Assembly: GCF_030531065.1 (NCBI RefSeq)
Contig: NZ_JAUNOQ010000001.1
Span: forward strand, 124,001-188,000
DNA: 64,000 nt
Direction of reading: 5' to 3'
Source of the DNA: Phascolarctobacterium sp.
Lineage (GTDB): Bacteria; Bacillota; Negativicutes; Acidaminococcales; Acidaminococcaceae
This document shows positions 1 through 64,000 of this stretch, one piece after another. Under the pieces are notes generated by a model. It saw only the letters and a list, made by a program, of their open reading frames with translations, searched no databases and was not told the DNA's origin. Within the stretch, counting starts at the first letter, position 1. Every line of letters starts with the position of its first letter. Position numbers and translations under genes: made by a program.

Positions 1-2
1 TC

Positions 3-287
<285 letters not shown>

Positions 288-347
288 GCTGCTGGATAGC
301 AAGTTCAGCTTTTCTTGAACTTTCTATAATTTGTTCACAGCAGGGTT

Positions 348-377
348 AGGCAGTTTGTAATAAAAAGCAAGCTGCCT
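348..377 (+). other. Intergenic hairpin between the flavoprotein gene and tRNA-Leu
   Basis: Positions 348-357 and 368-377 can form a 10-bp stem with one G-U pair around a 10-nt A-rich loop. A weaker 7-bp hairpin (301-307 with 316-322) lies upstream. Neither has a convincing downstream T run, so they may be weak terminators or simple 3' structures of the flavoprotein mRNA. The rest of 288-414 shows no gene. Confidence 0.35.
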
Positions 378-414
378 GACCTCTTTGCGGCAGTAGTGTT
401 GTCAAAGAAAATAG

Positions 415-443
415 TTGACAGCCTCGTTTTATTGTGCTATCAT
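415..443 (+). promoter_or_regulatory. Sigma-70/A promoter of tRNA-Leu(CAG)
   Basis: A perfect TTGACA at 415-420 is separated by 17 nt from TATCAT at 438-443. A TGN extended -10 element sits at 435-437. The tRNA begins 38 nt downstream. Confidence 0.75.
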
Positions 444-480
444 ATCTATGTTGCTTATGAAAGCAGCATAGAATATAGAT

Positions 481-566
481 GCGGTAGTGGCGGAACGGCA
501 GACGCGCTAGCCTCAGGAGCTAGTGGGGGCAACCCCGTGGAGGTTCAAATCCTCTCTACCGCACCA
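481..566 (+). tRNA. tRNA-Leu (anticodon CAG)
   Basis: The acceptor arm GCGGTAG pairs with CTACCGC, followed by A and an encoded CCA at 564-566. The anticodon stem CTAGC/GCTAG encloses the loop CTCAGGA, giving anticodon CAG. A long variable arm (GGGGGCAACCCC-like) is typical of leucine tRNAs. It has its own promoter and terminator, so it is a single-gene unit. Confidence 0.95.
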
Positions 567-579
567 TTTTTGTTTATCG

Positions 580-611
580 AGACCTAGGAGTTTGCTCTTA
601 GGTCTTTTTTG
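580..611 (+). terminator. Intrinsic terminator of tRNA-Leu
   Basis: An 11-nt arm at 580-590 pairs with 595-605 (one mismatch) around a TTTG loop. A run of six T follows at 605-610. Confidence 0.85.
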
Positions 612-646
612 TATCTTTTATTGCAGCTTAACTCCAGGGGCTTGAA

Positions 647-684
647 TTGTAACGGCAATTATGTAAAAATATACTTGTAAGTAT
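647..684 (+). promoter_or_regulatory. Putative promoter with overlapping inverted repeat
   Basis: TTGTAA at 647-652, a 17-nt spacer and TATACT at 670-675 form a plausible promoter for the two-gene unit starting at 727. The -10 is overlapped by a perfect inverted repeat ATACTTGTAAGTAT (671-684), a possible operator. Both are weak calls. Confidence 0.4.
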
Positions 685-726
685 TTAGCTTTAGGCTTCT
701 TATTTTTAACAGAGGAGTGCTGACGT

Positions 727-1314
727 ATGAAAAATAGACACGCCTTAAAGGCTCAGGCCTTTGTACTGACGGGCTTTTTTGTCATAGGGCTTGTGACCGG
801 AGCCTGCTACGCCCTGCTGTTCGCGCAGGGAACAAGCGGGGAGAAGTATAATACGGCGCAGCTGACGGAAAATTTGCAGTATGCTGCGGTAGAAGCGGGT
901 CGCCTGCAGTGCGTGGTGCTGCGGGATAAGGCGGAAATGTACAATATACCGTCAGGCCTGAAGGGAACAGTTATCGAGCGTATGTCCAGGGGTGTTAAGG
1001 TGGATTACCTTGATTTGGTGTCCAGTCAGGATAAGGACGACAGATATGCGGTAACTACGGTAGAGCTGCAATTTCAGCGCCTGTTCGGGCGCAGGCATAT
1101 TATTCCTGCCGGAAGCCAGGTTTTGGTGCTGCGGGCTGATAATGGCAGCGGCGAAACCAGAGGACGCGTGTTCGTGGACGGCAAGTATTATGAAAAGAAT
1201 TTTGACACTGCTTATCTGCGCTTTCCCTATATCGGTCAATGGAAAAAAGTCGAATTTAACGGCAGGCCGGGATACATGCAGTACGACGCTTTGTCCGATA
1301 GTGAATTGATGTGA
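727..1314 (+). CDS. Membrane-anchored hypothetical protein
   Basis: Encodes 195 residues, not recognised as a named family. A basic N-terminus (MKNRHALK) is followed by one hydrophobic segment at about residues 10-32, so it is probably a signal anchor with the remainder outside the cytoplasmic membrane. The exported part is mixed alpha/beta with several short beta-like stretches. The sequence IPSGLKGTVIERM followed by spaced hydrophobic strands is reminiscent of an SH3-like fold, but this is weak. AGAGGAG lies before the ATG. The next gene starts 10 nt downstream and is of similar architecture (anchor plus small exported domain), so the two are probably co-expressed and may act together at the envelope. 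Confidence 0.6.
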   Translation: MKNRHALKAQAFVLTGFFVIGLVTGACYALLFAQGTSGEKYNTAQLTENLQYAAVEAGRLQCVVLRDKAEMYNIPSGLKGTVIERMSRGVKVDYLDLVSSQDKDDRYAVTTVELQFQRLFGRRHIIPAGSQVLVLRADNGSGETRGRVFVDGKYYEKNFDTAYLRFPYIGQWKKVEFNGRPGYMQYDALSDSELM

Positions 1315-1324
1315 GGTGCCTGTG

Positions 1325-1816
1325 ATGAGTAAAAGAACGGTTTTGCTGCTTTTAGCGTTCCTTTGCGCTGCGGCAGGCTTTATTATGGCTGATAATATTT
1401 TAGGTACCCGGCTGCATACGGTTAGCGTCAGCGCGACGGATGAGTTCTATGCTGCGCCTTCGGTGACTGCGGCGCGTTGCAGTGCCTTCAGCACAGGCGA
1501 AGAACTGACCGTACTGGAACAGGTAGTTATGGAAGCTCCCACGGCGGTAATTATGCAGGATAATCTGCTGGCGGAGGATGAGTCTAAGACGAAGTATAAG
1601 CTGGTTAAGGGCGCGGTTTATAAGCTGGAGGATCCGCAGCTGCAAAAGGCTAACAGTCCTTGTCTTATCAAGGTGCAGACCACTGGAGGGGAACAGGCTG
1701 TTTTATCCGTGCCTAAGTCTGCGGCTAAGCCGGTGGACGAGGGTACGTGGCTGCGCGTGCGCTCGCTGCAAAGCGGAGAAGAGGGCTGGCTGCTTTCCAA
1801 AACGCAATGGTATTGA
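1325..1816 (+). CDS. Exported hypothetical protein, possible SH3-like domain
   Basis: Encodes about 163 residues from the ATG at 1325. GTG codons at 1316 and 1322 are also in frame, but GAGG at 1313-1316 is well spaced only for 1325. An N-terminal hydrophobic segment (about residues 4-20) looks like a signal peptide or anchor. The C-terminus ends GTWLRVRSLQSGEEGWLLS, a pattern like the last strands of bacterial SH3 domains (…GWV/L…). Function is unknown. It follows the upstream anchored protein by 10 nt and is closed by a strong terminator. Confidence 0.6.
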   Translation: MSKRTVLLLLAFLCAAAGFIMADNILGTRLHTVSVSATDEFYAAPSVTAARCSAFSTGEELTVLEQVVMEAPTAVIMQDNLLAEDESKTKYKLVKGAVYKLEDPQLQKANSPCLIKVQTTGGEQAVLSVPKSAAKPVDEGTWLRVRSLQSGEEGWLLSKTQWY

Positions 1817-1829
1817 AAAAGTAAACTCC

Positions 1830-1876
1830 AAAAAGTTCCGCAGGCCTGATGAATAGGGCTTGCGGAGCTTTTTTTA
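1830..1876 (+). terminator. Intrinsic terminator, first copy of a duplicated element
   Basis: The arm AAAGTTCCGCAGGCC and its partner GGGCTTGCGGAGCTTT enclose a TGATGAATA-type loop and end in seven T. Essentially the same ~43-nt sequence recurs at 4657-4699, differing at only a few positions. The two copies bracket the phosphoethanolamine transferase island. Confidence 0.85.
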
Positions 1877-1972
1877 TGATTGCTGCTGCGGTTGTTAAGT
1901 AGCTATGAGCCTGAGAAGAGAGGCATCTGGCACGTAAGTGCCGCAAGGCAAAAGCGCTCGATGCACTTTTGC

Positions 1973-1999
1973 TTGACTGGGGGGACGAGTCGTTATAAT
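1973..1999 (+). promoter_or_regulatory. Promoter of the phosphoethanolamine transferase operon
   Basis: TTGACT at 1973-1978 and TATAAT at 1994-1999 have good consensus but a short 15-nt spacer holding a run of six G. The ribosome site GGGAGG follows at 2015-2020. Confidence 0.5.
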
Positions 2000-2028
2000 T
2001 ATCCTAGAAATGCTGGGAGGTTATGATG

Positions 2029-3786
2029 ATGGAAAATGATTGTAGGAAAAAGATTTTGCGTTGTATTTTAGAAAGCGCTTTAGTGTATCTTGGCTTATTA
2101 GCGTTTATCAGTATACTATCGCAAAGCATATTGTATAGGCACACAGAGAAGTTATTCGCTTCTGCCGTACTTATCATGTCGGCGAGTTATATGTATAAAA
2201 ATAGAAAAAGATACCTGGCTATTTGCGGAACTGCGGAATTTTTATTGCTTTCCGTGCTTTTGATTTATTATTTTGTGAATGACGGTAGTCAAACTTCTTT
2301 AGTTGTAGATTATATGAGTTTTTCTTTGAACGCTATTTGTTTGGTTACTTTGATAAATTCCCTGCTGAATTATAAATTATCTAAACAAATCCTTGCGGGG
2401 TTGTGCTTGTTACCTGTTTTGACGGTAGCGGTCGTTTCTTGGGGATATTATTTGTCAACGGGCGCATGGTTTGCTTCGGATACTTTATTGGCTGTTATGC
2501 AGAGTAATTTTAACGAATCTAAGGAATATTTATCAGATTATTTGTCTGCGACGGGACTAGCTGTTGGTATTGTCATTCTTTTAGCCGTTATAAAGTTATG
2601 GTGGACTTTATCAAGTTTAAATTTTTTCAGAGAACAACGGTGGCTTAAAATATGGGTGGCATTGACGGTATTAGCGTGCTTGATTGTTGGGTATAAGACA
2701 AGAAATAATCTGGTAGTGAATATAGTACGCGACGCTAGAAGTAATTTACAAAAATACGACGCATTCCAGGCAATGCAGGCTAAAAGAAAAGAGCAGGTTA
2801 AGATTGCGTTGCAGGACGATAACGCTGCAAACGGTATTTTTGTATTAGTCATTGGCGAGTCGCAGAATAAAGAGCATATGTCGGTTTACGGTTATAACAG
2901 AAAAACGACGCCGTGGTTAGAAGAAGTGTTTAGACAGGATAATTTTCTTAAATTTACTAACGCTTATTCCTGCCATACGCATACCGTACCTGTTTTGACG
3001 TATGCGCTGACTGCTAAAAACCAGTATAACGAGTTGCAATTGGAACATGCAATATCTCTTTTAGAAGCCGCCGAAGCCGCAGGATATGAAACGGCCTGGC
3101 TTAGCAATCAGGTAAAATACAGCGCTTGGGATACGCCCATTACCGTTATTGCCAGAGAAGCTAATCAGCAAAGTTGGTTGAACCATAACATAGGAGAAAC
3201 GACGGCGACCAATTTTTACGATTTAAAGCTTTTGGATAGCATTAATAATTTAAAAATAACTGATAAGATGTTGGTGGTTATTCATTTGATGGGCAATCAC
3301 AGTACTTATGAAGAAAGATATCCTCAAGCTTTTGAGAAATTTTCCGGGAATAATAAAGGCGTTGATAAATATGATAATAGCATTTTATACAATGATTATG
3401 TTGTAAGCCAAATTTATGAGCAGGTACAAAAACTGCAAGGGTTTAAGTGCTTAATTTATTTTGCGGATCATGCCGAGGCGGTTGAAGAAAAATTAGGACA
3501 CGATTCTGGCAGATTCGTTTGGTCGATGACGCATATCCCCATGTATATAGGTTTTAGCGAAGCCTTTAGGCAAAAAGATGCGGCTATGGTAAATACTTTG
3601 CGTAATTCTCAAGATAAAGAGTTTACCAATGATTTGATTTTTAATATGATGTTAGGCTTGATGAATATCAAAATACAAGACATATATGAACAAGAAAACG
3701 ATATTACGAGAGCGTATTATAATGACGATATACGGCGCTTTAAGACATTGTACGGTAAGAAACTCGTACGGGAGGATTTGCAATGA
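2029..3786 (+). CDS. Phosphoethanolamine transferase (EptA/CptA-type, sulfatase fold)
   Basis: About 585 residues. The family transfers phosphoethanolamine from phosphatidylethanolamine to lipid A or core sugars on the periplasmic face. The N-terminal ~230 residues hold about five hydrophobic segments; the rest is the periplasmic alkaline-phosphatase-like domain. Key residues are visible: zinc ligand Glu277 in IGESQNKEHMSVYGY, nucleophile Thr about 317 in SCHTHTVPV, and Asp480-His481 in FADHAEAV. Three ATGs occur at 2023, 2026 and 2029; GGGAGG at 2015-2020 is best spaced for 2029. The gene is clearly more AT-rich than the flanks and overlaps the next gene by 4 nt. It implies an LPS-bearing outer membrane. 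The exact acceptor is unknown. Confidence 0.85.
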   Translation: MENDCRKKILRCILESALVYLGLLAFISILSQSILYRHTEKLFASAVLIMSASYMYKNRKRYLAICGTAEFLLLSVLLIYYFVNDGSQTSLVVDYMSFSLNAICLVTLINSLLNYKLSKQILAGLCLLPVLTVAVVSWGYYLSTGAWFASDTLLAVMQSNFNESKEYLSDYLSATGLAVGIVILLAVIKLWWTLSSLNFFREQRWLKIWVALTVLACLIVGYKTRNNLVVNIVRDARSNLQKYDAFQAMQAKRKEQVKIALQDDNAANGIFVLVIGESQNKEHMSVYGYNRKTTPWLEEVFRQDNFLKFTNAYSCHTHTVPVLTYALTAKNQYNELQLEHAISLLEAAEAAGYETAWLSNQVKYSAWDTPITVIAREANQQSWLNHNIGETTATNFYDLKLLDSINNLKITDKMLVVIHLMGNHSTYEERYPQAFEKFSGNNKGVDKYDNSILYNDYVVSQIYEQVQKLQGFKCLIYFADHAEAVEEKLGHDSGRFVWSMTHIPMYIGFSEAFRQKDAAMVNTLRNSQDKEFTNDLIFNMMLGLMNIKIQDIYEQENDITRAYYNDDIRRFKTLYGKKLVREDLQ

Positions 3787-4586
3787 TGGAAAAGCTTTGG
3801 CAAAAAACAAAATTTATAATTTTAGCGCTTTGTGTAGCGTTAGCTATTTTTAATTATGACAGGATAGCCGTAAGGTTGTTAAGGTTCGCTCCAGCCAGCG
3901 TAGAAAACTATTGGGCAGAACGATATATGCCTGATAAATTTTGGCTGCATAGAGTGGACTCGGTTGGTAAGCAGCAAGAATTTGCAGGTAAGTATGCTGG
4001 ACTGGAGTTTGATATTATATATTACGAAGATAGCAGGGCCTTTGAAAATTCACACGACAAAGATAATTTGGAAGACTATAATTTAGAAAAGCAATTTCAG
4101 GAATATGCGTCGTTGGCGATTAAGAATGCATTATGGCTAGATTTCAAGAATTTAAGTTTAGATAATAAAGAAAATGCGTTGTCTGATTTAAATTCGCTTA
4201 TAGATAGGTATGGCGTTGATAAAAGCAAAGTTTGGGTTGAAAGTAAATGTTGGCAGGCTTTGGATGTGTTTAAACGAGCTGGCTTCAAAACAAGCTATTA
4301 TTTCCCGTATTATAAATTTAAGAAGATGAGCAAAACAGAAATTAACGATGTAAAAGTAAAAACGCAAGCTATTGCGGCTTCCGGCAACGTCGACGCAGTA
4401 TCGTTTCAAGGGGACTATTATGAATTTGTGAGCAGCTTGCAATTACCCCCCCGTATTGCGCTTTTGTGTTGGCTGGACGGACAAAAGTGGTATGAGGTCT
4501 TGCTTCGTCGAAAATATGCCGCTATCCGCGACGACGATAGGGTAAAGGTTATTTTGGTAAAAGAACATGGCAGATACCATAGATAA
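3783..4586 (+). CDS. Membrane-anchored protein resembling GDPD/PLC-like phosphodiesterases
   Basis: Encodes 267 residues, starting in an ATGA overlap with the transferase gene, so the pair is translationally coupled. One N-terminal hydrophobic segment (about residues 12-27) suggests a periplasmic protein anchored in the inner membrane. I do not recognise it with certainty. The pattern FWLHRVDSVGKQ, then LEFDIIYY, then NSHDKD and LWLDFKNL resembles the His/Glu/Asp and strand layout of glycerophosphodiester phosphodiesterase or PLC-like TIM barrels (HRxxS…ExD…HD…DxK). It is as AT-rich as its partner. A run of seven C at 4446-4452 lies in the coding frame. Inferred role: processing of the lipid donor or product, or an accessory factor for the transferase. 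Confidence 0.55.
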   Translation: MMEKLWQKTKFIILALCVALAIFNYDRIAVRLLRFAPASVENYWAERYMPDKFWLHRVDSVGKQQEFAGKYAGLEFDIIYYEDSRAFENSHDKDNLEDYNLEKQFQEYASLAIKNALWLDFKNLSLDNKENALSDLNSLIDRYGVDKSKVWVESKCWQALDVFKRAGFKTSYYFPYYKFKKMSKTEINDVKVKTQAIAASGNVDAVSFQGDYYEFVSSLQLPPRIALLCWLDGQKWYEVLLRRKYAAIRDDDRVKVILVKEHGRYHR

Positions 4587-4656
4587 AACGAAAATGCTAA
4601 TTTTGTAGGGAAAAAGAAATTTTACGCTTTTGGCTTGTAAAAACCAACAATTTCAC

Positions 4657-4699
4657 AAAAGCTCCGCAGGCCTGATGAATTGGGCTTGCGGAGCTTTTT
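4657..4699 (+). terminator. Intrinsic terminator, second copy of the duplicated element
   Basis: The arms AAAAGCTCCGCAGGCC and GGGCTTGCGGAGCTTTTT are almost identical to the terminator at 1830-1876, including the loop TGATGAAT. This copy has the better base-pairing. It closes the island operon. Between it and the next gene (4700-4793) I see no clear promoter. Confidence 0.85.
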
Positions 4700-4793
4700 G
4701 CTGCGCGGCAGTTCACAATTTTGCCATGCAGGTTTTACCAATTCTTTTCATGTGTGAATAAAACTTTTTCAGCAGGCGGGCATAAAGCATATT

Positions 4794-5855
4794 ATGCTTA
4801 CAGTCAAGGAGGCGTGCAAAATTTTCTTCGGCAAAAGCTTTACAGCTCAACAACGAATAGTTTTCTTCCGACAGCTGGCGGTTATCCTGCAAAGCGGCTT
4901 GCCGCTGCTGCGAGCCATAGGGCTGCTGCGCAGCAGATTGGACAGCGAACTGGCGCTGGTGTGTTACCGCTTACAGCAGCTGCTTGCCAGAGGCAGCACT
5001 TTAGCCGGTGCCATGGCGCAGGAAGCGGCGTTCTTCCCGCCGTTAGCTGTTAAACTGGTAGCGGCGGGAGAGGTCAGCGGGCAGCTGGGCGCGGTATTGG
5101 AGCAGCTTGCGGCATACTATGAGGAACAGGACCAGCTGCGGCGCTTTGTCGCTAAGGCTGCGGCGTATCCCTTGCTGCTGCTGGCGGCTGCCGCTTGTGT
5201 GCTGCTGTTCTTTTTGCTCTATGTTTTGCCGGTGCTGGCTGATGTTTACAGGGGAATGCGTGTGGAGCCCAAAGGTATGCTGGCCCTGCTTTTGCAGCTG
5301 CATATGCGGCTGGCGCAGTATCCCTTGCTGTCGCTGGCGTTGGCGGCGGGCTGCGGCCTGCTGGCGGCGCTGGGCGGCAAACGGGGACTGCGCTGGCTGT
5401 GGGGACGCAGCTGGAGCGGAAATTTTTACCGCCTTATCTATGAAGTTCGCTTTTGTAAGCTGCTGGCGCTTTTATTGGACAGCGGGCTGAACATTACCCA
5501 GGCTGTGGCGGCTGTGGCCGATACTGTGTCTGACCGCAGTTACCGCAGCCAGCTGCTTTTGCTGAACGGCAGGCTGCAGCGCGGTCTGGATTTAAGCACG
5601 GCGCTTACGGGAGCAGAAGGACTGTTTTCGCCGCTTACGCAGGCTTTGCTGGATGTTGGCGCGGCGACAGGTTATCTTCCGCGGATGCTGCGGGAAGCGG
5701 CACGAATAGGCGAGGAAGATTTGCGAATTAAATTAGCCAAAATTAAGGAAGTGTTGGCGCCAATGCTGCTGTTAGTGGCGGCCTTGGTTATTGCGGCGGT
5801 GGTATGTGCAGTTGTGAGCCCGTTGCTGGAAATGCTGTCGGCTTTGCCGGCGTAA
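4794..5855 (+). CDS. Type II secretion/type IV pilus platform protein, GspF/PilC family
   Basis: Encodes about 353 residues of the polytopic inner-membrane platform that, in pilus and type II secretion machines, couples the cytoplasmic ATPase to pseudopilin assembly. Two GspF domains are visible: FFRQLAVILQSGLPLLRAIG near residue 30, and a second copy around FCKLLALLLDSGLNITQAV. Hydrophobic helices lie at about 120-145, 165-190 and at the C-terminus. The ATG at 4794 has little ribosome-site support. A near-perfect AAGGAGG (4806-4812) lies inside the frame, 8 nt before an in-frame ATT at 4821, which may be the real start. Five small genes follow with short gaps or overlaps. No ATPase gene is adjacent. 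Confidence 0.85.
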   Translation: MLTVKEACKIFFGKSFTAQQRIVFFRQLAVILQSGLPLLRAIGLLRSRLDSELALVCYRLQQLLARGSTLAGAMAQEAAFFPPLAVKLVAAGEVSGQLGAVLEQLAAYYEEQDQLRRFVAKAAAYPLLLLAAAACVLLFFLLYVLPVLADVYRGMRVEPKGMLALLLQLHMRLAQYPLLSLALAAGCGLLAALGGKRGLRWLWGRSWSGNFYRLIYEVRFCKLLALLLDSGLNITQAVAAVADTVSDRSYRSQLLLLNGRLQRGLDLSTALTGAEGLFSPLTQALLDVGAATGYLPRMLREAARIGEEDLRIKLAKIKEVLAPMLLLVAALVIAAVVCAVVSPLLEMLSALPA

Positions 5856-5871
5856 ATTAAGGAGGATGATT

Positions 5872-6252
5872 ATGTTAAGCAAGTTGCGTAAGCAAAGCGG
5901 TTTTACTTTAATCGAAGTAGTAGCGGCTGCCGCGCTCATCGGCGTGTTGACGACCATGCTGGCTCCGTCCCTTTCGGGCGCTAACGATAAAGTAAAAAAC
6001 GCTAAATTGACTAACGATTTGGCGACTATCGACCAGGCTATCCAGATTTACCGTATGGATAACGGTTCCCTGCCCGATTCTTTGAGCGCTTTGGATAGCG
6101 AATATTTAGGCGGCAAACTGGAATTTAAGGATGCGACGGGCACGGCCCTGGTTTATTCGCCCAATGATAACGGAACTTATACCTTGACTGGTAAAAATGC
6201 TAAAGGCGCGGATGTAAGTTCGCCGGCCAGCTCCGGTGGCGCGGCTAACTAG
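5872..6252 (+). CDS. Major pseudopilin, GspG/ComGC-like
   Basis: About 126 residues. A short basic leader (MLSKLRKQSG) ends at the prepilin peptidase site and is followed by FTLIEV, with the canonical Glu at +5, and a ~20-residue hydrophobic helix. The globular part has the GspG-like layout (KNAKLTNDLATIDQAIQIYRMDNGSLP). It probably polymerises into the pseudopilus shaft. The ATG at 5866 abuts GGAGG (5861-5865) too closely; 5872 has proper spacing. A serine/glycine-rich tail ends the protein. It lies 16 nt after gspF, and its end overlaps the next gene by 17 nt. Confidence 0.85.
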   Translation: MLSKLRKQSGFTLIEVVAAAALIGVLTTMLAPSLSGANDKVKNAKLTNDLATIDQAIQIYRMDNGSLPDSLSALDSEYLGGKLEFKDATGTALVYSPNDNGTYTLTGKNAKGADVSSPASSGGAAN

Positions 6253-6712
6253 ACAACGCGGGTTTATCCTGTGGGAGCTGCTTTTGGCTTGCGCCGTTCT
6301 GCTGTCGGCGGCAGGCTTTTTATTCGTGCAGGGCGAGGCTGTTACGAGCCAATATTATAAGCGGCAGGTGCGGGTGGCGGCGCAAGTATTAGCGTCCGAT
6401 CTGCGCGCTTTGCAGCAGCGGGCGTTGTATAAGGGGAGTAATGTGACGCGCAAATTGCAGCCGTTAAACGCTGACAAGAGCGTGTACACGCTTGTGGATG
6501 GGATGAATAGGTTCGCCACAATAGCTTTTAGCGATTTTGGCTGCGGTGAAGTTTATTTTCAGCGAAGTATTGCTTCGGTAAGCTTCGGAACTTTGGGCGC
6601 GCCGACCGCTAACGGCGAATATGTGCTGCGTCACCGGCGGCTGGGAGATTTTTCCTGCCGTGTAGCGCTGCAGCCGGTTACGGGAAGAGTGTTGGTTTAT
6701 GAAGGCGAGTAA
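6236..6712 (+). CDS. Minor pseudopilin, GspH-like
   Basis: 158 residues from a GTG start that overlaps the end of the preceding gene. The N-terminus TRQRGFILWELLLA is a class III prepilin signal: Gly at -1, Phe at +1, Glu at +5, then a hydrophobic helix. The soluble domain is beta-rich (about residues 40-158) and lacks a recognised catalytic motif. Position and size match the minor pseudopilins that cap or prime a pseudopilus. Requires a prepilin peptidase, which is not encoded in the window. Confidence 0.7.
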   Translation: MARLTRQRGFILWELLLACAVLLSAAGFLFVQGEAVTSQYYKRQVRVAAQVLASDLRALQQRALYKGSNVTRKLQPLNADKSVYTLVDGMNRFATIAFSDFGCGEVYFQRSIASVSFGTLGAPTANGEYVLRHRRLGDFSCRVALQPVTGRVLVYEGE

Positions 6713-6998
6713 GGGATTTTTCCTGGTGGGCGAAATAATCTGCTTGTGCTTGAGCTGTATTTTATTATTAGCTGCGGGCAGCGCTTATCAGAGCAGCTTG
6801 CGTTTGCAGGAACGTACTTTGCAGTTGGAGGACGGCTGGCAGGCGGCGCAGCTGGCGGCGATTGGCGAGGAACTGCCGGAGCGATGGCGTGCGGCGCGTA
6901 CTATAAGCGAGCGGCAGGGCATACGGCTGATGGAGGTGCAGGTATATGAAGGAGTTAAGGAACAGCCTTTGTGTACGCTATTGCAGGCTGCGCCGTGA
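6699..6998 (+). CDS. Small pseudopilin-like protein
   Basis: 99 residues, overlapping the previous gene by 14 nt. The N-terminus MKASKGFFLVGEII has a Gly-Phe cleavage-like site and a hydrophobic helix. The acidic residue falls at +6 rather than +5 if cleavage occurs after that Gly, so processing may be atypical. After the helix is a short amphipathic region with many Gln, Glu and Arg residues. Likely a minor pseudopilin (GspI-like by position), but the short length and shifted Glu leave room for doubt. Confidence 0.55.
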   Translation: MKASKGFFLVGEIICLCLSCILLLAAGSAYQSSLRLQERTLQLEDGWQAAQLAAIGEELPERWRAARTISERQGIRLMEVQVYEGVKEQPLCTLLQAAP

Positions 6999-7476
6999 AA
7001 GTAAAGGCTTTATACTGCTGGAGCTGACGGCCGGGCTTGCTGTAAGCGCTGTTTTAGCGGCCATGGTTTGCGTTGGCGCACAAGGCTTTACCAAAAACTG
7101 GCAGGCTTTGCAAGCGCAGATAGAGCTGCAGCAAGCGGGAGCTTATATGCAGGGCATTTTAGAAAAAAGCCTTGCATATAACGCGCTGGAAATTACCATC
7201 GCTGCGGATAATAAGGTGAGCTACCAAAGCTTGTTGGGCAGCAAAAGTTACGCCATATATCCGGCAAATTCGGGATTGTACCTGCGCATCAGCACTGCCG
7301 CAGGCGACGGCGTAAACCCTTTGTTTATCGAAGGCGTAGACGTCAGCGGCTGGCAGGCGCGTCGCGTGGACAAGCGGAATTTATTGCTGCGGTTTACGCT
7401 GCACGGTAAGCGCGGCAGCAGGAATTTCAGCCAGTTAATAACGTGTTATAACGGCGAGGTGCATGATGAGCGGTAA
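6946..7476 (+). CDS. Minor pseudopilin, GspJ/ComGF-like
   Basis: 176 residues, overlapping the preceding gene by 53 nt. A 20-residue basic leader precedes GFILLELTAG, a prepilin signal with Glu at +5, then a ~20-residue hydrophobic helix. The remainder is beta-rich without cysteine motifs. By order in the operon it corresponds to the larger minor pseudopilin. A GGAGG-like site precedes the ATG at 6946. Confidence 0.65.
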   Translation: MKELRNSLCVRYCRLRRESKGFILLELTAGLAVSAVLAAMVCVGAQGFTKNWQALQAQIELQQAGAYMQGILEKSLAYNALEITIAADNKVSYQSLLGSKSYAIYPANSGLYLRISTAAGDGVNPLFIEGVDVSGWQARRVDKRNLLLRFTLHGKRGSRNFSQLITCYNGEVHDER

Positions 7477-8374
7477 AAGCAAGGGCAGTATCAGCGTGCT
7501 GCTGCTTTTGACCTGCCTGCTGCTGGCGGCTATAGCTCATTTAGGCTTATTGTGGAGCAGTCGCCAATTTGCTAAAACACAGGAGGCTTTGGCTGCCAGA
7601 CAAATGCGCCGCCTTAACAGTTCGTTCATGCAGAAGTATTTTTACGAGCGCCCGCAGGCTGGAAAATGGGTCGCTTTGGACAGCGTATTGCAGCCCGGCG
7701 GCGTTGATGTGCAAATCCAGGGAACTAGTTCTTACAGCAGCGACAATTTAATACATCTTTTGCAATTTAAAGCTACGTCCGGCAAGTACGCGGACGTAGC
7801 GCAGCAGATTTCACGTTTGCAGCTTACGTTTTCCGACGCGCAGAGGAATTTAGCGGCTAATTACGCTTTAGCCAGCGTCAAGACCAAAGGCTTGGAATAT
7901 TTGCCGCAGCAGTCGTTATATATACAAGCAAGCAGAGAAGAAGTACGATTGCCGCAAATGTATTTCCTGTACAATAAGGCTTTGAATAGCTTAACTATTG
8001 ATAATACTGATATGGACGGCTTGCACGCACGTTTTTATTATCTCAACAGTAGCGACGCTATTACTTTTAAAGCCAATACTTTGATGCTGGGTTCTTCCGT
8101 AGTAGGAAAATCCGGGGCGATAATTATTGGTGAAAGCTGTCATTTCCCTCATCGCGTGGCGCTGATAAGTGAAAACGGCAGCGTCACCATTAAGAAAAAT
8201 ACGCGGCTTGATAAAGCGCTGATTATGGCGTACAGCCGTGTGATTATCGAGCCCGGCTGCAAAATCAACGGCTTTATTGCCGCCAATGAAATACAATTTT
8301 TGGGAGCTTCAGAATTTACCGCCGACGCGGACGTGGTAGCGCCGTTTACGTCGGCAGCCTTTGTCGAAAGTTGA
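7466..8374 (+). CDS. Type II secretion-associated protein with C-terminal beta-helix-like repeats
   Basis: About 302 residues, last gene of the pseudopilin operon. The N-terminus has one hydrophobic helix (about residues 8-27) but no clear Gly-Phe…Glu prepilin signal, like GspK/PilX-type proteins that cap pili. The C-terminal ~110 residues show short repeated hydrophobic strands (GAIIIGESC, GSVTIKKN, SRVIIEPGCKINGFIAANEI), the rhythm seen in beta-helical and bactofilin-like proteins. GAGG at 7456-7459 is better spaced for 7466 than for the ATG at 7463. Inferred role: exported tip or surface component. No named family recognised. Confidence 0.6.
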   Translation: MSGKSKGSISVLLLLTCLLLAAIAHLGLLWSSRQFAKTQEALAARQMRRLNSSFMQKYFYERPQAGKWVALDSVLQPGGVDVQIQGTSSYSSDNLIHLLQFKATSGKYADVAQQISRLQLTFSDAQRNLAANYALASVKTKGLEYLPQQSLYIQASREEVRLPQMYFLYNKALNSLTIDNTDMDGLHARFYYLNSSDAITFKANTLMLGSSVVGKSGAIIIGESCHFPHRVALISENGSVTIKKNTRLDKALIMAYSRVIIEPGCKINGFIAANEIQFLGASEFTADADVVAPFTSAAFVES

Positions 8375-8385
8375 TATTGCATAAC

Positions 8386-8425
8386 AAAAAACCATGCTTA
8401 GAGCATCAACTCTGAGCATGGTTTT
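8386..8425. terminator. Bidirectional terminator between convergent genes
   Basis: A ~16-bp stem (AAAACCATGCTTAGAG with CTCTGAGCATGGTTTT) around CATCAA, with A and T tails on either side. It serves both the pseudopilin operon (plus) and the phosphatase pair (minus). Confidence 0.85.
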
Positions 8426-8466
8426 ACTTGTATGTAGATGAATTTGTTTAGGGGAGGCGCTTGCGG

Positions 8467-9159
<693 letters not shown>

Positions 9160-9181
9160 ATTGCTTACCTCGTCGGAATTT

Positions 9182-9850
9182 TTAACTGCACTGGTCAGGC
9201 AAAAGCAGCCGACGCAGCTCATCCATGGTGGCGGCGTAATGGTCTGCTCCGGCCTCCTGCAGCTCGCCGGGAGCGGCAAAGCCAAAGCCGACGCCGATAC
9301 AGGCGATGCCGTTGGCATGAGCGGCCAGTACGTCCTCGCGCCGGTCGCCAATCAAGGCTGCCGCAGCCTTTTGTTCCGGCGTGCGCAGCTGCCATTTTTC
9401 CAAGGCGGCGGCTACGACTAAAGCCTTGTTATCCGTTTTGCCGTCTAAAGTACAGCCGGTTACGTCCTCTAAATATTCGTTAAAGCCAAAGCGTTCGGCA
9501 ATGCGCAGAGCGAAAACCTCCGGCTTGGCGGTGGCCATGCCCAGACGGCGGCCGTCCTGCTTGAGCGCAGCCAGCAGCTCCATCATACCGGGATAAACCT
9601 TGTTTTCCCAGATGCCGGTAGTAGTGTAGCGCTCGCGGTAGTGGGCTATGCCTTCCTCCGCCTGCGACGGCGTCAGGCCAAAGTATTTGATATAGCTGGC
9701 GCGCAGGGGCGGGCCAATGAAAACCTCCAGCTTATGCAGGTCAGGCTCGTCAATGCCCATTTTAGCCAAGGCATATTGTACGCATTTAGTGATGCCTTCG
9801 GCAGAATCGGTCAGGGTGCCGTCTAAATCAAAAAGTAAATTTTGGTACAT
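9182..9850 (-). CDS. HAD-superfamily phosphatase, phosphoglycolate phosphatase-like
   Basis: 222 residues. HAD motif I is LLFDLDGTLTDS at the N-terminus, motif II/III residues follow (MATAKPEVF, with a Lys), and motif IV is LIGDRREDVLAAH. An alpha-helical cap lies at about residues 18-80. This is the Gph/PpaX/5'-nucleotidase-like subgroup, cytoplasmic and Mg-dependent. The physiological substrate cannot be assigned from sequence. It is the first gene of a minus-strand pair with the metallophosphoesterase; a TATAAT-like sequence lies upstream at about 9898-9905. Confidence 0.85.
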   Translation of the reverse strand: MYQNLLFDLDGTLTDSAEGITKCVQYALAKMGIDEPDLHKLEVFIGPPLRASYIKYFGLTPSQAEEGIAHYRERYTTTGIWENKVYPGMMELLAALKQDGRRLGMATAKPEVFALRIAERFGFNEYLEDVTGCTLDGKTDNKALVVAAALEKWQLRTPEQKAAAALIGDRREDVLAAHANGIACIGVGFGFAAPGELQEAGADHYAATMDELRRLLLPDQCS

Positions 9851-9987
9851 TTATAACTCCTTATCGCTTCACATTGCTGTGTAAAAATTAAAATACGCTA
9901 TAATTATATCATATTTGTACACGATGGTGGTAAAATATCATTAGCAGGATGTGAGGAGCCTGTGGATTTACTTTGGGGGGATCATAA

Positions 9988-11193
9988 ATGACTGTAAAGC
10001 TTTTTGAAAATAATTCGCTGCTACGCTCCTGCGAGGCCGTGGTGACGGCCTGCGCGGAAAAGAACGGCTTGTATCTGGTGGAGTTGGACCAAACGGTTTT
10101 CTTCCCGGAAGGCGGCGGGCAGCTGAGCGACCGCGGCAAGCTGGGCGGCGTCGATGTCGTCCACGTTTCGGAAAAGGACGGACATATTTACCATGAATGT
10201 ACGGAGCCGTTGTCGGTAGGGGCGAAAGTACAGGCTGTGCTGGACTGGCCTGTGCGCCTGGACCGTATGCAGCAGCATCTGGGCGAGCATATTTTATCCT
10301 ATGCCTGCTGGAAGCTGTTCGAAGCTAATAATATCGGCTTTCATATGAATGAGGACATGGTGACTATCGATTTGGATAAGGAGCTGACGGAGGAGGAGCT
10401 GCTCAAGGCGGAGCTGTATACGAACGAGATAATTTGGGATAACCGTCCCGTATCCGTAGATTATATGGACAGCAGCGAAGCGGTGAAGCTGAAGGATAAG
10501 ATGCGCAAGTTCAACAGTAAGCTGACGGGGATTTTGCGTATTGTCAGCGTGCAGGACGCGGATATTTGCACCTGCTGCGGTACCCATCCGCCATTTACTG
10601 GTATGTTGGGCAGCGTGAAGGTGATTCGCCATGAAAAGCATAAAGGCGGCTGCCGCGTGGAATTTTTATGCGGAAAGCGCGCATTGCTGGACGCGGATAA
10701 AAAGAACAGCGTTCTGCTGCAGGTTGCGGCTGGCTTATCCACTAAGCCGGAACTGGTGCCGGAGCATTTGGCTAAGCTGAAGGCCGATTGGCAGGCCGAG
10801 CTTGACGCGGCCAAGAGCAAGCTGCTGGCCGCAGCGGAAAAAGAGCTGCACAACGCTTATGAGGCCGCGCCTCAGCGGGCTGACGGGTTAAAGGTCGTGG
10901 CTATGCCGCTGGAGGGGTGCGACGCTAAGGATATTAAATATTTATTGCCTAAGGCAGCCGCGCTGGTCGACTCCGTTACTATTTTGGCGGCGGCTAAGCC
11001 GGAGCGCATCAGCTATGCCGTAGTGCTGGGCAATGCGGCCCAAGGGGATTGCCGCGGAGTTATTAAACTGCTGAACGACGCTTTTGGCGGCCGCGGCGGC
11101 GGCAAGAGCGACTGCGCTCAGGGCGGCAGCGACTATTGCGAGGATTGGCTGGAGAAGCTGCATACTGTCGCGCGGCAGGCCGCTGCTGTGTAA
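9988..11193 (+). CDS. Alanyl-tRNA editing protein, AlaX-L type with DHHA1 domain
   Basis: 401 residues. The N-terminal half matches the second additional domain of alanyl-tRNA synthetase: FFPEGGGQLSDRG, the zinc motif QHLGEHILSYA (HxxxH) and CTCCGTHPPFTG (Cys and His). The C-terminal DHHA1 domain ends in GGRGGGKSDCAQGGS. Such free-standing proteins hydrolyse Ser-tRNA(Ala) or Gly-tRNA(Ala) in trans. The catalytic synthetase domain is absent, so this is not a truncated alaS. A run of six G acts as the ribosome site. Monocistronic by spacing. Confidence 0.88.
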   Translation: MTVKLFENNSLLRSCEAVVTACAEKNGLYLVELDQTVFFPEGGGQLSDRGKLGGVDVVHVSEKDGHIYHECTEPLSVGAKVQAVLDWPVRLDRMQQHLGEHILSYACWKLFEANNIGFHMNEDMVTIDLDKELTEEELLKAELYTNEIIWDNRPVSVDYMDSSEAVKLKDKMRKFNSKLTGILRIVSVQDADICTCCGTHPPFTGMLGSVKVIRHEKHKGGCRVEFLCGKRALLDADKKNSVLLQVAAGLSTKPELVPEHLAKLKADWQAELDAAKSKLLAAAEKELHNAYEAAPQRADGLKVVAMPLEGCDAKDIKYLLPKAAALVDSVTILAAAKPERISYAVVLGNAAQGDCRGVIKLLNDAFGGRGGGKSDCAQGGSDYCEDWLEKLHTVARQAAAV

Positions 11194-11219
11194 GAAATTT
11201 TGCATAAATTAAATAAAAC

Positions 11220-11248
11220 TTGCATATTCATGAGCTGCACTATATAAT
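11220..11248 (+). promoter_or_regulatory. Promoter of the NhaC-type antiporter gene
   Basis: TTGCAT at 11220-11225, a 17-nt spacer and TATAAT at 11243-11248. The coding region starts about 70 nt downstream. Confidence 0.7.
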
Positions 11249-11316
11249 ATACAAGTTGGCGGCGCGTGCAGCCTTCATGCTGCTGCAAGTAAATCTTATT
11301 CGGAGAGGTGTTATGG

Positions 11317-12825
11317 ATGGATTTTGGGATATTGAGCGTTTTGCCGTCCTTGCTAGCTATCGGCTTGGCTATTAAGACGAAGAATGTTATCTTTTCGTTG
11401 TTCTGCGGCTGTTTTACAGGCGTTATGCTGCTGTGCAGCGGCAATCCCTTTCTTGCCTCCAAGGCTTTGATCGGCGATTACTTTTTTAAACAGGTTATGG
11501 ACAGCTACAATGCCGGTAATATCGTGCTTATCTTATTTATCAGCGGCTTTATTAAGCTGCTGGAAAACGGCGGCGGCGCGCAGTCCTTCGCTAAATATGT
11601 GCATAAATTTGTGGATACGCCTTTGAAGGCGCAGCTGGGCGCCTGGCTGGGCGGCGTAGTAATTTTCTTTACCGATTTGGGTACGGCGCTGCTGGTAGGC
11701 CCTGTGTTCCGTCCGTTATTCGATAAGCTGAAGCTTTCCCGTGAAAAGCTGGCCTGGGTGCTGGACTCCACTTCTTCGCCGGTGGCCGTGCTGATTCCCT
11801 TTATCGGCTGGGGCGTTTATATTATGGGCCTTATCGAAGCGCAGTTTAAAAATTTGCAGGTAAATGTTTCCGATTATGAAACCTTTATTCAGGCCATACC
11901 CTTTCAAATTTATACGATTTTGGCCGTGCTGATGATTCCTTTAATAGCCGTCACTAAAAAAGATTTTGCAGCGATGAAGGAAGCGGAGGATGCGGTAAAG
12001 GATAAGCCTGTTCCCGAAGAAATGGAGGATCATTACGTTGCTCCCGTAGATGAGGACGGCTATTCTTTAGGTAATTCCAATCCCTTCATGCTGATTCTGC
12101 CGATTCTGATGGTGTTCGCTACTTTGATTATCGATTTGAGCCCTATGGGCTTTCCCTTCGCTAAAATTCCTGGCAACGCTTTTCGTATCGCGCTGACTAC
12201 CGGCTATTTTCTGGCAGGCGTGCTGCTGATGTTTATGATCTGCGGTTTCAAAGTAAAGAAGCCCAAGGATACATTTAGCCTGTATGTTAAGGGCATGATG
12301 GGGATGACGGACGTAGCCATTATTTTGCTGTTAGCTTGGTCCCTGAGCGCCATGCTCGGCAAACTGGGAACGGCTAAATACATCATTGGTATTCTGCAGG
12401 GCATTAACTTTACGCCCGTGCTGATTCCCGCGTGCATTTTCCTGTTTGGTACGGTGATATCCTTTTCTACCGGCAGCTCCTGGGGTACCTTTGCCATTTT
12501 AATGCCCCTGGCTATTCCGATGGGGCACGCTTTTGGTATTTCTTACGCTATCTGCGTCGGCGCAGTTTTGTCCGGCGGCTTGTTCGGCGATCATTGCTCG
12601 CCTCTTTCCGATACGACGATTTTATCGTCCATGGGCGCTGAATGCAATCTGGCGGATCATGTCAGAACCCAGCTGCCCTATGCCGCTATTAACGGCGTCA
12701 TTGCTTTCGTGGGCTTTATTATCGCCGGTCTGACCGCTTCTACTATCAGTACAGTAATTGCGGTAGCTCTGTTATTGGTAGTAATCTTTGGCTGGAATTA
12801 TTACGATAGGAAGCATGCGGCTTAA
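11317..12825 (+). CDS. nhaC: NhaC-family Na+/H+ antiporter
   Basis: 502 residues with about 12 hydrophobic segments, a polytopic inner-membrane antiporter. Family signatures include FTDLGTALLVGPVFRPL, DSTSSPVAVLIPFIGWG and, near the C-terminus, GGLFGDHCSPLSDTTILSS, which marks the NhaC group (Na+/H+ and malate/lactate antiporters such as MleN). The frame opens at a GTG (11308) lying within the ribosome site GGAGAGG (11302-11308), so the ATG at 11317 with 8-nt spacing is chosen. Monocistronic with its own promoter. Ion-only versus organic-acid-coupled transport cannot be decided here. Confidence 0.85.
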   Translation: MDFGILSVLPSLLAIGLAIKTKNVIFSLFCGCFTGVMLLCSGNPFLASKALIGDYFFKQVMDSYNAGNIVLILFISGFIKLLENGGGAQSFAKYVHKFVDTPLKAQLGAWLGGVVIFFTDLGTALLVGPVFRPLFDKLKLSREKLAWVLDSTSSPVAVLIPFIGWGVYIMGLIEAQFKNLQVNVSDYETFIQAIPFQIYTILAVLMIPLIAVTKKDFAAMKEAEDAVKDKPVPEEMEDHYVAPVDEDGYSLGNSNPFMLILPILMVFATLIIDLSPMGFPFAKIPGNAFRIALTTGYFLAGVLLMFMICGFKVKKPKDTFSLYVKGMMGMTDVAIILLLAWSLSAMLGKLGTAKYIIGILQGINFTPVLIPACIFLFGTVISFSTGSSWGTFAILMPLAIPMGHAFGISYAICVGAVLSGGLFGDHCSPLSDTTILSSMGAECNLADHVRTQLPYAAINGVIAFVGFIIAGLTASTISTVIAVALLLVVIFGWNYYDRKHAA

Positions 12826-12851
12826 TAAGCTGTACTGCGGCAGATAAGCAG

Positions 12852-12881
12852 TAGACATTGAATAGCGCTTTGTGCTATAAT
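12852..12881 (+). promoter_or_regulatory. Promoter of tRNA-Leu(TAG)
   Basis: TAGACA at 12852-12857 and TATAAT at 12876-12881 with an 18-nt spacer and a TGTGC extended -10. Confidence 0.6.
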
Positions 12882-12936
12882 ACTCATGTACAGCTAGTTG
12901 CCGACCTGAGGCAGTACTAGCTGACGCTGTTTAAAT

Positions 12937-13021
12937 GCGAGTGTGGCGGAACTGGCAGACGCACTAGACTTAGGATCTAGCGCCTTTCGGCGTGCAGGTT
13001 CGATTCCTGTCACTCGCACCA
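12937..13021 (+). tRNA. tRNA-Leu (anticodon TAG)
   Basis: Acceptor GCGAGTG pairs with CACTCGC, followed by A and encoded CCA. The anticodon stem CTAGA/TCTAG holds the loop CTTAGGA, anticodon TAG. The variable arm CGCCTTTCGGCG is long, as expected for leucine. Confidence 0.95.
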
Positions 13022-13034
13022 ATTTTAAAATAGT

Positions 13035-13075
13035 AAAGTCCCTGCAAGGCTTTGAGTAATCTTGCGGGGACTTTT
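13035..13075 (+). terminator. Intrinsic terminator of tRNA-Leu(TAG)
   Basis: AAAGTCCCTGCAAG (13035-13048) pairs with CTTGCGGGGACTTT (13061-13074) with one G-T pair, followed by a T-rich stretch. Confidence 0.8.
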
Positions 13076-13108
13076 GATTTTTATTAAAATTTTTAAATAA
13101 AAATCAAA

Positions 13109-13154
13109 GAAACTCCGCCAAATCGCCGAAAGAAATTCCGCCAAATCGCCGAAA
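13109..13154 (+). repeat. 23-bp tandem repeat, two copies
   Basis: Units at 13109-13131 and 13132-13154 (GAAAYTCCGCCAAATCGCCG plus AAA) differ at one position. They lie in an AT-rich intergenic stretch (13076-13298) with no convincing gene. A minus-strand open frame through the repeat has no family resemblance. Confidence 0.7.
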
Positions 13155-13298
13155 AATAATTGATAAGCATTGCTTGCTTTGATGATCAATATACAATCTA
13201 AGTGCAACAAGCCTAGCTGGTGGACGAAATAATTTGTAATAAACTTAACAGTATCATGGAGAAGTAAAGATAAATATATCTTCCTGTTACAAATTTGC

Positions 13299-13327
13299 TT
13301 GACAAAAAAATGGACGCTTGTCATAAT
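13299..13327 (+). promoter_or_regulatory. Promoter of ilvN-ilvB
   Basis: A perfect TTGACA at 13299-13304 and CATAAT at 13322-13327 with a 17-nt spacer. Transcription would begin near 13334, just before a strong hairpin. Confidence 0.7.
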
Positions 13328-13343
13328 TGTTTTAAACAGGCTT

Positions 13344-13380
13344 GCCCCTGTCTGCCTATGCAGATGGGGGCGTTATTTTT
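13344..13380 (+). terminator. Terminator-like hairpin in the ilvN leader
   Basis: GCCCCTGTCTGC (13344-13355) pairs with GCAGATGGGGGC (13360-13371), including two G-T pairs, around CTAT. GTTATTTTT follows. The ribosome site AGGAGGG begins at 13381, immediately after. It could be an attenuator or a 5' stabilising hairpin. No leader peptide or T-box motif fits in the ~10 nt before it. Confidence 0.5.
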
Positions 13381-13394
13381 AGGAGGGACGCAGT

Positions 13395-13934
13395 ATGGAA
13401 CAGATATTGTCGATAGTTGTACGCAATCAGCCCGGCGTTTTGATGCGCGTTGCCGGTATGTTTTCCCGCAGAGGCTTTAATATTGACAGTCTGGCTGTGG
13501 GCACGACACAAAATCCGGAATTTTCCCGTATGACGGTTACGATGGAGGCTGACGAGCCTACGATAACCCAGGTGTGCAAGCAGCTGGCCAAGCTAGTGGA
13601 GGTGGAGCGTGTTAAGGTACTGCCGCCCAAGTCCAGCGCTACCCGCAGCATGGTTTTGGTAAAGGTGCATGCGGGCGCTAAGCGTATGGAGCTGCTGCAG
13701 CTGGCGGAGGTCTTTCGCGCGCACGCCGTGGACGTTACCGGCGAGTCGCTGATTTTTGTAGCGACGGGCGACGAGGGTAAGCTGAAGGCTTTTGTGGATA
13801 TTATGCGTCCCTACGGCGTTACCGAAATGGTGCAGACCGGTCTGGTAGCTTTGGAGCGCGGCGATGCTTCCCTGTCGGTGGAACAGTCCCGTTATCAGTG
13901 GCCTGCTATGGACGACCAGCATACGGCGATATAA
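13395..13934 (+). CDS. ilvN: Acetolactate synthase small (regulatory) subunit
   Basis: 179 residues, usual length for the longer IlvH/IlvN form. The N-terminal ACT domain reads LSIVVRNQPGVLMRVAGMFS followed by RGFNIDSLAVG, the valine-binding region of the family. A C-terminal ALS_ss-like domain follows (residues ~85-160). It activates the catalytic subunit and confers feedback inhibition by valine. AGGAGGG precedes the ATG. The catalytic subunit gene ilvB follows 33 nt downstream, forming a two-gene operon for branched-chain amino acid synthesis. Confidence 0.93.
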   Translation: MEQILSIVVRNQPGVLMRVAGMFSRRGFNIDSLAVGTTQNPEFSRMTVTMEADEPTITQVCKQLAKLVEVERVKVLPPKSSATRSMVLVKVHAGAKRMELLQLAEVFRAHAVDVTGESLIFVATGDEGKLKAFVDIMRPYGVTEMVQTGLVALERGDASLSVEQSRYQWPAMDDQHTAI

Positions 13935-13967
13935 TTTTAGCGGTGATTCAGGAGAGGATGTGTGCTT

Positions 13968-15623
13968 ATGCAGATGACCGGCGCAGAAATTATGGTCAAA
14001 ATTTTGGCCGAAGAGGGTGTAAGTACCGTTTTTGGCTATCCGGGAGGAGCGATTCTCCCATTTTACGACGCTTTACGCGAATCTTCGATACAGCATATTT
14101 TAACGGCGCACGAGCAGGGAGCTGCGCATGCGGCCGACGGCTTTGCCCGCGCTTCCGGCAAGGTGGGCGTGTGCATCGCTACCTCCGGGCCGGGCGCTAC
14201 TAATCTCGTGACGGGGCTGGCGACGGCTTTTCTCGATTCTACGCCCGTGGTGGCGATTACCGGTCAGGTGCAACGCGCGTTAATCGGGCACGACGCGTTT
14301 CAGGAAGTGGATATCACGGGCATTACCATGCCTATCACCAAGCATAATTTTTTAGTGAAGAATCCGGAAAGCCTGGCGCAGACTTTGCGGCTGGCTTTTC
14401 AGCTGGCTAAGGAGGGGCGGCCCGGCCCGGTGCTGGTGGACGTGCCGCGCGACGTGCAGACCGCCGTTTTGGATTATACGCCGGATAAGCTGCGCGAGCT
14501 GCCGCCGCTGCTGCCCGACCAGGAGCGGGTGGACGCCGCTGTGGCGGCCATCAATAAAGCGCAGCGCCCCGTAATGCTGGTGGGCGGCGGCGTAATCAAC
14601 GCCGATGCGGAATACGACGCCATGCATTTGTGCGAAAAGCTGCGCATTCCCGTAGTCAGCACCTTGATGGGCTTGGGCGCTATCAGCGCTTACCGCAGCT
14701 TGTTTTTGGGCATGACTGGGCTGCACGGACATGAACGCGCTAATAACGCCGTCAAAGAGGCGGATTTGATTTTGGCGGTGGGCAGCCGCTTCAACGACCG
14801 CGTAACGGGAGAACGCAGCAGTTATAGCGCCAATAAAACTATTATTCATTTAGATATCGACCCGGCGGAGCTGGATAAGAATATTGATTCCAGCATCGGC
14901 ATTACGGGTAATATGAATATGACGCTCAATCTTTTGGAAAAGGGCGGCGTTCCCCACGACCTGTCGGCCTGGTGGGAGCGTATCGCTTCCTGGCCGGGTA
15001 TGGACGACGACGCGGGGCAGGAGGAAGCGCCGGAATTTTTCAAAGCCCTGAATCCTGTCATCAAGGACAAGGATTATATTATTACTACGGACGTAGGCCA
15101 GCACCAGATGTGGGCGGCGCAGCATTTGAAAATCCAATTCGCGCGTCAGTGGATTACCAGCGGCGGACTGGGGACGATGGGCTTCGGCCTGCCTGCCGCT
15201 ATGGGCGCGCAGCTGGCGCGGCCCAAAAGCCGCGTAATTTGCCTGAGCGGCGACGGCGGCTTTAAGATGACGGGCTCGGAGCTGTTTACTATTGCCAGCA
15301 ATAAGCTGCCGGTTATCGCCATTGTTTTTAACAACAGCGGGTTGGGCATGATTCGCCAGTTACAGACGGTGCAGTTTGACAAACGCTTTACAGCTTGCGA
15401 AATGCCGGGCTACGTAGATTTTGTCAAATACGCGCAGGCCTTTGGCGTCGAGGGAGAACATGTTGCCGCGCCGGAGGAGCTGGCTGCCGCCTTGGAGCGC
15501 GCTATGCAGACGGACGCTCCTTATTTAATCGAGGTTACGCTTGACCCGGCCAATATGGTGCAGCCCATGGTGGCTCCCGGTCTGGGCATTAATGATTTTG
15601 TTAAATTTGAGAAAAACAATTAA
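13968..15623 (+). CDS. ilvB: Acetolactate synthase large (catalytic) subunit
   Basis: About 551 residues. Thiamine-diphosphate enzyme that condenses two pyruvates (or pyruvate and 2-oxobutyrate). The N-terminal pyrimidine-binding domain shows VFGYPGGAILPFYDAL with the catalytic Glu in LTAHEQGAAHAADGFARASG. The central FAD-binding region and the C-terminal ThDP/Mg motif (LSGDGGFKM…NNSGLGMIRQ) are present. GTG at 13962 and ATGs at 13968 and 13974 are possible starts; GGAGAGG at 13951-13957 favours 13968. Partner of the upstream regulatory subunit; a terminator follows. Confidence 0.95.
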   Translation: MQMTGAEIMVKILAEEGVSTVFGYPGGAILPFYDALRESSIQHILTAHEQGAAHAADGFARASGKVGVCIATSGPGATNLVTGLATAFLDSTPVVAITGQVQRALIGHDAFQEVDITGITMPITKHNFLVKNPESLAQTLRLAFQLAKEGRPGPVLVDVPRDVQTAVLDYTPDKLRELPPLLPDQERVDAAVAAINKAQRPVMLVGGGVINADAEYDAMHLCEKLRIPVVSTLMGLGAISAYRSLFLGMTGLHGHERANNAVKEADLILAVGSRFNDRVTGERSSYSANKTIIHLDIDPAELDKNIDSSIGITGNMNMTLNLLEKGGVPHDLSAWWERIASWPGMDDDAGQEEAPEFFKALNPVIKDKDYIITTDVGQHQMWAAQHLKIQFARQWITSGGLGTMGFGLPAAMGAQLARPKSRVICLSGDGGFKMTGSELFTIASNKLPVIAIVFNNSGLGMIRQLQTVQFDKRFTACEMPGYVDFVKYAQAFGVEGEHVAAPEELAAALERAMQTDAPYLIEVTLDPANMVQPMVAPGLGINDFVKFEKNN

Positions 15624-15648
15624 ATTATGCAGCGTGTTTACTTGCCTT

Positions 15649-15683
15649 GGGGCGTCGCCTTGCGCGGCGTCCTTTTATTTTAT
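15649..15683 (+). terminator. Intrinsic terminator of ilvNB
   Basis: GGGGCGTCGC (15649-15658) pairs with GCGGCGTCCT (15664-15673) with three G-T pairs, followed by TTTATTTTAT. Confidence 0.65.
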
Positions 15684-15691
15684 GAAAGCCC

Positions 15692-15720
15692 TTGCCCAAA
15701 CAAGTTAAAAATGTTACAAT
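15692..15720 (+). promoter_or_regulatory. Promoter of the polyamine operon leader
   Basis: TTGCCC at 15692-15697, a 17-nt spacer and TACAAT at 15715-15720. A start near 15727 gives an untranslated leader of about 325 nt before speA. Confidence 0.6.
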
Positions 15721-15726
15721 AAAATT

Positions 15727-16040
15727 ACATGAATGCAGCTTGCTTTCATGCAAATATTAGTCCACTATTCTTGGAATAGTTAAGCCCATACGGACAGGCG
15801 GGACTGCTGCCGGCGCGGCTTTGGCCGCATTATTGATTGAGTTAAAGCTCAAATTTTATAAGGTGATTGCTAGCAATCAATTTAAGTATCACTTGTGAAA
15901 CGGTCAATAAGAGTAGTAGAAGTAATATTTGCTGTACAAACTCTGAAAGTAAGTTGCGTCGATAAATGGGCACATTAGGTGTGCCGTGCTGAAAGACGCG
16001 CAAGGCAGGTGGTTAAAATCGCCTGCCTTTATTTTTATTT
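15727..16040 (+). ncRNA. Long structured leader RNA upstream of speA, candidate cis-regulator
   Basis: No gene of known type fits this ~310-nt interval, which runs from a good promoter to an intrinsic terminator. Local stems are visible: ACTATTC/GAATAGT (15773-15779 region), GCGGC/GCCGC, GATTGC/GCAATC, AGAGT/ACTCT, and GGCACA/TGTGCC nested inside TTGCGTC/GACGC-CAA just before the terminator. The layout (aptamer-like fold, then terminator, then ribosome site) is that of transcription-attenuating riboswitches. I could not match it to lysine, SAM, guanidine, cobalamin or T-box consensus motifs. A 16-codon frame (15729-15779) has no ribosome site. Confidence 0.5.
16002..16038 (+). terminator. Attenuator-type terminator just before speA
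   Basis: AAGGCAGGTG (16002-16011) pairs with CGCCTGCCTT (16020-16029), followed by TTATTTTTATTT. It ends about 15 nt before the speA ATG, so it can only act on transcripts headed into speA or on read-through from ilvB. Confidence 0.8.
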
Positions 16041-16052
16041 GGGGAGAGAATT

Positions 16053-17501
16053 ATGGAGAAGCTATCACAATTATCGGCGCCGGTGTACGAAGCGCTGGAG
16101 GCCTTCCGCAAAAAGCGCGTAGTGCCCTTCGACGTGCCGGGACATAAACGCGGGCGCGGCAATCCGGAGTTGCGGGAGCTGTTGGGAGAAAAATGCGTTA
16201 GTTTGGACGTTAATTCCATGAAGCCTTTGGATAATCTGTGCCATCCGGTGTCCGTGATTCGCGATGCGGAACAGCTGGCAGCCGAAGCCTTCGGCGCGGC
16301 GCACGCTTTCTTTATGGTGGGGGGCACTACCTCGTCCGTGCAGAGCATGGTGCTTTCGTCGACTAAGGCGGGGGATAAGATTATCCTGCCGCGCAACGTG
16401 CATAAAAGCGTCATCAACGCGCTTGTTTTAAACGGCGCTATACCCGTATACATCAACCCGCAGGTAGAAGGCAAGCTGGGCATTTCGCTGGGGATGGAAA
16501 TCGGCGAGGTGGAAAAGGCTATTAAGGCCAACCCGGACGCGAAGGCCGTCCTGGTGAACAATCCCACCTATTATGGCATTTGCTCCGACCTGCGCGCCAT
16601 TGTCAAGCTGGCGCACGCTAATAATATGCTGTGCCTGGTGGACGAGGCTCATGGTACGCATTTTTATTTCGGGCCTAATATGCCGGTCAACGCTATGGCG
16701 GCGGGGGCGGATATGGCTTCGGTATCCATGCACAAATCGGGCGGCAGCCTGACCCAAAGCTCGCTGCTGTTGACGGGACCTGCTGTAAACTGGGAGTATG
16801 TCAGCCAGATTATTAACCTGACGCAGACTACCAGCGCGTCCTACCTTTTGCTGTCCAGCCTGGATATTTCCCGGCGTAATTTATATATGCGCGGCGAAAG
16901 CTCTTTTGAGAAAGTCGCCGAAATGGCGGAATACGCTCGCGAAGAAATCAATTCCATCGGCGGCTTTTATGCTTATGGGCGCGAGCTGAAAAACGGCGGC
17001 AGTATTTACGACTTCGACGTAACAAAGCTGTCCGTTTACACGCGCGATATCGGCCTGGCCGGCATCGAGGTTTACGATTTGCTGCGGGACGAATACGATA
17101 TTCAGATAGAATTTGGCGATATCGCCAACATTTTGGCGTATATTTCCATTGGCGACCGCATTCAGGACATCGAGCGGCTGGTGGGGGCTTTAGCGGATAT
17201 CAAGCGCCTGTATTCCCGCGACCCGTCCTTGATGCTGAATACGGAATATATTGCGCCGCAGGTAGTCGTGTCGCCGCAGGCAGCCTTTTACGCCAAGGAC
17301 GAGTCGCTGCCGCTGCGCCAGACGGCGGGCCGCATTTGCAGCGAGTTCGTTATGTGCTATCCGCCGGGCATCCCTATTCTGGCGCCGGGCGAGGTAATTA
17401 CCAAGGAGATTATCGAATACATTATTTACGCCAAAGAAAAGGGCTGCTCCATGCAGGGACCTGAGGACCCGGACGTAAATAATATCAACGTGCTTGTTTA
17501 G
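16053..17501 (+). CDS. speA: Arginine decarboxylase, PLP-dependent (Orn/Lys/Arg decarboxylase family)
   Basis: 482 residues, the short Firmicute form of fold-type I basic amino acid decarboxylases. An N-terminal FDVPGHKRGRG motif is followed by the PLP domain with NNPTYYGIC, VDEAHGTHF and SVSMHKSGGSLTQSS; Lys228 is the Schiff-base lysine. The C-terminal domain ends with the family motif CYPPGIPILAPGEVI. The family includes lysine, ornithine and arginine decarboxylases. Arginine is inferred because agmatine deiminase and N-carbamoylputrescine amidase lie downstream. The ribosome site GGGGAGAG immediately follows the leader terminator. First gene of the polyamine operon. Confidence 0.88.
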   Translation: MEKLSQLSAPVYEALEAFRKKRVVPFDVPGHKRGRGNPELRELLGEKCVSLDVNSMKPLDNLCHPVSVIRDAEQLAAEAFGAAHAFFMVGGTTSSVQSMVLSSTKAGDKIILPRNVHKSVINALVLNGAIPVYINPQVEGKLGISLGMEIGEVEKAIKANPDAKAVLVNNPTYYGICSDLRAIVKLAHANNMLCLVDEAHGTHFYFGPNMPVNAMAAGADMASVSMHKSGGSLTQSSLLLTGPAVNWEYVSQIINLTQTTSASYLLLSSLDISRRNLYMRGESSFEKVAEMAEYAREEINSIGGFYAYGRELKNGGSIYDFDVTKLSVYTRDIGLAGIEVYDLLRDEYDIQIEFGDIANILAYISIGDRIQDIERLVGALADIKRLYSRDPSLMLNTEYIAPQVVVSPQAAFYAKDESLPLRQTAGRICSEFVMCYPPGIPILAPGEVITKEIIEYIIYAKEKGCSMQGPEDPDVNNINVLV

Positions 17502-17562
17502 AAGCGCGGACTTTGGCGCTTCTTTATGCGTTCAACAAAGCTTGATTAAAGGTTGTGATGAA

Positions 17563-18417
17563 ATGGAACTGTGGTTTTCCGATTTCCATACGGATGACGT
17601 GAAGCTCGACATAAAAATAGAAAAGCAGCTTTTTGGCGAAGATACGGATTTCCAGCGCATCGACGTGTTTGAATCCAAGGAGTTTGGCCGCTTCATCAGC
17701 TGCGACGGCAGTATCGTTTTTTCGGAAAAGGACGAGTTTGTGTACGACGAAATGATTGTGCATGTGCCCATGGCCGTGCATCCCGGCGTGCGCAAGGTGC
17801 TGGTTATCGGCGGCGGCGACGGCGGCGTAGCCCGCGAGCTGTCCCACTATCCTGAAATCGAGGCGATAGACGTGGTGGAAACGGACCATGTTTTTATCGA
17901 CGTGTGCCGCGATTTTTTCCCGGATAACGCTATCGGTCTGGACGATAGCCGGGTAACGGTGTTCAACGCCAACGGCCTGCGCTTTTTGCGCTCCAAGGTC
18001 GACGAATACGATTTAATAATTAACGACGCTATCGACCCTCTGGGGCATGCGGCGGGGCTGTTTACCAAGGAGTTTTACGGTAACTGCTACCGCGCCTTAA
18101 AAGAGGACGGTATTATGGTGTACCAGCACGGCAGCCCGTTTTACGACGAGGATGAAGAAACCTGCCGCGCTATGCACCGCAAGGCCAGCCACAGCTTTCC
18201 CATCAGCCGCGTCTACCAGGCGGCCATTCCTACCTGCCCTTCGGGATATTGGCTTTTTGGTTTCGCGTCGAAAAAATATCATCCGCTTAAGGATTTCGAT
18301 CCGGTGAAGTGGAAGGCGCGGGGCATTAAGACCTGGTATTATTCGGCTAATCTGCACAAGGGAGCGTTTATGCTGCCTAAGTATGTTGAGGATATGCTCG
18401 AAGAAGAAGAAAAATAA
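17563..18417 (+). CDS. speE: Spermidine synthase family aminopropyltransferase
   Basis: 284 residues from ATG 17563, chosen because MELWFSDFHTDDV matches the family N-terminus; the frame opens 69 nt earlier. The fold shows VLVIGGGDGGVARELSHYP (decarboxy-SAM binding), DVVETDH, and the active-site Asp in LIINDAIDPLGHAAGLFTK, plus the polyamine-site YDEMIVHVPMAV and PTCPSGYWLFGF. The enzyme moves an aminopropyl group from decarboxylated S-adenosylmethionine to putrescine. No speD, which makes that donor, is in the window. The 62-nt gap after speA contains no terminator. Confidence 0.88.
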   Translation: MELWFSDFHTDDVKLDIKIEKQLFGEDTDFQRIDVFESKEFGRFISCDGSIVFSEKDEFVYDEMIVHVPMAVHPGVRKVLVIGGGDGGVARELSHYPEIEAIDVVETDHVFIDVCRDFFPDNAIGLDDSRVTVFNANGLRFLRSKVDEYDLIINDAIDPLGHAAGLFTKEFYGNCYRALKEDGIMVYQHGSPFYDEDEETCRAMHRKASHSFPISRVYQAAIPTCPSGYWLFGFASKKYHPLKDFDPVKWKARGIKTWYYSANLHKGAFMLPKYVEDMLEEEEK

Positions 18418-18538
18418 CGCGCATTAGAAGCGCCGTCTTCCTGCGTCACAGCTTGTGGATTTGCTCGACGTACATTTTAGTACGCCTTCGCTGCATCCAC
18501 CGCGCTGTTCCTTGTTATCCGGCACTTCTAATGTGCGT
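18418..18538. other. 121-nt structured intergenic element after speE
   Basis: Nested complementary blocks make one long interrupted hairpin: CGCGCATTAGAAG pairs with CTTCTAATGTGCG at the ends, GCCG with CGGC, ACAGC with GCTGT, GTGGAT with ATCCAC, and CGTAC with GTACG at the tip around ATTTTA. Internal loops separate the helices. It begins right after the speE stop. It may be a REP-like dispersed element or an RNA processing/stability element in the operon. No T run follows. Confidence 0.6.
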
Positions 18539-18559
18539 TGAGGAAAGAGATTTTTAATT

Positions 18560-18690
18560 TATCCCCCAGTCACCTTCGGTGACAGCCCCCTCTAAGAGGG
18601 GGCAATTAAAAAGTAGCACTTCAATTATATTTTTGCTCCCTCTTTGAGGGAGCTGGCATTTTGCGTAGCAAAATGACTGAGGGAGTTATT
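18560..18690 (+). repeat. Dispersed intergenic repeat, copy 1 (forward)
   Basis: About 130 bp made of four hairpins: CCCCCAGTCACC-TTCG-GGTGAC, GCCCCCTC-TAA-GAGGGGGC, an AT-rich spacer, GCTCCCTC-TTT-GAGGGAGC, and CATTTTGC-GTA-GCAAAATG, ending ACTGAGGGAG. The ends (CCCCCAGT and ACTGAGGGAG) are inverted-repeat-like. The same element lies inverted at 53623-53751. It resembles a non-coding MITE/REP-type repeat. The remainder of this gap (18691-18742) holds only the ribosome site of the next gene and a weak TTTACA sequence. Confidence 0.85.
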
Positions 18691-18742
18691 GTTTTACAAA
18701 AATATACACATAGATTTAAATTAACACGAGGAGATGAAGATT

Positions 18743-20002
18743 ATGAGTAAATTATTGGTTATCGGTTGCGGCGGCGTCGCCGGCGTGGCTATCGCAAAAT
18801 GCTGTCAGAACAGCAGCGTATTCACGGAGCTGTGCATTGCCAGCCGCACTAAGGCAAAATGCGATGCGGTTAAGGAAAAATTGCAGCCCACTACCTCCAC
18901 CGTCATTACTACGGCGCAGGTGAACGCTGATAATAAGGACGAGCTGGTGGCTTTGATTAAGGCTTACCGGCCGGACGCAGTGCTGAACGTGGCTCTGCCC
19001 TATCAGGATTTGACCATTATGGACGCTTGCCTGGAGTGCAAGGTGGACTATATCGATACCGCTAACTACGAGCCGGAAGATATCGACGACCCCGCATGGC
19101 GCGCAGTTTATGACAAGCGCTGCGAGGAGGAAGGCTTCTCCGCTTATTTTGACTATTCCTGGCAATGGGCTTACAAGCAAAAATTTGCCGACGCTGGCAT
19201 CATGGCGTTGTTGGGAACCGGCTTCGACCCCGGCGTAACCAGCGTTTTTTCCGCTTACGCTTTGAAGCATTACTTCGATGAAATTGAAACCATTGATATT
19301 TTAGACTGCAACGGCGGCGATCACGGTTATCCCTTCGCAACTAATTTTAACCCTGAAATCAATCTGCGCGAGGTTTCCGCTCCCGGCTCCTATTGGGAAA
19401 ACGGCAAATGGGTGGAAATCCCCGCTATGTCCATTAAGCGAGAGTACGATTTTCCGCAGGTGGGCATGAAGGATATGTATTTGCTGCACCATGAGGAAAT
19501 TGAGTCTTTGGCAAAAAATATCCCCGGCGTGAAGCGCATTCGCTTCTTTATGACCTTTGGCCAAAGCTATCTGACCCACATGAAATGCCTGGAGAACGTG
19601 GGTATGCTGTCCACCAAGCCTATCAATTATGAAGGGCATGAGATTGTGCCTATCCAGTTTCTGAAAGCCTTGCTGCCCGACCCGGCGTCTTTGGGCCCCC
19701 GCACTGTGGGCAAGACCAATATCGGCTGCATTTTTACCGGCACTAAGGACGGCAAGCAAAAGACGATTTATATTTACAACGTCTGCGACCATCAGGAATG
19801 CTATAAAGAGGTCGGCTCCCAAGCCATCAGCTACACTACCGGCGTACCGGCTATGATTGGCACGGCTTTGGTGGTTACTAAGCAATGGCAGGGCAAGGGC
19901 GTATTTAATGTAGAAGAATTCGATCCCGATCCGTATATGGAGATGCTCAATCAATACGGCCTGCCGTGGGTAGTCGATGAAAACCCGGCGACGGTGGAAT
20001 AA
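18743..20002 (+). CDS. Carboxynorspermidine/carboxyspermidine dehydrogenase
   Basis: 419 residues, saccharopine dehydrogenase-like family. An N-terminal Rossmann motif LLVIGCGGVAGVAIAKC binds NADP(H). VDYIDTANYE and GTGFDPGVTSVFSAYALKHY are typical of the carboxynorspermidine dehydrogenase subgroup. It reductively condenses aspartate semialdehyde with putrescine (or diaminopropane) to give carboxyspermidine (or carboxynorspermidine). The ATG at 18743 is properly spaced from the GAGGAG site; the in-frame ATG at 18734 touches that site. The decarboxylase for its product follows after 1 nt. With agmatine-derived putrescine, carboxyspermidine is the expected product. Confidence 0.88.
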   Translation: MSKLLVIGCGGVAGVAIAKCCQNSSVFTELCIASRTKAKCDAVKEKLQPTTSTVITTAQVNADNKDELVALIKAYRPDAVLNVALPYQDLTIMDACLECKVDYIDTANYEPEDIDDPAWRAVYDKRCEEEGFSAYFDYSWQWAYKQKFADAGIMALLGTGFDPGVTSVFSAYALKHYFDEIETIDILDCNGGDHGYPFATNFNPEINLREVSAPGSYWENGKWVEIPAMSIKREYDFPQVGMKDMYLLHHEEIESLAKNIPGVKRIRFFMTFGQSYLTHMKCLENVGMLSTKPINYEGHEIVPIQFLKALLPDPASLGPRTVGKTNIGCIFTGTKDGKQKTIYIYNVCDHQECYKEVGSQAISYTTGVPAMIGTALVVTKQWQGKGVFNVEEFDPDPYMEMLNQYGLPWVVDENPATVE

Positions 20003-20003
20003 G

Positions 20004-21137
20004 ATGAAGAATTTTGACGGCTTGCGCACGCCCTGCTATGTGGTGGACGAGGCTAAGCTGATAAAAAATTTAGAGCTGCTGCAATATGTGCAGCAGGAAA
20101 CAGGCTGCCGCATTTTGCTGGCGCAGAAATGCTTTTCCATGTTCCGTTTGTACCCGCTGCTGGGCAAGTATCTGGCCGGGACTACGGCCAGCGGCATTTA
20201 CGAAGCGCGTTTGGGCCATGAGGAAATGGGCAGGGAAAACCATGTTTTCGCGCCGGCCTTTAAGGACGAGGATATGCGGGAGCTGGCGCAGATTTGCGAC
20301 CATGTGATTTTTAATTCGCTGGCGCAGTTTGAAAGACACAAGGATGTTTGCGCTGCGCACGGAGTCAGCATGGGCCTGCGCGTTAATCCCGAATGCTCGA
20401 CGCAGGGCGGCGAGCACGCTATTTACGACCCCTGCGCTTACGGCTCGCGGCTGGGCGTAACGCTGGCTAATTTCCCTGAGGAGCTGCCGGAGGGCGTAGA
20501 CGGGCTGCACTTCCATACCTTGTGCGAGCAGAATTCCGACGATTTGGTAACTACCTTTAAAGCTTTTGAAAAAAGCTTCGGCAAATTCCTGCCGCGGCTG
20601 AAGTGGCTGAATCTGGGCGGCGGGCACCATATTACCCGCGCTGATTACGATTTGCAGGCTTTACTGGAGCTGCTTAAATATATTAAAGCAACCTATGAGG
20701 TAGAGGTTTATCTGGAGCCGGGCGAGGCAGTGGCGCTGAACGCCGGTTATCTGGTGACGGAGGTGCTGGATATTGTGCATAACGGTTTGGATATCCTGAT
20801 TTTAGACGCTTCCGCCGCCTGCCATATGCCGGACGTGTTGGAGATGCCGTACCGGCCGCCGCTCTTGGGCGGCTTTGCCGCAGGCGAAAAGCCCTATACC
20901 TATCGCTTGTCGTCCATGACCTGTCTGGCAGGCGACGTGATTGGCGATTACAGCTTTGAAAAGCCTGTGCAGATTGGCGACAGGCTGATTTTTGCCGATA
21001 TGGCGATTTATACTATGGTGAAGAATAACACCTTTAACGGCTTGCCGCTGCCGGATATTGCGCTGCTGCGCGCCGACGGCAGCATTGAGGTGGTGCGCCG
21101 TTTTGGGTATGAGGATTTTAAAGGACGTTTGTCATGA
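20004..21137 (+). CDS. nspC: Carboxynorspermidine/carboxyspermidine decarboxylase
   Basis: 377 residues from ATG 20004. PLP-dependent alanine-racemase-fold enzyme. The N-terminus LRTPCYVVDEAKL precedes the PLP lysine in RILLAQKCFSMF; HFHTLCEQ, NLGGGHH and EPGEA are the barrel motifs. The C-terminal barrel carries CLAGDVIGDYSF. It decarboxylates carboxyspermidine to spermidine (or carboxynorspermidine to norspermidine). It starts one base after the dehydrogenase stop and overlaps aguA by 4 nt, so the genes are translationally coupled. Usual family length. Confidence 0.93.
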   Translation: MKNFDGLRTPCYVVDEAKLIKNLELLQYVQQETGCRILLAQKCFSMFRLYPLLGKYLAGTTASGIYEARLGHEEMGRENHVFAPAFKDEDMRELAQICDHVIFNSLAQFERHKDVCAAHGVSMGLRVNPECSTQGGEHAIYDPCAYGSRLGVTLANFPEELPEGVDGLHFHTLCEQNSDDLVTTFKAFEKSFGKFLPRLKWLNLGGGHHITRADYDLQALLELLKYIKATYEVEVYLEPGEAVALNAGYLVTEVLDIVHNGLDILILDASAACHMPDVLEMPYRPPLLGGFAAGEKPYTYRLSSMTCLAGDVIGDYSFEKPVQIGDRLIFADMAIYTMVKNNTFNGLPLPDIALLRADGSIEVVRRFGYEDFKGRLS

Positions 21138-22264
21138 TCGATAAAAGATTTACGCCCCAAGGCGACGGCTTTCATATGCCGGGCGAGTTTGAACGCCATG
21201 CGGGCTGCGTTATCGTCTGGCCCCAGCGACCAGGCTCCTGGAGCTTTGGCGCGGACGCGGCCTGCGCTGCCTTTGCGACGGTGATTAAGGCTATCGCTGC
21301 CAGCGAACGCGTTTATGTGGCCTGCGGGCGCGAGCATTGGGCGCGGGCGGAGTCCATGCTCAGCGGTGTGGATAATGTAACGCTGCTGCCCATAGAAACG
21401 GACGACAGCTGGGCGCGCGATATCGGACCCACTTTTGTGGTGCGCGATAGTGCGGGCGGCAGGCAGGTGCGCGGCGTCAACTGGAGCTTTAACGCCTGGG
21501 GCGGCGCGGTGGACGGCCTTTATCAGGACTGGCGGCAGGACGACGCCTTTGCCGCAGCCTTTGCGGAAAAGGCCGGTTATGAGCTGTACGACGCGGCGCC
21601 TTTTGTGCTGGAGGGCGGTTCTATTCACTGCGACGGCGAAGGCACCGTTATGGCGACGGAAGCCTGCCTGTTGAGCGCCGGGCGCAATCCTGAGCTGACT
21701 AAAGAAGAAATAGAAGAAAAGCTAAAGCTTTATTTGGGCGCGGAAAAGGTGTTGTGGCTGCCGCGCGGTATTTATAATGATGAAACCAACGAGCATGTGG
21801 ATAATGTCTGCGCTTTTATTCGTCCGGGCGAGGTAGTGCTGGCGTGGACGGATAACGAGGACGATCCCCAATATCCCTTGAGCGAAGCCTGTCTGCGCTA
21901 TTTGGAGTTGGCGACGGACGCTAAAGGGCGCAGGCTGACTGTGCATAAGCTTCCTGTTCCCGACGTGCCGGTGTGCATCGAAGCCGACGAGGTGGCGGGC
22001 TTTGACTTTGCCGAGGGCGAGGATATGCGCGAGGCGGGAGAACGCCTAGCGGCGTCCTATGTAAATTTTTATTTCAGCAACGACAGCGTGGTGCTGCCTG
22101 CCTTTGGCGGTGCAAACGCTGCCAGCGACGCGCGGGCGGCGGCCATATTGGCGCGGCTGTGCCCGGAGCGTAAAATTGTGCAGCTACCGGCGCGGGCGAT
22201 TTTGACCGGCGGCGGCAACATCCATTGTATTACGCAGCAAATTCCGAAAGGAGCAGGCTTATGA
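21134..22264 (+). CDS. aguA: Agmatine deiminase
   Basis: 376 residues. Guanidino-group-modifying (pentein) family enzyme that hydrolyses agmatine to N-carbamoylputrescine and ammonia. Visible motifs: the N-terminal MPGEFERHAGCVIVWPQRPG, DDSWARDIGPTFVV, the His in EGGSIHCDGEGT, and the C-terminal nucleophile Cys in GGGNIHCITQQIP. Starts in an ATGA overlap with nspC and ends in an ATGA overlap with aguB, so it is part of the polyamine operon. It connects arginine decarboxylase to putrescine. Confidence 0.94.
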   Translation: MIDKRFTPQGDGFHMPGEFERHAGCVIVWPQRPGSWSFGADAACAAFATVIKAIAASERVYVACGREHWARAESMLSGVDNVTLLPIETDDSWARDIGPTFVVRDSAGGRQVRGVNWSFNAWGGAVDGLYQDWRQDDAFAAAFAEKAGYELYDAAPFVLEGGSIHCDGEGTVMATEACLLSAGRNPELTKEEIEEKLKLYLGAEKVLWLPRGIYNDETNEHVDNVCAFIRPGEVVLAWTDNEDDPQYPLSEACLRYLELATDAKGRRLTVHKLPVPDVPVCIEADEVAGFDFAEGEDMREAGERLAASYVNFYFSNDSVVLPAFGGANAASDARAAAILARLCPERKIVQLPARAILTGGGNIHCITQQIPKGAGL

Positions 22265-23136
22265 GAAAAATTAAGGCGGCGGCGGTGCAAATGCGCTGCG
22301 ACGTCAGCCGCGAGGTTAATTTGCGCCGCGCGGAGGAAATGGTACGCGCAGCGGCGGCGCAGGGTGCGCAGCTCGTTTTGCTGCCGGAGCTGTGGGAGCG
22401 GCCCTATTTTTGCCAGGAGCGGCGCTATGAATATTACCAATACGCGCAGCCGTTGGCAGAAAACCCAGCGGTGCAGATGGGGCGGCGTTTGGCGAAGGAG
22501 CTGCAGATTGTTCTGCCCATCAGCTTTTTTGAGCGGGACGTAAATCAGTTGTATAATTCCATCGCCTGCATCGACGCAGGCGGCGAGGTGCTGGGTGTGT
22601 ACCGCAAAACGCACATCCCGGACGATCATTTTTATCAGGAAAAATTTTACTTTAAGCCGGGCGATACGGGCTTTAAGGTTTTTGCGACCCGCTACGGCCA
22701 AATTGGCATCGGCATCTGCTGGGACCAATGGTTCAGCGAAACGGCGCGTTGTTTAGCGTTAAACGGCGCGGAGCTGCTGCTGTATCCTACGGCTATTGGC
22801 TCGGAGCCTATTTTGGGAACGGACAGTATGCCGCATTGGCGGCGGGTGATGCAGGGCCACAGCGCGGCGAATTTGGTGCCGGTGATTGCGGCTAACCGTA
22901 TTGGCCTGGAGCGGGTGGAGCCCTGCGAGGCTAACGGCGGCCAGCGTTCGGCTTTGGAATTTTACGGCTCGTCCTTTATGACGGACGGCACGGGCGCGTT
23001 GGTGCAGGACGCAGGACGCGACAGCGAAGAAATTTTATTAGCGGAATACGATTTGGACGCTTTGGCGGAGGACCGTTTGAGCTGGGGCTTGTTCCGCGAC
23101 CGACGGCCGGAATGCTACCAAGCTATTGTAAAGTAA
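22261..23136 (+). CDS. aguB: N-carbamoylputrescine amidase
   Basis: 291 residues, nitrilase superfamily. The catalytic triad is visible: Glu in VLLPELWERPYF, Lys in VYRKTHIPDDHFYQEKFYF, and Cys in IGIGICWDQWFSE. It hydrolyses N-carbamoylputrescine to putrescine, CO2 and ammonia, completing the agmatine route. Start chosen at ATG 22261, overlapping the aguA stop; the frame runs further upstream inside aguA. Last gene of the polyamine operon; a terminator follows 15 nt after the stop. Confidence 0.94.
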   Translation: MRKIKAAAVQMRCDVSREVNLRRAEEMVRAAAAQGAQLVLLPELWERPYFCQERRYEYYQYAQPLAENPAVQMGRRLAKELQIVLPISFFERDVNQLYNSIACIDAGGEVLGVYRKTHIPDDHFYQEKFYFKPGDTGFKVFATRYGQIGIGICWDQWFSETARCLALNGAELLLYPTAIGSEPILGTDSMPHWRRVMQGHSAANLVPVIAANRIGLERVEPCEANGGQRSALEFYGSSFMTDGTGALVQDAGRDSEEILLAEYDLDALAEDRLSWGLFRDRRPECYQAIVK

Positions 23137-23150
23137 ATAAGTGACGTGTT

Positions 23151-23201
23151 AAAAAGCCTGCGGGTAGCGGCGCGAGAGCGGCCTTTATCCGCAGGCTTTT
23201 T
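23151..23201 (+). terminator. Intrinsic terminator of the polyamine operon
   Basis: AAAAAGCCTGCGG (23151-23163) pairs with CCGCAGGCTTTTT (23189-23201). The intervening segment contains a second GC-rich hairpin. Confidence 0.88.
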
Positions 23202-23243
23202 GTTGTCACAAAGAATTTTGTGGGCAAAAGAAATGTTCTGTGC

Positions 23244-23275
23244 TATAATATACCCATGTTGACTGACTAGTCAGT
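23244..23275 (+). promoter_or_regulatory. Extended -10 promoter followed by a 14-bp palindrome (possible TetR-type operator)
   Basis: TGTGC-TATAAT (TATAAT at 23244-23249) is an extended -10 with a poor -35. Twelve bases downstream lies the perfect palindrome ACTGACTAGTCAGT (23262-23275), located at the expected transcript start. Palindromes of this shape are common operators of TetR-family repressors. No tetR gene is adjacent. Confidence 0.5.
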
Positions 23276-23290
23276 AGAGGGTGGATGAGA

Positions 23291-23884
23291 ATGTTTCGTA
23301 AGGATAAGTGGTTTAAAGCAGGTTGGTTTTATTTTATCGTCATGTTCGTATTGGAGGCGATATTACCGGAATGGGTTGGCGATGAGAACGGCGTTATTGA
23401 AAATTTGCAGATGCTGTGGCTTTTTGGCGGCCTTTATTATTGCTATAAGATGAGGATCTGTCCGCAGCAAAATTGGGGAGGTAAAGCTTCCTTCTTGTGG
23501 AATGCGGGCATGATTTATTATTTCTTGTTGATTATGCGCGAGATCAACTGGGGACGGGCGCTTTTAACAAATCCCGATGGCAGTTCGTTTCAATATAGCC
23601 AGATGGGATTGTATGGTAAGTTAGTGCATCCCATGGTCGCGGTATTGATTCTTATTTTACTGGTTGCGCTGTATAAGGCGAAGGTGTGGCGGGCGCTGAC
23701 TTTGGTGCGCTTGCCCACTAAATCGTTCTTTTTGCTGCTGCTCTTTATTTTTATGTCCTGGGTTGGCGAAAAGGCGAATTTTACCGGCTTTCATGGGCAG
23801 GTGGGCGAGGAGCTGGCGGAATTTGGCGCGTATATGATGATGTATTATATCGTGCGCGACATGGGCGGGCGCTTGCGAAAATAA
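23291..23884 (+). CDS. Integral membrane protein of unknown function
   Basis: 197 residues from ATG 23291; the ATG at 23285 is too close to AGAGGG at 23276-23281. About five hydrophobic segments: residues ~8-25, ~38-52, ~65-85, ~110-130 and ~145-160. Aromatic-rich with conserved-looking charged residues inside or near helices (REINWGR, WVGEKANFTGFHGQVGEELAE). No family recognised. It has its own promoter with a palindrome at the start site, suggesting repressor control. Convergent with the thioesterase gene across a shared terminator. Confidence 0.6.
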   Translation: MFRKDKWFKAGWFYFIVMFVLEAILPEWVGDENGVIENLQMLWLFGGLYYCYKMRICPQQNWGGKASFLWNAGMIYYFLLIMREINWGRALLTNPDGSSFQYSQMGLYGKLVHPMVAVLILILLVALYKAKVWRALTLVRLPTKSFFLLLLFIFMSWVGEKANFTGFHGQVGEELAEFGAYMMMYYIVRDMGGRLRK

Positions 23885-23886
23885 GC

Positions 23887-23920
23887 AAAAAATCCCGCGC
23901 CGCGCGGGCGCAGGATTTTG
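23887..23920. terminator. Bidirectional terminator
   Basis: AAAATCCCGCGC (23889-23900) pairs with GCGCAGGATTTT (23908-23919) with one mismatch, flanked by A and T tracts. It sits between convergent genes. Confidence 0.7.
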
Positions 23921-23941
23921 GCGTCATGGCAGGCTGCCGGC

Positions 23942-24328
23942 TTATTTGGCGACCTTTGCCATAAATTTTTCGTTATTGACGATAAAACGCTGGTGCGAGC
24001 CTTGGCCGATGACGCCTTTGCTGTCTTTAGCTTCGACGCTAAAGGTCAGCTTACGGCCTTCTACCGCAGTAAGCGTTGCTGTTGCCGTTACCGTATCTCC
24101 CAAGGCGGTAGCCCGGTCGTGCGTAATATTCAGGCTGACGCCTACGGTGCCGCTGCCTTCCGCCAAATGGCTGTTAACGGCGGCGCAGGCTGCCTCCTCC
24201 ATCAAAGCGCACATGGACGGCGTGGCAAAGACCGGCAGGCTGCCGCTTTTCATGGCTTCGGCAGTATTGGCGTCGGTAACGGTGGTTACGGCGGCGCCGG
24301 TGTGGCCGACGGTTAAAATATCTGGCAT
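23942..24328 (-). CDS. Hotdog-fold thioesterase, fluoroacetyl-CoA thioesterase-like
   Basis: 128 residues. The sequence VFATPSMCALMEEAACAAV is typical of the FlK-like hotdog subgroup, where Thr and Glu lie in the active site; GVSLNITHDRATALGDTV supplies the conserved His. Most members in anaerobes are uncharacterised acyl-CoA thioesterases, probably cytoplasmic dimers. Fluoroacetyl-CoA itself is not a likely natural substrate here. Monocistronic on the minus strand. The stretch 24329-24483 upstream is AT-rich and shows no gene. Confidence 0.82.
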   Translation of the reverse strand: MPDILTVGHTGAAVTTVTDANTAEAMKSGSLPVFATPSMCALMEEAACAAVNSHLAEGSGTVGVSLNITHDRATALGDTVTATATLTAVEGRKLTFSVEAKDSKGVIGQGSHQRFIVNNEKFMAKVAK

Positions 24329-24483
24329 AAGAAAAACCTTCTTTCATTATTATTCTTTGATTTGGTAAATAAGCCGCTAAGCTTACTATTTTATATCATA
24401 AAATAAGTCGGCGAGTAAGACAAGAAAATTTTGTAGTTTCTCTTACATTTTTATTGACTCAAGCGTCCTCCCGTAAATTGTGC

Positions 24484-24512
24484 TTACATGCCTGCGGGGA
24501 ACGTGTTATAAT
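24484..24512 (+). promoter_or_regulatory. Promoter of the DUF190-family gene
   Basis: TTACAT at 24484-24489 and TATAAT at 24507-24512 with a 17-nt spacer. Confidence 0.6.
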
Positions 24513-24602
24513 GTATATGCAAGCAGCTTGCCGGGAAAACAAGAACCGGCGAGTTGTGCTGAAGTTGGATTGAACTATAATAATTACCCTGGAGGTGACA
24601 TA

Positions 24603-25052
24603 ATGGAATTTGAATTTAATAAAACGACGTTTTTAAAAGTTTATACCGGCGAGGATGTGCTTTATAACGACGTGCCTTTGTATAAGGCTATTCTGCGCGA
24701 AGCGCACAGGTTGGGCCTGGCAGGAGGCACTGTCATTAAGGGCGTTGAAGGCTTCGCTACTAAAATGCGCGGCGTAGGACGCGCTGTCAACACCTTGATC
24801 AGCGGTAACGCTAATTTGCCAGTTATGGTAGAAATTGTGGACAGCCGCGAAAATATCGATAAGATTTTACCATTCTTGGAAAAGAACGCAACTAACGCTT
24901 TGGTGACGATTCAGGAAAGCACCTTTATGGTGACGGATTATATGCGTAAGCGCGGTTATGCCGACCGGATGGTTGGCGCTCCTCCGAAAACGCAAAAAGA
25001 AATAAAGCTGGCGCAGCAAAATTTGCAGGAGCAGCAGCAACAACAGCAGTGA
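24603..25052 (+). CDS. DUF190 family protein
   Basis: 149 residues from ATG 24603, with GGAGGTG upstream; the open frame begins much earlier without support. The fold resembles small PII-like ferredoxin-type proteins: KVYTGEDVLYNDVPLYKAIL, LGLAGGTVIKGVEGF and LPVMVEIVDSRENIDKILPFL are the DUF190 hallmarks. DUF190 proteins often accompany CrcB fluoride exporters, but none is nearby. After the domain is an unusual C-terminal run of glutamines (about six consecutive Gln). Function is unknown. A terminator follows. Confidence 0.82.
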   Translation: MEFEFNKTTFLKVYTGEDVLYNDVPLYKAILREAHRLGLAGGTVIKGVEGFATKMRGVGRAVNTLISGNANLPVMVEIVDSRENIDKILPFLEKNATNALVTIQESTFMVTDYMRKRGYADRMVGAPPKTQKEIKLAQQNLQEQQQQQQ

Positions 25053-25074
25053 AGTAAGAATAAGACGCAAAAAT

Positions 25075-25109
25075 AAAAACCGCAGTCCAGCTTTTGAACT
25101 GCGGTTTTT
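25075..25109 (+). terminator. Intrinsic terminator
   Basis: AAAAACCGCAGT (25075-25086) pairs with ACTGCGGTTTTT (25098-25109). Confidence 0.88.
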
Positions 25110-25135
25110 CGTGATGTTCAGAAAGGAGCGCAAGC

Positions 25136-25648
25136 ATGGAGCAGGAAAAACAGCAGAACGCAGCGGAGGAGGCAAAGACTGTGGAGGTTATCGACGACCG
25201 GATGCGCGAGGAAGAAGCGGAATCGCTGTGCCGTTGGGCGGCAGCCCGCGCCGGGGTAATTGTGGTAGCGCCTTTGCTGGGCACTATGAGCTTGATTGCC
25301 AACGAAATATATCTGATTATAAAATTGGGCAAGGTTTACGGCGAAGAAATCAGCGAGCAGGCGGCTGTCAGCGTGCTGGGCAGCTTGGGCGCGTATTTTG
25401 TCGGCAGTACGCTGACCACCTTGATTCCCTTTGCGCCGCTGCAGATTCCGGTGGCCGTAGGTACTACCTACGCTTTGGGTCGCGTCGTTACCGAATGGCT
25501 CAAGGCCGGGAAGCCCAAGGACATGAGCGCATTTAAAACTGTGTACGAAGACGCTTTGGCCAGCGCCAAGAAAAATATCAATCTGTTCAAGAATAATCCG
25601 AAGAAGGACGAGCCCTTGGGCGACGAGAAAAAACATTATGACATTTAG
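25136..25648 (+). CDS. DUF697-like membrane-associated protein
   Basis: 170 residues. The acidic N-terminal ~35 residues are followed by two hydrophobic stretches (about residues 38-60 and 82-115) and a basic C-terminus. The pattern IVVAPLLGTMSLIANEIYLIIKLGKVYG and the repeated Gly/Ala-rich helix resemble the DUF697 (YcjF-type) domain that is often fused to small GTPases; no GTPase domain is present here. AAGGAGC precedes the ATG. It precedes the FAD-dependent oxidoreductase by 10 nt. Role unknown. Confidence 0.65.
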   Translation: MEQEKQQNAAEEAKTVEVIDDRMREEEAESLCRWAAARAGVIVVAPLLGTMSLIANEIYLIIKLGKVYGEEISEQAAVSVLGSLGAYFVGSTLTTLIPFAPLQIPVAVGTTYALGRVVTEWLKAGKPKDMSAFKTVYEDALASAKKNINLFKNNPKKDEPLGDEKKHYDI

Positions 25649-25658
25649 GAGAATGAGC

Positions 25659-27038
25659 ATGTACGACGTAGCTATTATCGGCGGCGGGCCTGCCGCAATT
25701 TTCGCAGCCTATGAATTTGTGATGAAGTATCCGGAGCTGAAGGTGGCGCTGCTGGAGGCGGGCAACGATATTGACAAACGCTTTTGCCCCTTGGCGGCTA
25801 AAAAAGTTGACCACTGCATTAACTGCAAGCCGTGCAGCATTATGCGCGGCTTTGGCGGCGCCGGCGCTTTTTCCGACGGCAAGTATAATTTCACGACGGA
25901 ATTTGGCGGCTGGCTTAACGAATATCTGCCGGAGGAAGAAGTAATTAAGCTGATCGATTATGTGGACAAGCTGAACTGCCGTCACGGCGCTCCCGGCGAA
26001 TATTTTACCACGAAGAACAGCGATATCGGCCGCAAGGCGCTGCGCTACGATTTGCATTTGCTCAACGCCAAGGTGCGCCATTTGGGAACGGAAAATAATC
26101 TGGTGATTATGGAAAATATTTATAAGTTCCTGCGCGATAAGATTACCATTCGCTGCAATACGGCGGTGGAGGAAATCGTGCGGCTGGAGGACGGTACCTT
26201 CGAGCTGCTTGCGGCTAAGGGCGAAAATGTGCGCTGCAAATATCTCATTGCCGCGCCGGGACGCGCAGGCGCGGAATGGTATACGGAGCAGTGCCGCAAA
26301 ATGGGCCTGAGCTTTATCAATAATCAGGTGGATATCGGCGTGCGCGTCGAGGTTCCCGCCGATGTGTTCAAGCATATTACGGATGAAGTGTACGAGGCGA
26401 AAATTTTGTACCGCACCCAGGTTTATAACGATATGGTGCGCACCTTCTGCATGAATCCTTACGGCTATGTGGTAGCGGAAAATACCGACGGCATTATTAC
26501 TGTCAACGGTCACAGCTACCGCGACCCCAAGCTGCACAGCAAGAATACTAATTTTGCTTTGCTGGTCAGCAGCAAATTTACCGAGCCCTTCCACGAGCCG
26601 CTGCAATACGGCAAGCGCATCGCTTCCTTTTCTAATATGCTGGGCGGCGGCGTTTTGGTGCAGCGCTTCGGCGATTTGGTAAAGGGACGCAGAACTAATG
26701 AAAAGCGGCTGCTCAAGAGCTTTACCAAGCCGACGCTGAGCGCAACGCCGGGAGATTTAAGCTTAGTCTTGCCTAAACGCCAGCTAGATGATATTATTGA
26801 AATGATTTATGCGTTGGATAAGATTGCGCCCGGTATGGCCAATGCCGACACGCTGCTGTACGGCGTGGAGGTGAAATTCTACAGCGCGCGTCTGGAGCTG
26901 GACGGCAATTTGGAAACGAAGATTCCCAATATGTTCGCTGTGGGCGACGGCGCAGGCATTACCCGCGGCCTTAGCCAGGCCAGCGCCAGCGGCGTGTGGG
27001 CGGCAAGAGTTATTGGCCGCCGCGCTGCCGAGAGCTGA
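25659..27038 (+). CDS. NAD(P)/FAD-dependent oxidoreductase of uncharacterised family (COG2509-like)
   Basis: 459 residues from ATG 25659, with AGGAGA at proper spacing; ATG 25653 is too close. N-terminal dinucleotide motif DVAIIGGGPAAIFAAYEF binds FAD. A cysteine pair motif HCINCKPCSIMRGFGGAGAFSDG follows at residues ~50-75, typical of this oxidoreductase family. C-terminal FAD contact is AVGDGAGITRGLSQASASG. The family is conserved in Firmicutes and often described simply as FAD-dependent dehydrogenase; the substrate is unknown. Co-directional with the DUF697-like gene and the small membrane protein downstream. Confidence 0.8.
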   Translation: MYDVAIIGGGPAAIFAAYEFVMKYPELKVALLEAGNDIDKRFCPLAAKKVDHCINCKPCSIMRGFGGAGAFSDGKYNFTTEFGGWLNEYLPEEEVIKLIDYVDKLNCRHGAPGEYFTTKNSDIGRKALRYDLHLLNAKVRHLGTENNLVIMENIYKFLRDKITIRCNTAVEEIVRLEDGTFELLAAKGENVRCKYLIAAPGRAGAEWYTEQCRKMGLSFINNQVDIGVRVEVPADVFKHITDEVYEAKILYRTQVYNDMVRTFCMNPYGYVVAENTDGIITVNGHSYRDPKLHSKNTNFALLVSSKFTEPFHEPLQYGKRIASFSNMLGGGVLVQRFGDLVKGRRTNEKRLLKSFTKPTLSATPGDLSLVLPKRQLDDIIEMIYALDKIAPGMANADTLLYGVEVKFYSARLELDGNLETKIPNMFAVGDGAGITRGLSQASASGVWAARVIGRRAAES

Positions 27039-27079
27039 AAATTTTATCCGCAGGCAATATTAAGGAAGGTGTTTAAAGA

Positions 27080-27463
27080 GTGAATTTTGAATTCTTTGCG
27101 TTCTTGGTGTTTATGTCCTTCGTGTCCTTTAGCGTGGCCTTTTTAGCCTATGGCATGGTAGTGCGCTTTATGGGCAAGGAGAGCTTTGCTTCGCGGCTGG
27201 GTCAGATTATCTTAGTGCCCGCCTGCATCGTTATCTATGATTTTATTACGATGGCCGCGCCCAGCGGCTATCGGTATCTGGTCGGCGGTTTGCCCTTGCT
27301 GGCCTGCGCCGGCATCGCGCTGTACTTCCGTTTCGTTAAGGGCGAAAACTTTGCCGAAGCTAAATCTCCCAGCGAGCTGGCGCAGCTGACAGCGGAGCCG
27401 AAAAAATTCAGCAAAAAATCCGCGCGCATTCACGCCGCAAGAAAAAAACGCGGCGGCAAATAA
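27080..27463 (+). CDS. Small membrane protein with basic C-terminus
   Basis: 127 residues from a GTG start with AAGGAAGG upstream. Three hydrophobic segments (about residues 5-30, 45-62 and 68-85) are followed by a hydrophilic, strongly basic tail rich in Lys and Arg (SKKSARIHAARKKRGGK). No family recognised. It lies 41 nt after the oxidoreductase gene and may be in the same transcript. No terminator is evident before the stress-protein genes. Confidence 0.55.
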   Translation: MNFEFFAFLVFMSFVSFSVAFLAYGMVVRFMGKESFASRLGQIILVPACIVIYDFITMAAPSGYRYLVGGLPLLACAGIALYFRFVKGENFAEAKSPSELAQLTAEPKKFSKKSARIHAARKKRGGK

Positions 27464-27570
27464 AAAAGCAGGAAAAATGCTGCTGCAAACAGAATAATAT
27501 AGTATAAGGATGTTTGAACTGCATCTTTCGTTTGGTAAATAGCTAATTCAACACTATGGAGGTGCTTTAT

Positions 27571-28008
27571 ATGTTTACAAAAATTCTTGTTCCTGTTGAT
27601 GGCAGCGAGGGTTCTTGGAGAGCCTTGTCCACAGCTGTGCAGCTGGGTGAAAAATTTGCCAGCGAGCTGCTGGTGGTAAACGTAATTCAGCCGTATAACA
27701 ACGCCGCTTTGCTGGCAGTTCCTTTAGACCACGCTACGATTACCCAGGGCAATAACGAGCTGGAAAAGGTTGGCGATAAGGTTTTGGAGATGGCCGAAGA
27801 AAGATTGGCTAATTATCCTCATAAAATTGAATTTACTTTGGAGGTAGGGCATCCGTCCGAGCGCATTATCGCTTTGGCTAAAAAGGCTAATGCCGACGCT
27901 ATCGTTATCGGCAGCCGCGGTCTGTCCGGCATTGCCGAATTTTTCCTGGGCAGCGTAAGCTCCAAGGTATCCCAGTATGCCAGCGTTCCCGTGCTCATTG
28001 TGAAATAA
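27571..28008 (+). CDS. Universal stress protein UspA family, first of a tandem pair
   Basis: 145 residues from ATG 27571 (GGAGGTG upstream). N-terminal KILVPVDGSEGSWRAL and the ATP-binding signature near the C-terminus, GSRGLSGIAEFFLGSVSSKV, followed by PVLIVK, match ATP-binding Usp proteins (G-2x-G-9x-G-S/T). Cytoplasmic dimer thought to respond to starvation or stress. The next gene starts one base after its stop and encodes a diverged paralogue. Confidence 0.9.
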   Translation: MFTKILVPVDGSEGSWRALSTAVQLGEKFASELLVVNVIQPYNNAALLAVPLDHATITQGNNELEKVGDKVLEMAEERLANYPHKIEFTLEVGHPSERIIALAKKANADAIVIGSRGLSGIAEFFLGSVSSKVSQYASVPVLIVK

Positions 28009-28009
28009 A

Positions 28010-28426
28010 ATGCTGCGCCGCATTTTAGTACCAATCGACGGTACGGATTATTCGTGGAGAGCGTTGGAATACGCCTGCGCTTTAGTTTCGCTGAGCGGAG
28101 GCAGCCTGGTGGTTATGACGGTTGCTTCGGGACATCATGCGCAGCCTGTCGTTGCAGCCGACGGCGATTGCCTGTACGCCCAGATAGGAGACGAGGTGCT
28201 GGATTCGGCTCACGCTATGATGCTGGCGAAAAATATCGACTGTACCTATTTACTGGAAAACGGCGGCAATATTGCCGAAAATATTCTGCATACGGTGCAG
28301 GAGGAAAAATGCGACGGCATCGTTTTGGGCAGCCGCGGCATGGGTGTGCTGGAGGGGTTGTTCCGCAGCAGCGTCAGTCAGGTAGTGCTGGAGGGCGCGA
28401 CAGTACCCGTAACAATTGTAAAGTAA
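28010..28426 (+). CDS. Universal stress protein UspA family, second of a tandem pair
   Basis: 138 residues. Begins RRILVPIDGTDYSWRALEYA and ends with LGSRGMGVLEGLFRSSVSQV and VPVTIVK, so the ATP-binding signature is present. The two neighbours probably arose by duplication and may form heterodimers. Its start is one base after the stop of the first Usp gene. A terminator follows directly. Confidence 0.9.
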   Translation: MLRRILVPIDGTDYSWRALEYACALVSLSGGSLVVMTVASGHHAQPVVAADGDCLYAQIGDEVLDSAHAMMLAKNIDCTYLLENGGNIAENILHTVQEEKCDGIVLGSRGMGVLEGLFRSSVSQVVLEGATVPVTIVK

Positions 28427-28432
28427 AAAGAC

Positions 28433-28474
28433 AAAGCACAAGGAGAAGCGAAATGCTTTCCCTTGTGCTTTTTT
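28433..28474 (+). terminator. Intrinsic terminator of the usp pair
   Basis: AAAGCACAAGG (28433-28443) pairs with CCTTGTGCTTT (28461-28471), followed by T residues. Confidence 0.85.
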
Positions 28475-28489
28475 GCGTCCTGGCTTACA

Positions 28490-28518
28490 TAGACAAGCAG
28501 CGTTAAAAGTGCTATATT
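28490..28518 (+). promoter_or_regulatory. Promoter of the EamA transporter gene
   Basis: TAGACA at 28490-28495 and TATATT at 28513-28518, 17-nt spacer. Confidence 0.5.
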
Positions 28519-28550
28519 AAGATTGCATTAAGAGTAAGGAGCTTGATAGT

Positions 28551-29423
28551 ATGCTAAAGGGCGTTATCTTGATTGTCTGCGCCGCTACCTGTTGGGGCAT
28601 GGGAGGCGTGTCAGGACAATATTTATTTGAATATCATCAAGTTGATTCCGTGTGGCTGGTTATGGTGCGCCAGATTATCGGCGGCCTGCTGTTTTTGGGT
28701 TATGCCGCGCTGGTGCAAAAGCAAAACGTAGTGCGGGCTTTGTTGGACAATAGCAAAGATTTAGTGGAGTTTTCGTTTTTAGGCATCTTAGGCGCGCAGC
28801 TTGGCTTTTATTACAGCATCACTTTGTGTAACGCCGCGACGGCGACGGTGCTGCAATACATGGCGCCTATTTACGTTATGCTGTGGATGAGTTATAAGAA
28901 TCGCCGCTGGCCGGAAGGACGCGAGCTTGTCGGCATTATCGGCGCGGTGACGGGCGTTTTTCTAATCGCTACGCACGGCAGCCTGGACAGCCTGGCGCTG
29001 TCGCCCGCCGCCCTGGTTATCGGCCTCGTATCGGCAATGTCCTACGCTTATTACAGCATTAAACCGGTGGAGATGCTGAAAAAATATTATGCGACTATTA
29101 TTATCGGCTGGGGACAGCTGCTGTCGGGTTTGTTTTTGATTTTGTGGCGCAACCCTTTCGCTCCTGTCGGCGACTGGGATTGGCGAGCCCTGCTGGCGGT
29201 GGGCTATTTGATTTTGGGCGCGACTATCGCCAGCTACGCTTTGTATTTGCAGGGGTTGAAGATAGTAGGGCCTACGAAGGCCAGCCTGATATCCTGCGCC
29301 GAACCGCTGGCGTCGATTATTTCCGTAGTTTTGCTGTTGGATACTAAACTGCTGCCGCCGGATTTAATCGGCATGGGCTGCATTATTTTTACGGTGCTGA
29401 TGCTGTCGCTGCCGAAGAAGTAA
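28551..29423 (+). CDS. EamA-family drug/metabolite transporter
   Basis: 290 residues with about ten hydrophobic helices arranged as two EamA repeats (residues ~1-138 and ~150-288). The second-repeat signature LKIVGPTKASLISCAEPLAS is typical of the family. Predicted inner-membrane exporter of amino acids or other small metabolites; the substrate is unknown. Monocistronic. The gap 29424-29559 has no visible gene or strong terminator. A second EamA gene lies at 51669-52535. Confidence 0.85.
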   Translation: MLKGVILIVCAATCWGMGGVSGQYLFEYHQVDSVWLVMVRQIIGGLLFLGYAALVQKQNVVRALLDNSKDLVEFSFLGILGAQLGFYYSITLCNAATATVLQYMAPIYVMLWMSYKNRRWPEGRELVGIIGAVTGVFLIATHGSLDSLALSPAALVIGLVSAMSYAYYSIKPVEMLKKYYATIIIGWGQLLSGLFLILWRNPFAPVGDWDWRALLAVGYLILGATIASYALYLQGLKIVGPTKASLISCAEPLASIISVVLLLDTKLLPPDLIGMGCIIFTVLMLSLPKK

Positions 29424-29559
29424 AGATGAAATAGCTGATAAAGCTTGGATTCAGAATCATAAAGTTAGGCTTATACCTGTGATTGATGAATAGACGCAGT
29501 GGTGACAGAGCGGCAGTAAACATGGTAAAATATTATTAAAAATAAACGGAGGCGGTACG

Positions 29560-29769
29560 ATGACGCAGGCAACCTATAAGTACAAATACGGTCATGGCTA
29601 CAAAGCTTTTACCTTGGAGAAGGAGCAAAAGCTTGCTAAGGATTTGCTGTTTGAAGCTGTGGACGATGTGGACGAGGCGATCGCTTTGGCTGAAAAATAT
29701 GTGGGCGAAGATTACAAAATTATTTTGATGCCGCAGGGCAGTTTAACCGTACCAGTTTTGAAAAAATAG
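29560..29769 (+). CDS. Small hypothetical protein (69 aa)
   Basis: A 69-residue protein with GGAGGCGG 7-8 nt before the ATG and normal codon use. It is rich in Lys, Asp and Glu. The end, EKYVGEDYKIILMPQGSLTVPVL, resembles the last strand region of LarA/DUF2088 (lactate racemase-like) proteins, where a GxDxxVxxxPxGxxTxP pattern occurs. No other part of LarA is present. It may be a free-standing conserved domain or a remnant. It precedes the promoter of the XRE regulator. Confidence 0.55.
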   Translation: MTQATYKYKYGHGYKAFTLEKEQKLAKDLLFEAVDDVDEAIALAEKYVGEDYKIILMPQGSLTVPVLKK

Positions 29770-29803
29770 GGACGCTTTCGTAAAATTTTTTCACGTATAA
29801 AGC

Positions 29804-29832
29804 TTGCCTTTTACTTTGTTTTCGGATATAAT
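29804..29832 (+). promoter_or_regulatory. Promoter of the XRE regulator gene
   Basis: TTGCCT at 29804-29809 and TATAAT at 29827-29832, 17-nt spacer. Confidence 0.65.
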
Positions 29833-29880
29833 TATAGCGTTGTTACACGAAGTTTAGTTAAACAGAAGGAGAGAGCTTTT

Positions 29881-30303
29881 GTGAAGTTAGACATTGATTA
29901 TAAGGCTATCGGCCTGCGGATTAAGGCTGCGCGTGCGCGTAAGGGTTTAACCCAAGGGAATATAGCTGGCTTAACCGGTTTGTCGACTCCGCATATCAGC
30001 AATATAGAAACTGGTAATACTAAGTTGGGCCTGCCTACGATTATTCATCTGGCCAATGTGCTGGATGTGTCGGTAGATGAGCTGTTGTGTGATAATATTC
30101 ATCGTAGCGAGCAAATTTATTGCAACGAGCTGTCCGAGCTGCTTAAAGGCTGTTCTGTGGATGAGCTGCATATTATTTCCGAGCTGGCTAAGGTCATCAA
30201 AAAATCCGGCATCAACAGCGCGAAGAAGGCAAGAAAGCGCCGCACTAAGGCAGAGATGGCCGCGGCTAAGGCTGCCGAAGGCGAAGTGCCCCAGAAATCT
30301 TAA
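29881..30303 (+). CDS. XRE-family HTH transcriptional regulator
   Basis: 140 residues from a GTG start with GGAGAG upstream. The HTH_3 domain spans about residues 7-65: IGLRIKAARARKGLTQGNIA, LTGLSTPHISNIETGNTKLG, LPTIIHLANVLDVSVDELL. A linker helix and a very basic, Ala/Lys-rich C-terminus follow (KKARKRRTKAEMAAAKAAEG). The domain arrangement resembles SinR-like or SlrR-like repressors that act as dimers. Targets are unknown. The tRNA-Thr gene lies 19 nt downstream and may be co-transcribed. Confidence 0.88.
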   Translation: MKLDIDYKAIGLRIKAARARKGLTQGNIAGLTGLSTPHISNIETGNTKLGLPTIIHLANVLDVSVDELLCDNIHRSEQIYCNELSELLKGCSVDELHIISELAKVIKKSGINSAKKARKRRTKAEMAAAKAAEGEVPQKS

Positions 30304-30321
30304 TAACCGTATACTTTCCAT

Positions 30322-30397
30322 GCTACTGTAGCTCAGTTGGTAGAGCAGCTGATTCGTAATCAGCAGGTCGCAGGTTCGAGTCCCGTCAGTAGCTCCA
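30322..30397 (+). tRNA. tRNA-Thr (anticodon CGT)
   Basis: Acceptor GCTACTG pairs with CAGTAGC, followed by T and encoded CCA. The anticodon arm CTGA-TTCGTAA-TCAG gives anticodon CGT, reading ACG. The T arm contains GGTTCGAGTCC. No separate promoter is seen between the XRE gene and this tRNA. Confidence 0.94.
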
Positions 30398-30403
30398 ATG
30401 CAA

Positions 30404-30434
30404 AACCGCCCCTAGACTGCGTCTAGGGGCTTTT
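30404..30434 (+). terminator. Intrinsic terminator of tRNA-Thr
   Basis: GCCCCTAGAC (30408-30417) pairs perfectly with GTCTAGGGGC (30421-30430), followed by TTTT. Confidence 0.88.
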
Positions 30435-30522
30435 CTAATAAACGGACAACGCTGAAAAAGCGCTTTAGTGTCTTAATTTGTGTCTTGCTGTATAAACTAT
30501 ATCAAAAGGAAGACGATTTTTG

Positions 30523-31134
30523 ATGAAAAAAATTTTAGTTACGGGGTTCGACCCCTTCGCTCACTATCATATAAACCCTTCATGGGAAGCAGTACGCCGA
30601 CTACCGGACAAGATTGGCGATTTTTTGGTTAGCAAGCTGTTATTACCAAATATTTACGATCTTGCCGGGCGCATGGTGCTGGAACAGGCGGAGATGCTTC
30701 AGCCGGACGTTATTCTGCTTACCGGCATGGACAGCGGCAGCAGTAAGCTGCATATTGATACGGTGGCGGTAAATTTACGCGACGCTTTGTTGGAAGATAA
30801 TTTGGGGCATAAGCCGTGGAATGAGCCTGTTGTACCCGGCGGCCCTGCCGCCTATTTTGCTACTATTCCGGCTCACGATTTAGTGCGACGCTTGCAGGCC
30901 GAAAATGTGCATGTGCATCTTGGCTATACTGTAGGCGGCTATGTGTGCAACGATGTGTTTTATCTTGCAGCGCACCGCTTTGCCGGGACGAATGTGAAGG
31001 TTGGCTTCGCGCATGTGCCTATATTGCCGCAGATGGTTTTGGATGATAGTTTGGCCATGCCGTTAGAAAAAACTATAGAAGATTTGGAACGCATTATCAG
31101 CTGTTTATCTGCGTTGTTAGCGGAACGCTCTTAG
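30523..31134 (+). CDS. Pyrrolidone-carboxylate peptidase-like protein
   Basis: 203 residues from ATG 30523. Peptidase family C15, which removes N-terminal pyroglutamate. The family start ILVTGFDPFAHYHINPSWEA, the nucleophile Cys in YVCNDVFYLAAHRF and the catalytic His in VGFAHVPILPQM are present. The position of the usual catalytic Glu (family ITIERVAIN) reads LHIDTVAVN, an Asp, and the neighbouring glycine-rich segment is TGMDSGSSK rather than GxAGGR. Activity may therefore be altered. The 3' end overlaps the convergent pth gene by 38 nt. Confidence 0.8.
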   Translation: MKKILVTGFDPFAHYHINPSWEAVRRLPDKIGDFLVSKLLLPNIYDLAGRMVLEQAEMLQPDVILLTGMDSGSSKLHIDTVAVNLRDALLEDNLGHKPWNEPVVPGGPAAYFATIPAHDLVRRLQAENVHVHLGYTVGGYVCNDVFYLAAHRFAGTNVKVGFAHVPILPQMVLDDSLAMPLEKTIEDLERIISCLSALLAERS

Positions 31135-31729
31135 CATTTTGCTCATCCTGTTCTTTGGAATGCTTTTTCTTATTATAGGCTTGCATAACTTGCTCGATAT
31201 CGCCCGTTTTCGCCCACTCCTGCAAAGCGTCGGCCATTTCCTGCACGGCCTGTTCGATAGTTTTTTTATCCTCGCCCTGAAATTGGTGCAGCACGTGGCT
31301 GATAACGGCCTGGTTATTGCGGGCGGGATGCCCGATGCCAATTTTAAAACGGGCAAAGTCGCTGGTTCCTAAATGCTCGATGATGGATTTCAAGCCGTTG
31401 TGGCCGCCTGCGCTGCCTTTGCGGCGAATGCGCAGCTGTCCTACGGGCATATCCATATCGTCCTGAATAACGGCGATATCATCCGGCGCGATATGATAGA
31501 AATTGGCGTAAGCGCCGACGGCGACGCCGCTAAGGTTCATATAGGTGGTGGGTTTGATAATTAAAATTTTTTCGGGGGCGCGGTATTCGGCGCAGTAAGC
31601 GTTGCGCTCCTCCTTGCCGAAGGCTACGCCGTAGCGCCTGGCCAGCTCGTCCGCTACCATAAAGCCGATGTTGTGGCGGGTATTGGCATATTCGCGCCCG
31701 ATATTGCCCAAACCGACGATGAGTTTCAT
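31097..31729 (-). CDS. pth: Peptidyl-tRNA hydrolase
   Basis: 210 residues from ATG 31729 with AAGGAG upstream; the frame opens 123 nt earlier without support. Motifs: KLIVGLGNIGREYANTRHNIGF with the catalytic His, KPTTYMNLSGVAV, DDMDMPVGQLRIRRKGSAGGHNGLKSI. The enzyme recycles peptidyl-tRNAs released by stalled ribosomes. A hydrophilic C-terminal extension of about 25 residues (KKKHSKEQDEQNAKS) goes beyond the usual ~185 residues and overlaps the convergent peptidase gene. Last gene of the minus-strand house-keeping block. Confidence 0.93.
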   Translation of the reverse strand: MKLIVGLGNIGREYANTRHNIGFMVADELARRYGVAFGKEERNAYCAEYRAPEKILIIKPTTYMNLSGVAVGAYANFYHIAPDDIAVIQDDMDMPVGQLRIRRKGSAGGHNGLKSIIEHLGTSDFARFKIGIGHPARNNQAVISHVLHQFQGEDKKTIEQAVQEMADALQEWAKTGDIEQVMQAYNKKKHSKEQDEQNAKSVPLTTQINS

Positions 31730-31838
31730 TATTTTTTTCTCCTTTATAGCTGATTTAATATTGAGTAAATGATGGTGTGGAAACTTTGTAGTAGCATTTA
31801 TGATTGTTTTAGAGGGAATTAGAGGTTTTAGCTCATAA

Positions 31839-31922
31839 GTGCTTAGAACCATAGAAGCAAGGGTGCAGTTGCCTGCGCTTATGCTGACAAATTTTACCGC
31901 AAGCTTCGTTATGGTTCTGCAC
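31839..31922. other. 84-nt imperfect inverted repeat between pth and the deacetylase gene
   Basis: GTGC-TT-AGAACCATA-GAAGC (from 31839) is complementary to GCTTC-GT-TATGGTTCT-GCAC (to 31922), an 18-bp stem with two 2-nt bulges. The 31730-31974 gap contains no other gene-like feature. Its AT-rich flanks and lack of a T run argue against a simple terminator; it may be a structured RNA or remnant element. Confidence 0.5.
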
Positions 31923-31974
31923 GCAATGAGCGTTAAAAAACCGGAGTTGACCGAGGAAATATCATAAATGCTTT

Positions 31975-32760
31975 TTAGTGTACTAATTCTTCTATTGTGA
32001 CAAATTCATAACCCTCGGCTTGTAAGCGGTCGATGATTTGCGCTGTGGCGGCGACGGTTTGCTCGCGGGGAGCCGCTTGCTTAGGGCTGTCGCCGTCGTG
32101 CAGCAGGACGATAGCGCCGGGCTCCGCGCTGCTGCAAACGCGGTTGACGATTTGCGCTACGCCGGGGTTAGTCCAATCGCGGGGGATGACGCTCCAGTTG
32201 ACGGCCTGCAGCCCGGCTTCTTGCATAGTTTGCAAAACGAGCCAGTCCTTAAAACCGTGGGGAGGGCGCATATAGTGCACGGGTTGTCCGGTCAATTGCT
32301 CCAGCGTGCGCTTGCCGTAGGCGATATTTTCTTTTAGCTGCGCCGGTGCAAGCTTGAGCAAGTCTTGGTGATAGCCTGCGTGCAGGGCGATTTGGTGCCC
32401 CTGGCTTTGCACTAAGCGTACCACTTCGGGGTGACGGGCGGCATTTTCGCCGACCATAAAGAAGGTGGCGCGTACTTTTTTGGCCGCTAATACCTGCAGT
32501 AAATTTTGCGTGTAGGGCGGGTAGGGGCCGTCGTCGAAGGTGAGCGCGATTTGCTTGCGTTCGCTGTTGCCGTGCGTTAAGACGTTGCCGTAAAAGCTGT
32601 TGCCGGGCAGCACGGCCAAAAGCAGCAGTACGCCGCTGAGCAGCATACAGGCGGCAGTAAGCAGGGCGGCAGTGCGCCGCTGCAGTTTGCCTAAGCGCCC
32701 CAGCCACAGCAGCGCTGTGCTCAGCAAAGCGCCAGTGATAATAATATAGATAATTCTCAT
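31975..32760 (-). CDS. Polysaccharide deacetylase (NodB homology domain)
   Basis: 261 residues. Two N-terminal hydrophobic segments (about residues 3-20 and 30-52) anchor it in the membrane. The NodB domain shows LTFDDGPYPPYTQ (catalytic and metal Asp), HQIALHAGYHQDL (metal His pair, a variant of HSxxH), YMRPPHGFKDW (RPP motif) and LLHDGD near the end. Such enzymes de-N-acetylate peptidoglycan or other envelope glycans in the periplasm. Located between pth and prs on the minus strand; a terminator lies between it and prs. Confidence 0.88.
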   Translation of the reverse strand: MRIIYIIITGALLSTALLWLGRLGKLQRRTAALLTAACMLLSGVLLLLAVLPGNSFYGNVLTHGNSERKQIALTFDDGPYPPYTQNLLQVLAAKKVRATFFMVGENAARHPEVVRLVQSQGHQIALHAGYHQDLLKLAPAQLKENIAYGKRTLEQLTGQPVHYMRPPHGFKDWLVLQTMQEAGLQAVNWSVIPRDWTNPGVAQIVNRVCSSAEPGAIVLLHDGDSPKQAAPREQTVAATAQIIDRLQAEGYEFVTIEELVH

Positions 32761-32767
32761 AGCGTTT

Positions 32768-32800
32768 TAAAAGAAAAGGCTTGCCTGAGGCAAGCCTTTA
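32768..32800 (-). terminator. Intrinsic terminator downstream of prs
   Basis: AGGCTTGCC (32777-32785) pairs with GGCAAGCCT (32789-32797). Read on the minus strand it is followed by TTTCTTTT. Confidence 0.8.
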
Positions 32801-32823
32801 ATAGACTATTGGATTGTGCGCTG

Positions 32824-33783
32824 TTATTTTTTAATATCGAATAATTGGCTTACGGACCAATCATTGTAAATGCGCAGGATGGTTTCAGCCAAAATCGGCG
32901 CAATGGACAATACTTTAATTTTAGGATGCTTCTTTGCGGGAGGCAGCGGAATGGTATTGGTCACAACCAGCTCGTTGATATCGGATTGAGCGATGCGAGT
33001 CAGCGCCGGGTCAGTCAGAATGGGGTGGGTGCAGCAAGCGTAAATTTCGTTAGCGCCAAATTTCTTCAGTGCGCGTGCGCCTTCGGTTAAGGAGCCTGCG
33101 GTGTCCACCATATCGTCAACCAGAATGCAGTTTTTGCCCTTAACGTCGCCAATAAGATTCATAACCTCGGCTACGCCGGGTTCGGGACGGCGCTTGTCGA
33201 TGATGGCCATGGGGGCGTTAAGAATTTCGGCAAAGCCGCGGGCACGGCTTACGCCGCCCAGATCGGGGGAAATGACAACCATGTTGTCCAGATTTTTGCT
33301 CTTGATGTATTCTGCCAGCAGCGGGCCGCCGGGCATATGGTCAAAGGGGATGTTGAAGAAGCCTTGGATTTGTGCTGCATGCAGGTCGATAGTCACTACG
33401 CGGGTGATGCCTGCGGTTTCCAGCAGGTCGGCCATCAGCTTGGCGGTAATGGGCTCGCGTCCGCGGGCCTTGCGGTCCTGACGGGCATAGCCATAGTAAG
33501 GAATAACTGCGGTGATGTGGTTGGCGCTGGCGCGTTTGAAGGCGTCGGCCATAATCAAAAGCTCCATAACATTGTCGTTGACAATGGGGCCGCAGGTGGG
33601 CTGTACGATAAAGATATCCTTGCCGCGCACGCTTTCGTTGATCATTACCTGAATTTCACCGTTGTTAAAGCGGTTAACTACGGAATCGCCCACGGTGGTT
33701 CCCAGGTAAGCTGCAATTTCGCGCGCTAAATCAGGGTTTGCATTACCAGTAAAAATTCTTAACTTATTTTCATCAGACAACAT
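32824..33783 (-). CDS. prs: Ribose-phosphate pyrophosphokinase
   Basis: 319 residues from ATG 33783 (GGAGGG 7 nt upstream). Makes PRPP from ribose 5-phosphate and ATP for nucleotide, histidine and tryptophan synthesis. Motifs: LRIFTGNANPDLAREIA, the catalytic flexible loop YYGYARQDRKARGREPI, DLHAAQIQGFFNIPFD, and the PRPP-binding NCILVDDMVDTAGSL. Normal length. It follows glmU on the minus strand, the standard glmU-prs order, but has a likely promoter of its own in the 108-nt gap. Confidence 0.97.
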   Translation of the reverse strand: MLSDENKLRIFTGNANPDLAREIAAYLGTTVGDSVVNRFNNGEIQVMINESVRGKDIFIVQPTCGPIVNDNVMELLIMADAFKRASANHITAVIPYYGYARQDRKARGREPITAKLMADLLETAGITRVVTIDLHAAQIQGFFNIPFDHMPGGPLLAEYIKSKNLDNMVVISPDLGGVSRARGFAEILNAPMAIIDKRRPEPGVAEVMNLIGDVKGKNCILVDDMVDTAGSLTEGARALKKFGANEIYACCTHPILTDPALTRIAQSDINELVVTNTIPLPPAKKHPKIKVLSIAPILAETILRIYNDWSVSQLFDIKK

Positions 33784-33845
33784 TTCCAATCCCTCCAAAA
33801 TCGCCTTGCTGTTCTTTGTAGTACGAAAGGCTTTGTCTAGCTTTC

Positions 33846-33875
33846 ATTATACACTAAAAGCCTGCTGTTTAACAA
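33846..33875 (-). promoter_or_regulatory. Promoter of prs
   Basis: On the minus strand TTGTTA (33875-33870) is followed after 18 nt by TATAAT (33851-33846). It lies in the glmU-prs gap. Confidence 0.55.
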
Positions 33876-33891
33876 GTTTTTTGTAAAGCTT

Positions 33892-35262
33892 TTAACTATT
33901 TCTGTATTTTTCGGCCCAGCCTTCGATGTTTTTCTGCTTAGCGCGGGCTATGCCTAAGGCGTTTTCGGGTACTTCTTTCGTAATGGTGCTGCCTGCGCCG
34001 ATGTAGGTGTTAGCGGCTACAGTGACAGGAGCGACTAAATTGGTGTTGCAGCCGACGAAGGCGTTGTCGCCGACTATGGTGCGGTGCTTTTTCTTGCCGT
34101 CATAGTTGACGGTGATGCAGCCGCAGCCCATATTGACGCCGCTGCCGATATCGCTGTCGCCGATATAAGTAAGGTGGGGCAACTTAGTACCTTCACCGAC
34201 GTTGGAATTTTTAACTTCCACGTAATTGCCGATTTTTACATGGTCGCTGATAACCGTATCGGGGCGCAGGTGTACATAAGGCCCTGCGGTAACGTGGCTC
34301 TTAACCTCGCAGTCGTGGGCGTAGATAAATTGCAGATGGTTATCGTCGCCCACCTTAACATTGCTCAGACGGGAGCTGGGGCCGATTTCGCAGTCCTCGC
34401 CGATTTCCGTGCTGCCCTCCAGCCAGGTGTAGGGATAGATAACGGTGTCGCGGCCAATTTTTACGCTGGCTTCGATGAAAGTGCTGGCCGGGTCCATAAT
34501 GGTTACGCCTGCGTCCATCAGCTTATCTAAAATCCGTTGGCGCATTACGCCTTCGGCGGTGGCCAGCTGCTTGCGGGAATTGATGCCCATGACCATGTCG
34601 CTGTCGGCGGTGCTGACGCCGCCCACCTTTTGACCTGCCTGATTAAGCTTAGCCAGTACGTCGGTCAGGTAGTATTCGCCCTGCGCGTTGTCGTTGGTCA
34701 AGGTCGACAGCACGTCGAACATCAGCGGACATTCCATGCAGTAAATACCGGTGTTGATTTCTTTAATAGCCTTCTGCGCTTCCGTTGCGTCCTTTTGCTC
34801 TACGATGCCCTGCACATTACCATGCTCGTCGCGGATAATGCGGCCGTAGCCAAAGGGGTCGTCCATAACGGCGGTGAGCACGGTAGCCGCCGCGCCGGAT
34901 TCTTTATGCGCCTGGCAGAAGCGCTTCAGCTCTTCGCCTTCCAGAAGCGGCGTATCGCCGCACAAAATAAGCGCCGTACCGGTAAAGCCCTTGAGGGCTT
35001 CTGCTGTCTGCATAACGGCGTGCCCGGTGCCCAGCTGTTGAGCCTGCAAAGCGATTTTTCCCTGCGCGCCTACCATTTCTTCTACTAATTCGGCCTCATG
35101 GCCCACGATAACAACCTTTTCCGTGCAGCCTGCGGCGGTGGCCGCGTCGATAACGTGCTGCAGCATAGGCTTGCCGCCTACCTTATGCAGCACCTTGGGA
35201 TATTTGCTGCGCATGCGTGTTCCCTTGCCTGCGGCAAGAATAACGGCAACTAAATCAGACAT
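33892..35262 (-). CDS. glmU: Bifunctional UDP-GlcNAc pyrophosphorylase / glucosamine-1-phosphate acetyltransferase
   Basis: 456 residues, standard length. N-terminal uridylyltransferase domain with AVILAAGKGTRMRSKYPKVLH; C-terminal left-handed beta-helix acetyltransferase domain built of hexapeptide repeats (from about residue 250) including GNYVEVKNSNVGEG and VNYDGKKKHRT. It makes UDP-GlcNAc for peptidoglycan and lipid A. Upstream on the same strand are an NTP transferase gene (27-nt gap), a GntR regulator and ispE, suggesting one operon. Confidence 0.97.
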   Translation of the reverse strand: MSDLVAVILAAGKGTRMRSKYPKVLHKVGGKPMLQHVIDAATAAGCTEKVVIVGHEAELVEEMVGAQGKIALQAQQLGTGHAVMQTAEALKGFTGTALILCGDTPLLEGEELKRFCQAHKESGAAATVLTAVMDDPFGYGRIIRDEHGNVQGIVEQKDATEAQKAIKEINTGIYCMECPLMFDVLSTLTNDNAQGEYYLTDVLAKLNQAGQKVGGVSTADSDMVMGINSRKQLATAEGVMRQRILDKLMDAGVTIMDPASTFIEASVKIGRDTVIYPYTWLEGSTEIGEDCEIGPSSRLSNVKVGDDNHLQFIYAHDCEVKSHVTAGPYVHLRPDTVISDHVKIGNYVEVKNSNVGEGTKLPHLTYIGDSDIGSGVNMGCGCITVNYDGKKKHRTIVGDNAFVGCNTNLVAPVTVAANTYIGAGSTITKEVPENALGIARAKQKNIEGWAEKYRNS

Positions 35263-35289
35263 ATCTATTCTCCTCTCCGTATACGGAAT

Positions 35290-36060
35290 TTATTTTGCTA
35301 AATATTGTTCTGCCAGACGTAAATCGGTAGGCTTGTCTATATCCATACCGATACCGGCGTGGCTGGTAACGACGGCCTTACTGGTCATGCCCATAATTTT
35401 GTTGAAGCGCTGCTCCGCTTCTTCAATAGTCAGTCGGTGCAGCAGCGCTTTGAAAATAAAGCTCCAGCCCAGCCAGTTGGCTAAGCGCAGGGGCGATTTA
35501 CGTAAGGCAAAAATTTCATCGGCTTTGGCCTGGGCCAAGGGAATGACTGTTTTATCGATGAGCATCATATTGCCGCCGGTAAAAGCGCCGTCCCGCAGTT
35601 TGCCGTAAGTGCGCTGAGCGTGGGGGAATTGCTCCAGACAGGCGGATCGGGGAATAATGGGGTAATACACCTGGCCGTTGGGACAGGCTTCGCATTGGCT
35701 TAAAAAATCCTGCGTTCCTGCCGCCGTTAGCAAAGGAATATCGTCGCAGACGCCTAAAATTTTAGGACTGCAGCCGTCGCCAAAATATTGCACTGCGTCG
35801 CAGGCCGTACCCGATAACGTAGGCGCTGCGGGACACAGGCTGACGCTGGCCGGCAGCGTGTCTTCCAGCTGAGCCAGAGCCTCCGGTGCGGCGGCGACTA
35901 CAATACGGCGTATACGACCGCTGCCAAGCAGGGCCTCGGTAATATAATCGATAAGACGGCGGCCGCCGACGACCGCCAGGCAGCGGTACGGCGTGCCGCA
36001 GATATCCTGCAGCCAGGGACTGATTCCTCCGGCTGCAATAAAGGCGTCGTATTGCTGCAT
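35290..36060 (-). CDS. Nucleotidyltransferase (MobA-like NTP transferase family)
   Basis: 256 residues. The N-terminus (MQQYDAFIAAGG) and the following GGRRLIDYITEALLGSGRIRRI resemble the NTP-binding start of MobA/IspD-type GT-A nucleotidyltransferases, although the usual Lys/Arg-rich loop (GxGxRM) is reduced. ILGVCDDIPLL holds a metal-binding Asp pair, and TGGNMMLID and HAGIGMDIDKPTDL near the end are also family-like. The donor and acceptor are unknown. It lies between the GntR regulator (2-nt gap) and glmU, so a role in envelope or isoprenoid precursor supply is plausible but unproven. Confidence 0.75.
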   Translation of the reverse strand: MQQYDAFIAAGGISPWLQDICGTPYRCLAVVGGRRLIDYITEALLGSGRIRRIVVAAAPEALAQLEDTLPASVSLCPAAPTLSGTACDAVQYFGDGCSPKILGVCDDIPLLTAAGTQDFLSQCEACPNGQVYYPIIPRSACLEQFPHAQRTYGKLRDGAFTGGNMMLIDKTVIPLAQAKADEIFALRKSPLRLANWLGWSFIFKALLHRLTIEEAEQRFNKIMGMTSKAVVTSHAGIGMDIDKPTDLRLAEQYLAK

Positions 36061-36062
36061 GC

Positions 36063-36752
36063 TTACGCCTTCTTATTGCCGTGTTCAGTCAGCGAACGCA
36101 TCAGCGTATGCTCGGCGTTTTCAATATGAATACGGGCGGCGTGCTGAGCGCGTTCTACGTCGCGGGCGGCGATGGCGTCCACTAAATAGCGGTGTTCGTC
36201 CATGGTCTCCACTAAACGTCCCGGATAGCTCATAGAACGGCCGCGGATACCGGTCAGCTGCTCGCGTAAATTATTGATGATGCTGCGCAGACGCTCGTTG
36301 CGGCTGGCAGTGTACAAAACGTCGTGAAAAGCAGTGTCGACTTCGACAATTTTATCGATATCCATATTGGCGACATGCTGCCCTATTTCGTGCAGGTAAA
36401 CATTGAGCGTTTCCAACTCCTCGTCGGTGATGCGTTCGGCAGCCAGGCCTGCGGCCAGAACGTCCAGGCAGGTGCGTACCTCGTAAATTTCGGTAATATC
36501 CTTAATGGAAATATCCGCCACATAGGTGCCGCGGCGGGGAATCATTACCACAAAGCCCTCCAGCTCCAGCTTGCGGATAGCTTCGCGCACGGGAGTACGG
36601 CTGACGCCCATTTCGTCGGCCAGCTGAATTTCCATCAATCGTTCGCCGGGACTAAAGGTGCCGTCGATGATTGCTTGACGGATATTTTCACATACCAGCT
36701 CGCGCAAGGGCTTGTAGCTGTCAAGTCGTATTGGCTGTAAATGTCCAGACAT
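36063..36752 (-). CDS. GntR-family transcriptional regulator (FadR/FCD subfamily)
   Basis: 229 residues. N-terminal winged helix about residues 15-80: ENIRQAIIDGTFSPGERLME, QLADEMGVSRTPVREAIRKL, GFVVMIPRRGTYV. The C-terminal all-helical FCD domain (about 90-215) has the metal/ligand residues Asp and His of the family (AFHDVLYTASRN, EHRYLVDAIAARD). Ligand unknown. It is 2 nt after ispE and in the ispE-glmU block, an order seen in Negativicutes. It might bind the inverted repeat at 37652-37669 upstream of ispE. Confidence 0.9.
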   Translation of the reverse strand: MSGHLQPIRLDSYKPLRELVCENIRQAIIDGTFSPGERLMEIQLADEMGVSRTPVREAIRKLELEGFVVMIPRRGTYVADISIKDITEIYEVRTCLDVLAAGLAAERITDEELETLNVYLHEIGQHVANMDIDKIVEVDTAFHDVLYTASRNERLRSIINNLREQLTGIRGRSMSYPGRLVETMDEHRYLVDAIAARDVERAQHAARIHIENAEHTLMRSLTEHGNKKA

Positions 36753-36754
36753 AA

Positions 36755-37624
36755 TTATTTTATCCTCCCTACGATAGTAGTAATGGCTGTTTCTACGGAA
36801 AAGTCGGCTAAAGCCGCCGTAATATTGGCCGCCGCTTCCTGGTCGGGGGCCAGGGCGAAAACTGTGGGGCCGCTGCCGCTCATCAGCGCGTAATAAGCGC
36901 CCGCGCCGAGCATAGCGGCTTTAATGGAAGCGATGACCGGGTGCGCCGGAATAGTTACCGTTTCCAGTACGTTGCCCATATAGGGAACTAAGGCGCGGGC
37001 TCCGTCCTGCAAATGGGCTTGCAGCTGCCAGATGCAGGGCGCGTGTACTACGCGGCCCTTGTTATAATGCTGGTAGACCCAGGCGGTAGAAACCTCCAAA
37101 CCTTTAGGCTTGGCCAGCACTACTGCGGCCGGGGACAGATCGTCCAGCTGCGTCAGAATTTCGCCGCGGCCTGTAGCCAGCGCCGTGCCGCCTTCTATGC
37201 AGAAGGGAATATCGCTGCCTAACTGGGCTGCCAGCCGCCTTAATTCGTCTGCGTTCAAGTTTAGCCGCCAGTATTTGTTAAGACCGCGCAGGACAGCCGC
37301 CGCGTCGCTGCTGCCGCCTGCCAGTCCTGCGGCCAAAAAGATTTTTTTCTTCAGGGCAATGTGAACATGGGGGTTGATACCGGCATACCGGGCCAAAAGT
37401 TCTGCCGCTTTGTAAGCCAGATTATCGGAGCCGCAGCTGAGGCCTGCCATATCTGTGGCAATGGTAATGCCTTCCTTGCCTTGGCCTGCGCTGATGACGA
37501 TCTCGTCGCTCAAGCCTACGCTCTGCATAATCATGCTTACCTCGTGGTAGCCGTCGGAGCGCTTGCCGATGATGTCCAAGCCGAGATTTATTTTAGCATA
37601 AGCTGTTTCAGTTATAGTTTTCAT
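36755..37624 (-). CDS. ispE: 4-diphosphocytidyl-2-C-methyl-D-erythritol kinase
   Basis: 289 residues, GHMP kinase family. N-terminal AYAKINLGLDIIGKRSDGYHEV and the ATP-binding FLAAGLAGGSSDAAAVLRGLN are diagnostic; the C-terminal motif is LMSGSGPTVFAL. It phosphorylates CDP-methylerythritol in the non-mevalonate isoprenoid pathway. First gene of a minus-strand operon continuing into the GntR regulator, NTP transferase and glmU. Confidence 0.96.
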   Translation of the reverse strand: MKTITETAYAKINLGLDIIGKRSDGYHEVSMIMQSVGLSDEIVISAGQGKEGITIATDMAGLSCGSDNLAYKAAELLARYAGINPHVHIALKKKIFLAAGLAGGSSDAAAVLRGLNKYWRLNLNADELRRLAAQLGSDIPFCIEGGTALATGRGEILTQLDDLSPAAVVLAKPKGLEVSTAWVYQHYNKGRVVHAPCIWQLQAHLQDGARALVPYMGNVLETVTIPAHPVIASIKAAMLGAGAYYALMSGSGPTVFALAPDQEAAANITAALADFSVETAITTIVGRIK

Positions 37625-37651
37625 CTAAGCTCACCTGCCCATAAGTGTATA

Positions 37652-37669
37652 CAGTATTATTTTATACTG
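37652..37669. promoter_or_regulatory. Inverted repeat upstream of ispE, possible operator
   Basis: CAGTAT-TATTTT-ATACTG is a perfect 6-6-6 inverted repeat, 28 nt upstream of the ispE start, in a region that should contain the operon promoter. GTATAC (37648-37653) abuts it. A binding site for the operon's own GntR regulator is one possibility. Confidence 0.35.
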
Positions 37670-37850
37670 CTTTAGCCTTCGCCGCAAGTTTTTTTAGATA
37701 TTATTAGTAAGAAATGCTCAGGCTGTTGCAGCTGTAATGTTTTGAGCGGCGCGGCTATGTAAAATAATGAAAAAATTCCTTATCTGCCAGTTGCTTTTTT
37801 GGCAAAAAATGTTTACTATACTAGGAAGTAAAGAATTTAAGGAGAAGCTT

Positions 37851-38768
37851 ATGTCGACAAATATGAAAAAGATACTTTATCATTATTTTATGGTTACGCT
37901 GGCCTGCGTTATTATGGGCGTGGCGCTGAACGTATTTTATATGCCTAATAAAATGCTCAGCGGCGGTATCGGTGGCGTAGCGGTCCTGGCCTATTATATT
38001 GGCGGGTTGCCCATGGGCGCCACCAGCCTGATCTGCAATGTGCCTTTGTTTTTCTTGGCTTATAAATTTATGGACCGCCAGTATACCATCAGCGCGTTGT
38101 TTGGTATCGTAATGTTTTCCGCTTCGCTGGACTTTTTCCATTTTCTGTCCTCGTATACGGTGGTGCATGATAAGCTGCTGGCCTGCATTGCCGGCGGCGT
38201 GCTTTACGGTATCGGCGCGGCCTGCATGTACCGTGTAGGCGGCAGCAGCGGCGGTACGGATATTATCGGCGCGATCATTCAGAAGAATTATTCTATCAGC
38301 ATCAGTACGACGGGCTTTTTATTTAATTTATGCCTGCTGGTAGCCAGCGTGTCCTTCTTTGGTATCGAGCCCGTGCTGTACACGCTATTGACCTTCTTTA
38401 TTATGAGCAAAACCTGCAACGCCTTTACTACGGGCTTTGATTATAAAAAGAATGTTATCATTATCAGCAACCGTCATTATGAAATAGCTGAAGAAATTAT
38501 TAAGGTGGTGGGGCGCGGCGTTACCTATTTGCACGGCGAGGGCGCTTTTACCCATCAGCACCGGGAAATTTTATTTGTAGTAATTAAGCTTACCCAGCTG
38601 GCGAAGATTCGCTCTATCTGCCGGGAGATAGACCCGGACGCCTTTATGATTATTAACGACGTCAACGATGTTTTTGGCCGCGGCTTTACATTGAAGCCTT
38701 CGGGACCCAACTGCCCGCGTCCCCAATTTGACGGGGAAGGATGCGCGCAGGAGAAAAAGGCGCAGTAA
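37851..38768 (+). CDS. YitT family membrane protein
   Basis: 305 residues from ATG 37851 (AAGGAGA upstream); the frame extends 84 nt further without a ribosome site. Five or six hydrophobic helices cover residues ~10-190 (GVALNVFYMPNKMLSGGIGGVAVLAYYIGG and GGVLYGIGAACMYRVGGSSGGTDIIG are YitT/DUF161 signatures). The C-terminal cytoplasmic DUF2179 domain includes GRGVTYLHGEGAFT. An Arg/Pro-rich end follows. Function of the family is not known. Monocistronic with a terminator. Confidence 0.88.
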   Translation: MSTNMKKILYHYFMVTLACVIMGVALNVFYMPNKMLSGGIGGVAVLAYYIGGLPMGATSLICNVPLFFLAYKFMDRQYTISALFGIVMFSASLDFFHFLSSYTVVHDKLLACIAGGVLYGIGAACMYRVGGSSGGTDIIGAIIQKNYSISISTTGFLFNLCLLVASVSFFGIEPVLYTLLTFFIMSKTCNAFTTGFDYKKNVIIISNRHYEIAEEIIKVVGRGVTYLHGEGAFTHQHREILFVVIKLTQLAKIRSICREIDPDAFMIINDVNDVFGRGFTLKPSGPNCPRPQFDGEGCAQEKKAQ

Positions 38769-38785
38769 AAAATTAAAGGAGAATA

Positions 38786-38833
38786 AAAGGACTGTTGCAA
38801 AAGCGTTTTGGCGCTGTGCGGCAGTCCTTTTTA
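38786..38833 (+). terminator. Intrinsic terminator of the YitT-family gene
   Basis: AAAGGACTG (38786-38794) pairs with CAGTCCTTT (38822-38830), then TTATTT. The following ~200 nt before the polysaccharide cluster hold a run of seven G (38928-38934) and no convincing gene. Confidence 0.7.
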
Positions 38834-39030
38834 TTTGCGAAGCCGGCGGAAGCAAGCAGACCAAAGGGTCGCAAGAAGCAGAAACAAAAGCTAAACGCCG
38901 GCCAAAAGGTCTTGCGAGGGGGGGCAGATGTGCTAAAATATTCGTGAGTATGATTTTAGATTTGTCTGCGTTCAGCAATGTTGCCTTGAGCAAAGAGCTG
39001 GCGCAGCTTTAGGGATGGGGAGAAGAGCTC

Positions 39031-40440
39031 GTGAAACGCTATTACACGTCAATATTATTTTTGCTGTTTATAGCGTTGGACTATGTGGCGATACTTGGCG
39101 CTGAGCAGAGCGCTTTCTGCTTACGTAACTGGTTTTTACATTCGCGTAACCTGCACATTTCCTGGCTCAACTTTTGGATAGTATTTCCCAGCCTGTTCCT
39201 GCTCTTTATTCATCTGGGACAGCTGTACAGCCGCCGTATGCCCTTCTACAAGGAGGTAGAAAAGCTGTTCCACGCCTGCTGTTACGGTACGCTGGCCGTA
39301 ATTTTTGTGCTTTATGTGGCGCGCATCGCCGCCACTACCAGCAGGATGTTCGTGGGTCTTTTCGGCATACTGGCTTTTATTTTGCTGGCAGTCTGCCGCT
39401 ATGCAATCAAACGCTTTTTGCTGCATAAACAGTTACTACAAGGACCAATTGTAATTATTGGCGCGGGCAAAACGGCGGAGCTGCTGGTTAAGGGCATCGT
39501 CGGCGACGCTGGCTTAGGCTACAAAATCGTGGGTCTGTTGGAGGATAACCGCGTACAGCCGGGCATTTTGGAAAAATACCCTGTGCTGGGGCGCTTTGCC
39601 GACGCGGAAAGAGTTATCAAAGAAACAGGCGTGAAGCGCGTCTTTATCGCCGCTCCGGGGCTGGCAGAACGCAAATTGGGAATGCTGATTTACCGTATTC
39701 AACCGCTGGTAAAAAACATCGGCGTTATTCCTAACTTAGTAGGCGTGCCTACAGGAGCGGTGGAAGTAGAGAGCATGTTCAACGAGCGCCTGGTGCTGCT
39801 GCGTTTGAAGAATAATCTGGCGCGGCCGCTGAACCGCTGGCTGAAAACAATTTTCGATTACACGCTGACGATTGTTGGCACGATTTTGATTTCTCCGGTT
39901 TTACTGTTTATCGCCGCCTGGATTTATAAGGATTCGCCGGGGCCGGTGATTTTTAAACACACGCGCGTCGGGAAGAACGGCAAGCCGTTCCCCTGCTATA
40001 AATTCCGCAGTATGTGCGTGGACGCCAAGGAAAAGCTGGCGGAACTGCTGGCTAACGACCCGGCGGCGCGGGCAGAGTGGGAAAAAGACTTTAAGCTGAA
40101 AAACGACCCGCGCATTACCAAAAGCGGCGCGTTCTTGCGCAAGACCAGCCTGGACGAGCTGCCGCAGATTTTTAACGTGCTGCGCGGCGAGATGAGCTTA
40201 GTAGGACCCAGACCGATAATAGCGGAAGAACTGGTGCGTTACGGCGAGTATGTGGGAGATTACCTGATGGTGAAGCCGGGCATAACCGGCATGTGGCAGG
40301 TAAGCGGCCGCAGTGACACCACCTATAACGAGCGCGTGCAGCTGGACAGCTGGTATGTGCGCAACTGGAGCGTATGGCTGGATGTGATGCTGCTGTGGCG
40401 GACTGGGAAGAGCGTGTGCAAGTGTAAGGGAGCGTATTGA
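39031..40440 (+). CDS. wbaP: Undecaprenyl-phosphate sugar-1-phosphate transferase, WbaP type
   Basis: 469 residues from a GTG start. Polyprenyl-phosphate sugar transferase that starts O-antigen or capsule repeat units by moving a hexose-1-phosphate (galactose in WbaP) onto undecaprenyl phosphate. Four to five N-terminal helices, a central Rossmann-like CoA_binding_3 domain (VIIGAGKTAELLVKG) and a fifth helix precede the catalytic domain: SPGPVIFKHTRVGKNG, CYKFRSMCVDA, KTSLDELPQIFNVLRGEMSLVGPRP, and VKPGITGMWQVSGRSDT. Full length. Opens the polysaccharide cluster. Confidence 0.9.
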   Translation: MKRYYTSILFLLFIALDYVAILGAEQSAFCLRNWFLHSRNLHISWLNFWIVFPSLFLLFIHLGQLYSRRMPFYKEVEKLFHACCYGTLAVIFVLYVARIAATTSRMFVGLFGILAFILLAVCRYAIKRFLLHKQLLQGPIVIIGAGKTAELLVKGIVGDAGLGYKIVGLLEDNRVQPGILEKYPVLGRFADAERVIKETGVKRVFIAAPGLAERKLGMLIYRIQPLVKNIGVIPNLVGVPTGAVEVESMFNERLVLLRLKNNLARPLNRWLKTIFDYTLTIVGTILISPVLLFIAAWIYKDSPGPVIFKHTRVGKNGKPFPCYKFRSMCVDAKEKLAELLANDPAARAEWEKDFKLKNDPRITKSGAFLRKTSLDELPQIFNVLRGEMSLVGPRPIIAEELVRYGEYVGDYLMVKPGITGMWQVSGRSDTTYNERVQLDSWYVRNWSVWLDVMLLWRTGKSVCKCKGAY

Positions 40441-40442
40441 GA

Positions 40443-41258
40443 ATGTTGAAATTTTCCGTACTGCTTTCTGTATATAAAAATGAAAAGCCGGAATATCTGC
40501 GTTTGGCGTTGCAGAGTATTACCGCACAAACCTTGCAGCCAAACGAGATAGTTATCGTCAAGGACGGCGGCTTAACGCAGGCTTTAGATTCCGTGATAGA
40601 CGATTTTGCCACAAAGCAGCAAAACGTAAAAATCCTGCCCTTTGCGCAGAACAGAGGTTTAGGCTTGGCGCTGCGGGACGGTGTGGAGGCTTGCAGTTAT
40701 GCATACATTGCCCGTATGGATACCGACGATATAGCGCTGCCTGAACGCTTTGCCAGGCAGATGACTTATCTGGAAAAGCATCAAAATATCGCATTGTTGG
40801 GTTGCTGGATAACGGAATTTTCCCGTGATACGAATAAGCCGGACACTATAACAAGACTACCTTATGAGCATGAAGCTATTATTGCCTACGCCAAGAAGCG
40901 CAATCCTTTCCGGCATATGACGGTGGTTTTTAAGAAAAGCGCCGTTATAGCCAGCGGTAATTATCGGGATTTTTTGTGGTTTGAGGATTACGATTTGTGG
41001 GTGAGGATGCTGCAGCAGGGCTATAAGGCGGCCAATCTGCCGGAGGTGCTTGTAAACGTTCGGGCTGGGGAAGAAATGTTTGCCCGGCGCGGCGGGTGGA
41101 GGTATCTAAAGCAGGAAGTAAGGTTTCAGAGAGCGCTGTATGAGCGGGGATTTATTGGCTTATTGATACTCATACAGAATATTTTATGTAGAAGCATAAT
41201 GAGAACATTACCAGTGAAGATGAGAAAGTGGATATATACGCATTTTTTGCGTGCATGA
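40443..41258 (+). CDS. Family 2 glycosyltransferase
   Basis: 271 residues from ATG 40443 (a TTG at 40437 overlapping the wbaP stop is possible). GT-A fold: FSVLLSVYKNEKPEYLRLALQSI, IVIVKDGGLT, and the metal-binding DTDDIALPERFARQ. GNYRDFLWFEDYDLWVRML contains the acceptor-side ED motif of amylovoran- and WsaF-like GT2 enzymes. Cytoplasmic enzyme adding a sugar to the lipid-linked repeat. Overlaps licD by 8 nt. Confidence 0.88.
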   Translation: MLKFSVLLSVYKNEKPEYLRLALQSITAQTLQPNEIVIVKDGGLTQALDSVIDDFATKQQNVKILPFAQNRGLGLALRDGVEACSYAYIARMDTDDIALPERFARQMTYLEKHQNIALLGCWITEFSRDTNKPDTITRLPYEHEAIIAYAKKRNPFRHMTVVFKKSAVIASGNYRDFLWFEDYDLWVRMLQQGYKAANLPEVLVNVRAGEEMFARRGGWRYLKQEVRFQRALYERGFIGLLILIQNILCRSIMRTLPVKMRKWIYTHFLRA

Positions 41259-42141
41259 AAAACTAATGAGAGAATTATCAATTTCTGAAATAAAAAGATT
41301 ACAGTTAGATATGTTAATTGAGTTCGCAAAATTTTGTGATAAAAATTCTTTAACTTATTATTTGGGCGGCGGTACATTATTAGGAGCCGTCAGGCATAAG
41401 GGGTTCATTCCATGGGATGATGATATAGATATTATGATGCCCAGGAAAGACTTTAATAAAGCGATATTATTATACAAGAATGAAATTTATAGATTGAATT
41501 ACATTACTAATACTAAAGCTTGGTGTGAGCAAATAGCAAAGTTGTGTGATATTAGGACTTATGTATATGATGACTCTTTTAAAAATACAGAAATTGACGA
41601 GATAAATTGCCTTGGTATAGATATTTGCCCTATTGACGGTTTGCCTGATGAAATTTGGAAACAGAAGGTCTTGTTTTTAGTAAGCCGAATGATTATTGCT
41701 ATTCATTCAGCCAGTGTTTTATCGTTTAAAACGACTAAGCGTTTTGCTGATAAACCAGCAGGGATATTTCATTGGAAAAAATCGTTAAGAAATATAGTTA
41801 AATATGTGATGATATTTTTATTTGGAAGAACTGATCCGCAGTATTGGGTAAAGTTGCTTAATAGATTGGTAACAAAAGAAGATTTTTATAACCATGAATA
41901 TGTCGCTGCCTTAGTATCCTGTGTACATGGCAGTAAGGAGAAAATGCCTAGCAGAATATATGAGCCTAAGATTAAGCTGGAATTTGAGGAATATAAATTT
42001 TGGGCTCCTGCTGATTATGATTATTATTTGAAAAGATTATATGGAAAATATATGGAATTGCCAGCTCCTGAACATAGGGTGGCACATCATGGATACAAAG
42101 TATACATTAAAAATAATATCTGGAGGAAAACAAATGCTTAG
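41251..42141 (+). CDS. LicD family phosphotransferase
   Basis: 296 residues. LicD proteins attach phosphocholine or other phospho-alditols to glycans. The family signature is clear: YYLGGGTLLGAVRHKGFIPWDDDIDIMMPR (about residues 35-65), a nucleotidyltransferase-like fold with the metal-binding DDDID. The acceptor and phospho-group are unknown, but the TarI-like and TagF-like genes next to it point to an alditol phosphate rather than choline; no choline kinase or transporter genes are present. From here on the cluster is strikingly AT-rich. Start overlaps the GT2 gene; the end overlaps the next gene by 8 nt. Confidence 0.85.
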   Translation: MHEKLMRELSISEIKRLQLDMLIEFAKFCDKNSLTYYLGGGTLLGAVRHKGFIPWDDDIDIMMPRKDFNKAILLYKNEIYRLNYITNTKAWCEQIAKLCDIRTYVYDDSFKNTEIDEINCLGIDICPIDGLPDEIWKQKVLFLVSRMIIAIHSASVLSFKTTKRFADKPAGIFHWKKSLRNIVKYVMIFLFGRTDPQYWVKLLNRLVTKEDFYNHEYVAALVSCVHGSKEKMPSRIYEPKIKLEFEEYKFWAPADYDYYLKRLYGKYMELPAPEHRVAHHGYKVYIKNNIWRKTNA

Positions 42142-43378
42142 TTTAAAAGAAAAAATTATTAGAGCTTTAGTTGAAGGAAATTTTTGTAAAAAAGTGCTTG
42201 GAAAAATTGATAAAGAATTAGGGAGTTTTACTAGAATGTTAGTTTCTAAAAACATTAAAATTCAACATAATAAAATATTATTTATAAATTATCAGGGGGA
42301 TTATGCTTGTAATCAAAAATATATTTGTGAAGAAATATTGAAACAGAATTTACCTTGGGATATCGTTTTTGCTGTAAAAGATATAAATAAAGTTAAATAC
42401 AACTTTCCCAAAGGAATTCGCCTAGTGAAAAGGCATTCTTATGAGTTTTATAAGGAAGCGTTGTCTGCCCATGTGTGGATTGATAATGCTCATAATTTGC
42501 TACATGAAAATGTCCCAAAAAGAAAAGAGCAATATTTATTTAATACTTGGCATGGTTCAATGGGCCTTAAACGAATAGGTCGGTGTAGTGAGAAAGATGT
42601 GGAATGGGTAAAACGTGCTCGAAAATATCATGATAATACAAATTATTGTGTATCTAATAGTGAATTCGAGACCAATGTATACAGAGAAACATATTGGAAC
42701 AATAAAATGACGGAAATATTATTATATGGACATCCTAGAAATGATATTTTGTTTATTGATGATGATAAAAAATTAAAAATAAAAAGTAAGGTATGTAAAA
42801 AATTAAATGTTAATGTTAATGTTAATGCTAAATTAGCATTATATGCTCCAACATTTAGAGAATTATATAAGTCAGATTGTTTTTCTGTAAATTATGGATG
42901 TTTATATGATGCATTAAGGAAGCGATTTGGTGGAGAGTGGATCATTTTAGCTAGACATCATTTTCATCTTAAGAGTAGCAGCTTAGCATATGATACTATT
43001 AAGAATTCAGAACATGTTGTGAGGGCAACTGATTATGATGATATGCAGGAATTGATGGTTGCGGCTGATATTGGCATTACTGACTATTCTTCGTGGATTT
43101 GTGACTTTGTTTTAACAAAAAAGCCCGGATTTATTTTTGCTACGGACTTAAAAGAATATAATAATGGCCGTGGTCTCTATTATCCATTGGAAACAGCACC
43201 GTGGCCAATAGCTGAAAGCAATGATGCTCTTATTGAAAATATTTTGAGTTTTGATAATGAGAAATATCAAAAAGATGCAGAGCAGTTTTTATATGATAGA
43301 GGCTGCTGCGAAGATGGGCAGGCCAGTCGTAGAGTTGTAGAAAAAATCAAGGAGATAATGGAGAATACTGCATCATGA
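42134..43378 (+). CDS. CDP-glycerol/CDP-ribitol glycerophosphotransferase family protein (TagF/TarL-like)
   Basis: 414 residues from ATG 42134 (GGAGG upstream). Family motifs: YLFNTWHGSMGLKRIGR (with the essential His), ILLYGHPRNDILF, LALYAPTFRE, ILARHHFH, and the C-terminal ITDYSSWICDFVLTKKPGFIFATDL. These enzymes transfer glycerol- or ribitol-phosphate from a CDP donor onto a glycan or polymerise it, at the membrane. In this diderm context it probably decorates or builds a surface glycan. A short TTAATG tandem repeat region encodes NVNVNVNA at about residues 228-235. Overlaps the next gene by 4 nt. Confidence 0.88.
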   Translation: MLSLKEKIIRALVEGNFCKKVLGKIDKELGSFTRMLVSKNIKIQHNKILFINYQGDYACNQKYICEEILKQNLPWDIVFAVKDINKVKYNFPKGIRLVKRHSYEFYKEALSAHVWIDNAHNLLHENVPKRKEQYLFNTWHGSMGLKRIGRCSEKDVEWVKRARKYHDNTNYCVSNSEFETNVYRETYWNNKMTEILLYGHPRNDILFIDDDKKLKIKSKVCKKLNVNVNVNAKLALYAPTFRELYKSDCFSVNYGCLYDALRKRFGGEWIILARHHFHLKSSSLAYDTIKNSEHVVRATDYDDMQELMVAADIGITDYSSWICDFVLTKKPGFIFATDLKEYNNGRGLYYPLETAPWPIAESNDALIENILSFDNEKYQKDAEQFLYDRGCCEDGQASRRVVEKIKEIMENTAS

Positions 43379-44094
43379 ATATAGCAATTATATTCGCTGG
43401 CGGAACTGGCCAGCGTATGAATACAGCGTCCAAGCCCAAGCAATTTTTAGAATTGCATGGAAAGCCGATTTTGATATATACGCTGGAGCATTTTCAAAAG
43501 CATGAGCAAATTGACGGAATTATTCTAGTCTGCTTAGAAAATTATATAGCTTATTGTAAAAATTTATTGGTTAAGTGGCAAATCAGCAAGGTCGCTGAAA
43601 TTGTTTCAGGCGGCACCAGCGGTCAGGAATCAATTTTTCATGGATTACAAGCTGCTCATAAGCTTTATGCGGATAGTGATATTGTGCTTATTCATGATGG
43701 TGTACGTCCGTTAATAAATGAACAGGTTATTACAGATGCTATTATCTGTACAAAGCAGTATGACAATGCTATTACTGTTTCGCCAGCTATTGAAACCGTA
43801 GTTATTAAGCAGGAAAGCGGGCATATAGGGGATATTTTAAATCGTTCTGTTTGTGAGTTGGCAAAAGCTCCGCAATGCTTTTATTTAAAAGATATTTATG
43901 AAGCTCATCTAAAAGCCAATGAAGAAGGCAGACATGATTTTATTGATTCTGCAAGTATTATGCAATATTACGGATATACATTGAATACGGTTATTGGTCC
44001 GACAGAAAATATTAAGATTACTACTCCGTCAGACTTTTATACGTTTAGAGCGATTATTGACGCTAGAGAAAATATGCAGATTTTAGGATTGTGA
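43375..44094 (+). CDS. D-ribitol-5-phosphate (or related alditol phosphate) cytidylyltransferase, TarI-like
   Basis: 239 residues. IspD/TarI family: IIFAGGTGQRMN at the N-terminus followed by KPKQFLELHGKPILIYTLEHF; AGGTGxRM is typical of TarI rather than the AAGxGxRMG of IspD. LIHDGVRPLI and the C-terminal NIKITTPSDF are shared family motifs. Makes a CDP-alditol from CTP. Neighbouring LicD and TagF-like genes use such donors, which supports the TarI assignment over methylerythritol metabolism. Linked to both neighbours by 4-nt overlaps. Confidence 0.82.
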   Translation: MNIAIIFAGGTGQRMNTASKPKQFLELHGKPILIYTLEHFQKHEQIDGIILVCLENYIAYCKNLLVKWQISKVAEIVSGGTSGQESIFHGLQAAHKLYADSDIVLIHDGVRPLINEQVITDAIICTKQYDNAITVSPAIETVVIKQESGHIGDILNRSVCELAKAPQCFYLKDIYEAHLKANEEGRHDFIDSASIMQYYGYTLNTVIGPTENIKITTPSDFYTFRAIIDARENMQILGL

Positions 44095-45149
44095 TAGCTA
44101 TGTGGATAAATAATGAAATTTTTAAAGAGGATTTGCAACAAATAGTTAATATAAAGTATATTCCTTGGGAAAATTTTAAGTCTAAGACCATCTTGATAAC
44201 GGGCGGTACTGGGTTGATTGGCTCAACCTTGATCAGCGCTTTGCTTTATGCTGATCGAGTAAAAGAATTAAATCTAAAAATTATTGCTTTGGTAAGAGAT
44301 TTAACAAAAGCAGAGCAGCAATTTGCAGAGCAGCAGAATTTTTCTGATGCCTTAAGCTTTGTTGTGGGAACAGTAGAAAAAATGCCTGCAATAGATATGC
44401 CTGTTGACTATATTGTGCATGGAGCAGGACCTACAGCTAGTAATTTTTTGGTTGAACATCCGGTAGAAACTATAAGGATAGCTGTTCTGGGAACGGCTAA
44501 TATGCTGGAAATAGCGAAAGCAAAGAAAGTAAAAGGCTTTGTGTATCTTTCTAGTATGGAGGTTTATGGTGCGCCGCATACTGATACTGTAATTGAAGAA
44601 ACTCAAGGAACAACAGTGGATACTATGTCGGTACGCAGTTGCTATCCAGAAGCTAAGCGTTTATGTGAAAGTCTTTGCGCAAGCTATTTCAGCGAATATG
44701 GTGTTCCGGCTATGGTAATAAGATTAGCTCAAACCTTTGGACCTGGAGTAGCGGCAAAAGACCAAAGGGTTTTTGCGGAATTTGCCCGTTGTGCAATGAA
44801 TAGAAAAGATATTGTATTACAAACTGCTGGTACAAGTAAGCGTTGTTATCTTTATACTGCTGATGCTGTTACGGCAATTTTGACGTTATTGTTGACTGGT
44901 AATTCAGGAGAAGCATATAACGCTGCTAATAATACAACGTATTGCAGTATTGTAGAAATGGCGCAGATGGTTGCAGAAAAATTAGGTGATAATAAGATAA
45001 AAGTTATTGTGGCAGTAGATGGAAAACACGAACAAAAATTTCCTCCTACTCATAAGTTAAATTTAGGGATTGGTAAATTGCAAGGTTTAGGGTGGAACGC
45101 TTCGAGAAACCTGCTGGAGATGTATGCAAGAATGATGGGGACAATGTGA
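44091..45149 (+). CDS. NAD-dependent epimerase/dehydratase (extended SDR)
   Basis: 352 residues. Rossmann motif ILITGGTGLIGSTLISALL and the SDR catalytic pair in SCYPEAKRLCESLC (Tyr-x-x-x-Lys), with upstream Ser in VYLSSMEVYG. An N-terminal ~30-residue extension precedes the nucleotide-binding fold. Extended SDRs of this kind next to TarI-like genes may reduce a keto-sugar phosphate or epimerise a nucleotide sugar. GTG 44091 overlaps the previous stop as GTGA; ATG 44100 is an alternative. Confidence 0.85.
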   Translation: MIAMWINNEIFKEDLQQIVNIKYIPWENFKSKTILITGGTGLIGSTLISALLYADRVKELNLKIIALVRDLTKAEQQFAEQQNFSDALSFVVGTVEKMPAIDMPVDYIVHGAGPTASNFLVEHPVETIRIAVLGTANMLEIAKAKKVKGFVYLSSMEVYGAPHTDTVIEETQGTTVDTMSVRSCYPEAKRLCESLCASYFSEYGVPAMVIRLAQTFGPGVAAKDQRVFAEFARCAMNRKDIVLQTAGTSKRCYLYTADAVTAILTLLLTGNSGEAYNAANNTTYCSIVEMAQMVAEKLGDNKIKVIVAVDGKHEQKFPPTHKLNLGIGKLQGLGWNASRNLLEMYARMMGTM

Positions 45150-45150
45150 C

Positions 45151-46044
45151 ATGGACTTAAAGTGGAGTATTTTAAGTAAATATAGAAATGAAATATATGG
45201 ATTTAGTGCTCTTTGGATTATAGTATTTCATCTTGTAATTATAAAAAGAGCTAGTTTTAGCAAAGAAATAGCTTTTTTGTCGGATTATTTTCTTCACGGT
45301 AATTGTGGTGTAGAAATATTTTTCTTCCTTTCAGGAATAAGCCTATTTTATGCAATTAAAAAGAGCAAGTCACTTTGTGATTTCTATGTTAGAAGATTTA
45401 AGAGAATACTAATACCTCTTTTCATAATTGATGGAGTTTACTGGCTGTGCTTATGCTTGGTTGGGGATATAAGTGTATTACAGTTTTTGAAGAATATAAC
45501 TTTTTATTCTTTTTGGCTTGAAGGAAATAGCCTAGTGTGGTTTGTTGCCTGTTTAATAGTGTTATATATTTTTTATCCGTTGATATATAAATATATTTTA
45601 AATAACCAATCATTGACTATTCAAGGAAAATTGATGTGCATAATAATGATGTGCGTGTGTAGTTATATATTTTGCTGGCTGTTTAAATCATTTGATGCAG
45701 TATGGTATAGAAATATAGAAAAAGCGCTTACTCGCATACCGGTATTCTTATTGGGATGCTATTGTGGCATTTTATGCTATGAAGAAAAGTCTTTGAGTAC
45801 ATTAGTAAAGTTTGGTTCTTTAATTATTACATTGATAGGAATAGCTTACTTTTTCGAGCATCCCGTGTCTTTATATAAAAGTTATAGAATACCTTATTTG
45901 TTAGTAGGGCCTAGTATTGCTATTTGGCTTGCAATTTGTTTAGATACAATACAGAGCAAACTTTTGAATAGAATGATGTGTTTGTGGGGGGGGACTTTCA
46001 CTGGAGCTGTATTTGTCCCATGTGATTCTCATAATTTTGTTTAA
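45151..46044 (+). CDS. Acyltransferase family 3 (OafA-like), frameshifted at a G8 tract
   Basis: The readable frame gives 297 residues of a polytopic O-acyltransferase: N-terminal FSALWIIVFHLVI (catalytic His region), NCGVEIFFFLSGISLF, FYVRRFKRILIP. It diverges after a run of eight G (45986-45993). Skipping one G continues the protein as GGLSLELYLSHVILIILFKE and on for ~60 codons without a stop to TGA at 46181-46183. SLELYLSH is the family's C-terminal motif, total ~344 residues is the usual length, and the restored stop overlaps the next start as ATGA. So the gene is presently 'off', phase-variable, or the G count is a sequencing error. Confidence 0.8.
   Translation: MDLKWSILSKYRNEIYGFSALWIIVFHLVIIKRASFSKEIAFLSDYFLHGNCGVEIFFFLSGISLFYAIKKSKSLCDFYVRRFKRILIPLFIIDGVYWLCLCLVGDISVLQFLKNITFYSFWLEGNSLVWFVACLIVLYIFYPLIYKYILNNQSLTIQGKLMCIIMMCVCSYIFCWLFKSFDAVWYRNIEKALTRIPVFLLGCYCGILCYEEKSLSTLVKFGSLIITLIGIAYFFEHPVSLYKSYRIPYLLVGPSIAIWLAICLDTIQSKLLNRMMCLWGGTFTGAVFVPCDSHNFV
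45986..45993 (+). repeat. Homopolymeric G8 tract in the acyltransferase gene
   Basis: Eight consecutive G within the coding region. Seven G put the remaining ~62 codons in frame, with a conserved C-terminus and an ATGA junction; eight G give the early stop at 46044. Slippage at such tracts is a known on/off switch of surface-glycan genes. Confidence 0.8.
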
Positions 46045-46179
46045 AGAAAGCGTTTTGTATGGGCATTCTTCGGTTGCAAATTTTTACAAAGCTTTTTTCT
46101 TTGTCGTACCTTTGTCGTTTGTTATCAGTAAATTAACTAGCGTTTTGTACAATAAGATTACAATAAATAGGAGAGCTGT

Positions 46180-47487
46180 ATGAAAAAATTAAATCATTGC
46201 GTAGCTTTTGGAATAACTTCCAATTTAACTTTTGCTGTTGCTAATGTCATTATAGGGATAGAAAAATATTCTCCCGGATTAGTAGATAAATATATAATTT
46301 TTTTTGATGAGAAAGATCCTATAGCAGAGGAAGAAATGCAGGTGATTTTAAAAATATCTTCCAAAGCTGAGTTTAGAGAATTAAATATGGAAAATGTCCA
46401 TATCCCAGAAGATGGATTAAAACGTTTTTCTGCATTGAATTATGCAAAAAATCAAGTCTTTAGACTTTTAAATGAATTTCATAAGGTATTATGGCTGGAT
46501 GCAGATATTGTGATTCAGGATGATATATCTGAAATATTCAAGTATACTCCGATGGCTTGGAGAAAAACAGTAGTTCCTTTTAATAAAAAGATTTCGTGTT
46601 GGGAGGGGAATCTAATAGGAGAAGAATATACTGCTCCTAATGGTGGTGTAATTTTTGTTAGCGATGAATTAGAGGATTATGATAGTCTTTATGACAAATC
46701 TTGTGATGTAATGGAAAAGTTGTTCAGAACAGTTAGTATGGTGGCACTCGATGAGCTTACTTTTGGAGTTTTAAATTTTCAATATAACTTAGGCGCTAAA
46801 GAGTTACCAGCTAAATATAATAGCGGTTGTGGGTGGAAGGACTCGCAGCATGCGTGTTTAGTACATAGTATTGGTACAGATAAATTTTGGAATGATGCTT
46901 TAAGGCATATTATGTTTCCTCAATGGGAACAGTTTAACAGTATATATTTAGCTGCTGGCGGAACGAATAGTCCGCAGAAAAAGCTTAAGCGGGAAGGCTA
47001 TTTAGGGAAGTCTGCACGTTCTGTGTTTGCCGCTTTTAAAAATTATGATTATTGGTGTGCATTGACAGAGAAAGCAAGCTTTTCCGAAGCGATAATTCCG
47101 GGGCATAATTATTTCAAAAAATATATTCAATACTTTCTAAAGAAAACCAACAAAAACATCCACTACGAGTTAATAAAATGCTCTGATAAACAAGTGAAAG
47201 TAGCCCTTCTTTTTGAAAAACAATATACAAATGTGTTAGCGGGGGGGACGAGTGCTTGTGAGGATTTGATAAGCTTTCAAAATTCTCTTTCGTTTAATTT
47301 GGAACAAAATGAGAAAGTTGTTTCTTTATATAAAATTGTAGATGAGAGTAAGGCAATAGCTACTTTAAAACGATTGATGGCAGCAACTGTTAATTGGATA
47401 ATGCTGACTTATGCCAGTAAATTAACACGCAAAGAGAAAGCGAAGCTTTATTTGAAATTTTATTATCGTAAAATTAAAGATTTTTAA
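46180..47487 (+). CDS. Family 8 glycosyltransferase-like protein
   Basis: 435 residues. GT8 hallmarks: an N-terminal VAFGITSNLTFAVANVII region, FRLLNEFHKVLWLDADIVIQDD with the metal-binding DxD, APNGGVIFVSDEL and, further on, YNSGCGWKD and CLVHSIG (with the C-terminal His). The N-terminal ~280 residues form the catalytic domain; the last ~130 residues are unassigned. A G7 tract at 47241-47247 lies in frame in that tail. AGGAGAG precedes the ATG, which overlaps the restored stop of the acyltransferase. Adds a sugar (UDP-glucose or galactose typical) to the surface glycan. Confidence 0.82.
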   Translation: MKKLNHCVAFGITSNLTFAVANVIIGIEKYSPGLVDKYIIFFDEKDPIAEEEMQVILKISSKAEFRELNMENVHIPEDGLKRFSALNYAKNQVFRLLNEFHKVLWLDADIVIQDDISEIFKYTPMAWRKTVVPFNKKISCWEGNLIGEEYTAPNGGVIFVSDELEDYDSLYDKSCDVMEKLFRTVSMVALDELTFGVLNFQYNLGAKELPAKYNSGCGWKDSQHACLVHSIGTDKFWNDALRHIMFPQWEQFNSIYLAAGGTNSPQKKLKREGYLGKSARSVFAAFKNYDYWCALTEKASFSEAIIPGHNYFKKYIQYFLKKTNKNIHYELIKCSDKQVKVALLFEKQYTNVLAGGTSACEDLISFQNSLSFNLEQNEKVVSLYKIVDESKAIATLKRLMAATVNWIMLTYASKLTRKEKAKLYLKFYYRKIKDF

Positions 47488-47509
47488 AATAATTTTTCAG
47501 GGGATATTC

Positions 47510-48286
47510 ATGGATTTAGTATGGCAGAAAGTGCGAAAAAATCAATTCATGTTTGAAGAACTCGTCAAGCGTGACTTTAAACAAAAATATAAACGTACAG
47601 TTTTAGGTATGGGCTGGAGTATTCTTTCTCCTTTGCTGACTTTATTGGTATTGAAATTAGTATTTGGTCATTATTTTGGCCGGGGTATGGAACACTACAC
47701 TATTTATTTGTTTTGCGGCAACCTGCTTTTTCATTACTACCGTGAATCCACCAGCGGCGGCATGAACTCTTTAATGAGCAATGCAAAAATTTTTACCAAA
47801 ATCAATGTGCCGAAATATTTATTTTTACTTTCTAAAAATGTATCAGCCTTTATCAATTTCTTGCTGACGCTGTGCGTATTCTTTATTTTTGCTTTCCTTG
47901 ATGATATCAGCTTTGGTCTGCATTTTTTTGCTTTATTGTATCCCTTGGCCTGCCTGGTTGTTTTTAATATCGGCATTGGCTTGATTTTATCCGCTTTATT
48001 TGTCTTTTATCGTGATATCAGCTATTTGTATGACGTATTCACGATGCTGGTAATGTATTGTTCGGCAATTTTTTATAATGTGGATGTTCTGCCCGCCGCT
48101 TACCAAAAGCTGTTTTTGCTCAATCCGGTATACACATATATTAAGTATTTTCGCACCGTAGTGCTGGAGGGGCGGCTGCCGTCTGCTGAATACCATCTGC
48201 TGTGCGCGTTTTATGCATTTTTGGCTTTGGGCATAGGCGCGTGGATTTATAAAAAGTATAATCATAAATTTTTGTATTATGTGTAG
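47510..48286 (+). CDS. wzm: ABC transporter permease for surface polysaccharide export (Wzm/TagG type)
   Basis: 258 residues with six hydrophobic helices (about 30-50, 60-80, 105-135, 145-165, 175-195, 230-250). N-terminal amphipathic ELVKRDFKQKYKRTVLGMGWSILSPL is the ABC-2 polysaccharide-exporter signature. With its ATPase it moves lipid-linked O-antigen or teichoic acid-type polymers across the inner membrane. The ATPase gene (wzt, 49483) is normally adjacent but here lies beyond an antisense Rpn gene. Base composition returns towards the genome average. Confidence 0.9.
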   Translation: MDLVWQKVRKNQFMFEELVKRDFKQKYKRTVLGMGWSILSPLLTLLVLKLVFGHYFGRGMEHYTIYLFCGNLLFHYYRESTSGGMNSLMSNAKIFTKINVPKYLFLLSKNVSAFINFLLTLCVFFIFAFLDDISFGLHFFALLYPLACLVVFNIGIGLILSALFVFYRDISYLYDVFTMLVMYCSAIFYNVDVLPAAYQKLFLLNPVYTYIKYFRTVVLEGRLPSAEYHLLCAFYAFLALGIGAWIYKKYNHKFLYYV

Positions 48287-48379
48287 GCAGAAAATATTAC
48301 TATTATTGCAAACATAAAGCATTTGCCTATAGTATTTGATGGCGCTTTTAAAAATGTCGTGCTTAGAATAAGGCGTGAT

Positions 48380-48408
48380 AATAAAAAGGACGGCCTGCGC
48401 GCCGTCCT
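48380..48408 (-). terminator. Intrinsic terminator of the Rpn-family gene
   Basis: AGGACGGC (48387-48394) pairs with GCCGTCCT (48401-48408). On the minus strand CTTTTTATTAT follows, so it terminates the gene at 48446. Confidence 0.75.
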
Positions 48409-48445
48409 CTAGTGTTGCAATATAAAGTTGTAGCGTGGGCTATGG

Positions 48446-49240
48446 CTATACGCGGATAGCTTTAACCTGTTCCAAGGTGAGGTTAGTAGCCAGTACGATA
48501 GCGTCATCGCTGAATTCACCTGATTTTTTCATGTTTTTGGCGATGTCTAATGTAGCTTTTTCTTCGCCTCTGGCAAATGCGACATCGGATAAATCGTTGA
48601 TAATTTTGCACATAGTTTGCACTCCTTCCTCAGTTTCCTTTAAGTATTTTACGCGTTCTTGTAATTGTTTATAATGCATATCGCAGGCATTGGTGCAGAA
48701 GAAGTCGTGCATCAGCCTGCTTAAAGCGGTTTGGTCGTAGCGACAGTTGCCGTTGACATAAATAATATGCGAGCCGTCTTTAAAGCGGGCTCCGCTTTCT
48801 TCAATCTTACGCTCGATGTGGTAAATAGGGCGGCCTTCGCCTAAGATGTCGTCCTGCGCAATAAAGATTACATAGGTATCAAAGAGCTTCTGGTAATCGG
48901 TACTTTTGGGAAAGTGGGCAGTATCGACAACGCCGCTATAGTAACGGGCACGCTGTGGTGAAGCTCCTTCGCTGGCGCTTTGCACTTCTACATTGAAGTA
49001 TTTTCCGGCTGCGTCTTTAGCGAGCAGGTCCAGCTGTACGGAATGGCCGTAAAGATTGCTGACAACGTACTGGCTTAGAGCTTTTATCACTTTAATTTTA
49101 TCATCTTGCAGGATGATGCGCAAGAGAAGCTCGGCGGCGGGAATATTGTTTTCGAAGGCTTTGCGCATAAAGAAATCGTCGATAAGGCGCAGGCGCGCAA
49201 TAGCGTCGAGATATTCCGGCTTAACAAATTCATTGGGCAT
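48446..49240 (-). CDS. Rpn family recombination-promoting nuclease / PD-(D/E)XK transposase-like protein
   Basis: 264 residues. The N-terminus (PEYLDAIARLRLIDDFFMRKAFE) and the nuclease core QLDLLAKDAAGKYFNVEVQ, followed by ARYYSGVVD, match the Rpn (YhgA-like) group; Asp and Glu-x-Gln are the metal-binding residues. Other members stimulate recombination or act in phage defence. The C-terminal ~80 residues are helical and charged. It is intact, has its own promoter and terminator, and lies antisense between the permease and ATPase genes of the exporter, so it is probably a mobile or late insertion. Confidence 0.85.
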   Translation of the reverse strand: MPNEFVKPEYLDAIARLRLIDDFFMRKAFENNIPAAELLLRIILQDDKIKVIKALSQYVVSNLYGHSVQLDLLAKDAAGKYFNVEVQSASEGASPQRARYYSGVVDTAHFPKSTDYQKLFDTYVIFIAQDDILGEGRPIYHIERKIEESGARFKDGSHIIYVNGNCRYDQTALSRLMHDFFCTNACDMHYKQLQERVKYLKETEEGVQTMCKIINDLSDVAFARGEEKATLDIAKNMKKSGEFSDDAIVLATNLTLEQVKAIRV

Positions 49241-49290
49241 ACTTTCAACTCCTTTGGTTTAATATGTTGGGATTGAAAATACACAAGCAG

Positions 49291-49378
49291 AGTGCGGCGC
49301 AAAATAAAAAAGCAGTACCGGCGCTCTGTAAAAACAGAACGCAGATACTGCTGAATAGATACCGAGAGGTACCGCACT
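49291..49378 (-). other. Structured leader of the Rpn gene
   Basis: On the minus strand a strong hairpin (AGCAGTA…TACTGCT, 49352-49311) is followed by TTTTTTATTTT, so it looks like an intrinsic terminator placed before the gene. An outer pair AGTGCGG/CCGCACT (49378-49372 with 49297-49291) can enclose it. A small TACC-TCTC-GGTA hairpin precedes it. The arrangement suggests transcription attenuation or a structured repeat. Confidence 0.55.
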
Positions 49379-49399
49379 ACTTATGCGATTTTCACACAA

Positions 49400-49428
49400 A
49401 TTATATCATGTAATGGATACCAAGGCAA
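49400..49428 (-). promoter_or_regulatory. Promoter of the Rpn-family gene
   Basis: On the minus strand TTGCCT (49428-49423) is followed after exactly 17 nt by TATAAT (49405-49400). Confidence 0.7.
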
Positions 49429-49482
49429 GCATTACAATAACTTACACAATATAGATTTTGGCATTACGTTCAGGAGGCAGAA

Positions 49483-50433
49483 ATGGCCATTATTAAGGCA
49501 GAGGGCGTTTCCATACGTTATCTGACAGGAGATTTTAAAAATATCGGGCTTAAGGAGTATGTGGTACGCAGGCTTAAGGGTAATTATCGCGTTACAGAAT
49601 TTTGGGCGGATAAAAATATTACCTTTGCTTTGGGAAAAGGCGATATGCTGGGCATTATCGGCACTAACGGTGCAGGCAAGTCCACGCTGCTCAAAGCTGT
49701 ATCCGGCATTATGGTGCCAACTGAAGGTCACATGGAAATCAACGGCACAGTCGCGGCGCTGCTGGAGCTGGCCAGCGGCTTTGACGGCGATTTGACGGTA
49801 CGGGAAAATACTTATCTGCGCGGGGCGTTATTAGGCTATACCCGCAAATTTATGGAGGAGCAATACGATGCCATCATCGCTTTTGCCGAGCTGCAGGATT
49901 TTCAGGACCGGCTGTTTAAGCAGCTTTCCAGCGGTATGAAGAGCAGGCTGGCTTTCGCTATCGCCTGCTTAGTAAAACCGGATATTTTGATTCTGGACGA
50001 GGTTTTGTCGGTAGGCGACGGAGCGTTCCGCAAAAAGAGCGGGGATAAGATGAAGGAGATTTTGGCCGGAGGTGTAACTGGCATTTTGGTGTCCCATTCG
50101 CTGGGGCAGGTGCGGGAGCTGTGTAATAAGATTTTGTGGCTGGATCATGGAAAGCAAATTGCTTTTACTAACGAGGTAACACTGTACTGCGATGCCTACG
50201 AAGAGTTCCTGGCAACAAAAAAGCTGCCGAAAAGCGAGGCTGAAATAAAACAGTTGGCCGAGGGCTGGCGTAAGCGTCAGCAAAGGAAGCGTGAGGAAGC
50301 GGCGCGGACGGAAGCGCAGAAGCTGCAGGCGGTACTGGAAAAGGGCGAAAGCAAAGCGGCTTTAGAGGCGGCGCTGGCGATAGTCAAAAAACAAAGGCCG
50401 GAATTATTAAAGGAATATGCCGCAAGGCAATAA
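49483..50433 (+). CDS. wzt: ABC transporter ATP-binding protein for polysaccharide export (Wzt/TagH type)
   Basis: 316 residues. Walker A MLGIIGTNGAGKSTLLKAVSG, signature FKQLSSGMKSRLAFAIA, Walker B DILILDEVLSVGD and switch His in GILVSHSLGQV. The insertion LLELASGFDGDLTVRENTYLRG is characteristic of polysaccharide exporters. A C-terminal ~80-residue charged helical extension (residues ~240-316) rich in Lys, Glu and Ala replaces the carbohydrate-binding module of longer Wzt proteins. Partner of the permease at 47510. Its promoter is not obvious; the Rpn insertion separates it from the cluster promoter. Confidence 0.9.
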   Translation: MAIIKAEGVSIRYLTGDFKNIGLKEYVVRRLKGNYRVTEFWADKNITFALGKGDMLGIIGTNGAGKSTLLKAVSGIMVPTEGHMEINGTVAALLELASGFDGDLTVRENTYLRGALLGYTRKFMEEQYDAIIAFAELQDFQDRLFKQLSSGMKSRLAFAIACLVKPDILILDEVLSVGDGAFRKKSGDKMKEILAGGVTGILVSHSLGQVRELCNKILWLDHGKQIAFTNEVTLYCDAYEEFLATKKLPKSEAEIKQLAEGWRKRQQRKREEAARTEAQKLQAVLEKGESKAALEAALAIVKKQRPELLKEYAARQ

Positions 50434-50460
50434 AAAGGACGGCGTGTAAGAAGGAAGAAT

Positions 50461-51606
50461 ATGACCAATTTACAAGAAACTATTCGCAGCCTACAACTGA
50501 ATAATAAACTTGTCATTTTGCGTACCTGCGGCGCTGGGCAGCAGCAAGATTTGCTGCTTTCTTTGACTGAAGGATATTCTCCGCTGGATTTGTCCTTGCC
50601 CAATCTGCGTTTGCAGGCCCAGCAGAATCCGCAGCTGTTTGTCGGCAGTCTGCGGCTGCCTGTTTATCTGGCGAATTTGCAGTATGTGCCGTCCCTGCTG
50701 CCTGCGCTGCTGGACAGCGGTTTGCCTTTAGCTAAGTTTTTGGTAAGCTGTTCGCAGGGCTATTATTTAGAGGAACTGGCAGCGCAGGCGGACGCAGGCA
50801 GTGTAGCTTTTGTGGAGCTACCTTTGCAGGATGTAACGCTAGACCGCAAGCCCTTTGTGCCGCAGGAAAGCTATTTGCAAAACTTGCACGAAGCGGAGAA
50901 ACGGCAGCTAGTGGCGGCTATGTTGGGAGAAAGAGAGGTTTACTCTTCCTGGGTGCGGCGCGTGTTGCAGCAGGATATTATGGAGCGTACTACGGTGAGC
51001 GACGAGGTAAAATTTTACCGCTTTTTGTGCGCTGTGGCCAGTATGGCGGGCTGCGTGGTGAATTATACTATTTTGGCTAATAATGTGGGCATAACCGCGC
51101 CTACGGCCAAGCAATGGCTGCAGTTTTTGGCGGGTACGGGGCTGGTATATCTTTTGCCGCCGGTGGAGCATGTGGCAGGTAAGCGTTTGGTAAAGGCTCC
51201 GAAGGTATATTTCCGGCAAGCGGGCGCGGCGGCATATTTACTGCAGCTGCATGACGGCGCATCTCTTTTGCAGAGCGTATATTTTAAAAATCTGTACGAA
51301 AATTATGTGGTCAGCGCGCTGCGGGAAAGCTATCTGCGTTGGGGTGAGAGACCGGATTTTCGTTTTTACCGCGATTCCAATAATAAGGAGATAAGCCTGC
51401 TTTTGCGAGCGCAGGGAGCCGTTTATCCCATTATGATTTGTCAGGAGAGCTTTAGCGTCGCTAGGATTGGAAAATCCTTTGAGCTGCTGCACGGTTATGC
51501 GGCGGATAGTGGCGCGACGCTGGGAAGCGGCTGTATTATAGGTATGGGCGGAGATATAAAGCTCCTGGAAGAAAATTTGGCTTACGTGCCGGCAGAATAT
51601 ATATAA
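50461..51606 (+). CDS. DUF4143-type protein with degenerate AAA_14 ATPase domain
   Basis: 381 residues. The second half has the DUF4143 layout: VYSSWVRRVLQQDIMER, then a winged-helix segment NNVGITAPTAKQWLQFLAGTGLVYLLPP, then KAPKVYFRQAGAAAYLL and a nuclease-like end FRFYRDSNNKEISLLL. Family members normally start with an AAA_14 P-loop (GxxxxGKS/T). Here the N-terminus reads ILRTCGAGQQQDLLL: the Walker Lys is missing, so ATP hydrolysis is doubtful. Function of the family is unknown. It follows wzt by 27 nt and may be co-transcribed. Confidence 0.75.
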   Translation: MTNLQETIRSLQLNNKLVILRTCGAGQQQDLLLSLTEGYSPLDLSLPNLRLQAQQNPQLFVGSLRLPVYLANLQYVPSLLPALLDSGLPLAKFLVSCSQGYYLEELAAQADAGSVAFVELPLQDVTLDRKPFVPQESYLQNLHEAEKRQLVAAMLGEREVYSSWVRRVLQQDIMERTTVSDEVKFYRFLCAVASMAGCVVNYTILANNVGITAPTAKQWLQFLAGTGLVYLLPPVEHVAGKRLVKAPKVYFRQAGAAAYLLQLHDGASLLQSVYFKNLYENYVVSALRESYLRWGERPDFRFYRDSNNKEISLLLRAQGAVYPIMICQESFSVARIGKSFELLHGYAADSGATLGSGCIIGMGGDIKLLEENLAYVPAEYI

Positions 51607-51609
51607 AAG

Positions 51610-51645
51610 ACGCTCTGTGCAGCAACGGTTGCACAGAGCGTTTAG
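51610..51645. terminator. Bidirectional terminator
   Basis: ACGCTCTGTGC (51610-51620) pairs perfectly with GCACAGAGCGT (51631-51641). It lies between convergent genes, with a short T run on the plus side and A residues on the other. Confidence 0.75.
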
Positions 51646-51668
51646 CATCTTCAGGCGATGTGATGAGC

Positions 51669-52535
51669 TTATTTTTGCGGCAGATTTAAAATGACGATGG
51701 AGCAGAAAATCAGCAGCATGCCGGTGGCCTTGCTGAAGGTTAAGGGTTCGGCGAAGAACAGCATACCTACGGCGGCAGCCACGAAGGGCTCCACGGTGGC
51801 GAGAATGGAGGCCTGCCCCGGCTCTACCTGCTCCAGCCCTTTAGTATAAAGAATATAGGGAATGACGGCGCAGACTAATCCTAAGCCCAGGCTGCACAGT
51901 ACGCTGGTCAGGTCGAGGCAGGTAAGGGCTTCCCTGTTAAAGTCGGCCAACGGCACGGACGCCAACGCGAAGTAAAAGGTATAAGCTGTAATGGTAGGCG
52001 AGGAGTATTTCTGCACGGCGTATTTGCCGAAGATGCTGTAGAGTGCATAGCCTACGCCGCTGCCCAAGCCGTACAGCAGTCCGGACAGCGTCAGCGTCAG
52101 GCCGCTGCTGAAAGCGCCGGTGACGAAGGCGCAGCCGATGAAGGTGCAGGCCAGCGAAATACCCTTGCGCAGATTAAAGCTTTCGCCGAAGAGCAGCAGC
52201 GACAGCAGCATGACGAAGATGGGCGCGGTGTAAAGCAGCAGCGCCGCTACGGCCAGACTGCTTTGCTGCATGCAGTTAAAGTAGCAATAATTGAAAAATA
52301 CTAAGCTGCAGATGCCAGTGCCTGCGAAGAGCCAGGCGTCGCGCAGGCGGATGCGCAGATGGCGCAGTCCCAGCTTGCAAAGTACAAGAGTTATGCAAAA
52401 TGCGGAGGCTAGGGCGCGCAGCGCTACAATCTGCATGGAGGTAAAGCCCTGTCCCGCAAGTATTTTTACAAAAACACCGATAAGACCCCACAGCGCCGCC
52501 GCGCTGATGATGTAAAGGTAGGAGCGTGCTTTCAT
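51669..52535 (-). CDS. EamA-family drug/metabolite transporter
   Basis: 288 residues with ten hydrophobic segments in two EamA repeats. AALWGLIGVFVKILAGQGFTS begins the first repeat and LEQVEPGQASILATVEPFVAA marks the second. Inner-membrane carrier, substrate unknown. It overlaps the upstream ttcA-like gene by 4 nt, so the two are translated from one minus-strand mRNA; a functional link is not evident. Confidence 0.86.
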   Translation of the reverse strand: MKARSYLYIISAAALWGLIGVFVKILAGQGFTSMQIVALRALASAFCITLVLCKLGLRHLRIRLRDAWLFAGTGICSLVFFNYCYFNCMQQSSLAVAALLLYTAPIFVMLLSLLLFGESFNLRKGISLACTFIGCAFVTGAFSSGLTLTLSGLLYGLGSGVGYALYSIFGKYAVQKYSSPTITAYTFYFALASVPLADFNREALTCLDLTSVLCSLGLGLVCAVIPYILYTKGLEQVEPGQASILATVEPFVAAAVGMLFFAEPLTFSKATGMLLIFCSIVILNLPQK

Positions 52536-53341
52536 TTTGGCGCCTCCGTTGCTTGCTTGCGCTGCCAGAAGGCGCGGAATTTACCAACCAGCTCTTTGGC
52601 GTCGGGCTTGCCGGGCCACAGCTCCTGCTGCTGGGAACAGCGCATGGCGGCGGCCAGATGCTCGTAAATTTCCGGATAACGGTCGTTGAGCTGGGCGATA
52701 TGTTCTTTGATATCCTGCCGCATGGTGTGGCCGTCGTAGGGACAGGGATTTTTGATAGGCTCAAGGTTCAGCCTGGCTACCAGCTGGCGTATTTCGCTTT
52801 CCCTGTAATACAGCAGCGGTCGCAGCACGGTAATGCCGGAACGGGAAAGGGGCGTTACCGGTAAAAAGGTACGCAGCTGGCCCGAGGTTACTAAGTTCAT
52901 AAAGAAGGTTTCGACGGCGTCGTCATTATGGTGGGCCAACGCTACCTTGTTGAAGCCCAGCTCCTGGGCGCGGCGATTGGTGGCCGCCCGGCGGAAATAG
53001 GCGCAGGTGAAGCAGGGGCTGCCGCCCTTGCGGGCGTGGGCTGCCATGACGTCCACATCATCGCTGTAATGCTCCAGTCCGTATCGGGCGCAGAATTCCT
53101 GCAGGCGCTGCCTGGGAAAGTCAGGCGCAAACATGGCGTTGACGGTGTAACAGGCCAGCTCGAAGGGGATGGGAGAATACTTTTTGATTTCCGCCAGCAT
53201 AGCGGTCAGCAGCATGCTGTCCTTACCGCCGCTGAGGCCGACGAGAATGCGGTCGCCGGGCTGCAGCATATCAAATTCTATGATGGCCCGCCACAGCTTG
53301 CTGAGGTCCTCGGCGGGGACGAAGGGTTTATTTTTACTCAT
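52532..53341 (-). CDS. ttcA: tRNA 2-thiocytidine biosynthesis protein TtcA-like
   Basis: 269 residues. PP-loop ATPase: ILVGLSGGKDSMLL near residue 35. The cysteine pair in SPCFTCAYFRR and the third cysteine in IKNPCPYDGHT bind the iron-sulfur cluster that TtcA needs to thiolate cytidine 32 of certain tRNAs. AHHNDDAVETFFMNL is a further family motif. Normal length. Related TtuA-type enzymes lack some of these features, so TtcA is preferred. First of a two-gene minus-strand unit. Confidence 0.87.
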   Translation of the reverse strand: MSKNKPFVPAEDLSKLWRAIIEFDMLQPGDRILVGLSGGKDSMLLTAMLAEIKKYSPIPFELACYTVNAMFAPDFPRQRLQEFCARYGLEHYSDDVDVMAAHARKGGSPCFTCAYFRRAATNRRAQELGFNKVALAHHNDDAVETFFMNLVTSGQLRTFLPVTPLSRSGITVLRPLLYYRESEIRQLVARLNLEPIKNPCPYDGHTMRQDIKEHIAQLNDRYPEIYEHLAAAMRCSQQQELWPGKPDAKELVGKFRAFWQRKQATEAPK

Positions 53342-53474
53342 AACAGACTCCTTTAAGCGTCAGGCTCAAGATAAATTTATTCTAGCACATTAGGGCGCAG
53401 GGCTCAATATATACGGCGCAGGTATATTTTATGCGCGGCGCATTAACGGCAGTAATGCAGACGCTCATAGAAAG

Positions 53475-53503
53475 TTGACTTTCTGTAATTCAAAGTATAT
53501 AAT
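53475..53503 (+). promoter_or_regulatory. Strong promoter of a candidate small RNA
   Basis: TTGACT at 53475-53480 and TATAAT at 53498-53503 are separated by exactly 17 nt. No open reading frame with a ribosome site follows; a terminator lies ~65-90 nt downstream. Confidence 0.65.
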
Positions 53504-53509
53504 AAAAAC

Positions 53510-53597
53510 AGAGATAGCTGATTGGGCAAGTCGGCTCTCCCCGAGAAATTAAAAATTTGACGGAAGGCCGCTTAACCGCATGTTAGGCGGCTTTTCT
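53510..53597 (+). ncRNA. Candidate small RNA (~88 nt)
   Basis: A near-consensus promoter (53475-53503) and a Rho-independent terminator (53567-53597) delimit a short transcript without coding potential. Internal pairing is possible at CTC-TCCCC-GAG and AAATT-AAA-AATTT. It ends where the repeat-rich stretch begins. I do not recognise it as tmRNA, 4.5S, 6S or a known riboswitch class. Confidence 0.5.
53567..53597 (+). terminator. Intrinsic terminator of the candidate small RNA
   Basis: GCCGCTTAAC (53567-53576) pairs with GTTAGGCGGC (53582-53591), one G-T pair, followed by TTTTC. Confidence 0.78.
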
Positions 53598-53624
53598 TAT
53601 ATCATAAGTTTTAGTTAAGGAAAG
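53591..53624 (+). repeat. 34-bp direct repeat, left copy
   Basis: CTTTTCTTATATCATAAG followed by TTTTAGTTAAGGAAAG. The right copy at 53765-53799 differs at two bases and by one extra A. The two copies flank the dispersed repeat element. Confidence 0.8.
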
Positions 53625-53751
53625 CTCCCTCAGACATTTTGCTATGCAAAATGCCAGCTCCCTCGAAGAGGGAGCAAAAGTAAATGTACTTACTTAAACT
53701 ATATTGCCCCCTCGTTGAGGGGGCTGTCACCGAAGGTGACTGGGGGAGTAA
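53623..53751 (-). repeat. Dispersed intergenic repeat, copy 2 (inverted relative to copy 1)
   Basis: Read on the minus strand it matches 18560-18690 block by block: CTCCCCCAGTCACC, the GGTGACAGCCCCCTC hairpin, an AT-rich spacer, GCTCCCTCTTCGAGGGAGC, and CATTTTGCATAGCAAAATG, ending CTGAGGGAG. Loop bases and spacer differ while paired bases are kept, as expected for selected or self-complementary structure. Confidence 0.85.
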
Positions 53752-53764
53752 TTACGTATTATGC

Positions 53765-53799
53765 CTTTTCTCATATCATAGGTTTTAGTTAAGGAAAAG
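53765..53799 (+). repeat. 34-bp direct repeat, right copy
   Basis: CTTTTCTCATATCATAGG followed by TTTTAGTTAAGGAAAAG, near-identical to 53591-53624. The remainder of the gap (53800-53914) shows no gene. Confidence 0.8.
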
Positions 53800-53914
53800 T
53801 CTTGGTCATATTCTTTCCGACTGCGCTTAAAGCAGGAATTTAACGTCGGTAAGCAAAGTTGTGAGCAAGGCTTTATATTTATTTGGAGTGCGAGTTTTTG
53901 TTCTTTGATTGAGT

Positions 53915-54016
53915 TTGGCAGAGCCGCGGTAGGCATGGTATAATGTGAATGCTTAGCGATTGCGGAGCCGAAGGCGAACGCAGAGCTTAGCAGAACATAT
54001 GCCCTTGTGGTATAAT
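53915..54016 (+). promoter_or_regulatory. Two tandem promoters of pcrA
   Basis: P1: TTGGCA (53915-53920), 18 nt, TATAAT (53939-53944). P2: TTAGCA (53987-53992), 18 nt, TATAAT (54011-54016), with TGTGG before the -10. Between them are two GCTTAGC direct repeats (53951 and 53985 regions). Confidence 0.5.
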
Positions 54017-54072
54017 AAAAAAATATAGGCTGCTGCAGCGGCCGGATATTTGACGGAGGTTCTTGGGAGATT

Positions 54073-56295
54073 ATGACGGATACATTGCAGGGTTTAAATA
54101 AAGAGCAGGCGGACGCCGTACAAACGATTAACGGTCCCATGCTGATTTTGGCGGGCGCGGGCAGCGGCAAAACTAAGGTGCTGACCTGTCGCGTGGCGCA
54201 TTTATTGCAGCAGGGCGTGCGTCCCTACCGCATTTTGGCGATTACCTTTACTAATAAAGCCGCCGCGGAGATGCGCGAGCGCGTGGATAAGATGGCGGGG
54301 CTGGCGGCCAAGGATGTGTGGCTGTTTACATTCCACGCTTTCTGCGCCCGTGTGCTGCGCCGGGATATCGATAAGCTGGAGGGTTATAGCAATAATTTCG
54401 CTATTTACGACACTACGGATACAAAGAACCTGATTAAGCAGATTTTGAAAGAGCTGGATTTGGACGAAAAGCGCTTTCAGCCTGCGGGGATTATCGGCCG
54501 TATCAGCAATGCGAAGAACCAGCTGCAGTCGGCGGCAGATTTTGCTAAGGAGGCCGGAGATTTTTACGAGCAGAAGGTAGCGCAGATTTACGAAGCCTAC
54601 GAGGCGAAGCTGCGCGCCAACAACGCCGTGGACTTCGACGATTTGCTGCTGCTGACCTTGCAGCTTTTGCAGCAGAACGAGGAGGTTCGCACTAAATATC
54701 AGGAGAAATTTGATTACCTGATGGTGGACGAATACCAAGATACTAACCACGCTCAGTATTTATTGACGAAGCTGTTGGCGGCCAAGCATCGCAATATTTG
54801 CGTGGTGGGCGACGCCGACCAGAGCATTTACGGCTGGCGCGGCGCGGATATCCAAAACATTTTGGACTTTGAAAAGGATTATCCAGACGCCAAGCTGGTG
54901 AAGCTGGAACAGAATTACCGCAGCACGCAGGTGATTTTGGATGCGGCCAACGCGGTTATCGAAAATAATACGGGACGCAAGCCGAAAAATTTGTGGACGG
55001 ATAACGGCACGGGCACGGAAATTACCTATTATCAGGCGGTGGACGAGCGGGACGAGGCTCGTTTCGTTATCGAGCGCATGCAGGAGCTGCAGCGGCAGGA
55101 GGGCGAGCGCTTAGGCGATATGGCGGTACTGTACCGCACTAATACCCAATCCCGCGTGTTTGAAGAAATGCTTATCAAGAGCGGTATCGCCTATACGATG
55201 GTGGGCGGCACTAAATTTTATGAGCGCAAGGAAATCAAGGATATTATCGCTTATCTGCGGCTGATTTTTAACCCCCACGACAGCTTGAGCCTGCTGCGCA
55301 TTATCAACGTGCCGCGCCGGGGCGTCGGCGACGCGACGCTGGCCCGCTTGCAGGCCTACGCGGCGGAAACGGAGCAAAGCCTGTTCGACGTGATTTCCAA
55401 TGCGTCGGCAGTGCCGGGGCTGAGCAGCCGCTTTGTGAAAACCCTGGACGAGCTGGCCGGGCTGCTGTTTGAGTTTATGGGCGAGGCTGAGGAGCAATCT
55501 GTCAAGCAGCTGATTACGGACGTAATGCAGCGCACCGGCTATCAGGAGGAGCTGGAGCTGAGCCGCAGCGCTCAGGACCAGAGCCGCTTGGAGAATTTGC
55601 AGGAGCTGCTGAGCGTGGCCGAGGATTTTGCCGAGAAGGCGGCGCGCAACGGCGAAGAGGCTTCGTTGGAAAACTTTTTGTCCGACGTGGCCTTGGTGTC
55701 TGACATCGACGACGCCGAGCTGGAGGACGACGCGGTAACGCTGATGACGCTGCATTCGGCCAAGGGATTGGAGTTCCCCACGGTATTTTTGGTAGGCATG
55801 GAGGAGGGCATTTTTCCCCATGCCCGCACGCTGCTGGACGAAAACGAAATCGAGGAGGAGCGGCGCTTGTGCTACGTGGGCATTACCCGTGCGGAAAAGC
55901 GGCTGTATTTAAGCAACGCCCGCGCGCGTATGATTTACGGACATACGATTTCCTATCCGCCCTCCCGCTTTTTGCAGGAGGTGCCGCGCAATTTGATTCA
56001 CGTTTATAAGCGGCCCGTGCTGCAGCGGCCTGCTTTGCGCCCAGCGGAGCAGAGGCAGGAGACCCGTTCTAAGACTGCCAACTGGTTCTTGCAGCCCAAG
56101 GGCAGCTTTGTGCCCAGGGAAAGCGGCGTCGCTAAAAGCTTCCGCGCCGGGGATAAGGTGCGCCATAAAAAATGGGGCGTGGGCACCGTGGTTGCCGTCA
56201 AGGACAGCGAGGACGGGCAGGAGGTCAACGTAGCCTTCGCAGGCGGCGGTATCCGCAGCCTGCTGACCAAATACGCGCCGCTGGAAAAGCTGTAG
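54073..56295 (+). CDS. pcrA: ATP-dependent DNA helicase PcrA/UvrD
   Basis: 740 residues, superfamily 1A helicase. Motif I is LILAGAGSGKTKVLTCRVAH, motif Ia AITFTNKAAAEMRERV, motif II LMVDEYQDTNHAQY, motif III VVGDADQSIYGWRGAD, motif IV QNYRST, motif V LMTLHSAKGLEFPTVFLVGM, motif VI CYVGITRAEKRLY. The C-terminal ~70 residues include a Tudor-like KHKKWGVGTVVAVK-type segment that binds RNA polymerase in Gram-positive PcrA. Acts in nucleotide excision repair and replication. ligA follows 41 nt later, the typical pcrA-ligA operon of Firmicutes. Confidence 0.96.
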   Translation: MTDTLQGLNKEQADAVQTINGPMLILAGAGSGKTKVLTCRVAHLLQQGVRPYRILAITFTNKAAAEMRERVDKMAGLAAKDVWLFTFHAFCARVLRRDIDKLEGYSNNFAIYDTTDTKNLIKQILKELDLDEKRFQPAGIIGRISNAKNQLQSAADFAKEAGDFYEQKVAQIYEAYEAKLRANNAVDFDDLLLLTLQLLQQNEEVRTKYQEKFDYLMVDEYQDTNHAQYLLTKLLAAKHRNICVVGDADQSIYGWRGADIQNILDFEKDYPDAKLVKLEQNYRSTQVILDAANAVIENNTGRKPKNLWTDNGTGTEITYYQAVDERDEARFVIERMQELQRQEGERLGDMAVLYRTNTQSRVFEEMLIKSGIAYTMVGGTKFYERKEIKDIIAYLRLIFNPHDSLSLLRIINVPRRGVGDATLARLQAYAAETEQSLFDVISNASAVPGLSSRFVKTLDELAGLLFEFMGEAEEQSVKQLITDVMQRTGYQEELELSRSAQDQSRLENLQELLSVAEDFAEKAARNGEEASLENFLSDVALVSDIDDAELEDDAVTLMTLHSAKGLEFPTVFLVGMEEGIFPHARTLLDENEIEEERRLCYVGITRAEKRLYLSNARARMIYGHTISYPPSRFLQEVPRNLIHVYKRPVLQRPALRPAEQRQETRSKTANWFLQPKGSFVPRESGVAKSFRAGDKVRHKKWGVGTVVAVKDSEDGQEVNVAFAGGGIRSLLTKYAPLEKL

Positions 56296-56300
56296 GCTGA

Positions 56301-58382
<2,082 letters not shown>

Positions 58383-58452
58383 GCGCGGCGTAACCGACTG
58401 CATGGAATTCTTTTTGACGAGCTTTGAATAAATCGCGTTTACGGAGGTTTTT

Positions 58453-59268
58453 ATGGATCAATTGGAATGGCAGGGATATGTGCATCGGGTCGCTACCTAT
58501 GATTGCCCCATCCCGCTTAGCTTTATTAACGATTATAATGATTGGAAATGCCGCAGCACCGTGGGGCGTATGCTGCTGATTTTAAAGGACGTGGAGGGCG
58601 CGATGGCCGTTCTTGCGACAGTTAAGGACGTGCAGCCCGATATGGAGGATGCGCCTGATTTTGGCTTGAGCGAGGCCGAGCATAAGGTGCTGTGCCTGCG
58701 CGACATTGCGCAAATCGTCTGGGATTTGACCGGCACGGCGGACGCGCCGCTGGTATATCTGCGCGAGGCTTATAAATTGTGCCGCGACTACAAGCACGTT
58801 TTCCGCAGCGCTGACCGCGGCAAGATCTGGGTGCGGCGGCTGGAGCTTTTGCGTAGCTGCGGCCGGGAGGAAAAGGCTTTGGCCGAGGCGGCTGCTATGC
58901 TGGAGCAGGAAAAGGATAACGCGGGCGTTAATCCGTATCGCTTCCGCGCTTTGGTGTTTATGGCCGAAAGCCTGGCGGCGCAGGGAGCGTATGAAGACGC
59001 TTGCGCAAAAATTGCGGAAGCTTACCAATCCTTCCCGCTGACGGAAGCGGCGGAGCGGGATTTGGCTGCCGCCGCCGCGCAGGCTACGCCCGAAGAGCGT
59101 TACGCCGCTTACCTTCACTGCACGACCATCCAATACCAGCCGTGGGAGCGAGACAACGTGCCGACGCTGGCGGAGGTACGCAAGCTGCAGGAGGATAATT
59201 TCCGCAGGCGGCAGGCGTCCGAGCAGGGCGGGCTCAACGCGGCTGATTTAATCGGACAATTAAAATGA
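58453..59268 (+). CDS. Hypothetical protein, TPR-like helical
   Basis: 271 residues without signal peptide or membrane segments. Predicted almost entirely helical, with Ala/Leu/Tyr patterns at ~34-residue spacing (residues ~35-60, ~78-105, ~135-155, ~160-190) that suggest tetratricopeptide-like repeats. The last ~40 residues (KLQEDNFRRRQASEQGG) are charged. No family name recognised. It follows ligA by 70 nt on the same strand and may be transcribed with it. CGGAGG lies before the ATG. Confidence 0.6.
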   Translation: MDQLEWQGYVHRVATYDCPIPLSFINDYNDWKCRSTVGRMLLILKDVEGAMAVLATVKDVQPDMEDAPDFGLSEAEHKVLCLRDIAQIVWDLTGTADAPLVYLREAYKLCRDYKHVFRSADRGKIWVRRLELLRSCGREEKALAEAAAMLEQEKDNAGVNPYRFRALVFMAESLAAQGAYEDACAKIAEAYQSFPLTEAAERDLAAAAAQATPEERYAAYLHCTTIQYQPWERDNVPTLAEVRKLQEDNFRRRQASEQGGLNAADLIGQLK

Positions 59269-59363
59269 GTAATTAAAGGTTTTCCGACAAGGCTTTAGCA
59301 AATCTGTTAAAATATCTTATAGCTATTTTAGAAAAATTTGGTGAAGGGATGTATGGAAAACCG

Positions 59364-60599
59364 ATGAAAAAATATCTTTTAGCTTTGAGCGCGGCGGCCG
59401 CTTTGCTTGTGCCGCAGTTAGCGGGAGCAGAAGGCTTCGCCGTCTACGAATGGTCCGCAGAAGGTATGGCTATGGGCGGAGCGCGCATGTTCGCTGAGAA
59501 CGACGCCGCCAATATGGCCTATAACCCCGCTTCCATTACGAAAATTAAAGGCAAGGCTGCGAAAATCAGCGCTACCTATTTAAGCCCGCACGGACGTTAT
59601 GACGTTACTCCCAAAGGAACTGGCGATATTGTTACAGGCGAAAACAGGGTGCATCCGGCGTGGGTGCCCGGCTTGTACTATGTGCAGCAAATTAACGATA
59701 AAGAATGGTTCGGTATGGGAACCTACAGCCGTTTCGGTTTGATTTCGCAATTCGAGCGCAATTCTTTGCCCGGAAGCAACGCTTTCAGCTCTAAGCTTTA
59801 CGGCGTAAGCCTTGGCGCGAACTACGCCCGCAAGTTTGATAAGAAGTGGAGCGCGTCGTTGGGTGCGGAGGTCAATTACGTCGGCTTGCAGCTGGATAAA
59901 AATCTTGGCAATTCTATGCCGATGCATATTGAAGGCGAAAGTTACGCGTTGGGCTGGAACGCCGCGGCTAATTATGAATTTGATAAGAAGAACGAGATGG
60001 GCGTAGTTTACCGTAGCAAGGTAAATCATTCCATGGAAGCCGATTTGGATGCTCATTTAAGTGCTTATGGAATGAGTTCTTATGGCGACGCTTATGGTAA
60101 GGTGACGTTGCCTGAAAGCGTATCCATTGGTTACAATCATAAGTTTAACGATAAGACCCGTATTGAATTGAACGGTATTTGGACGCGCTGGGACCGTTAC
60201 CAAAATTTAGATATGACCTTTAGTAATTTGGGCGGGACTATCGGAAGCCAACTTAACGGAGTACATCCTAATCCGAAAAACTGGTCTAACGGCTGGCGCT
60301 ACGCTTTAGGTTTGGAGCATAAGCTGAGCGATAAATATACCGCTTTGGCAGGCATCGCGTATGACGACCACTCTATTCCTTATTCCGGCGGCGATTTTAT
60401 GATCCCGACTGGCAGACGCTTAACGTATTCTATCGGCACGCAGTACCACGACGATAAGCAAACCCTGGCTGTAGCTTTAGGCTGGATGAAGGTGGGCGGC
60501 CTGGATTTCGCCGGCGGCACTACGGATACTTTTGACACTGCGCACACACGCGACAGCTTTACGAAAATGTTCAGCGTCTCCTACCAACGCAATTTCTAA
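59364..60599 (+). CDS. Outer-membrane transporter of the OmpP1/FadL family
   Basis: 411 residues from ATG 59364; ATG 59349 is an in-frame alternative. Signal peptide MKKYLLALSAAAALLVPQLAGA is cut before EGFAVYEWSAEGMAMGGA, the FadL N-terminal hatch motif with the NPA-like ANMAYNPASITK. The rest is alternating beta strands rich in Tyr, Gly and Asn (SLGANYARKFDKKWSASLGAEV), ending in an aromatic residue (SVSYQRNF), the signal for beta-barrel insertion. Imports hydrophobic compounds such as fatty acids. Its presence is direct evidence of an outer membrane. Confidence 0.92.
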   Translation: MKKYLLALSAAAALLVPQLAGAEGFAVYEWSAEGMAMGGARMFAENDAANMAYNPASITKIKGKAAKISATYLSPHGRYDVTPKGTGDIVTGENRVHPAWVPGLYYVQQINDKEWFGMGTYSRFGLISQFERNSLPGSNAFSSKLYGVSLGANYARKFDKKWSASLGAEVNYVGLQLDKNLGNSMPMHIEGESYALGWNAAANYEFDKKNEMGVVYRSKVNHSMEADLDAHLSAYGMSSYGDAYGKVTLPESVSIGYNHKFNDKTRIELNGIWTRWDRYQNLDMTFSNLGGTIGSQLNGVHPNPKNWSNGWRYALGLEHKLSDKYTALAGIAYDDHSIPYSGGDFMIPTGRRLTYSIGTQYHDDKQTLAVALGWMKVGGLDFAGGTTDTFDTAHTRDSFTKMFSVSYQRNF

Positions 60600-60619
60600 T
60601 TACAAATTTTAAGGCTTAT

Positions 60620-60655
60620 AAGGTCTTTCTCTGCGGAGGAAGGCCTTTTGCTTTT
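60620..60655 (+). terminator. Intrinsic terminator of the OmpP1/FadL gene
   Basis: AAGGTCTTTCTC (60620-60631) pairs with GGAGGAAGGCCTT (60635-60647) with several G-T pairs, followed by TTTGCTTTTTTT. A possible promoter (AAGACA 60671-60676, TATAAT 60694-60699, 17-nt spacer) follows for the next operon. Confidence 0.75.
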
Positions 60656-60781
60656 TTTCTCGCTGAAGGCAAGACAAAAAAGCTTTTTTGTAATATAATA
60701 AAAAATTAGAATGGAACAGGCGGCGCTGCCGTAAGGACCGCTGCTTGTGTCATATTTTTAGCTAAATTGCAGGTGACGTTT

Positions 60782-61558
60782 ATGTCAGTGATTTTTTATT
60801 TCAGCGGTACGGGAAACAGCTTGGACGCCGCCAGGCAGGCTGCCGCTGTGCTGCCGCAGTGCCGCTTGGAGCAGATGGCCGCGTATCTGGCGCATCCCTA
60901 TGAGGTTAGGGATGATATTGTGGGCGTTGTCTGCCCCGTGTACTGCTTCGGCCTGCCGCCGTTAGTGCAAAATTTCTTGCGGGCGCTGCGGGCGAAGCCG
61001 CAATACTGCTTCGGCCTGGTGACGATGGGCGGCAACTCCGGACGCGCGTTGAAAAATTTGCAGGAGCTTTTGGCGCAAAAAAATATCGAGCTGGCTTACG
61101 CTAACTCCGTAGCGATGCCCGATAATTTCTTTATGGCGCGCAGGGCGCAGTATAACGAGATGCTGATTGCCGCAGATAAAGCGTTGACGGACATCGTGAC
61201 GGATATCCACAAGCGCCGGCGCGATACGGCTAAGTGCCGGGAAAACTATGTGGGGAAGTATTTAACCACGCCAGTGGGCTGGTGGTTTATGCGCAGCGTT
61301 TTGCACGTCGGCCAGCCGCGCCTGCGCCCCAACCGCTGCGTAGGCTGCGGCCTGTGCGCTAGGTTGTGCCCTGTGGGCAATATAAAAATGGAAAAGCAGC
61401 GGCCTGTCTTTGCCGACAAGTGCGCGTATTGCTTTGCCTGCCGCCATTGGTGCCCCAAGCATGCTATCCAGATGGGCGGCTTAAAAGCTAAGGCGGATAT
61501 TAGCTACACTAATCCTAATATTAAAGCGGAAGATTTATTACGGCAGGAGGAAAAATAA
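60782..61558 (+). CDS. EFR1-type flavodoxin/ferredoxin fusion protein
   Basis: 258 residues from ATG 60782 (AGGTGA upstream). N-terminal flavodoxin-like domain (IFYFSGTGNSLDAARQAA binds FMN phosphate; VTMGGNSGRAL binds the ring). C-terminal ferredoxin domain with two 4Fe-4S motifs, RCVGCGLCARLCPVGNI and KCAYCFACRHWCPKHAI. Such EFR1 proteins carry electrons in anaerobes. Its stop overlaps the start of the next gene (TAATG), so it may serve as the electron partner of the FAD-linked dehydrogenases downstream. Confidence 0.88.
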   Translation: MSVIFYFSGTGNSLDAARQAAAVLPQCRLEQMAAYLAHPYEVRDDIVGVVCPVYCFGLPPLVQNFLRALRAKPQYCFGLVTMGGNSGRALKNLQELLAQKNIELAYANSVAMPDNFFMARRAQYNEMLIAADKALTDIVTDIHKRRRDTAKCRENYVGKYLTTPVGWWFMRSVLHVGQPRLRPNRCVGCGLCARLCPVGNIKMEKQRPVFADKCAYCFACRHWCPKHAIQMGGLKAKADISYTNPNIKAEDLLRQEEK

Positions 61559-62964
61559 TGCAAGCATATAATAAAGTAAGCGAAGCGATGCTTGAAGAGC
61601 TACGCGCCGCAGTGGGCGCAGAAAATGTTATCACCGATTTAGAAAAGCTGGACCAATACAAAACGGACGAGGAATACGATCCGCGCCGTTTCCGCGTGCC
61701 GGAAGCCGTAGTGCGCCCTGCTAATCCGCAGGAGGTGGCTGCGGTAGTGAAGCTGTGCAACAAGTACATGACGCCCGTGACCGTGCGCAGCGGCGGCACC
61801 AGTCTGGCCGACGGCGCTATCGCCGTGTGCGGCGGTATTGTGCTGCTCATGGAGCGCATGAATAAGATTATCGAAATGAATACCGAGGGCATGTACATGG
61901 TGGTGGAAGCCGGTGTGCGCACAGTCGATATTCAAAAGCTGGCCAACGAGGCCGGGTATTTATACGCAGGCGACCCCTGCAGCGCCGAAAGCTGCCTGAT
62001 CGGCGGCAATCTGGCGACGAACGCGGGCGGCAACAAGGCCGTGCGCTACGGCGTGACCCGCAACCAGGTTTACGGGCTGGAAATGGTAACGCCGACAGGC
62101 GAAATCGTCGAGGTGGGCGCGCGTTTGAAAAAATGCAGCACCGGCTATTGCATGGAGCAGCTCGTGATGGGCAGCGAGGGTACGCTGGGCATTATTACCA
62201 AGGCTACCTTAAAATTACAGCCCCTGCCGCCGTACCGTTTCGACCTTTTGGCCGTTTTCGACGACCCCATGAAGGCGCTGGACGTAGTGCCCAGAATTAT
62301 GCAGGCCGGGTTGAACCCCACCAGCATGGAATACATGGATAATTCCTATGTGCGAGCTACCGCTGATTTTATTGAGTTTAAGGGAGCGCCCCATTACGAG
62401 GACGGCATTTACGTTATCATCACCGTGGAAACCTTTACGGAGGACGAGCTGGACAGCAAGATGGAGCAGCTTAACGATTTGTGCGAGGAAGCCGGCGCTG
62501 TGGACGTGCTGGAGGCCGACGACCGCATCTGGGCGATGCGCCGCAACTGTCAGGAATCCATCAGCCTGGTAAGCAAGGTTTCCCTGACGGACGACGTGGT
62601 AGTGCCGGTGGATAAGATTGCCACAACGATAAAAGAGATTATGCATATTGGCTCCAAGTATCCCTTCCCCATCCCCGTAAAGATTAACGCGCATATTGGC
62701 GACGGCAATCTGCATATCGTACTGTGCAAATGCGATATGAGCGACGAGGAATGGGAAAGCACGGTACACGCCTTCCACGAGGAGGTTTACGCCTATGCCT
62801 ACGCGCAGGGCGGCCGCCTGGCAGGCGAGCATGGCATTGGCGCTAAGAAGCTGAATTATATGGAGGAATTTACTCCCGCAGGCGAGCTGGAGCTGATGCG
62901 CAAGATTAAACGCGCCTGGGACCCCAACAATATTCTTAATCCCGGCAAGGTATTTAACGCTTAA
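61558..62964 (+). CDS. FAD-linked 2-hydroxyacid dehydrogenase (GlcD/D-lactate dehydrogenase family), copy 1
   Basis: 468 residues. PCMH-type FAD-binding domain at residues ~40-220: VTVRSGGTSLADGAIAVCGG, AGDPCSAESCLIGGNLATNAGGNKAVRYG, LVMGSEGTLGIITKATLKL. C-terminal FAD-oxidase domain ends IGDGNLHIVLCK (metal-binding His) and AGEHGIGAKKLNYM. The family oxidises glycolate, D-lactate or other 2-hydroxyacids and passes electrons to a flavoprotein or quinone. The start overlaps the stop of the flavodoxin/ferredoxin gene. A close paralogue follows 58 nt later. Confidence 0.9.
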   Translation: MQAYNKVSEAMLEELRAAVGAENVITDLEKLDQYKTDEEYDPRRFRVPEAVVRPANPQEVAAVVKLCNKYMTPVTVRSGGTSLADGAIAVCGGIVLLMERMNKIIEMNTEGMYMVVEAGVRTVDIQKLANEAGYLYAGDPCSAESCLIGGNLATNAGGNKAVRYGVTRNQVYGLEMVTPTGEIVEVGARLKKCSTGYCMEQLVMGSEGTLGIITKATLKLQPLPPYRFDLLAVFDDPMKALDVVPRIMQAGLNPTSMEYMDNSYVRATADFIEFKGAPHYEDGIYVIITVETFTEDELDSKMEQLNDLCEEAGAVDVLEADDRIWAMRRNCQESISLVSKVSLTDDVVVPVDKIATTIKEIMHIGSKYPFPIPVKINAHIGDGNLHIVLCKCDMSDEEWESTVHAFHEEVYAYAYAQGGRLAGEHGIGAKKLNYMEEFTPAGELELMRKIKRAWDPNNILNPGKVFNA

Positions 62965-63022
62965 AGTCAGAGGGCGTAAGCTGCTGAGCATTGAAGCAGG
63001 CTGAAATCGAGGGGAATTTTTT

Positions 63023-64000
63023 ATGGCTAAATATAATACTGTTTCCGAAGAATTTTTAGAGGAGCTGCGAGCCGCCATAGGCGCTGAGCATGTGCGTACC
63101 GACGCGGCTACGCTGGATACCTATAAAACAGACGAGGAAAAGGACGAGCGCTGCTTTCACCTGCCGGACGTGGTAATTGCTCCCGCCGACGCGCAGGAAA
63201 TCGCCGCTGTGGTGAAGCTGTGCAATAAATATCTGGTGCCGTTGACAGTACGCGGCGGCGGTACGGGCATTACCGATGGCGCTATCGCGGTGTGCGGCGG
63301 CGCGGTGCTGCTCATGGAACGGCTCAATAAAATTATCGAGCTTAATAAAGAAGGCATGTACCTGGTGGCGCAGGCCGGCGTGCGCACGATAGATATCCAG
63401 AAGGCCGCCAACGAGCAGGGCTTTTTGTACGCAGGCGACCCCTGCAGCGCCGAAAGCTGTCAGATTGGCGGCAATCTGGCTACTAACGCCGGAGGCAATA
63501 AGGCCGTGCGCTACGGCGTGACGCGCAACCAGGTTTACGCGGTGCAGATCGTGACGCCGACGGGTGAAATCGTGGATTTGGGGGCGCCGCTGAAAAAGTG
63601 CAGCACGGGCTACTGCATGGAGCAGCTGGTCATCGGCAGCGAGGGCACGCTGGGCATTATCACGCAGGTGACGCTGAAGCTGCAGCCACTGCCGCCCTAC
63701 CGCCTGGATTTGTTGGCCGTGTTTACCGATCCGGTGCAGGCCATGAGCGTGGTGCCGAAAATTATTAAGGCGGGTATTAACCCCACCAGCATCGAGTATA
63801 TGGATAACGCCAACGTGCGCACTACGTCCCGCTTTCTGGAGTTTTCCGGCGCGCCTCACGCCGACGAGGGCATTTACGTTATCGTAACGGTGGAAACCTT
63901 TAACGAGGACGAGCTGGATATGAAGATGGAACAGCTGGACGCAATCTGCGAGGAATGCGGCGCGATAGACGTGCTGGAGGCCGACGACCGCATTTGGGCT
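63023..64000 (+). CDS. FAD-linked 2-hydroxyacid dehydrogenase, copy 2 (3' partial)
   Basis: Starts at ATG 63023 (AGGGG upstream) and stays open for 326 codons to the window end. It aligns with copy 1 over its whole visible length: LTVRGGGTGITDGAIAVCGG, LYAGDPCSAESCQIGGNLAT, RNQVYAVQIVTPTGEIVDLG, LVIGSEGTLGIITQVTLKL. Differences are scattered and conservative, so it is a tandem duplicate that has diverged but remains intact. Substrate specificity may differ from copy 1, or the two may form a complex. Confidence 0.9.
   Translation, partial: MAKYNTVSEEFLEELRAAIGAEHVRTDAATLDTYKTDEEKDERCFHLPDVVIAPADAQEIAAVVKLCNKYLVPLTVRGGGTGITDGAIAVCGGAVLLMERLNKIIELNKEGMYLVAQAGVRTIDIQKAANEQGFLYAGDPCSAESCQIGGNLATNAGGNKAVRYGVTRNQVYAVQIVTPTGEIVDLGAPLKKCSTGYCMEQLVIGSEGTLGIITQVTLKLQPLPPYRLDLLAVFTDPVQAMSVVPKIIKAGINPTSIEYMDNANVRTTSRFLEFSGAPHADEGIYVIVTVETFNEDELDMKMEQLDAICEECGAIDVLEADDRIWA

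Follow-up and report, generated by a model that had tools for sequence, protein, structure and literature searches.

Within a 64,000-nucleotide stretch of a Phascolarctobacterium sp. genome (hereafter the window; the genome assembly comprises 2.37 Mb in 27 contigs), the frame of an acyltransferase gene is broken by a run of eight G residues. The locus raises the question of whether the broken frame reflects a sequencing error, a dead gene or one state of a reversible switch. The original prediction, made from the letters of the window, had suggested a phase-variable acyltransferase in a polysaccharide cluster. According to the analysis reported here, this tract very probably serves as a slipped-strand contingency site of an AT3-type acyltransferase gene that belongs to an ABC-exported surface glycan cluster.

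A G8 tract truncates an AT3 acyltransferase gene

Read with eight G from the ATG at 45151, the acyltransferase frame stops at 46044 and its terminal residues (WGGTFTGAVFVPCDSHNFV) are unrelated. Read with seven G, it continues as WGGLSLELYLSHVILIILFKES...INRRAV to a TGA at 46181-46183, and this stop forms an exact ATGA overlap with the ATG (46180) of a glycosyltransferase family 8 (GT8) gene; the remaining two frames past the tract run into early stops. The frame break, the extension of about 62 codons without a stop and the overlap with the next gene, all claimed in the original prediction, were thus recovered at these positions. The features of the cluster are collected in Table 1, together with the other genes carrying long coding tracts.

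Table 1. Features of the window glycan cluster and coding genes with long G/C runs elsewhere in the genome (positions refer to the window unless a contig is named).
Feature	Position	Strand	Remarks
Promoter-like site TTGCGA-GGGGGGG-cagatgtgc-TAAAAT	38912..38939	+	G7, 16-bp spacer; architecture found at 36 genome places
Bacterial sugar transferase (WbaP-like)	39031..40440	+	Cluster head; one of seven paralogs in the genome
Glycosyltransferase family 2	40437..41258	+	
LicD family phosphotransferase	41251..42141	+	
CDP-glycerol glycerophosphotransferase family (TagF-like)	42041..43378	+	
IspD/TarI-type cytidylyltransferase	43375..44094	+	
NAD-dependent epimerase/dehydratase	44091..45149	+	
AT3 (PF01757) acyltransferase ORF, eight-G reading	45151..46044	+	297 aa, truncated; Pfam profile 9-270 of 326
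G8 homopolymer	45986..45993	+	Contig C19 169986..169993; directly after codon 278 (Trp) boundary; acyltransferase frame broken (OFF state)
Acyltransferase continuation, seven-G frame	45994..46183	+	51% aa identity with ortholog over 55 post-tract codons
Glycosyltransferase family 8 gene	46180..47487	+	ATGA overlap with acyltransferase; own GGAG upstream
ABC-2 type polysaccharide export permease	47510..48286	+	
ABC exporter ATPase	49483..50433	+	
AT3	C9:72769		C10, ON
AT3	C20:89798		G9, ON
AT3	C10:79521		G8, OFF; Pfam profile split 2-204/213-324
GT2	C5:7720		C8, ON; run near start codon
YrbL-type gene	C21:202601		G8, OFF; profile split 1-144/142-183

The Pfam Acyl_transf_3 match rose from 88.6 bits with eight G (profile 9-270) to 99.9 bits with seven G (9-325 of 326), the curated cut-off of PF01757 being 31 bits, and the seven-G frame therefore belongs to the AT3 family over the whole domain. 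Two AT3 motifs, R/K-X10-H and V-X-X-F-F-X-(I/V/L)-S-G-(F/W/Y), have been described (PMC9558356). The first, located in TM1 of OafA and OafB, is absent from the window protein, which has Y16-X10-H27; the second corresponds to VEIFFFLSGI, which agrees at every position except the last. The ortholog described below also carries a Tyr at the place of Y16. The departure from the first motif is a subfamily difference, and membership by profile stands. Because R/K-X10-H is absent as such in this subfamily, an acyl-transfer activity is on less secure ground than the assignment to the family.

Tracts of at least seven G or C are used as the cut-off for phase-variable loci, and variation was seen at every tract of at least eight in C. 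jejuni NCTC 11168 (PMC6321876); hsdS tracts of (G)7, (G)8 and (G)9 vary between gonococcal strains (PMC5320596). The G8 tract exceeds this cut-off and lies at the short end of the range for a fast switch, and a unit change in its length toggles the acyltransferase between a complete and a truncated frame.

Elsewhere in the cluster, the GT8 gene holds an in-frame G7 at 47241-47247. A PDDEXK_2 gene (PD-(D/E)XK nuclease-family transposase) lies on the opposite strand between the ABC permease and ATPase genes (48446-49240); PDDEXK_2-like genes recur in the C20 cluster, as three copies side by side, and also on C9.

The seven-G frame is the functional frame

Among 63 genomes of the order, a single ortholog (51% identity) was found, in the genome G024, which belongs to another Acidaminococcaceae genus and whose locus is titled uncultured Phascolarctobacterium in the named collection. 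It is an intact 342-aa ORF with a G7 at the same base (AACTGGGGGGGACTTTCGCTTGAGCTGTATTTATCTCAT), preceded by a LicD gene and followed by an ABC-2 permease and an ATPase, an arrangement that resembles the window cluster. The SLELYLSH motif, singled out in the original prediction, is present in the same stretch of the ortholog. That prediction also expected seven G to restore the normal family length; the seven-G protein has 343 residues and the ortholog 342.

Agreement with the ortholog is equally good over 55 codons on either side of the tract: differences at the first, second and third codon positions number 20, 15 and 31 before the tract and 22, 15 and 30 after it in the seven-G frame. The intact G7 ortholog and the equal codon constraint on both sides of the tract show the seven-G frame to be the functional one, as had been proposed. 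Selection on the protein has thus been no weaker behind the tract than in the remainder of the gene, and the break is recent, with no sign of old decay.

When the first 278 residues were searched in the genus, the sole match was the gene of the window itself. An alignment of the two sequences, used as a query of genome contigs, recovered the G7 ortholog and distant relatives; the same contig scan with the single protein as query gave no match, and neither did a search of viral contigs with the tract flanks or a plasmid search. One distant AT3 relative, in an uncultured Bacilli MAG (L127:3555), breaks at a G9 located at another gene position and near a contig end.

Long G/C runs are concentrated in surface-glycan genes and promoter spacers

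A census of the whole genome identified 12 G/C runs of at least eight and 56 of at least seven in 2.37 Mb. Markov models of orders 2-5 predict 1.5-5 runs of at least eight (36 under order 1, which fits poorly), and the location of the 12 runs is a stronger argument than their number. Six are in promoter spacers, five of these before autotransporters, YadA-type adhesins or a TonB receptor. The other six are coding and all affect surface-glycan genes or their control: four AT3 genes (out of six AT3 matches in the genome), one glycosyltransferase and one YrbL-like kinase gene, three of them OFF and three ON. The YrbL-type gene is located in a glycan region and adjoins a UDP-sugar dehydrogenase-like gene. 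In this gene and in the AT3 gene at C10:79521, the Pfam profile resumes in another frame directly after the tract. Coding G7 runs are not specific, being present also in apparent NAD kinase, TGT and LysR genes, and the coding argument was therefore restricted to runs of at least eight. Combined, the confinement of all six coding runs to surface-glycan genes and the mixture of ON and OFF states support the predicted phase variation.

A sequencing or assembly error, in which the true tract has seven G and the gene is ON in all cells, is the best of the alternatives and is nonetheless improbable. Indel errors concentrate at long homopolymers, three of the six coding runs read OFF and the ortholog carries G7, all of which an error would accommodate; it does not explain why long tracts are almost confined to surface genes. 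The other three long-tract coding genes are in frame at C8, G9 and C10. A 488-kb sample contained eight A/T runs of 8-9 in coding-like sequence, and no convincing frameshift emerged from them; judged by eye, the remaining candidates resembled gene ends or antisense frames. A one-base error is possible for any single ON or OFF call at the longest homopolymers, and a length call off by one would leave the contingency-site reading intact.

The genome encodes an intact-looking MutS (861-aa frame at C10:32787), and loss of mismatch repair as the cause of the tracts is unsupported. Because MutS is present, slippage at G8 may be slow and switching rates may be modest.

An HsdS-like protein (412 aa, a type I restriction specificity protein by resemblance) is encoded around C26:180325 (L239), with a G7 near codon 207. 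This G7 sits between the two protein halves, an arrangement shared with the phase-variable gonococcal hsdS, and by that analogy the gene may possibly constitute a phasevarion.

Accessory AT3 genes of other genomes also carry long tracts

In genomes of the family, none of 30 top-scoring AT3 loci had a G/C run of at least seven inside the match. In lower-scoring, accessory AT3 genes, C8-C10 runs were found in four further genomes, at other gene positions, and two of these genes were frame-broken (C10 OFF in L188, C8 OFF in L190, C8 ON in L192 and C8 in L195); L118 carries a G7. Runs of at least seven occurred in 9 of 25 accessory loci and in 0 of 31 top-scoring loci (Fisher p = 2.7e-4, a guide only, as the two groups were split by score rank and not by tree). 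The long tracts of accessory AT3 genes in other genera add to the support for phase variation.

These genes bear on a second alternative, which is marginally less probable than a sequencing error: that a chance G7 received one inserted G and was fixed as a young pseudogene that does not switch. Ordinary codon choice for Trp and two Gly (TGG GGG GGA) can generate the G7 of the ortholog, and the presence of MutS would suit a fixed mutation. Against it, long tracts that are independent and differently placed occur in the three other AT3 genes, the GT2 gene and the YrbL-like gene of the same genome, accessory AT3 genes in other genera bear such tracts too, and the 62 codons after the tract contain no second lesion in the seven-G frame. 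A third alternative, which we regard as very unlikely, is that the G8 allele yields some full-length protein through transcriptional slippage or through frameshifting of the ribosome, the tract tuning the amount of enzyme with no on/off switch. Slipperiness is a possible property of runs of at least eight identical bases, and the ATGA overlap is kept; against this, the ortholog reads G7 in frame and makes recoding unnecessary, and no conserved slippery context or stimulatory structure is obvious.

A family of promoters differs in the number of G residues in the spacer

Among the 56 runs of at least seven, 36 lie between a TTG-type -35 and a TATAAT-like -10 element. The spacer is 16 bp long in 30 of 30 G7 promoters and 17 bp long in 6 of 6 G8 promoters (at C10:116182 it was counted from TTTACA, the best-scoring -35 falling one base off). 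The flanks are thus constant in length and the G number alone varies, which is a mark of slippage. Tract length varies between related copies, whether paralogs (C14:97594 with G8 and C22:8363 with G7 differ only in G number) or orthologous promoters of different species (L032 with G9 and L110 with G7; L099 with G9 and L101 with G7), and likewise between genera for the acyltransferase (G8 here, G7 in the ortholog); the promoter copies that differ only in G number further strengthen the case for phase variation. The pattern G7-N7-11-TATAAT has 23 matches in this genome, and a reversed-pattern control gave none. Of 59 genomes of the family, 24 have matches, and the pattern occurs in further families of Negativicutes as well.

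Downstream of the G-tract promoters are mostly genes of surface proteins: autotransporters, YadA-type trimeric adhesins, a ShlB/FhaC transporter, OmpM-like SLH porins and a TonB receptor. A few non-surface genes were found behind them, for example a GNAT gene (behind a G8) and a gene for a dynamin-like protein. The idea that these tracts are elements of tRNA or rRNA operons was rejected, as a single tRNA was found near them and mostly surface-protein genes follow. A firm assignment of G8/17 bp to ON and G7/16 bp to OFF was also dropped, as spacers in the family are most often 16 bp long at any G number and the OmpM-like porins use this length; the G tract may possibly be a fixed element of the promoter in which slippage is incidental. 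In related genera, small XRE-type repressor-like genes are found behind G-tract promoters (L042/L099, L101, L036, L094, L096), and these promoters have G9 or G7 depending on the species.

Six of seven parallel polysaccharide clusters share the G7 promoter

The WbaP-like transferase of the window (39031) has six paralogs with 71-94% identity, each the apparent head of a cluster. The G7 spacer promoter precedes six of the seven paralogous clusters, the window cluster included. The remaining cluster (L241, from C18:22644 on) is preceded by a TTGACT-17-TATAAT promoter, lacks G/C runs of at least six over 14 kb, and may be the constitutive cluster. Four of the clusters, on C19, C9, C20 and C5, contain a coding gene with a long tract. 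The C5 cluster has two homologous glycosyltransferase leaders (MYTPP..TDVS.EKN..AGG), one with a C8 in frame (L071:7713) and one with a C7 out of frame (L071:12846). The original prediction was right in placing the G8 tract in a polysaccharide cluster; it had missed the much larger set of which the tract is a part, including the G7 in the promoter of that very cluster.

Discussion

If the G8 tract switches the gene by strand slippage, as we favour, seven G or a frame-equivalent length would lead to synthesis of a 343-residue membrane acyltransferase. With eight or nine G, some 62 residues would be missing from the C-terminus, among them the conserved SLE-Y-LSH segment, presumably leaving a dead protein. 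Slippage during replication would move cells between the two states, and the modification, probably an acylation of the exported glycan, would be present or missing among cells of one clone. In the OFF state, translation would stop about 135 bases before the GT8 gene and coupling to it would be lost, though the GT8 gene has its own GGAG. The tract would belong to a genome-wide set with five more long-tract coding switches and 36 G7/G8 spacer promoters.

A broader proposal, to which we give an even chance, is that this Acidaminococcaceae gut commensal has a multi-locus phasome operated by G-tract slippage, in which promoters toggle between 16 and 17 bp and coding tracts edit the glycans. The promoter layer would comprise the 36 promoters, acting on autotransporters, YadA-type adhesins, porins and six of seven polysaccharide loci, and in the coding layer acyltransferases, a glycosyltransferase and a kinase would edit each glycan. 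Parallel polysaccharide loci are known from Bacteroides fragilis, where several capsule loci have invertible promoters and one is without a switch. The arrangement described here resembles it in having parallel loci, putatively switchable promoters and one locus without such a promoter (C18), and differs in that the putative switch, found at six of seven loci, would be slippage of a G-tract spacer, with no DNA inversion or invertase.

Poly-G frame switching of surface-glycan genes, homopolymers in promoter spacers and phase-variable AT3 enzymes are of a kind already known. The oafA gene of Haemophilus influenzae and other AT3 surface acetyltransferases are phase variable (PMC9558356), and the window gene would resemble oafA as an AT3-only enzyme acting on a surface glycan with phase-variable expression. 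It differs in the kind of tract, which is mononucleotide G and located late in the coding sequence (around codon 279 of 343), and in residing in a diderm Firmicute gut commensal; phase variation in H. influenzae uses mainly tetranucleotide repeats (PMC2651432). Campylobacter (PMC6321876) and the translational or C-terminal poly-G switches of N. gonorrhoeae (PMC5320596) likewise involve poly-G/C tracts of at least seven, surface-glycan genes and frame-dependent ON and OFF states. Compared to Campylobacter, the tracts are shorter here, mostly 7-8 against 9-10, MutS is present, and most tracts are in promoters, whereas 82% are in ORFs there (PMC6321876). The fetA and porA promoters of Neisseria also have a homopolymer altering -35/-10 spacing (PMC5320596); the list for one gonococcal strain has three phase-variable genes of the transcriptional type, in contrast to the 36 near-identical G-tract promoters found here. 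A full-text search of the open-access literature returned no paper on phase variation with Acidaminococcaceae, or with Negativicutes together with homopolymeric tracts; what that literature apparently leaves undescribed is this group of organisms, how numerous the promoter tracts are and how they are linked to parallel glycan loci.

In conclusion, a genome from a family of gut commensals bears the tract signature of a multi-locus phase-variable set. If the set does switch, the surface glycans and adhesins of these common gut bacteria would be mosaics within each clone, and phage susceptibility, recognition by IgA and strain typing from consensus genomes would all be affected.
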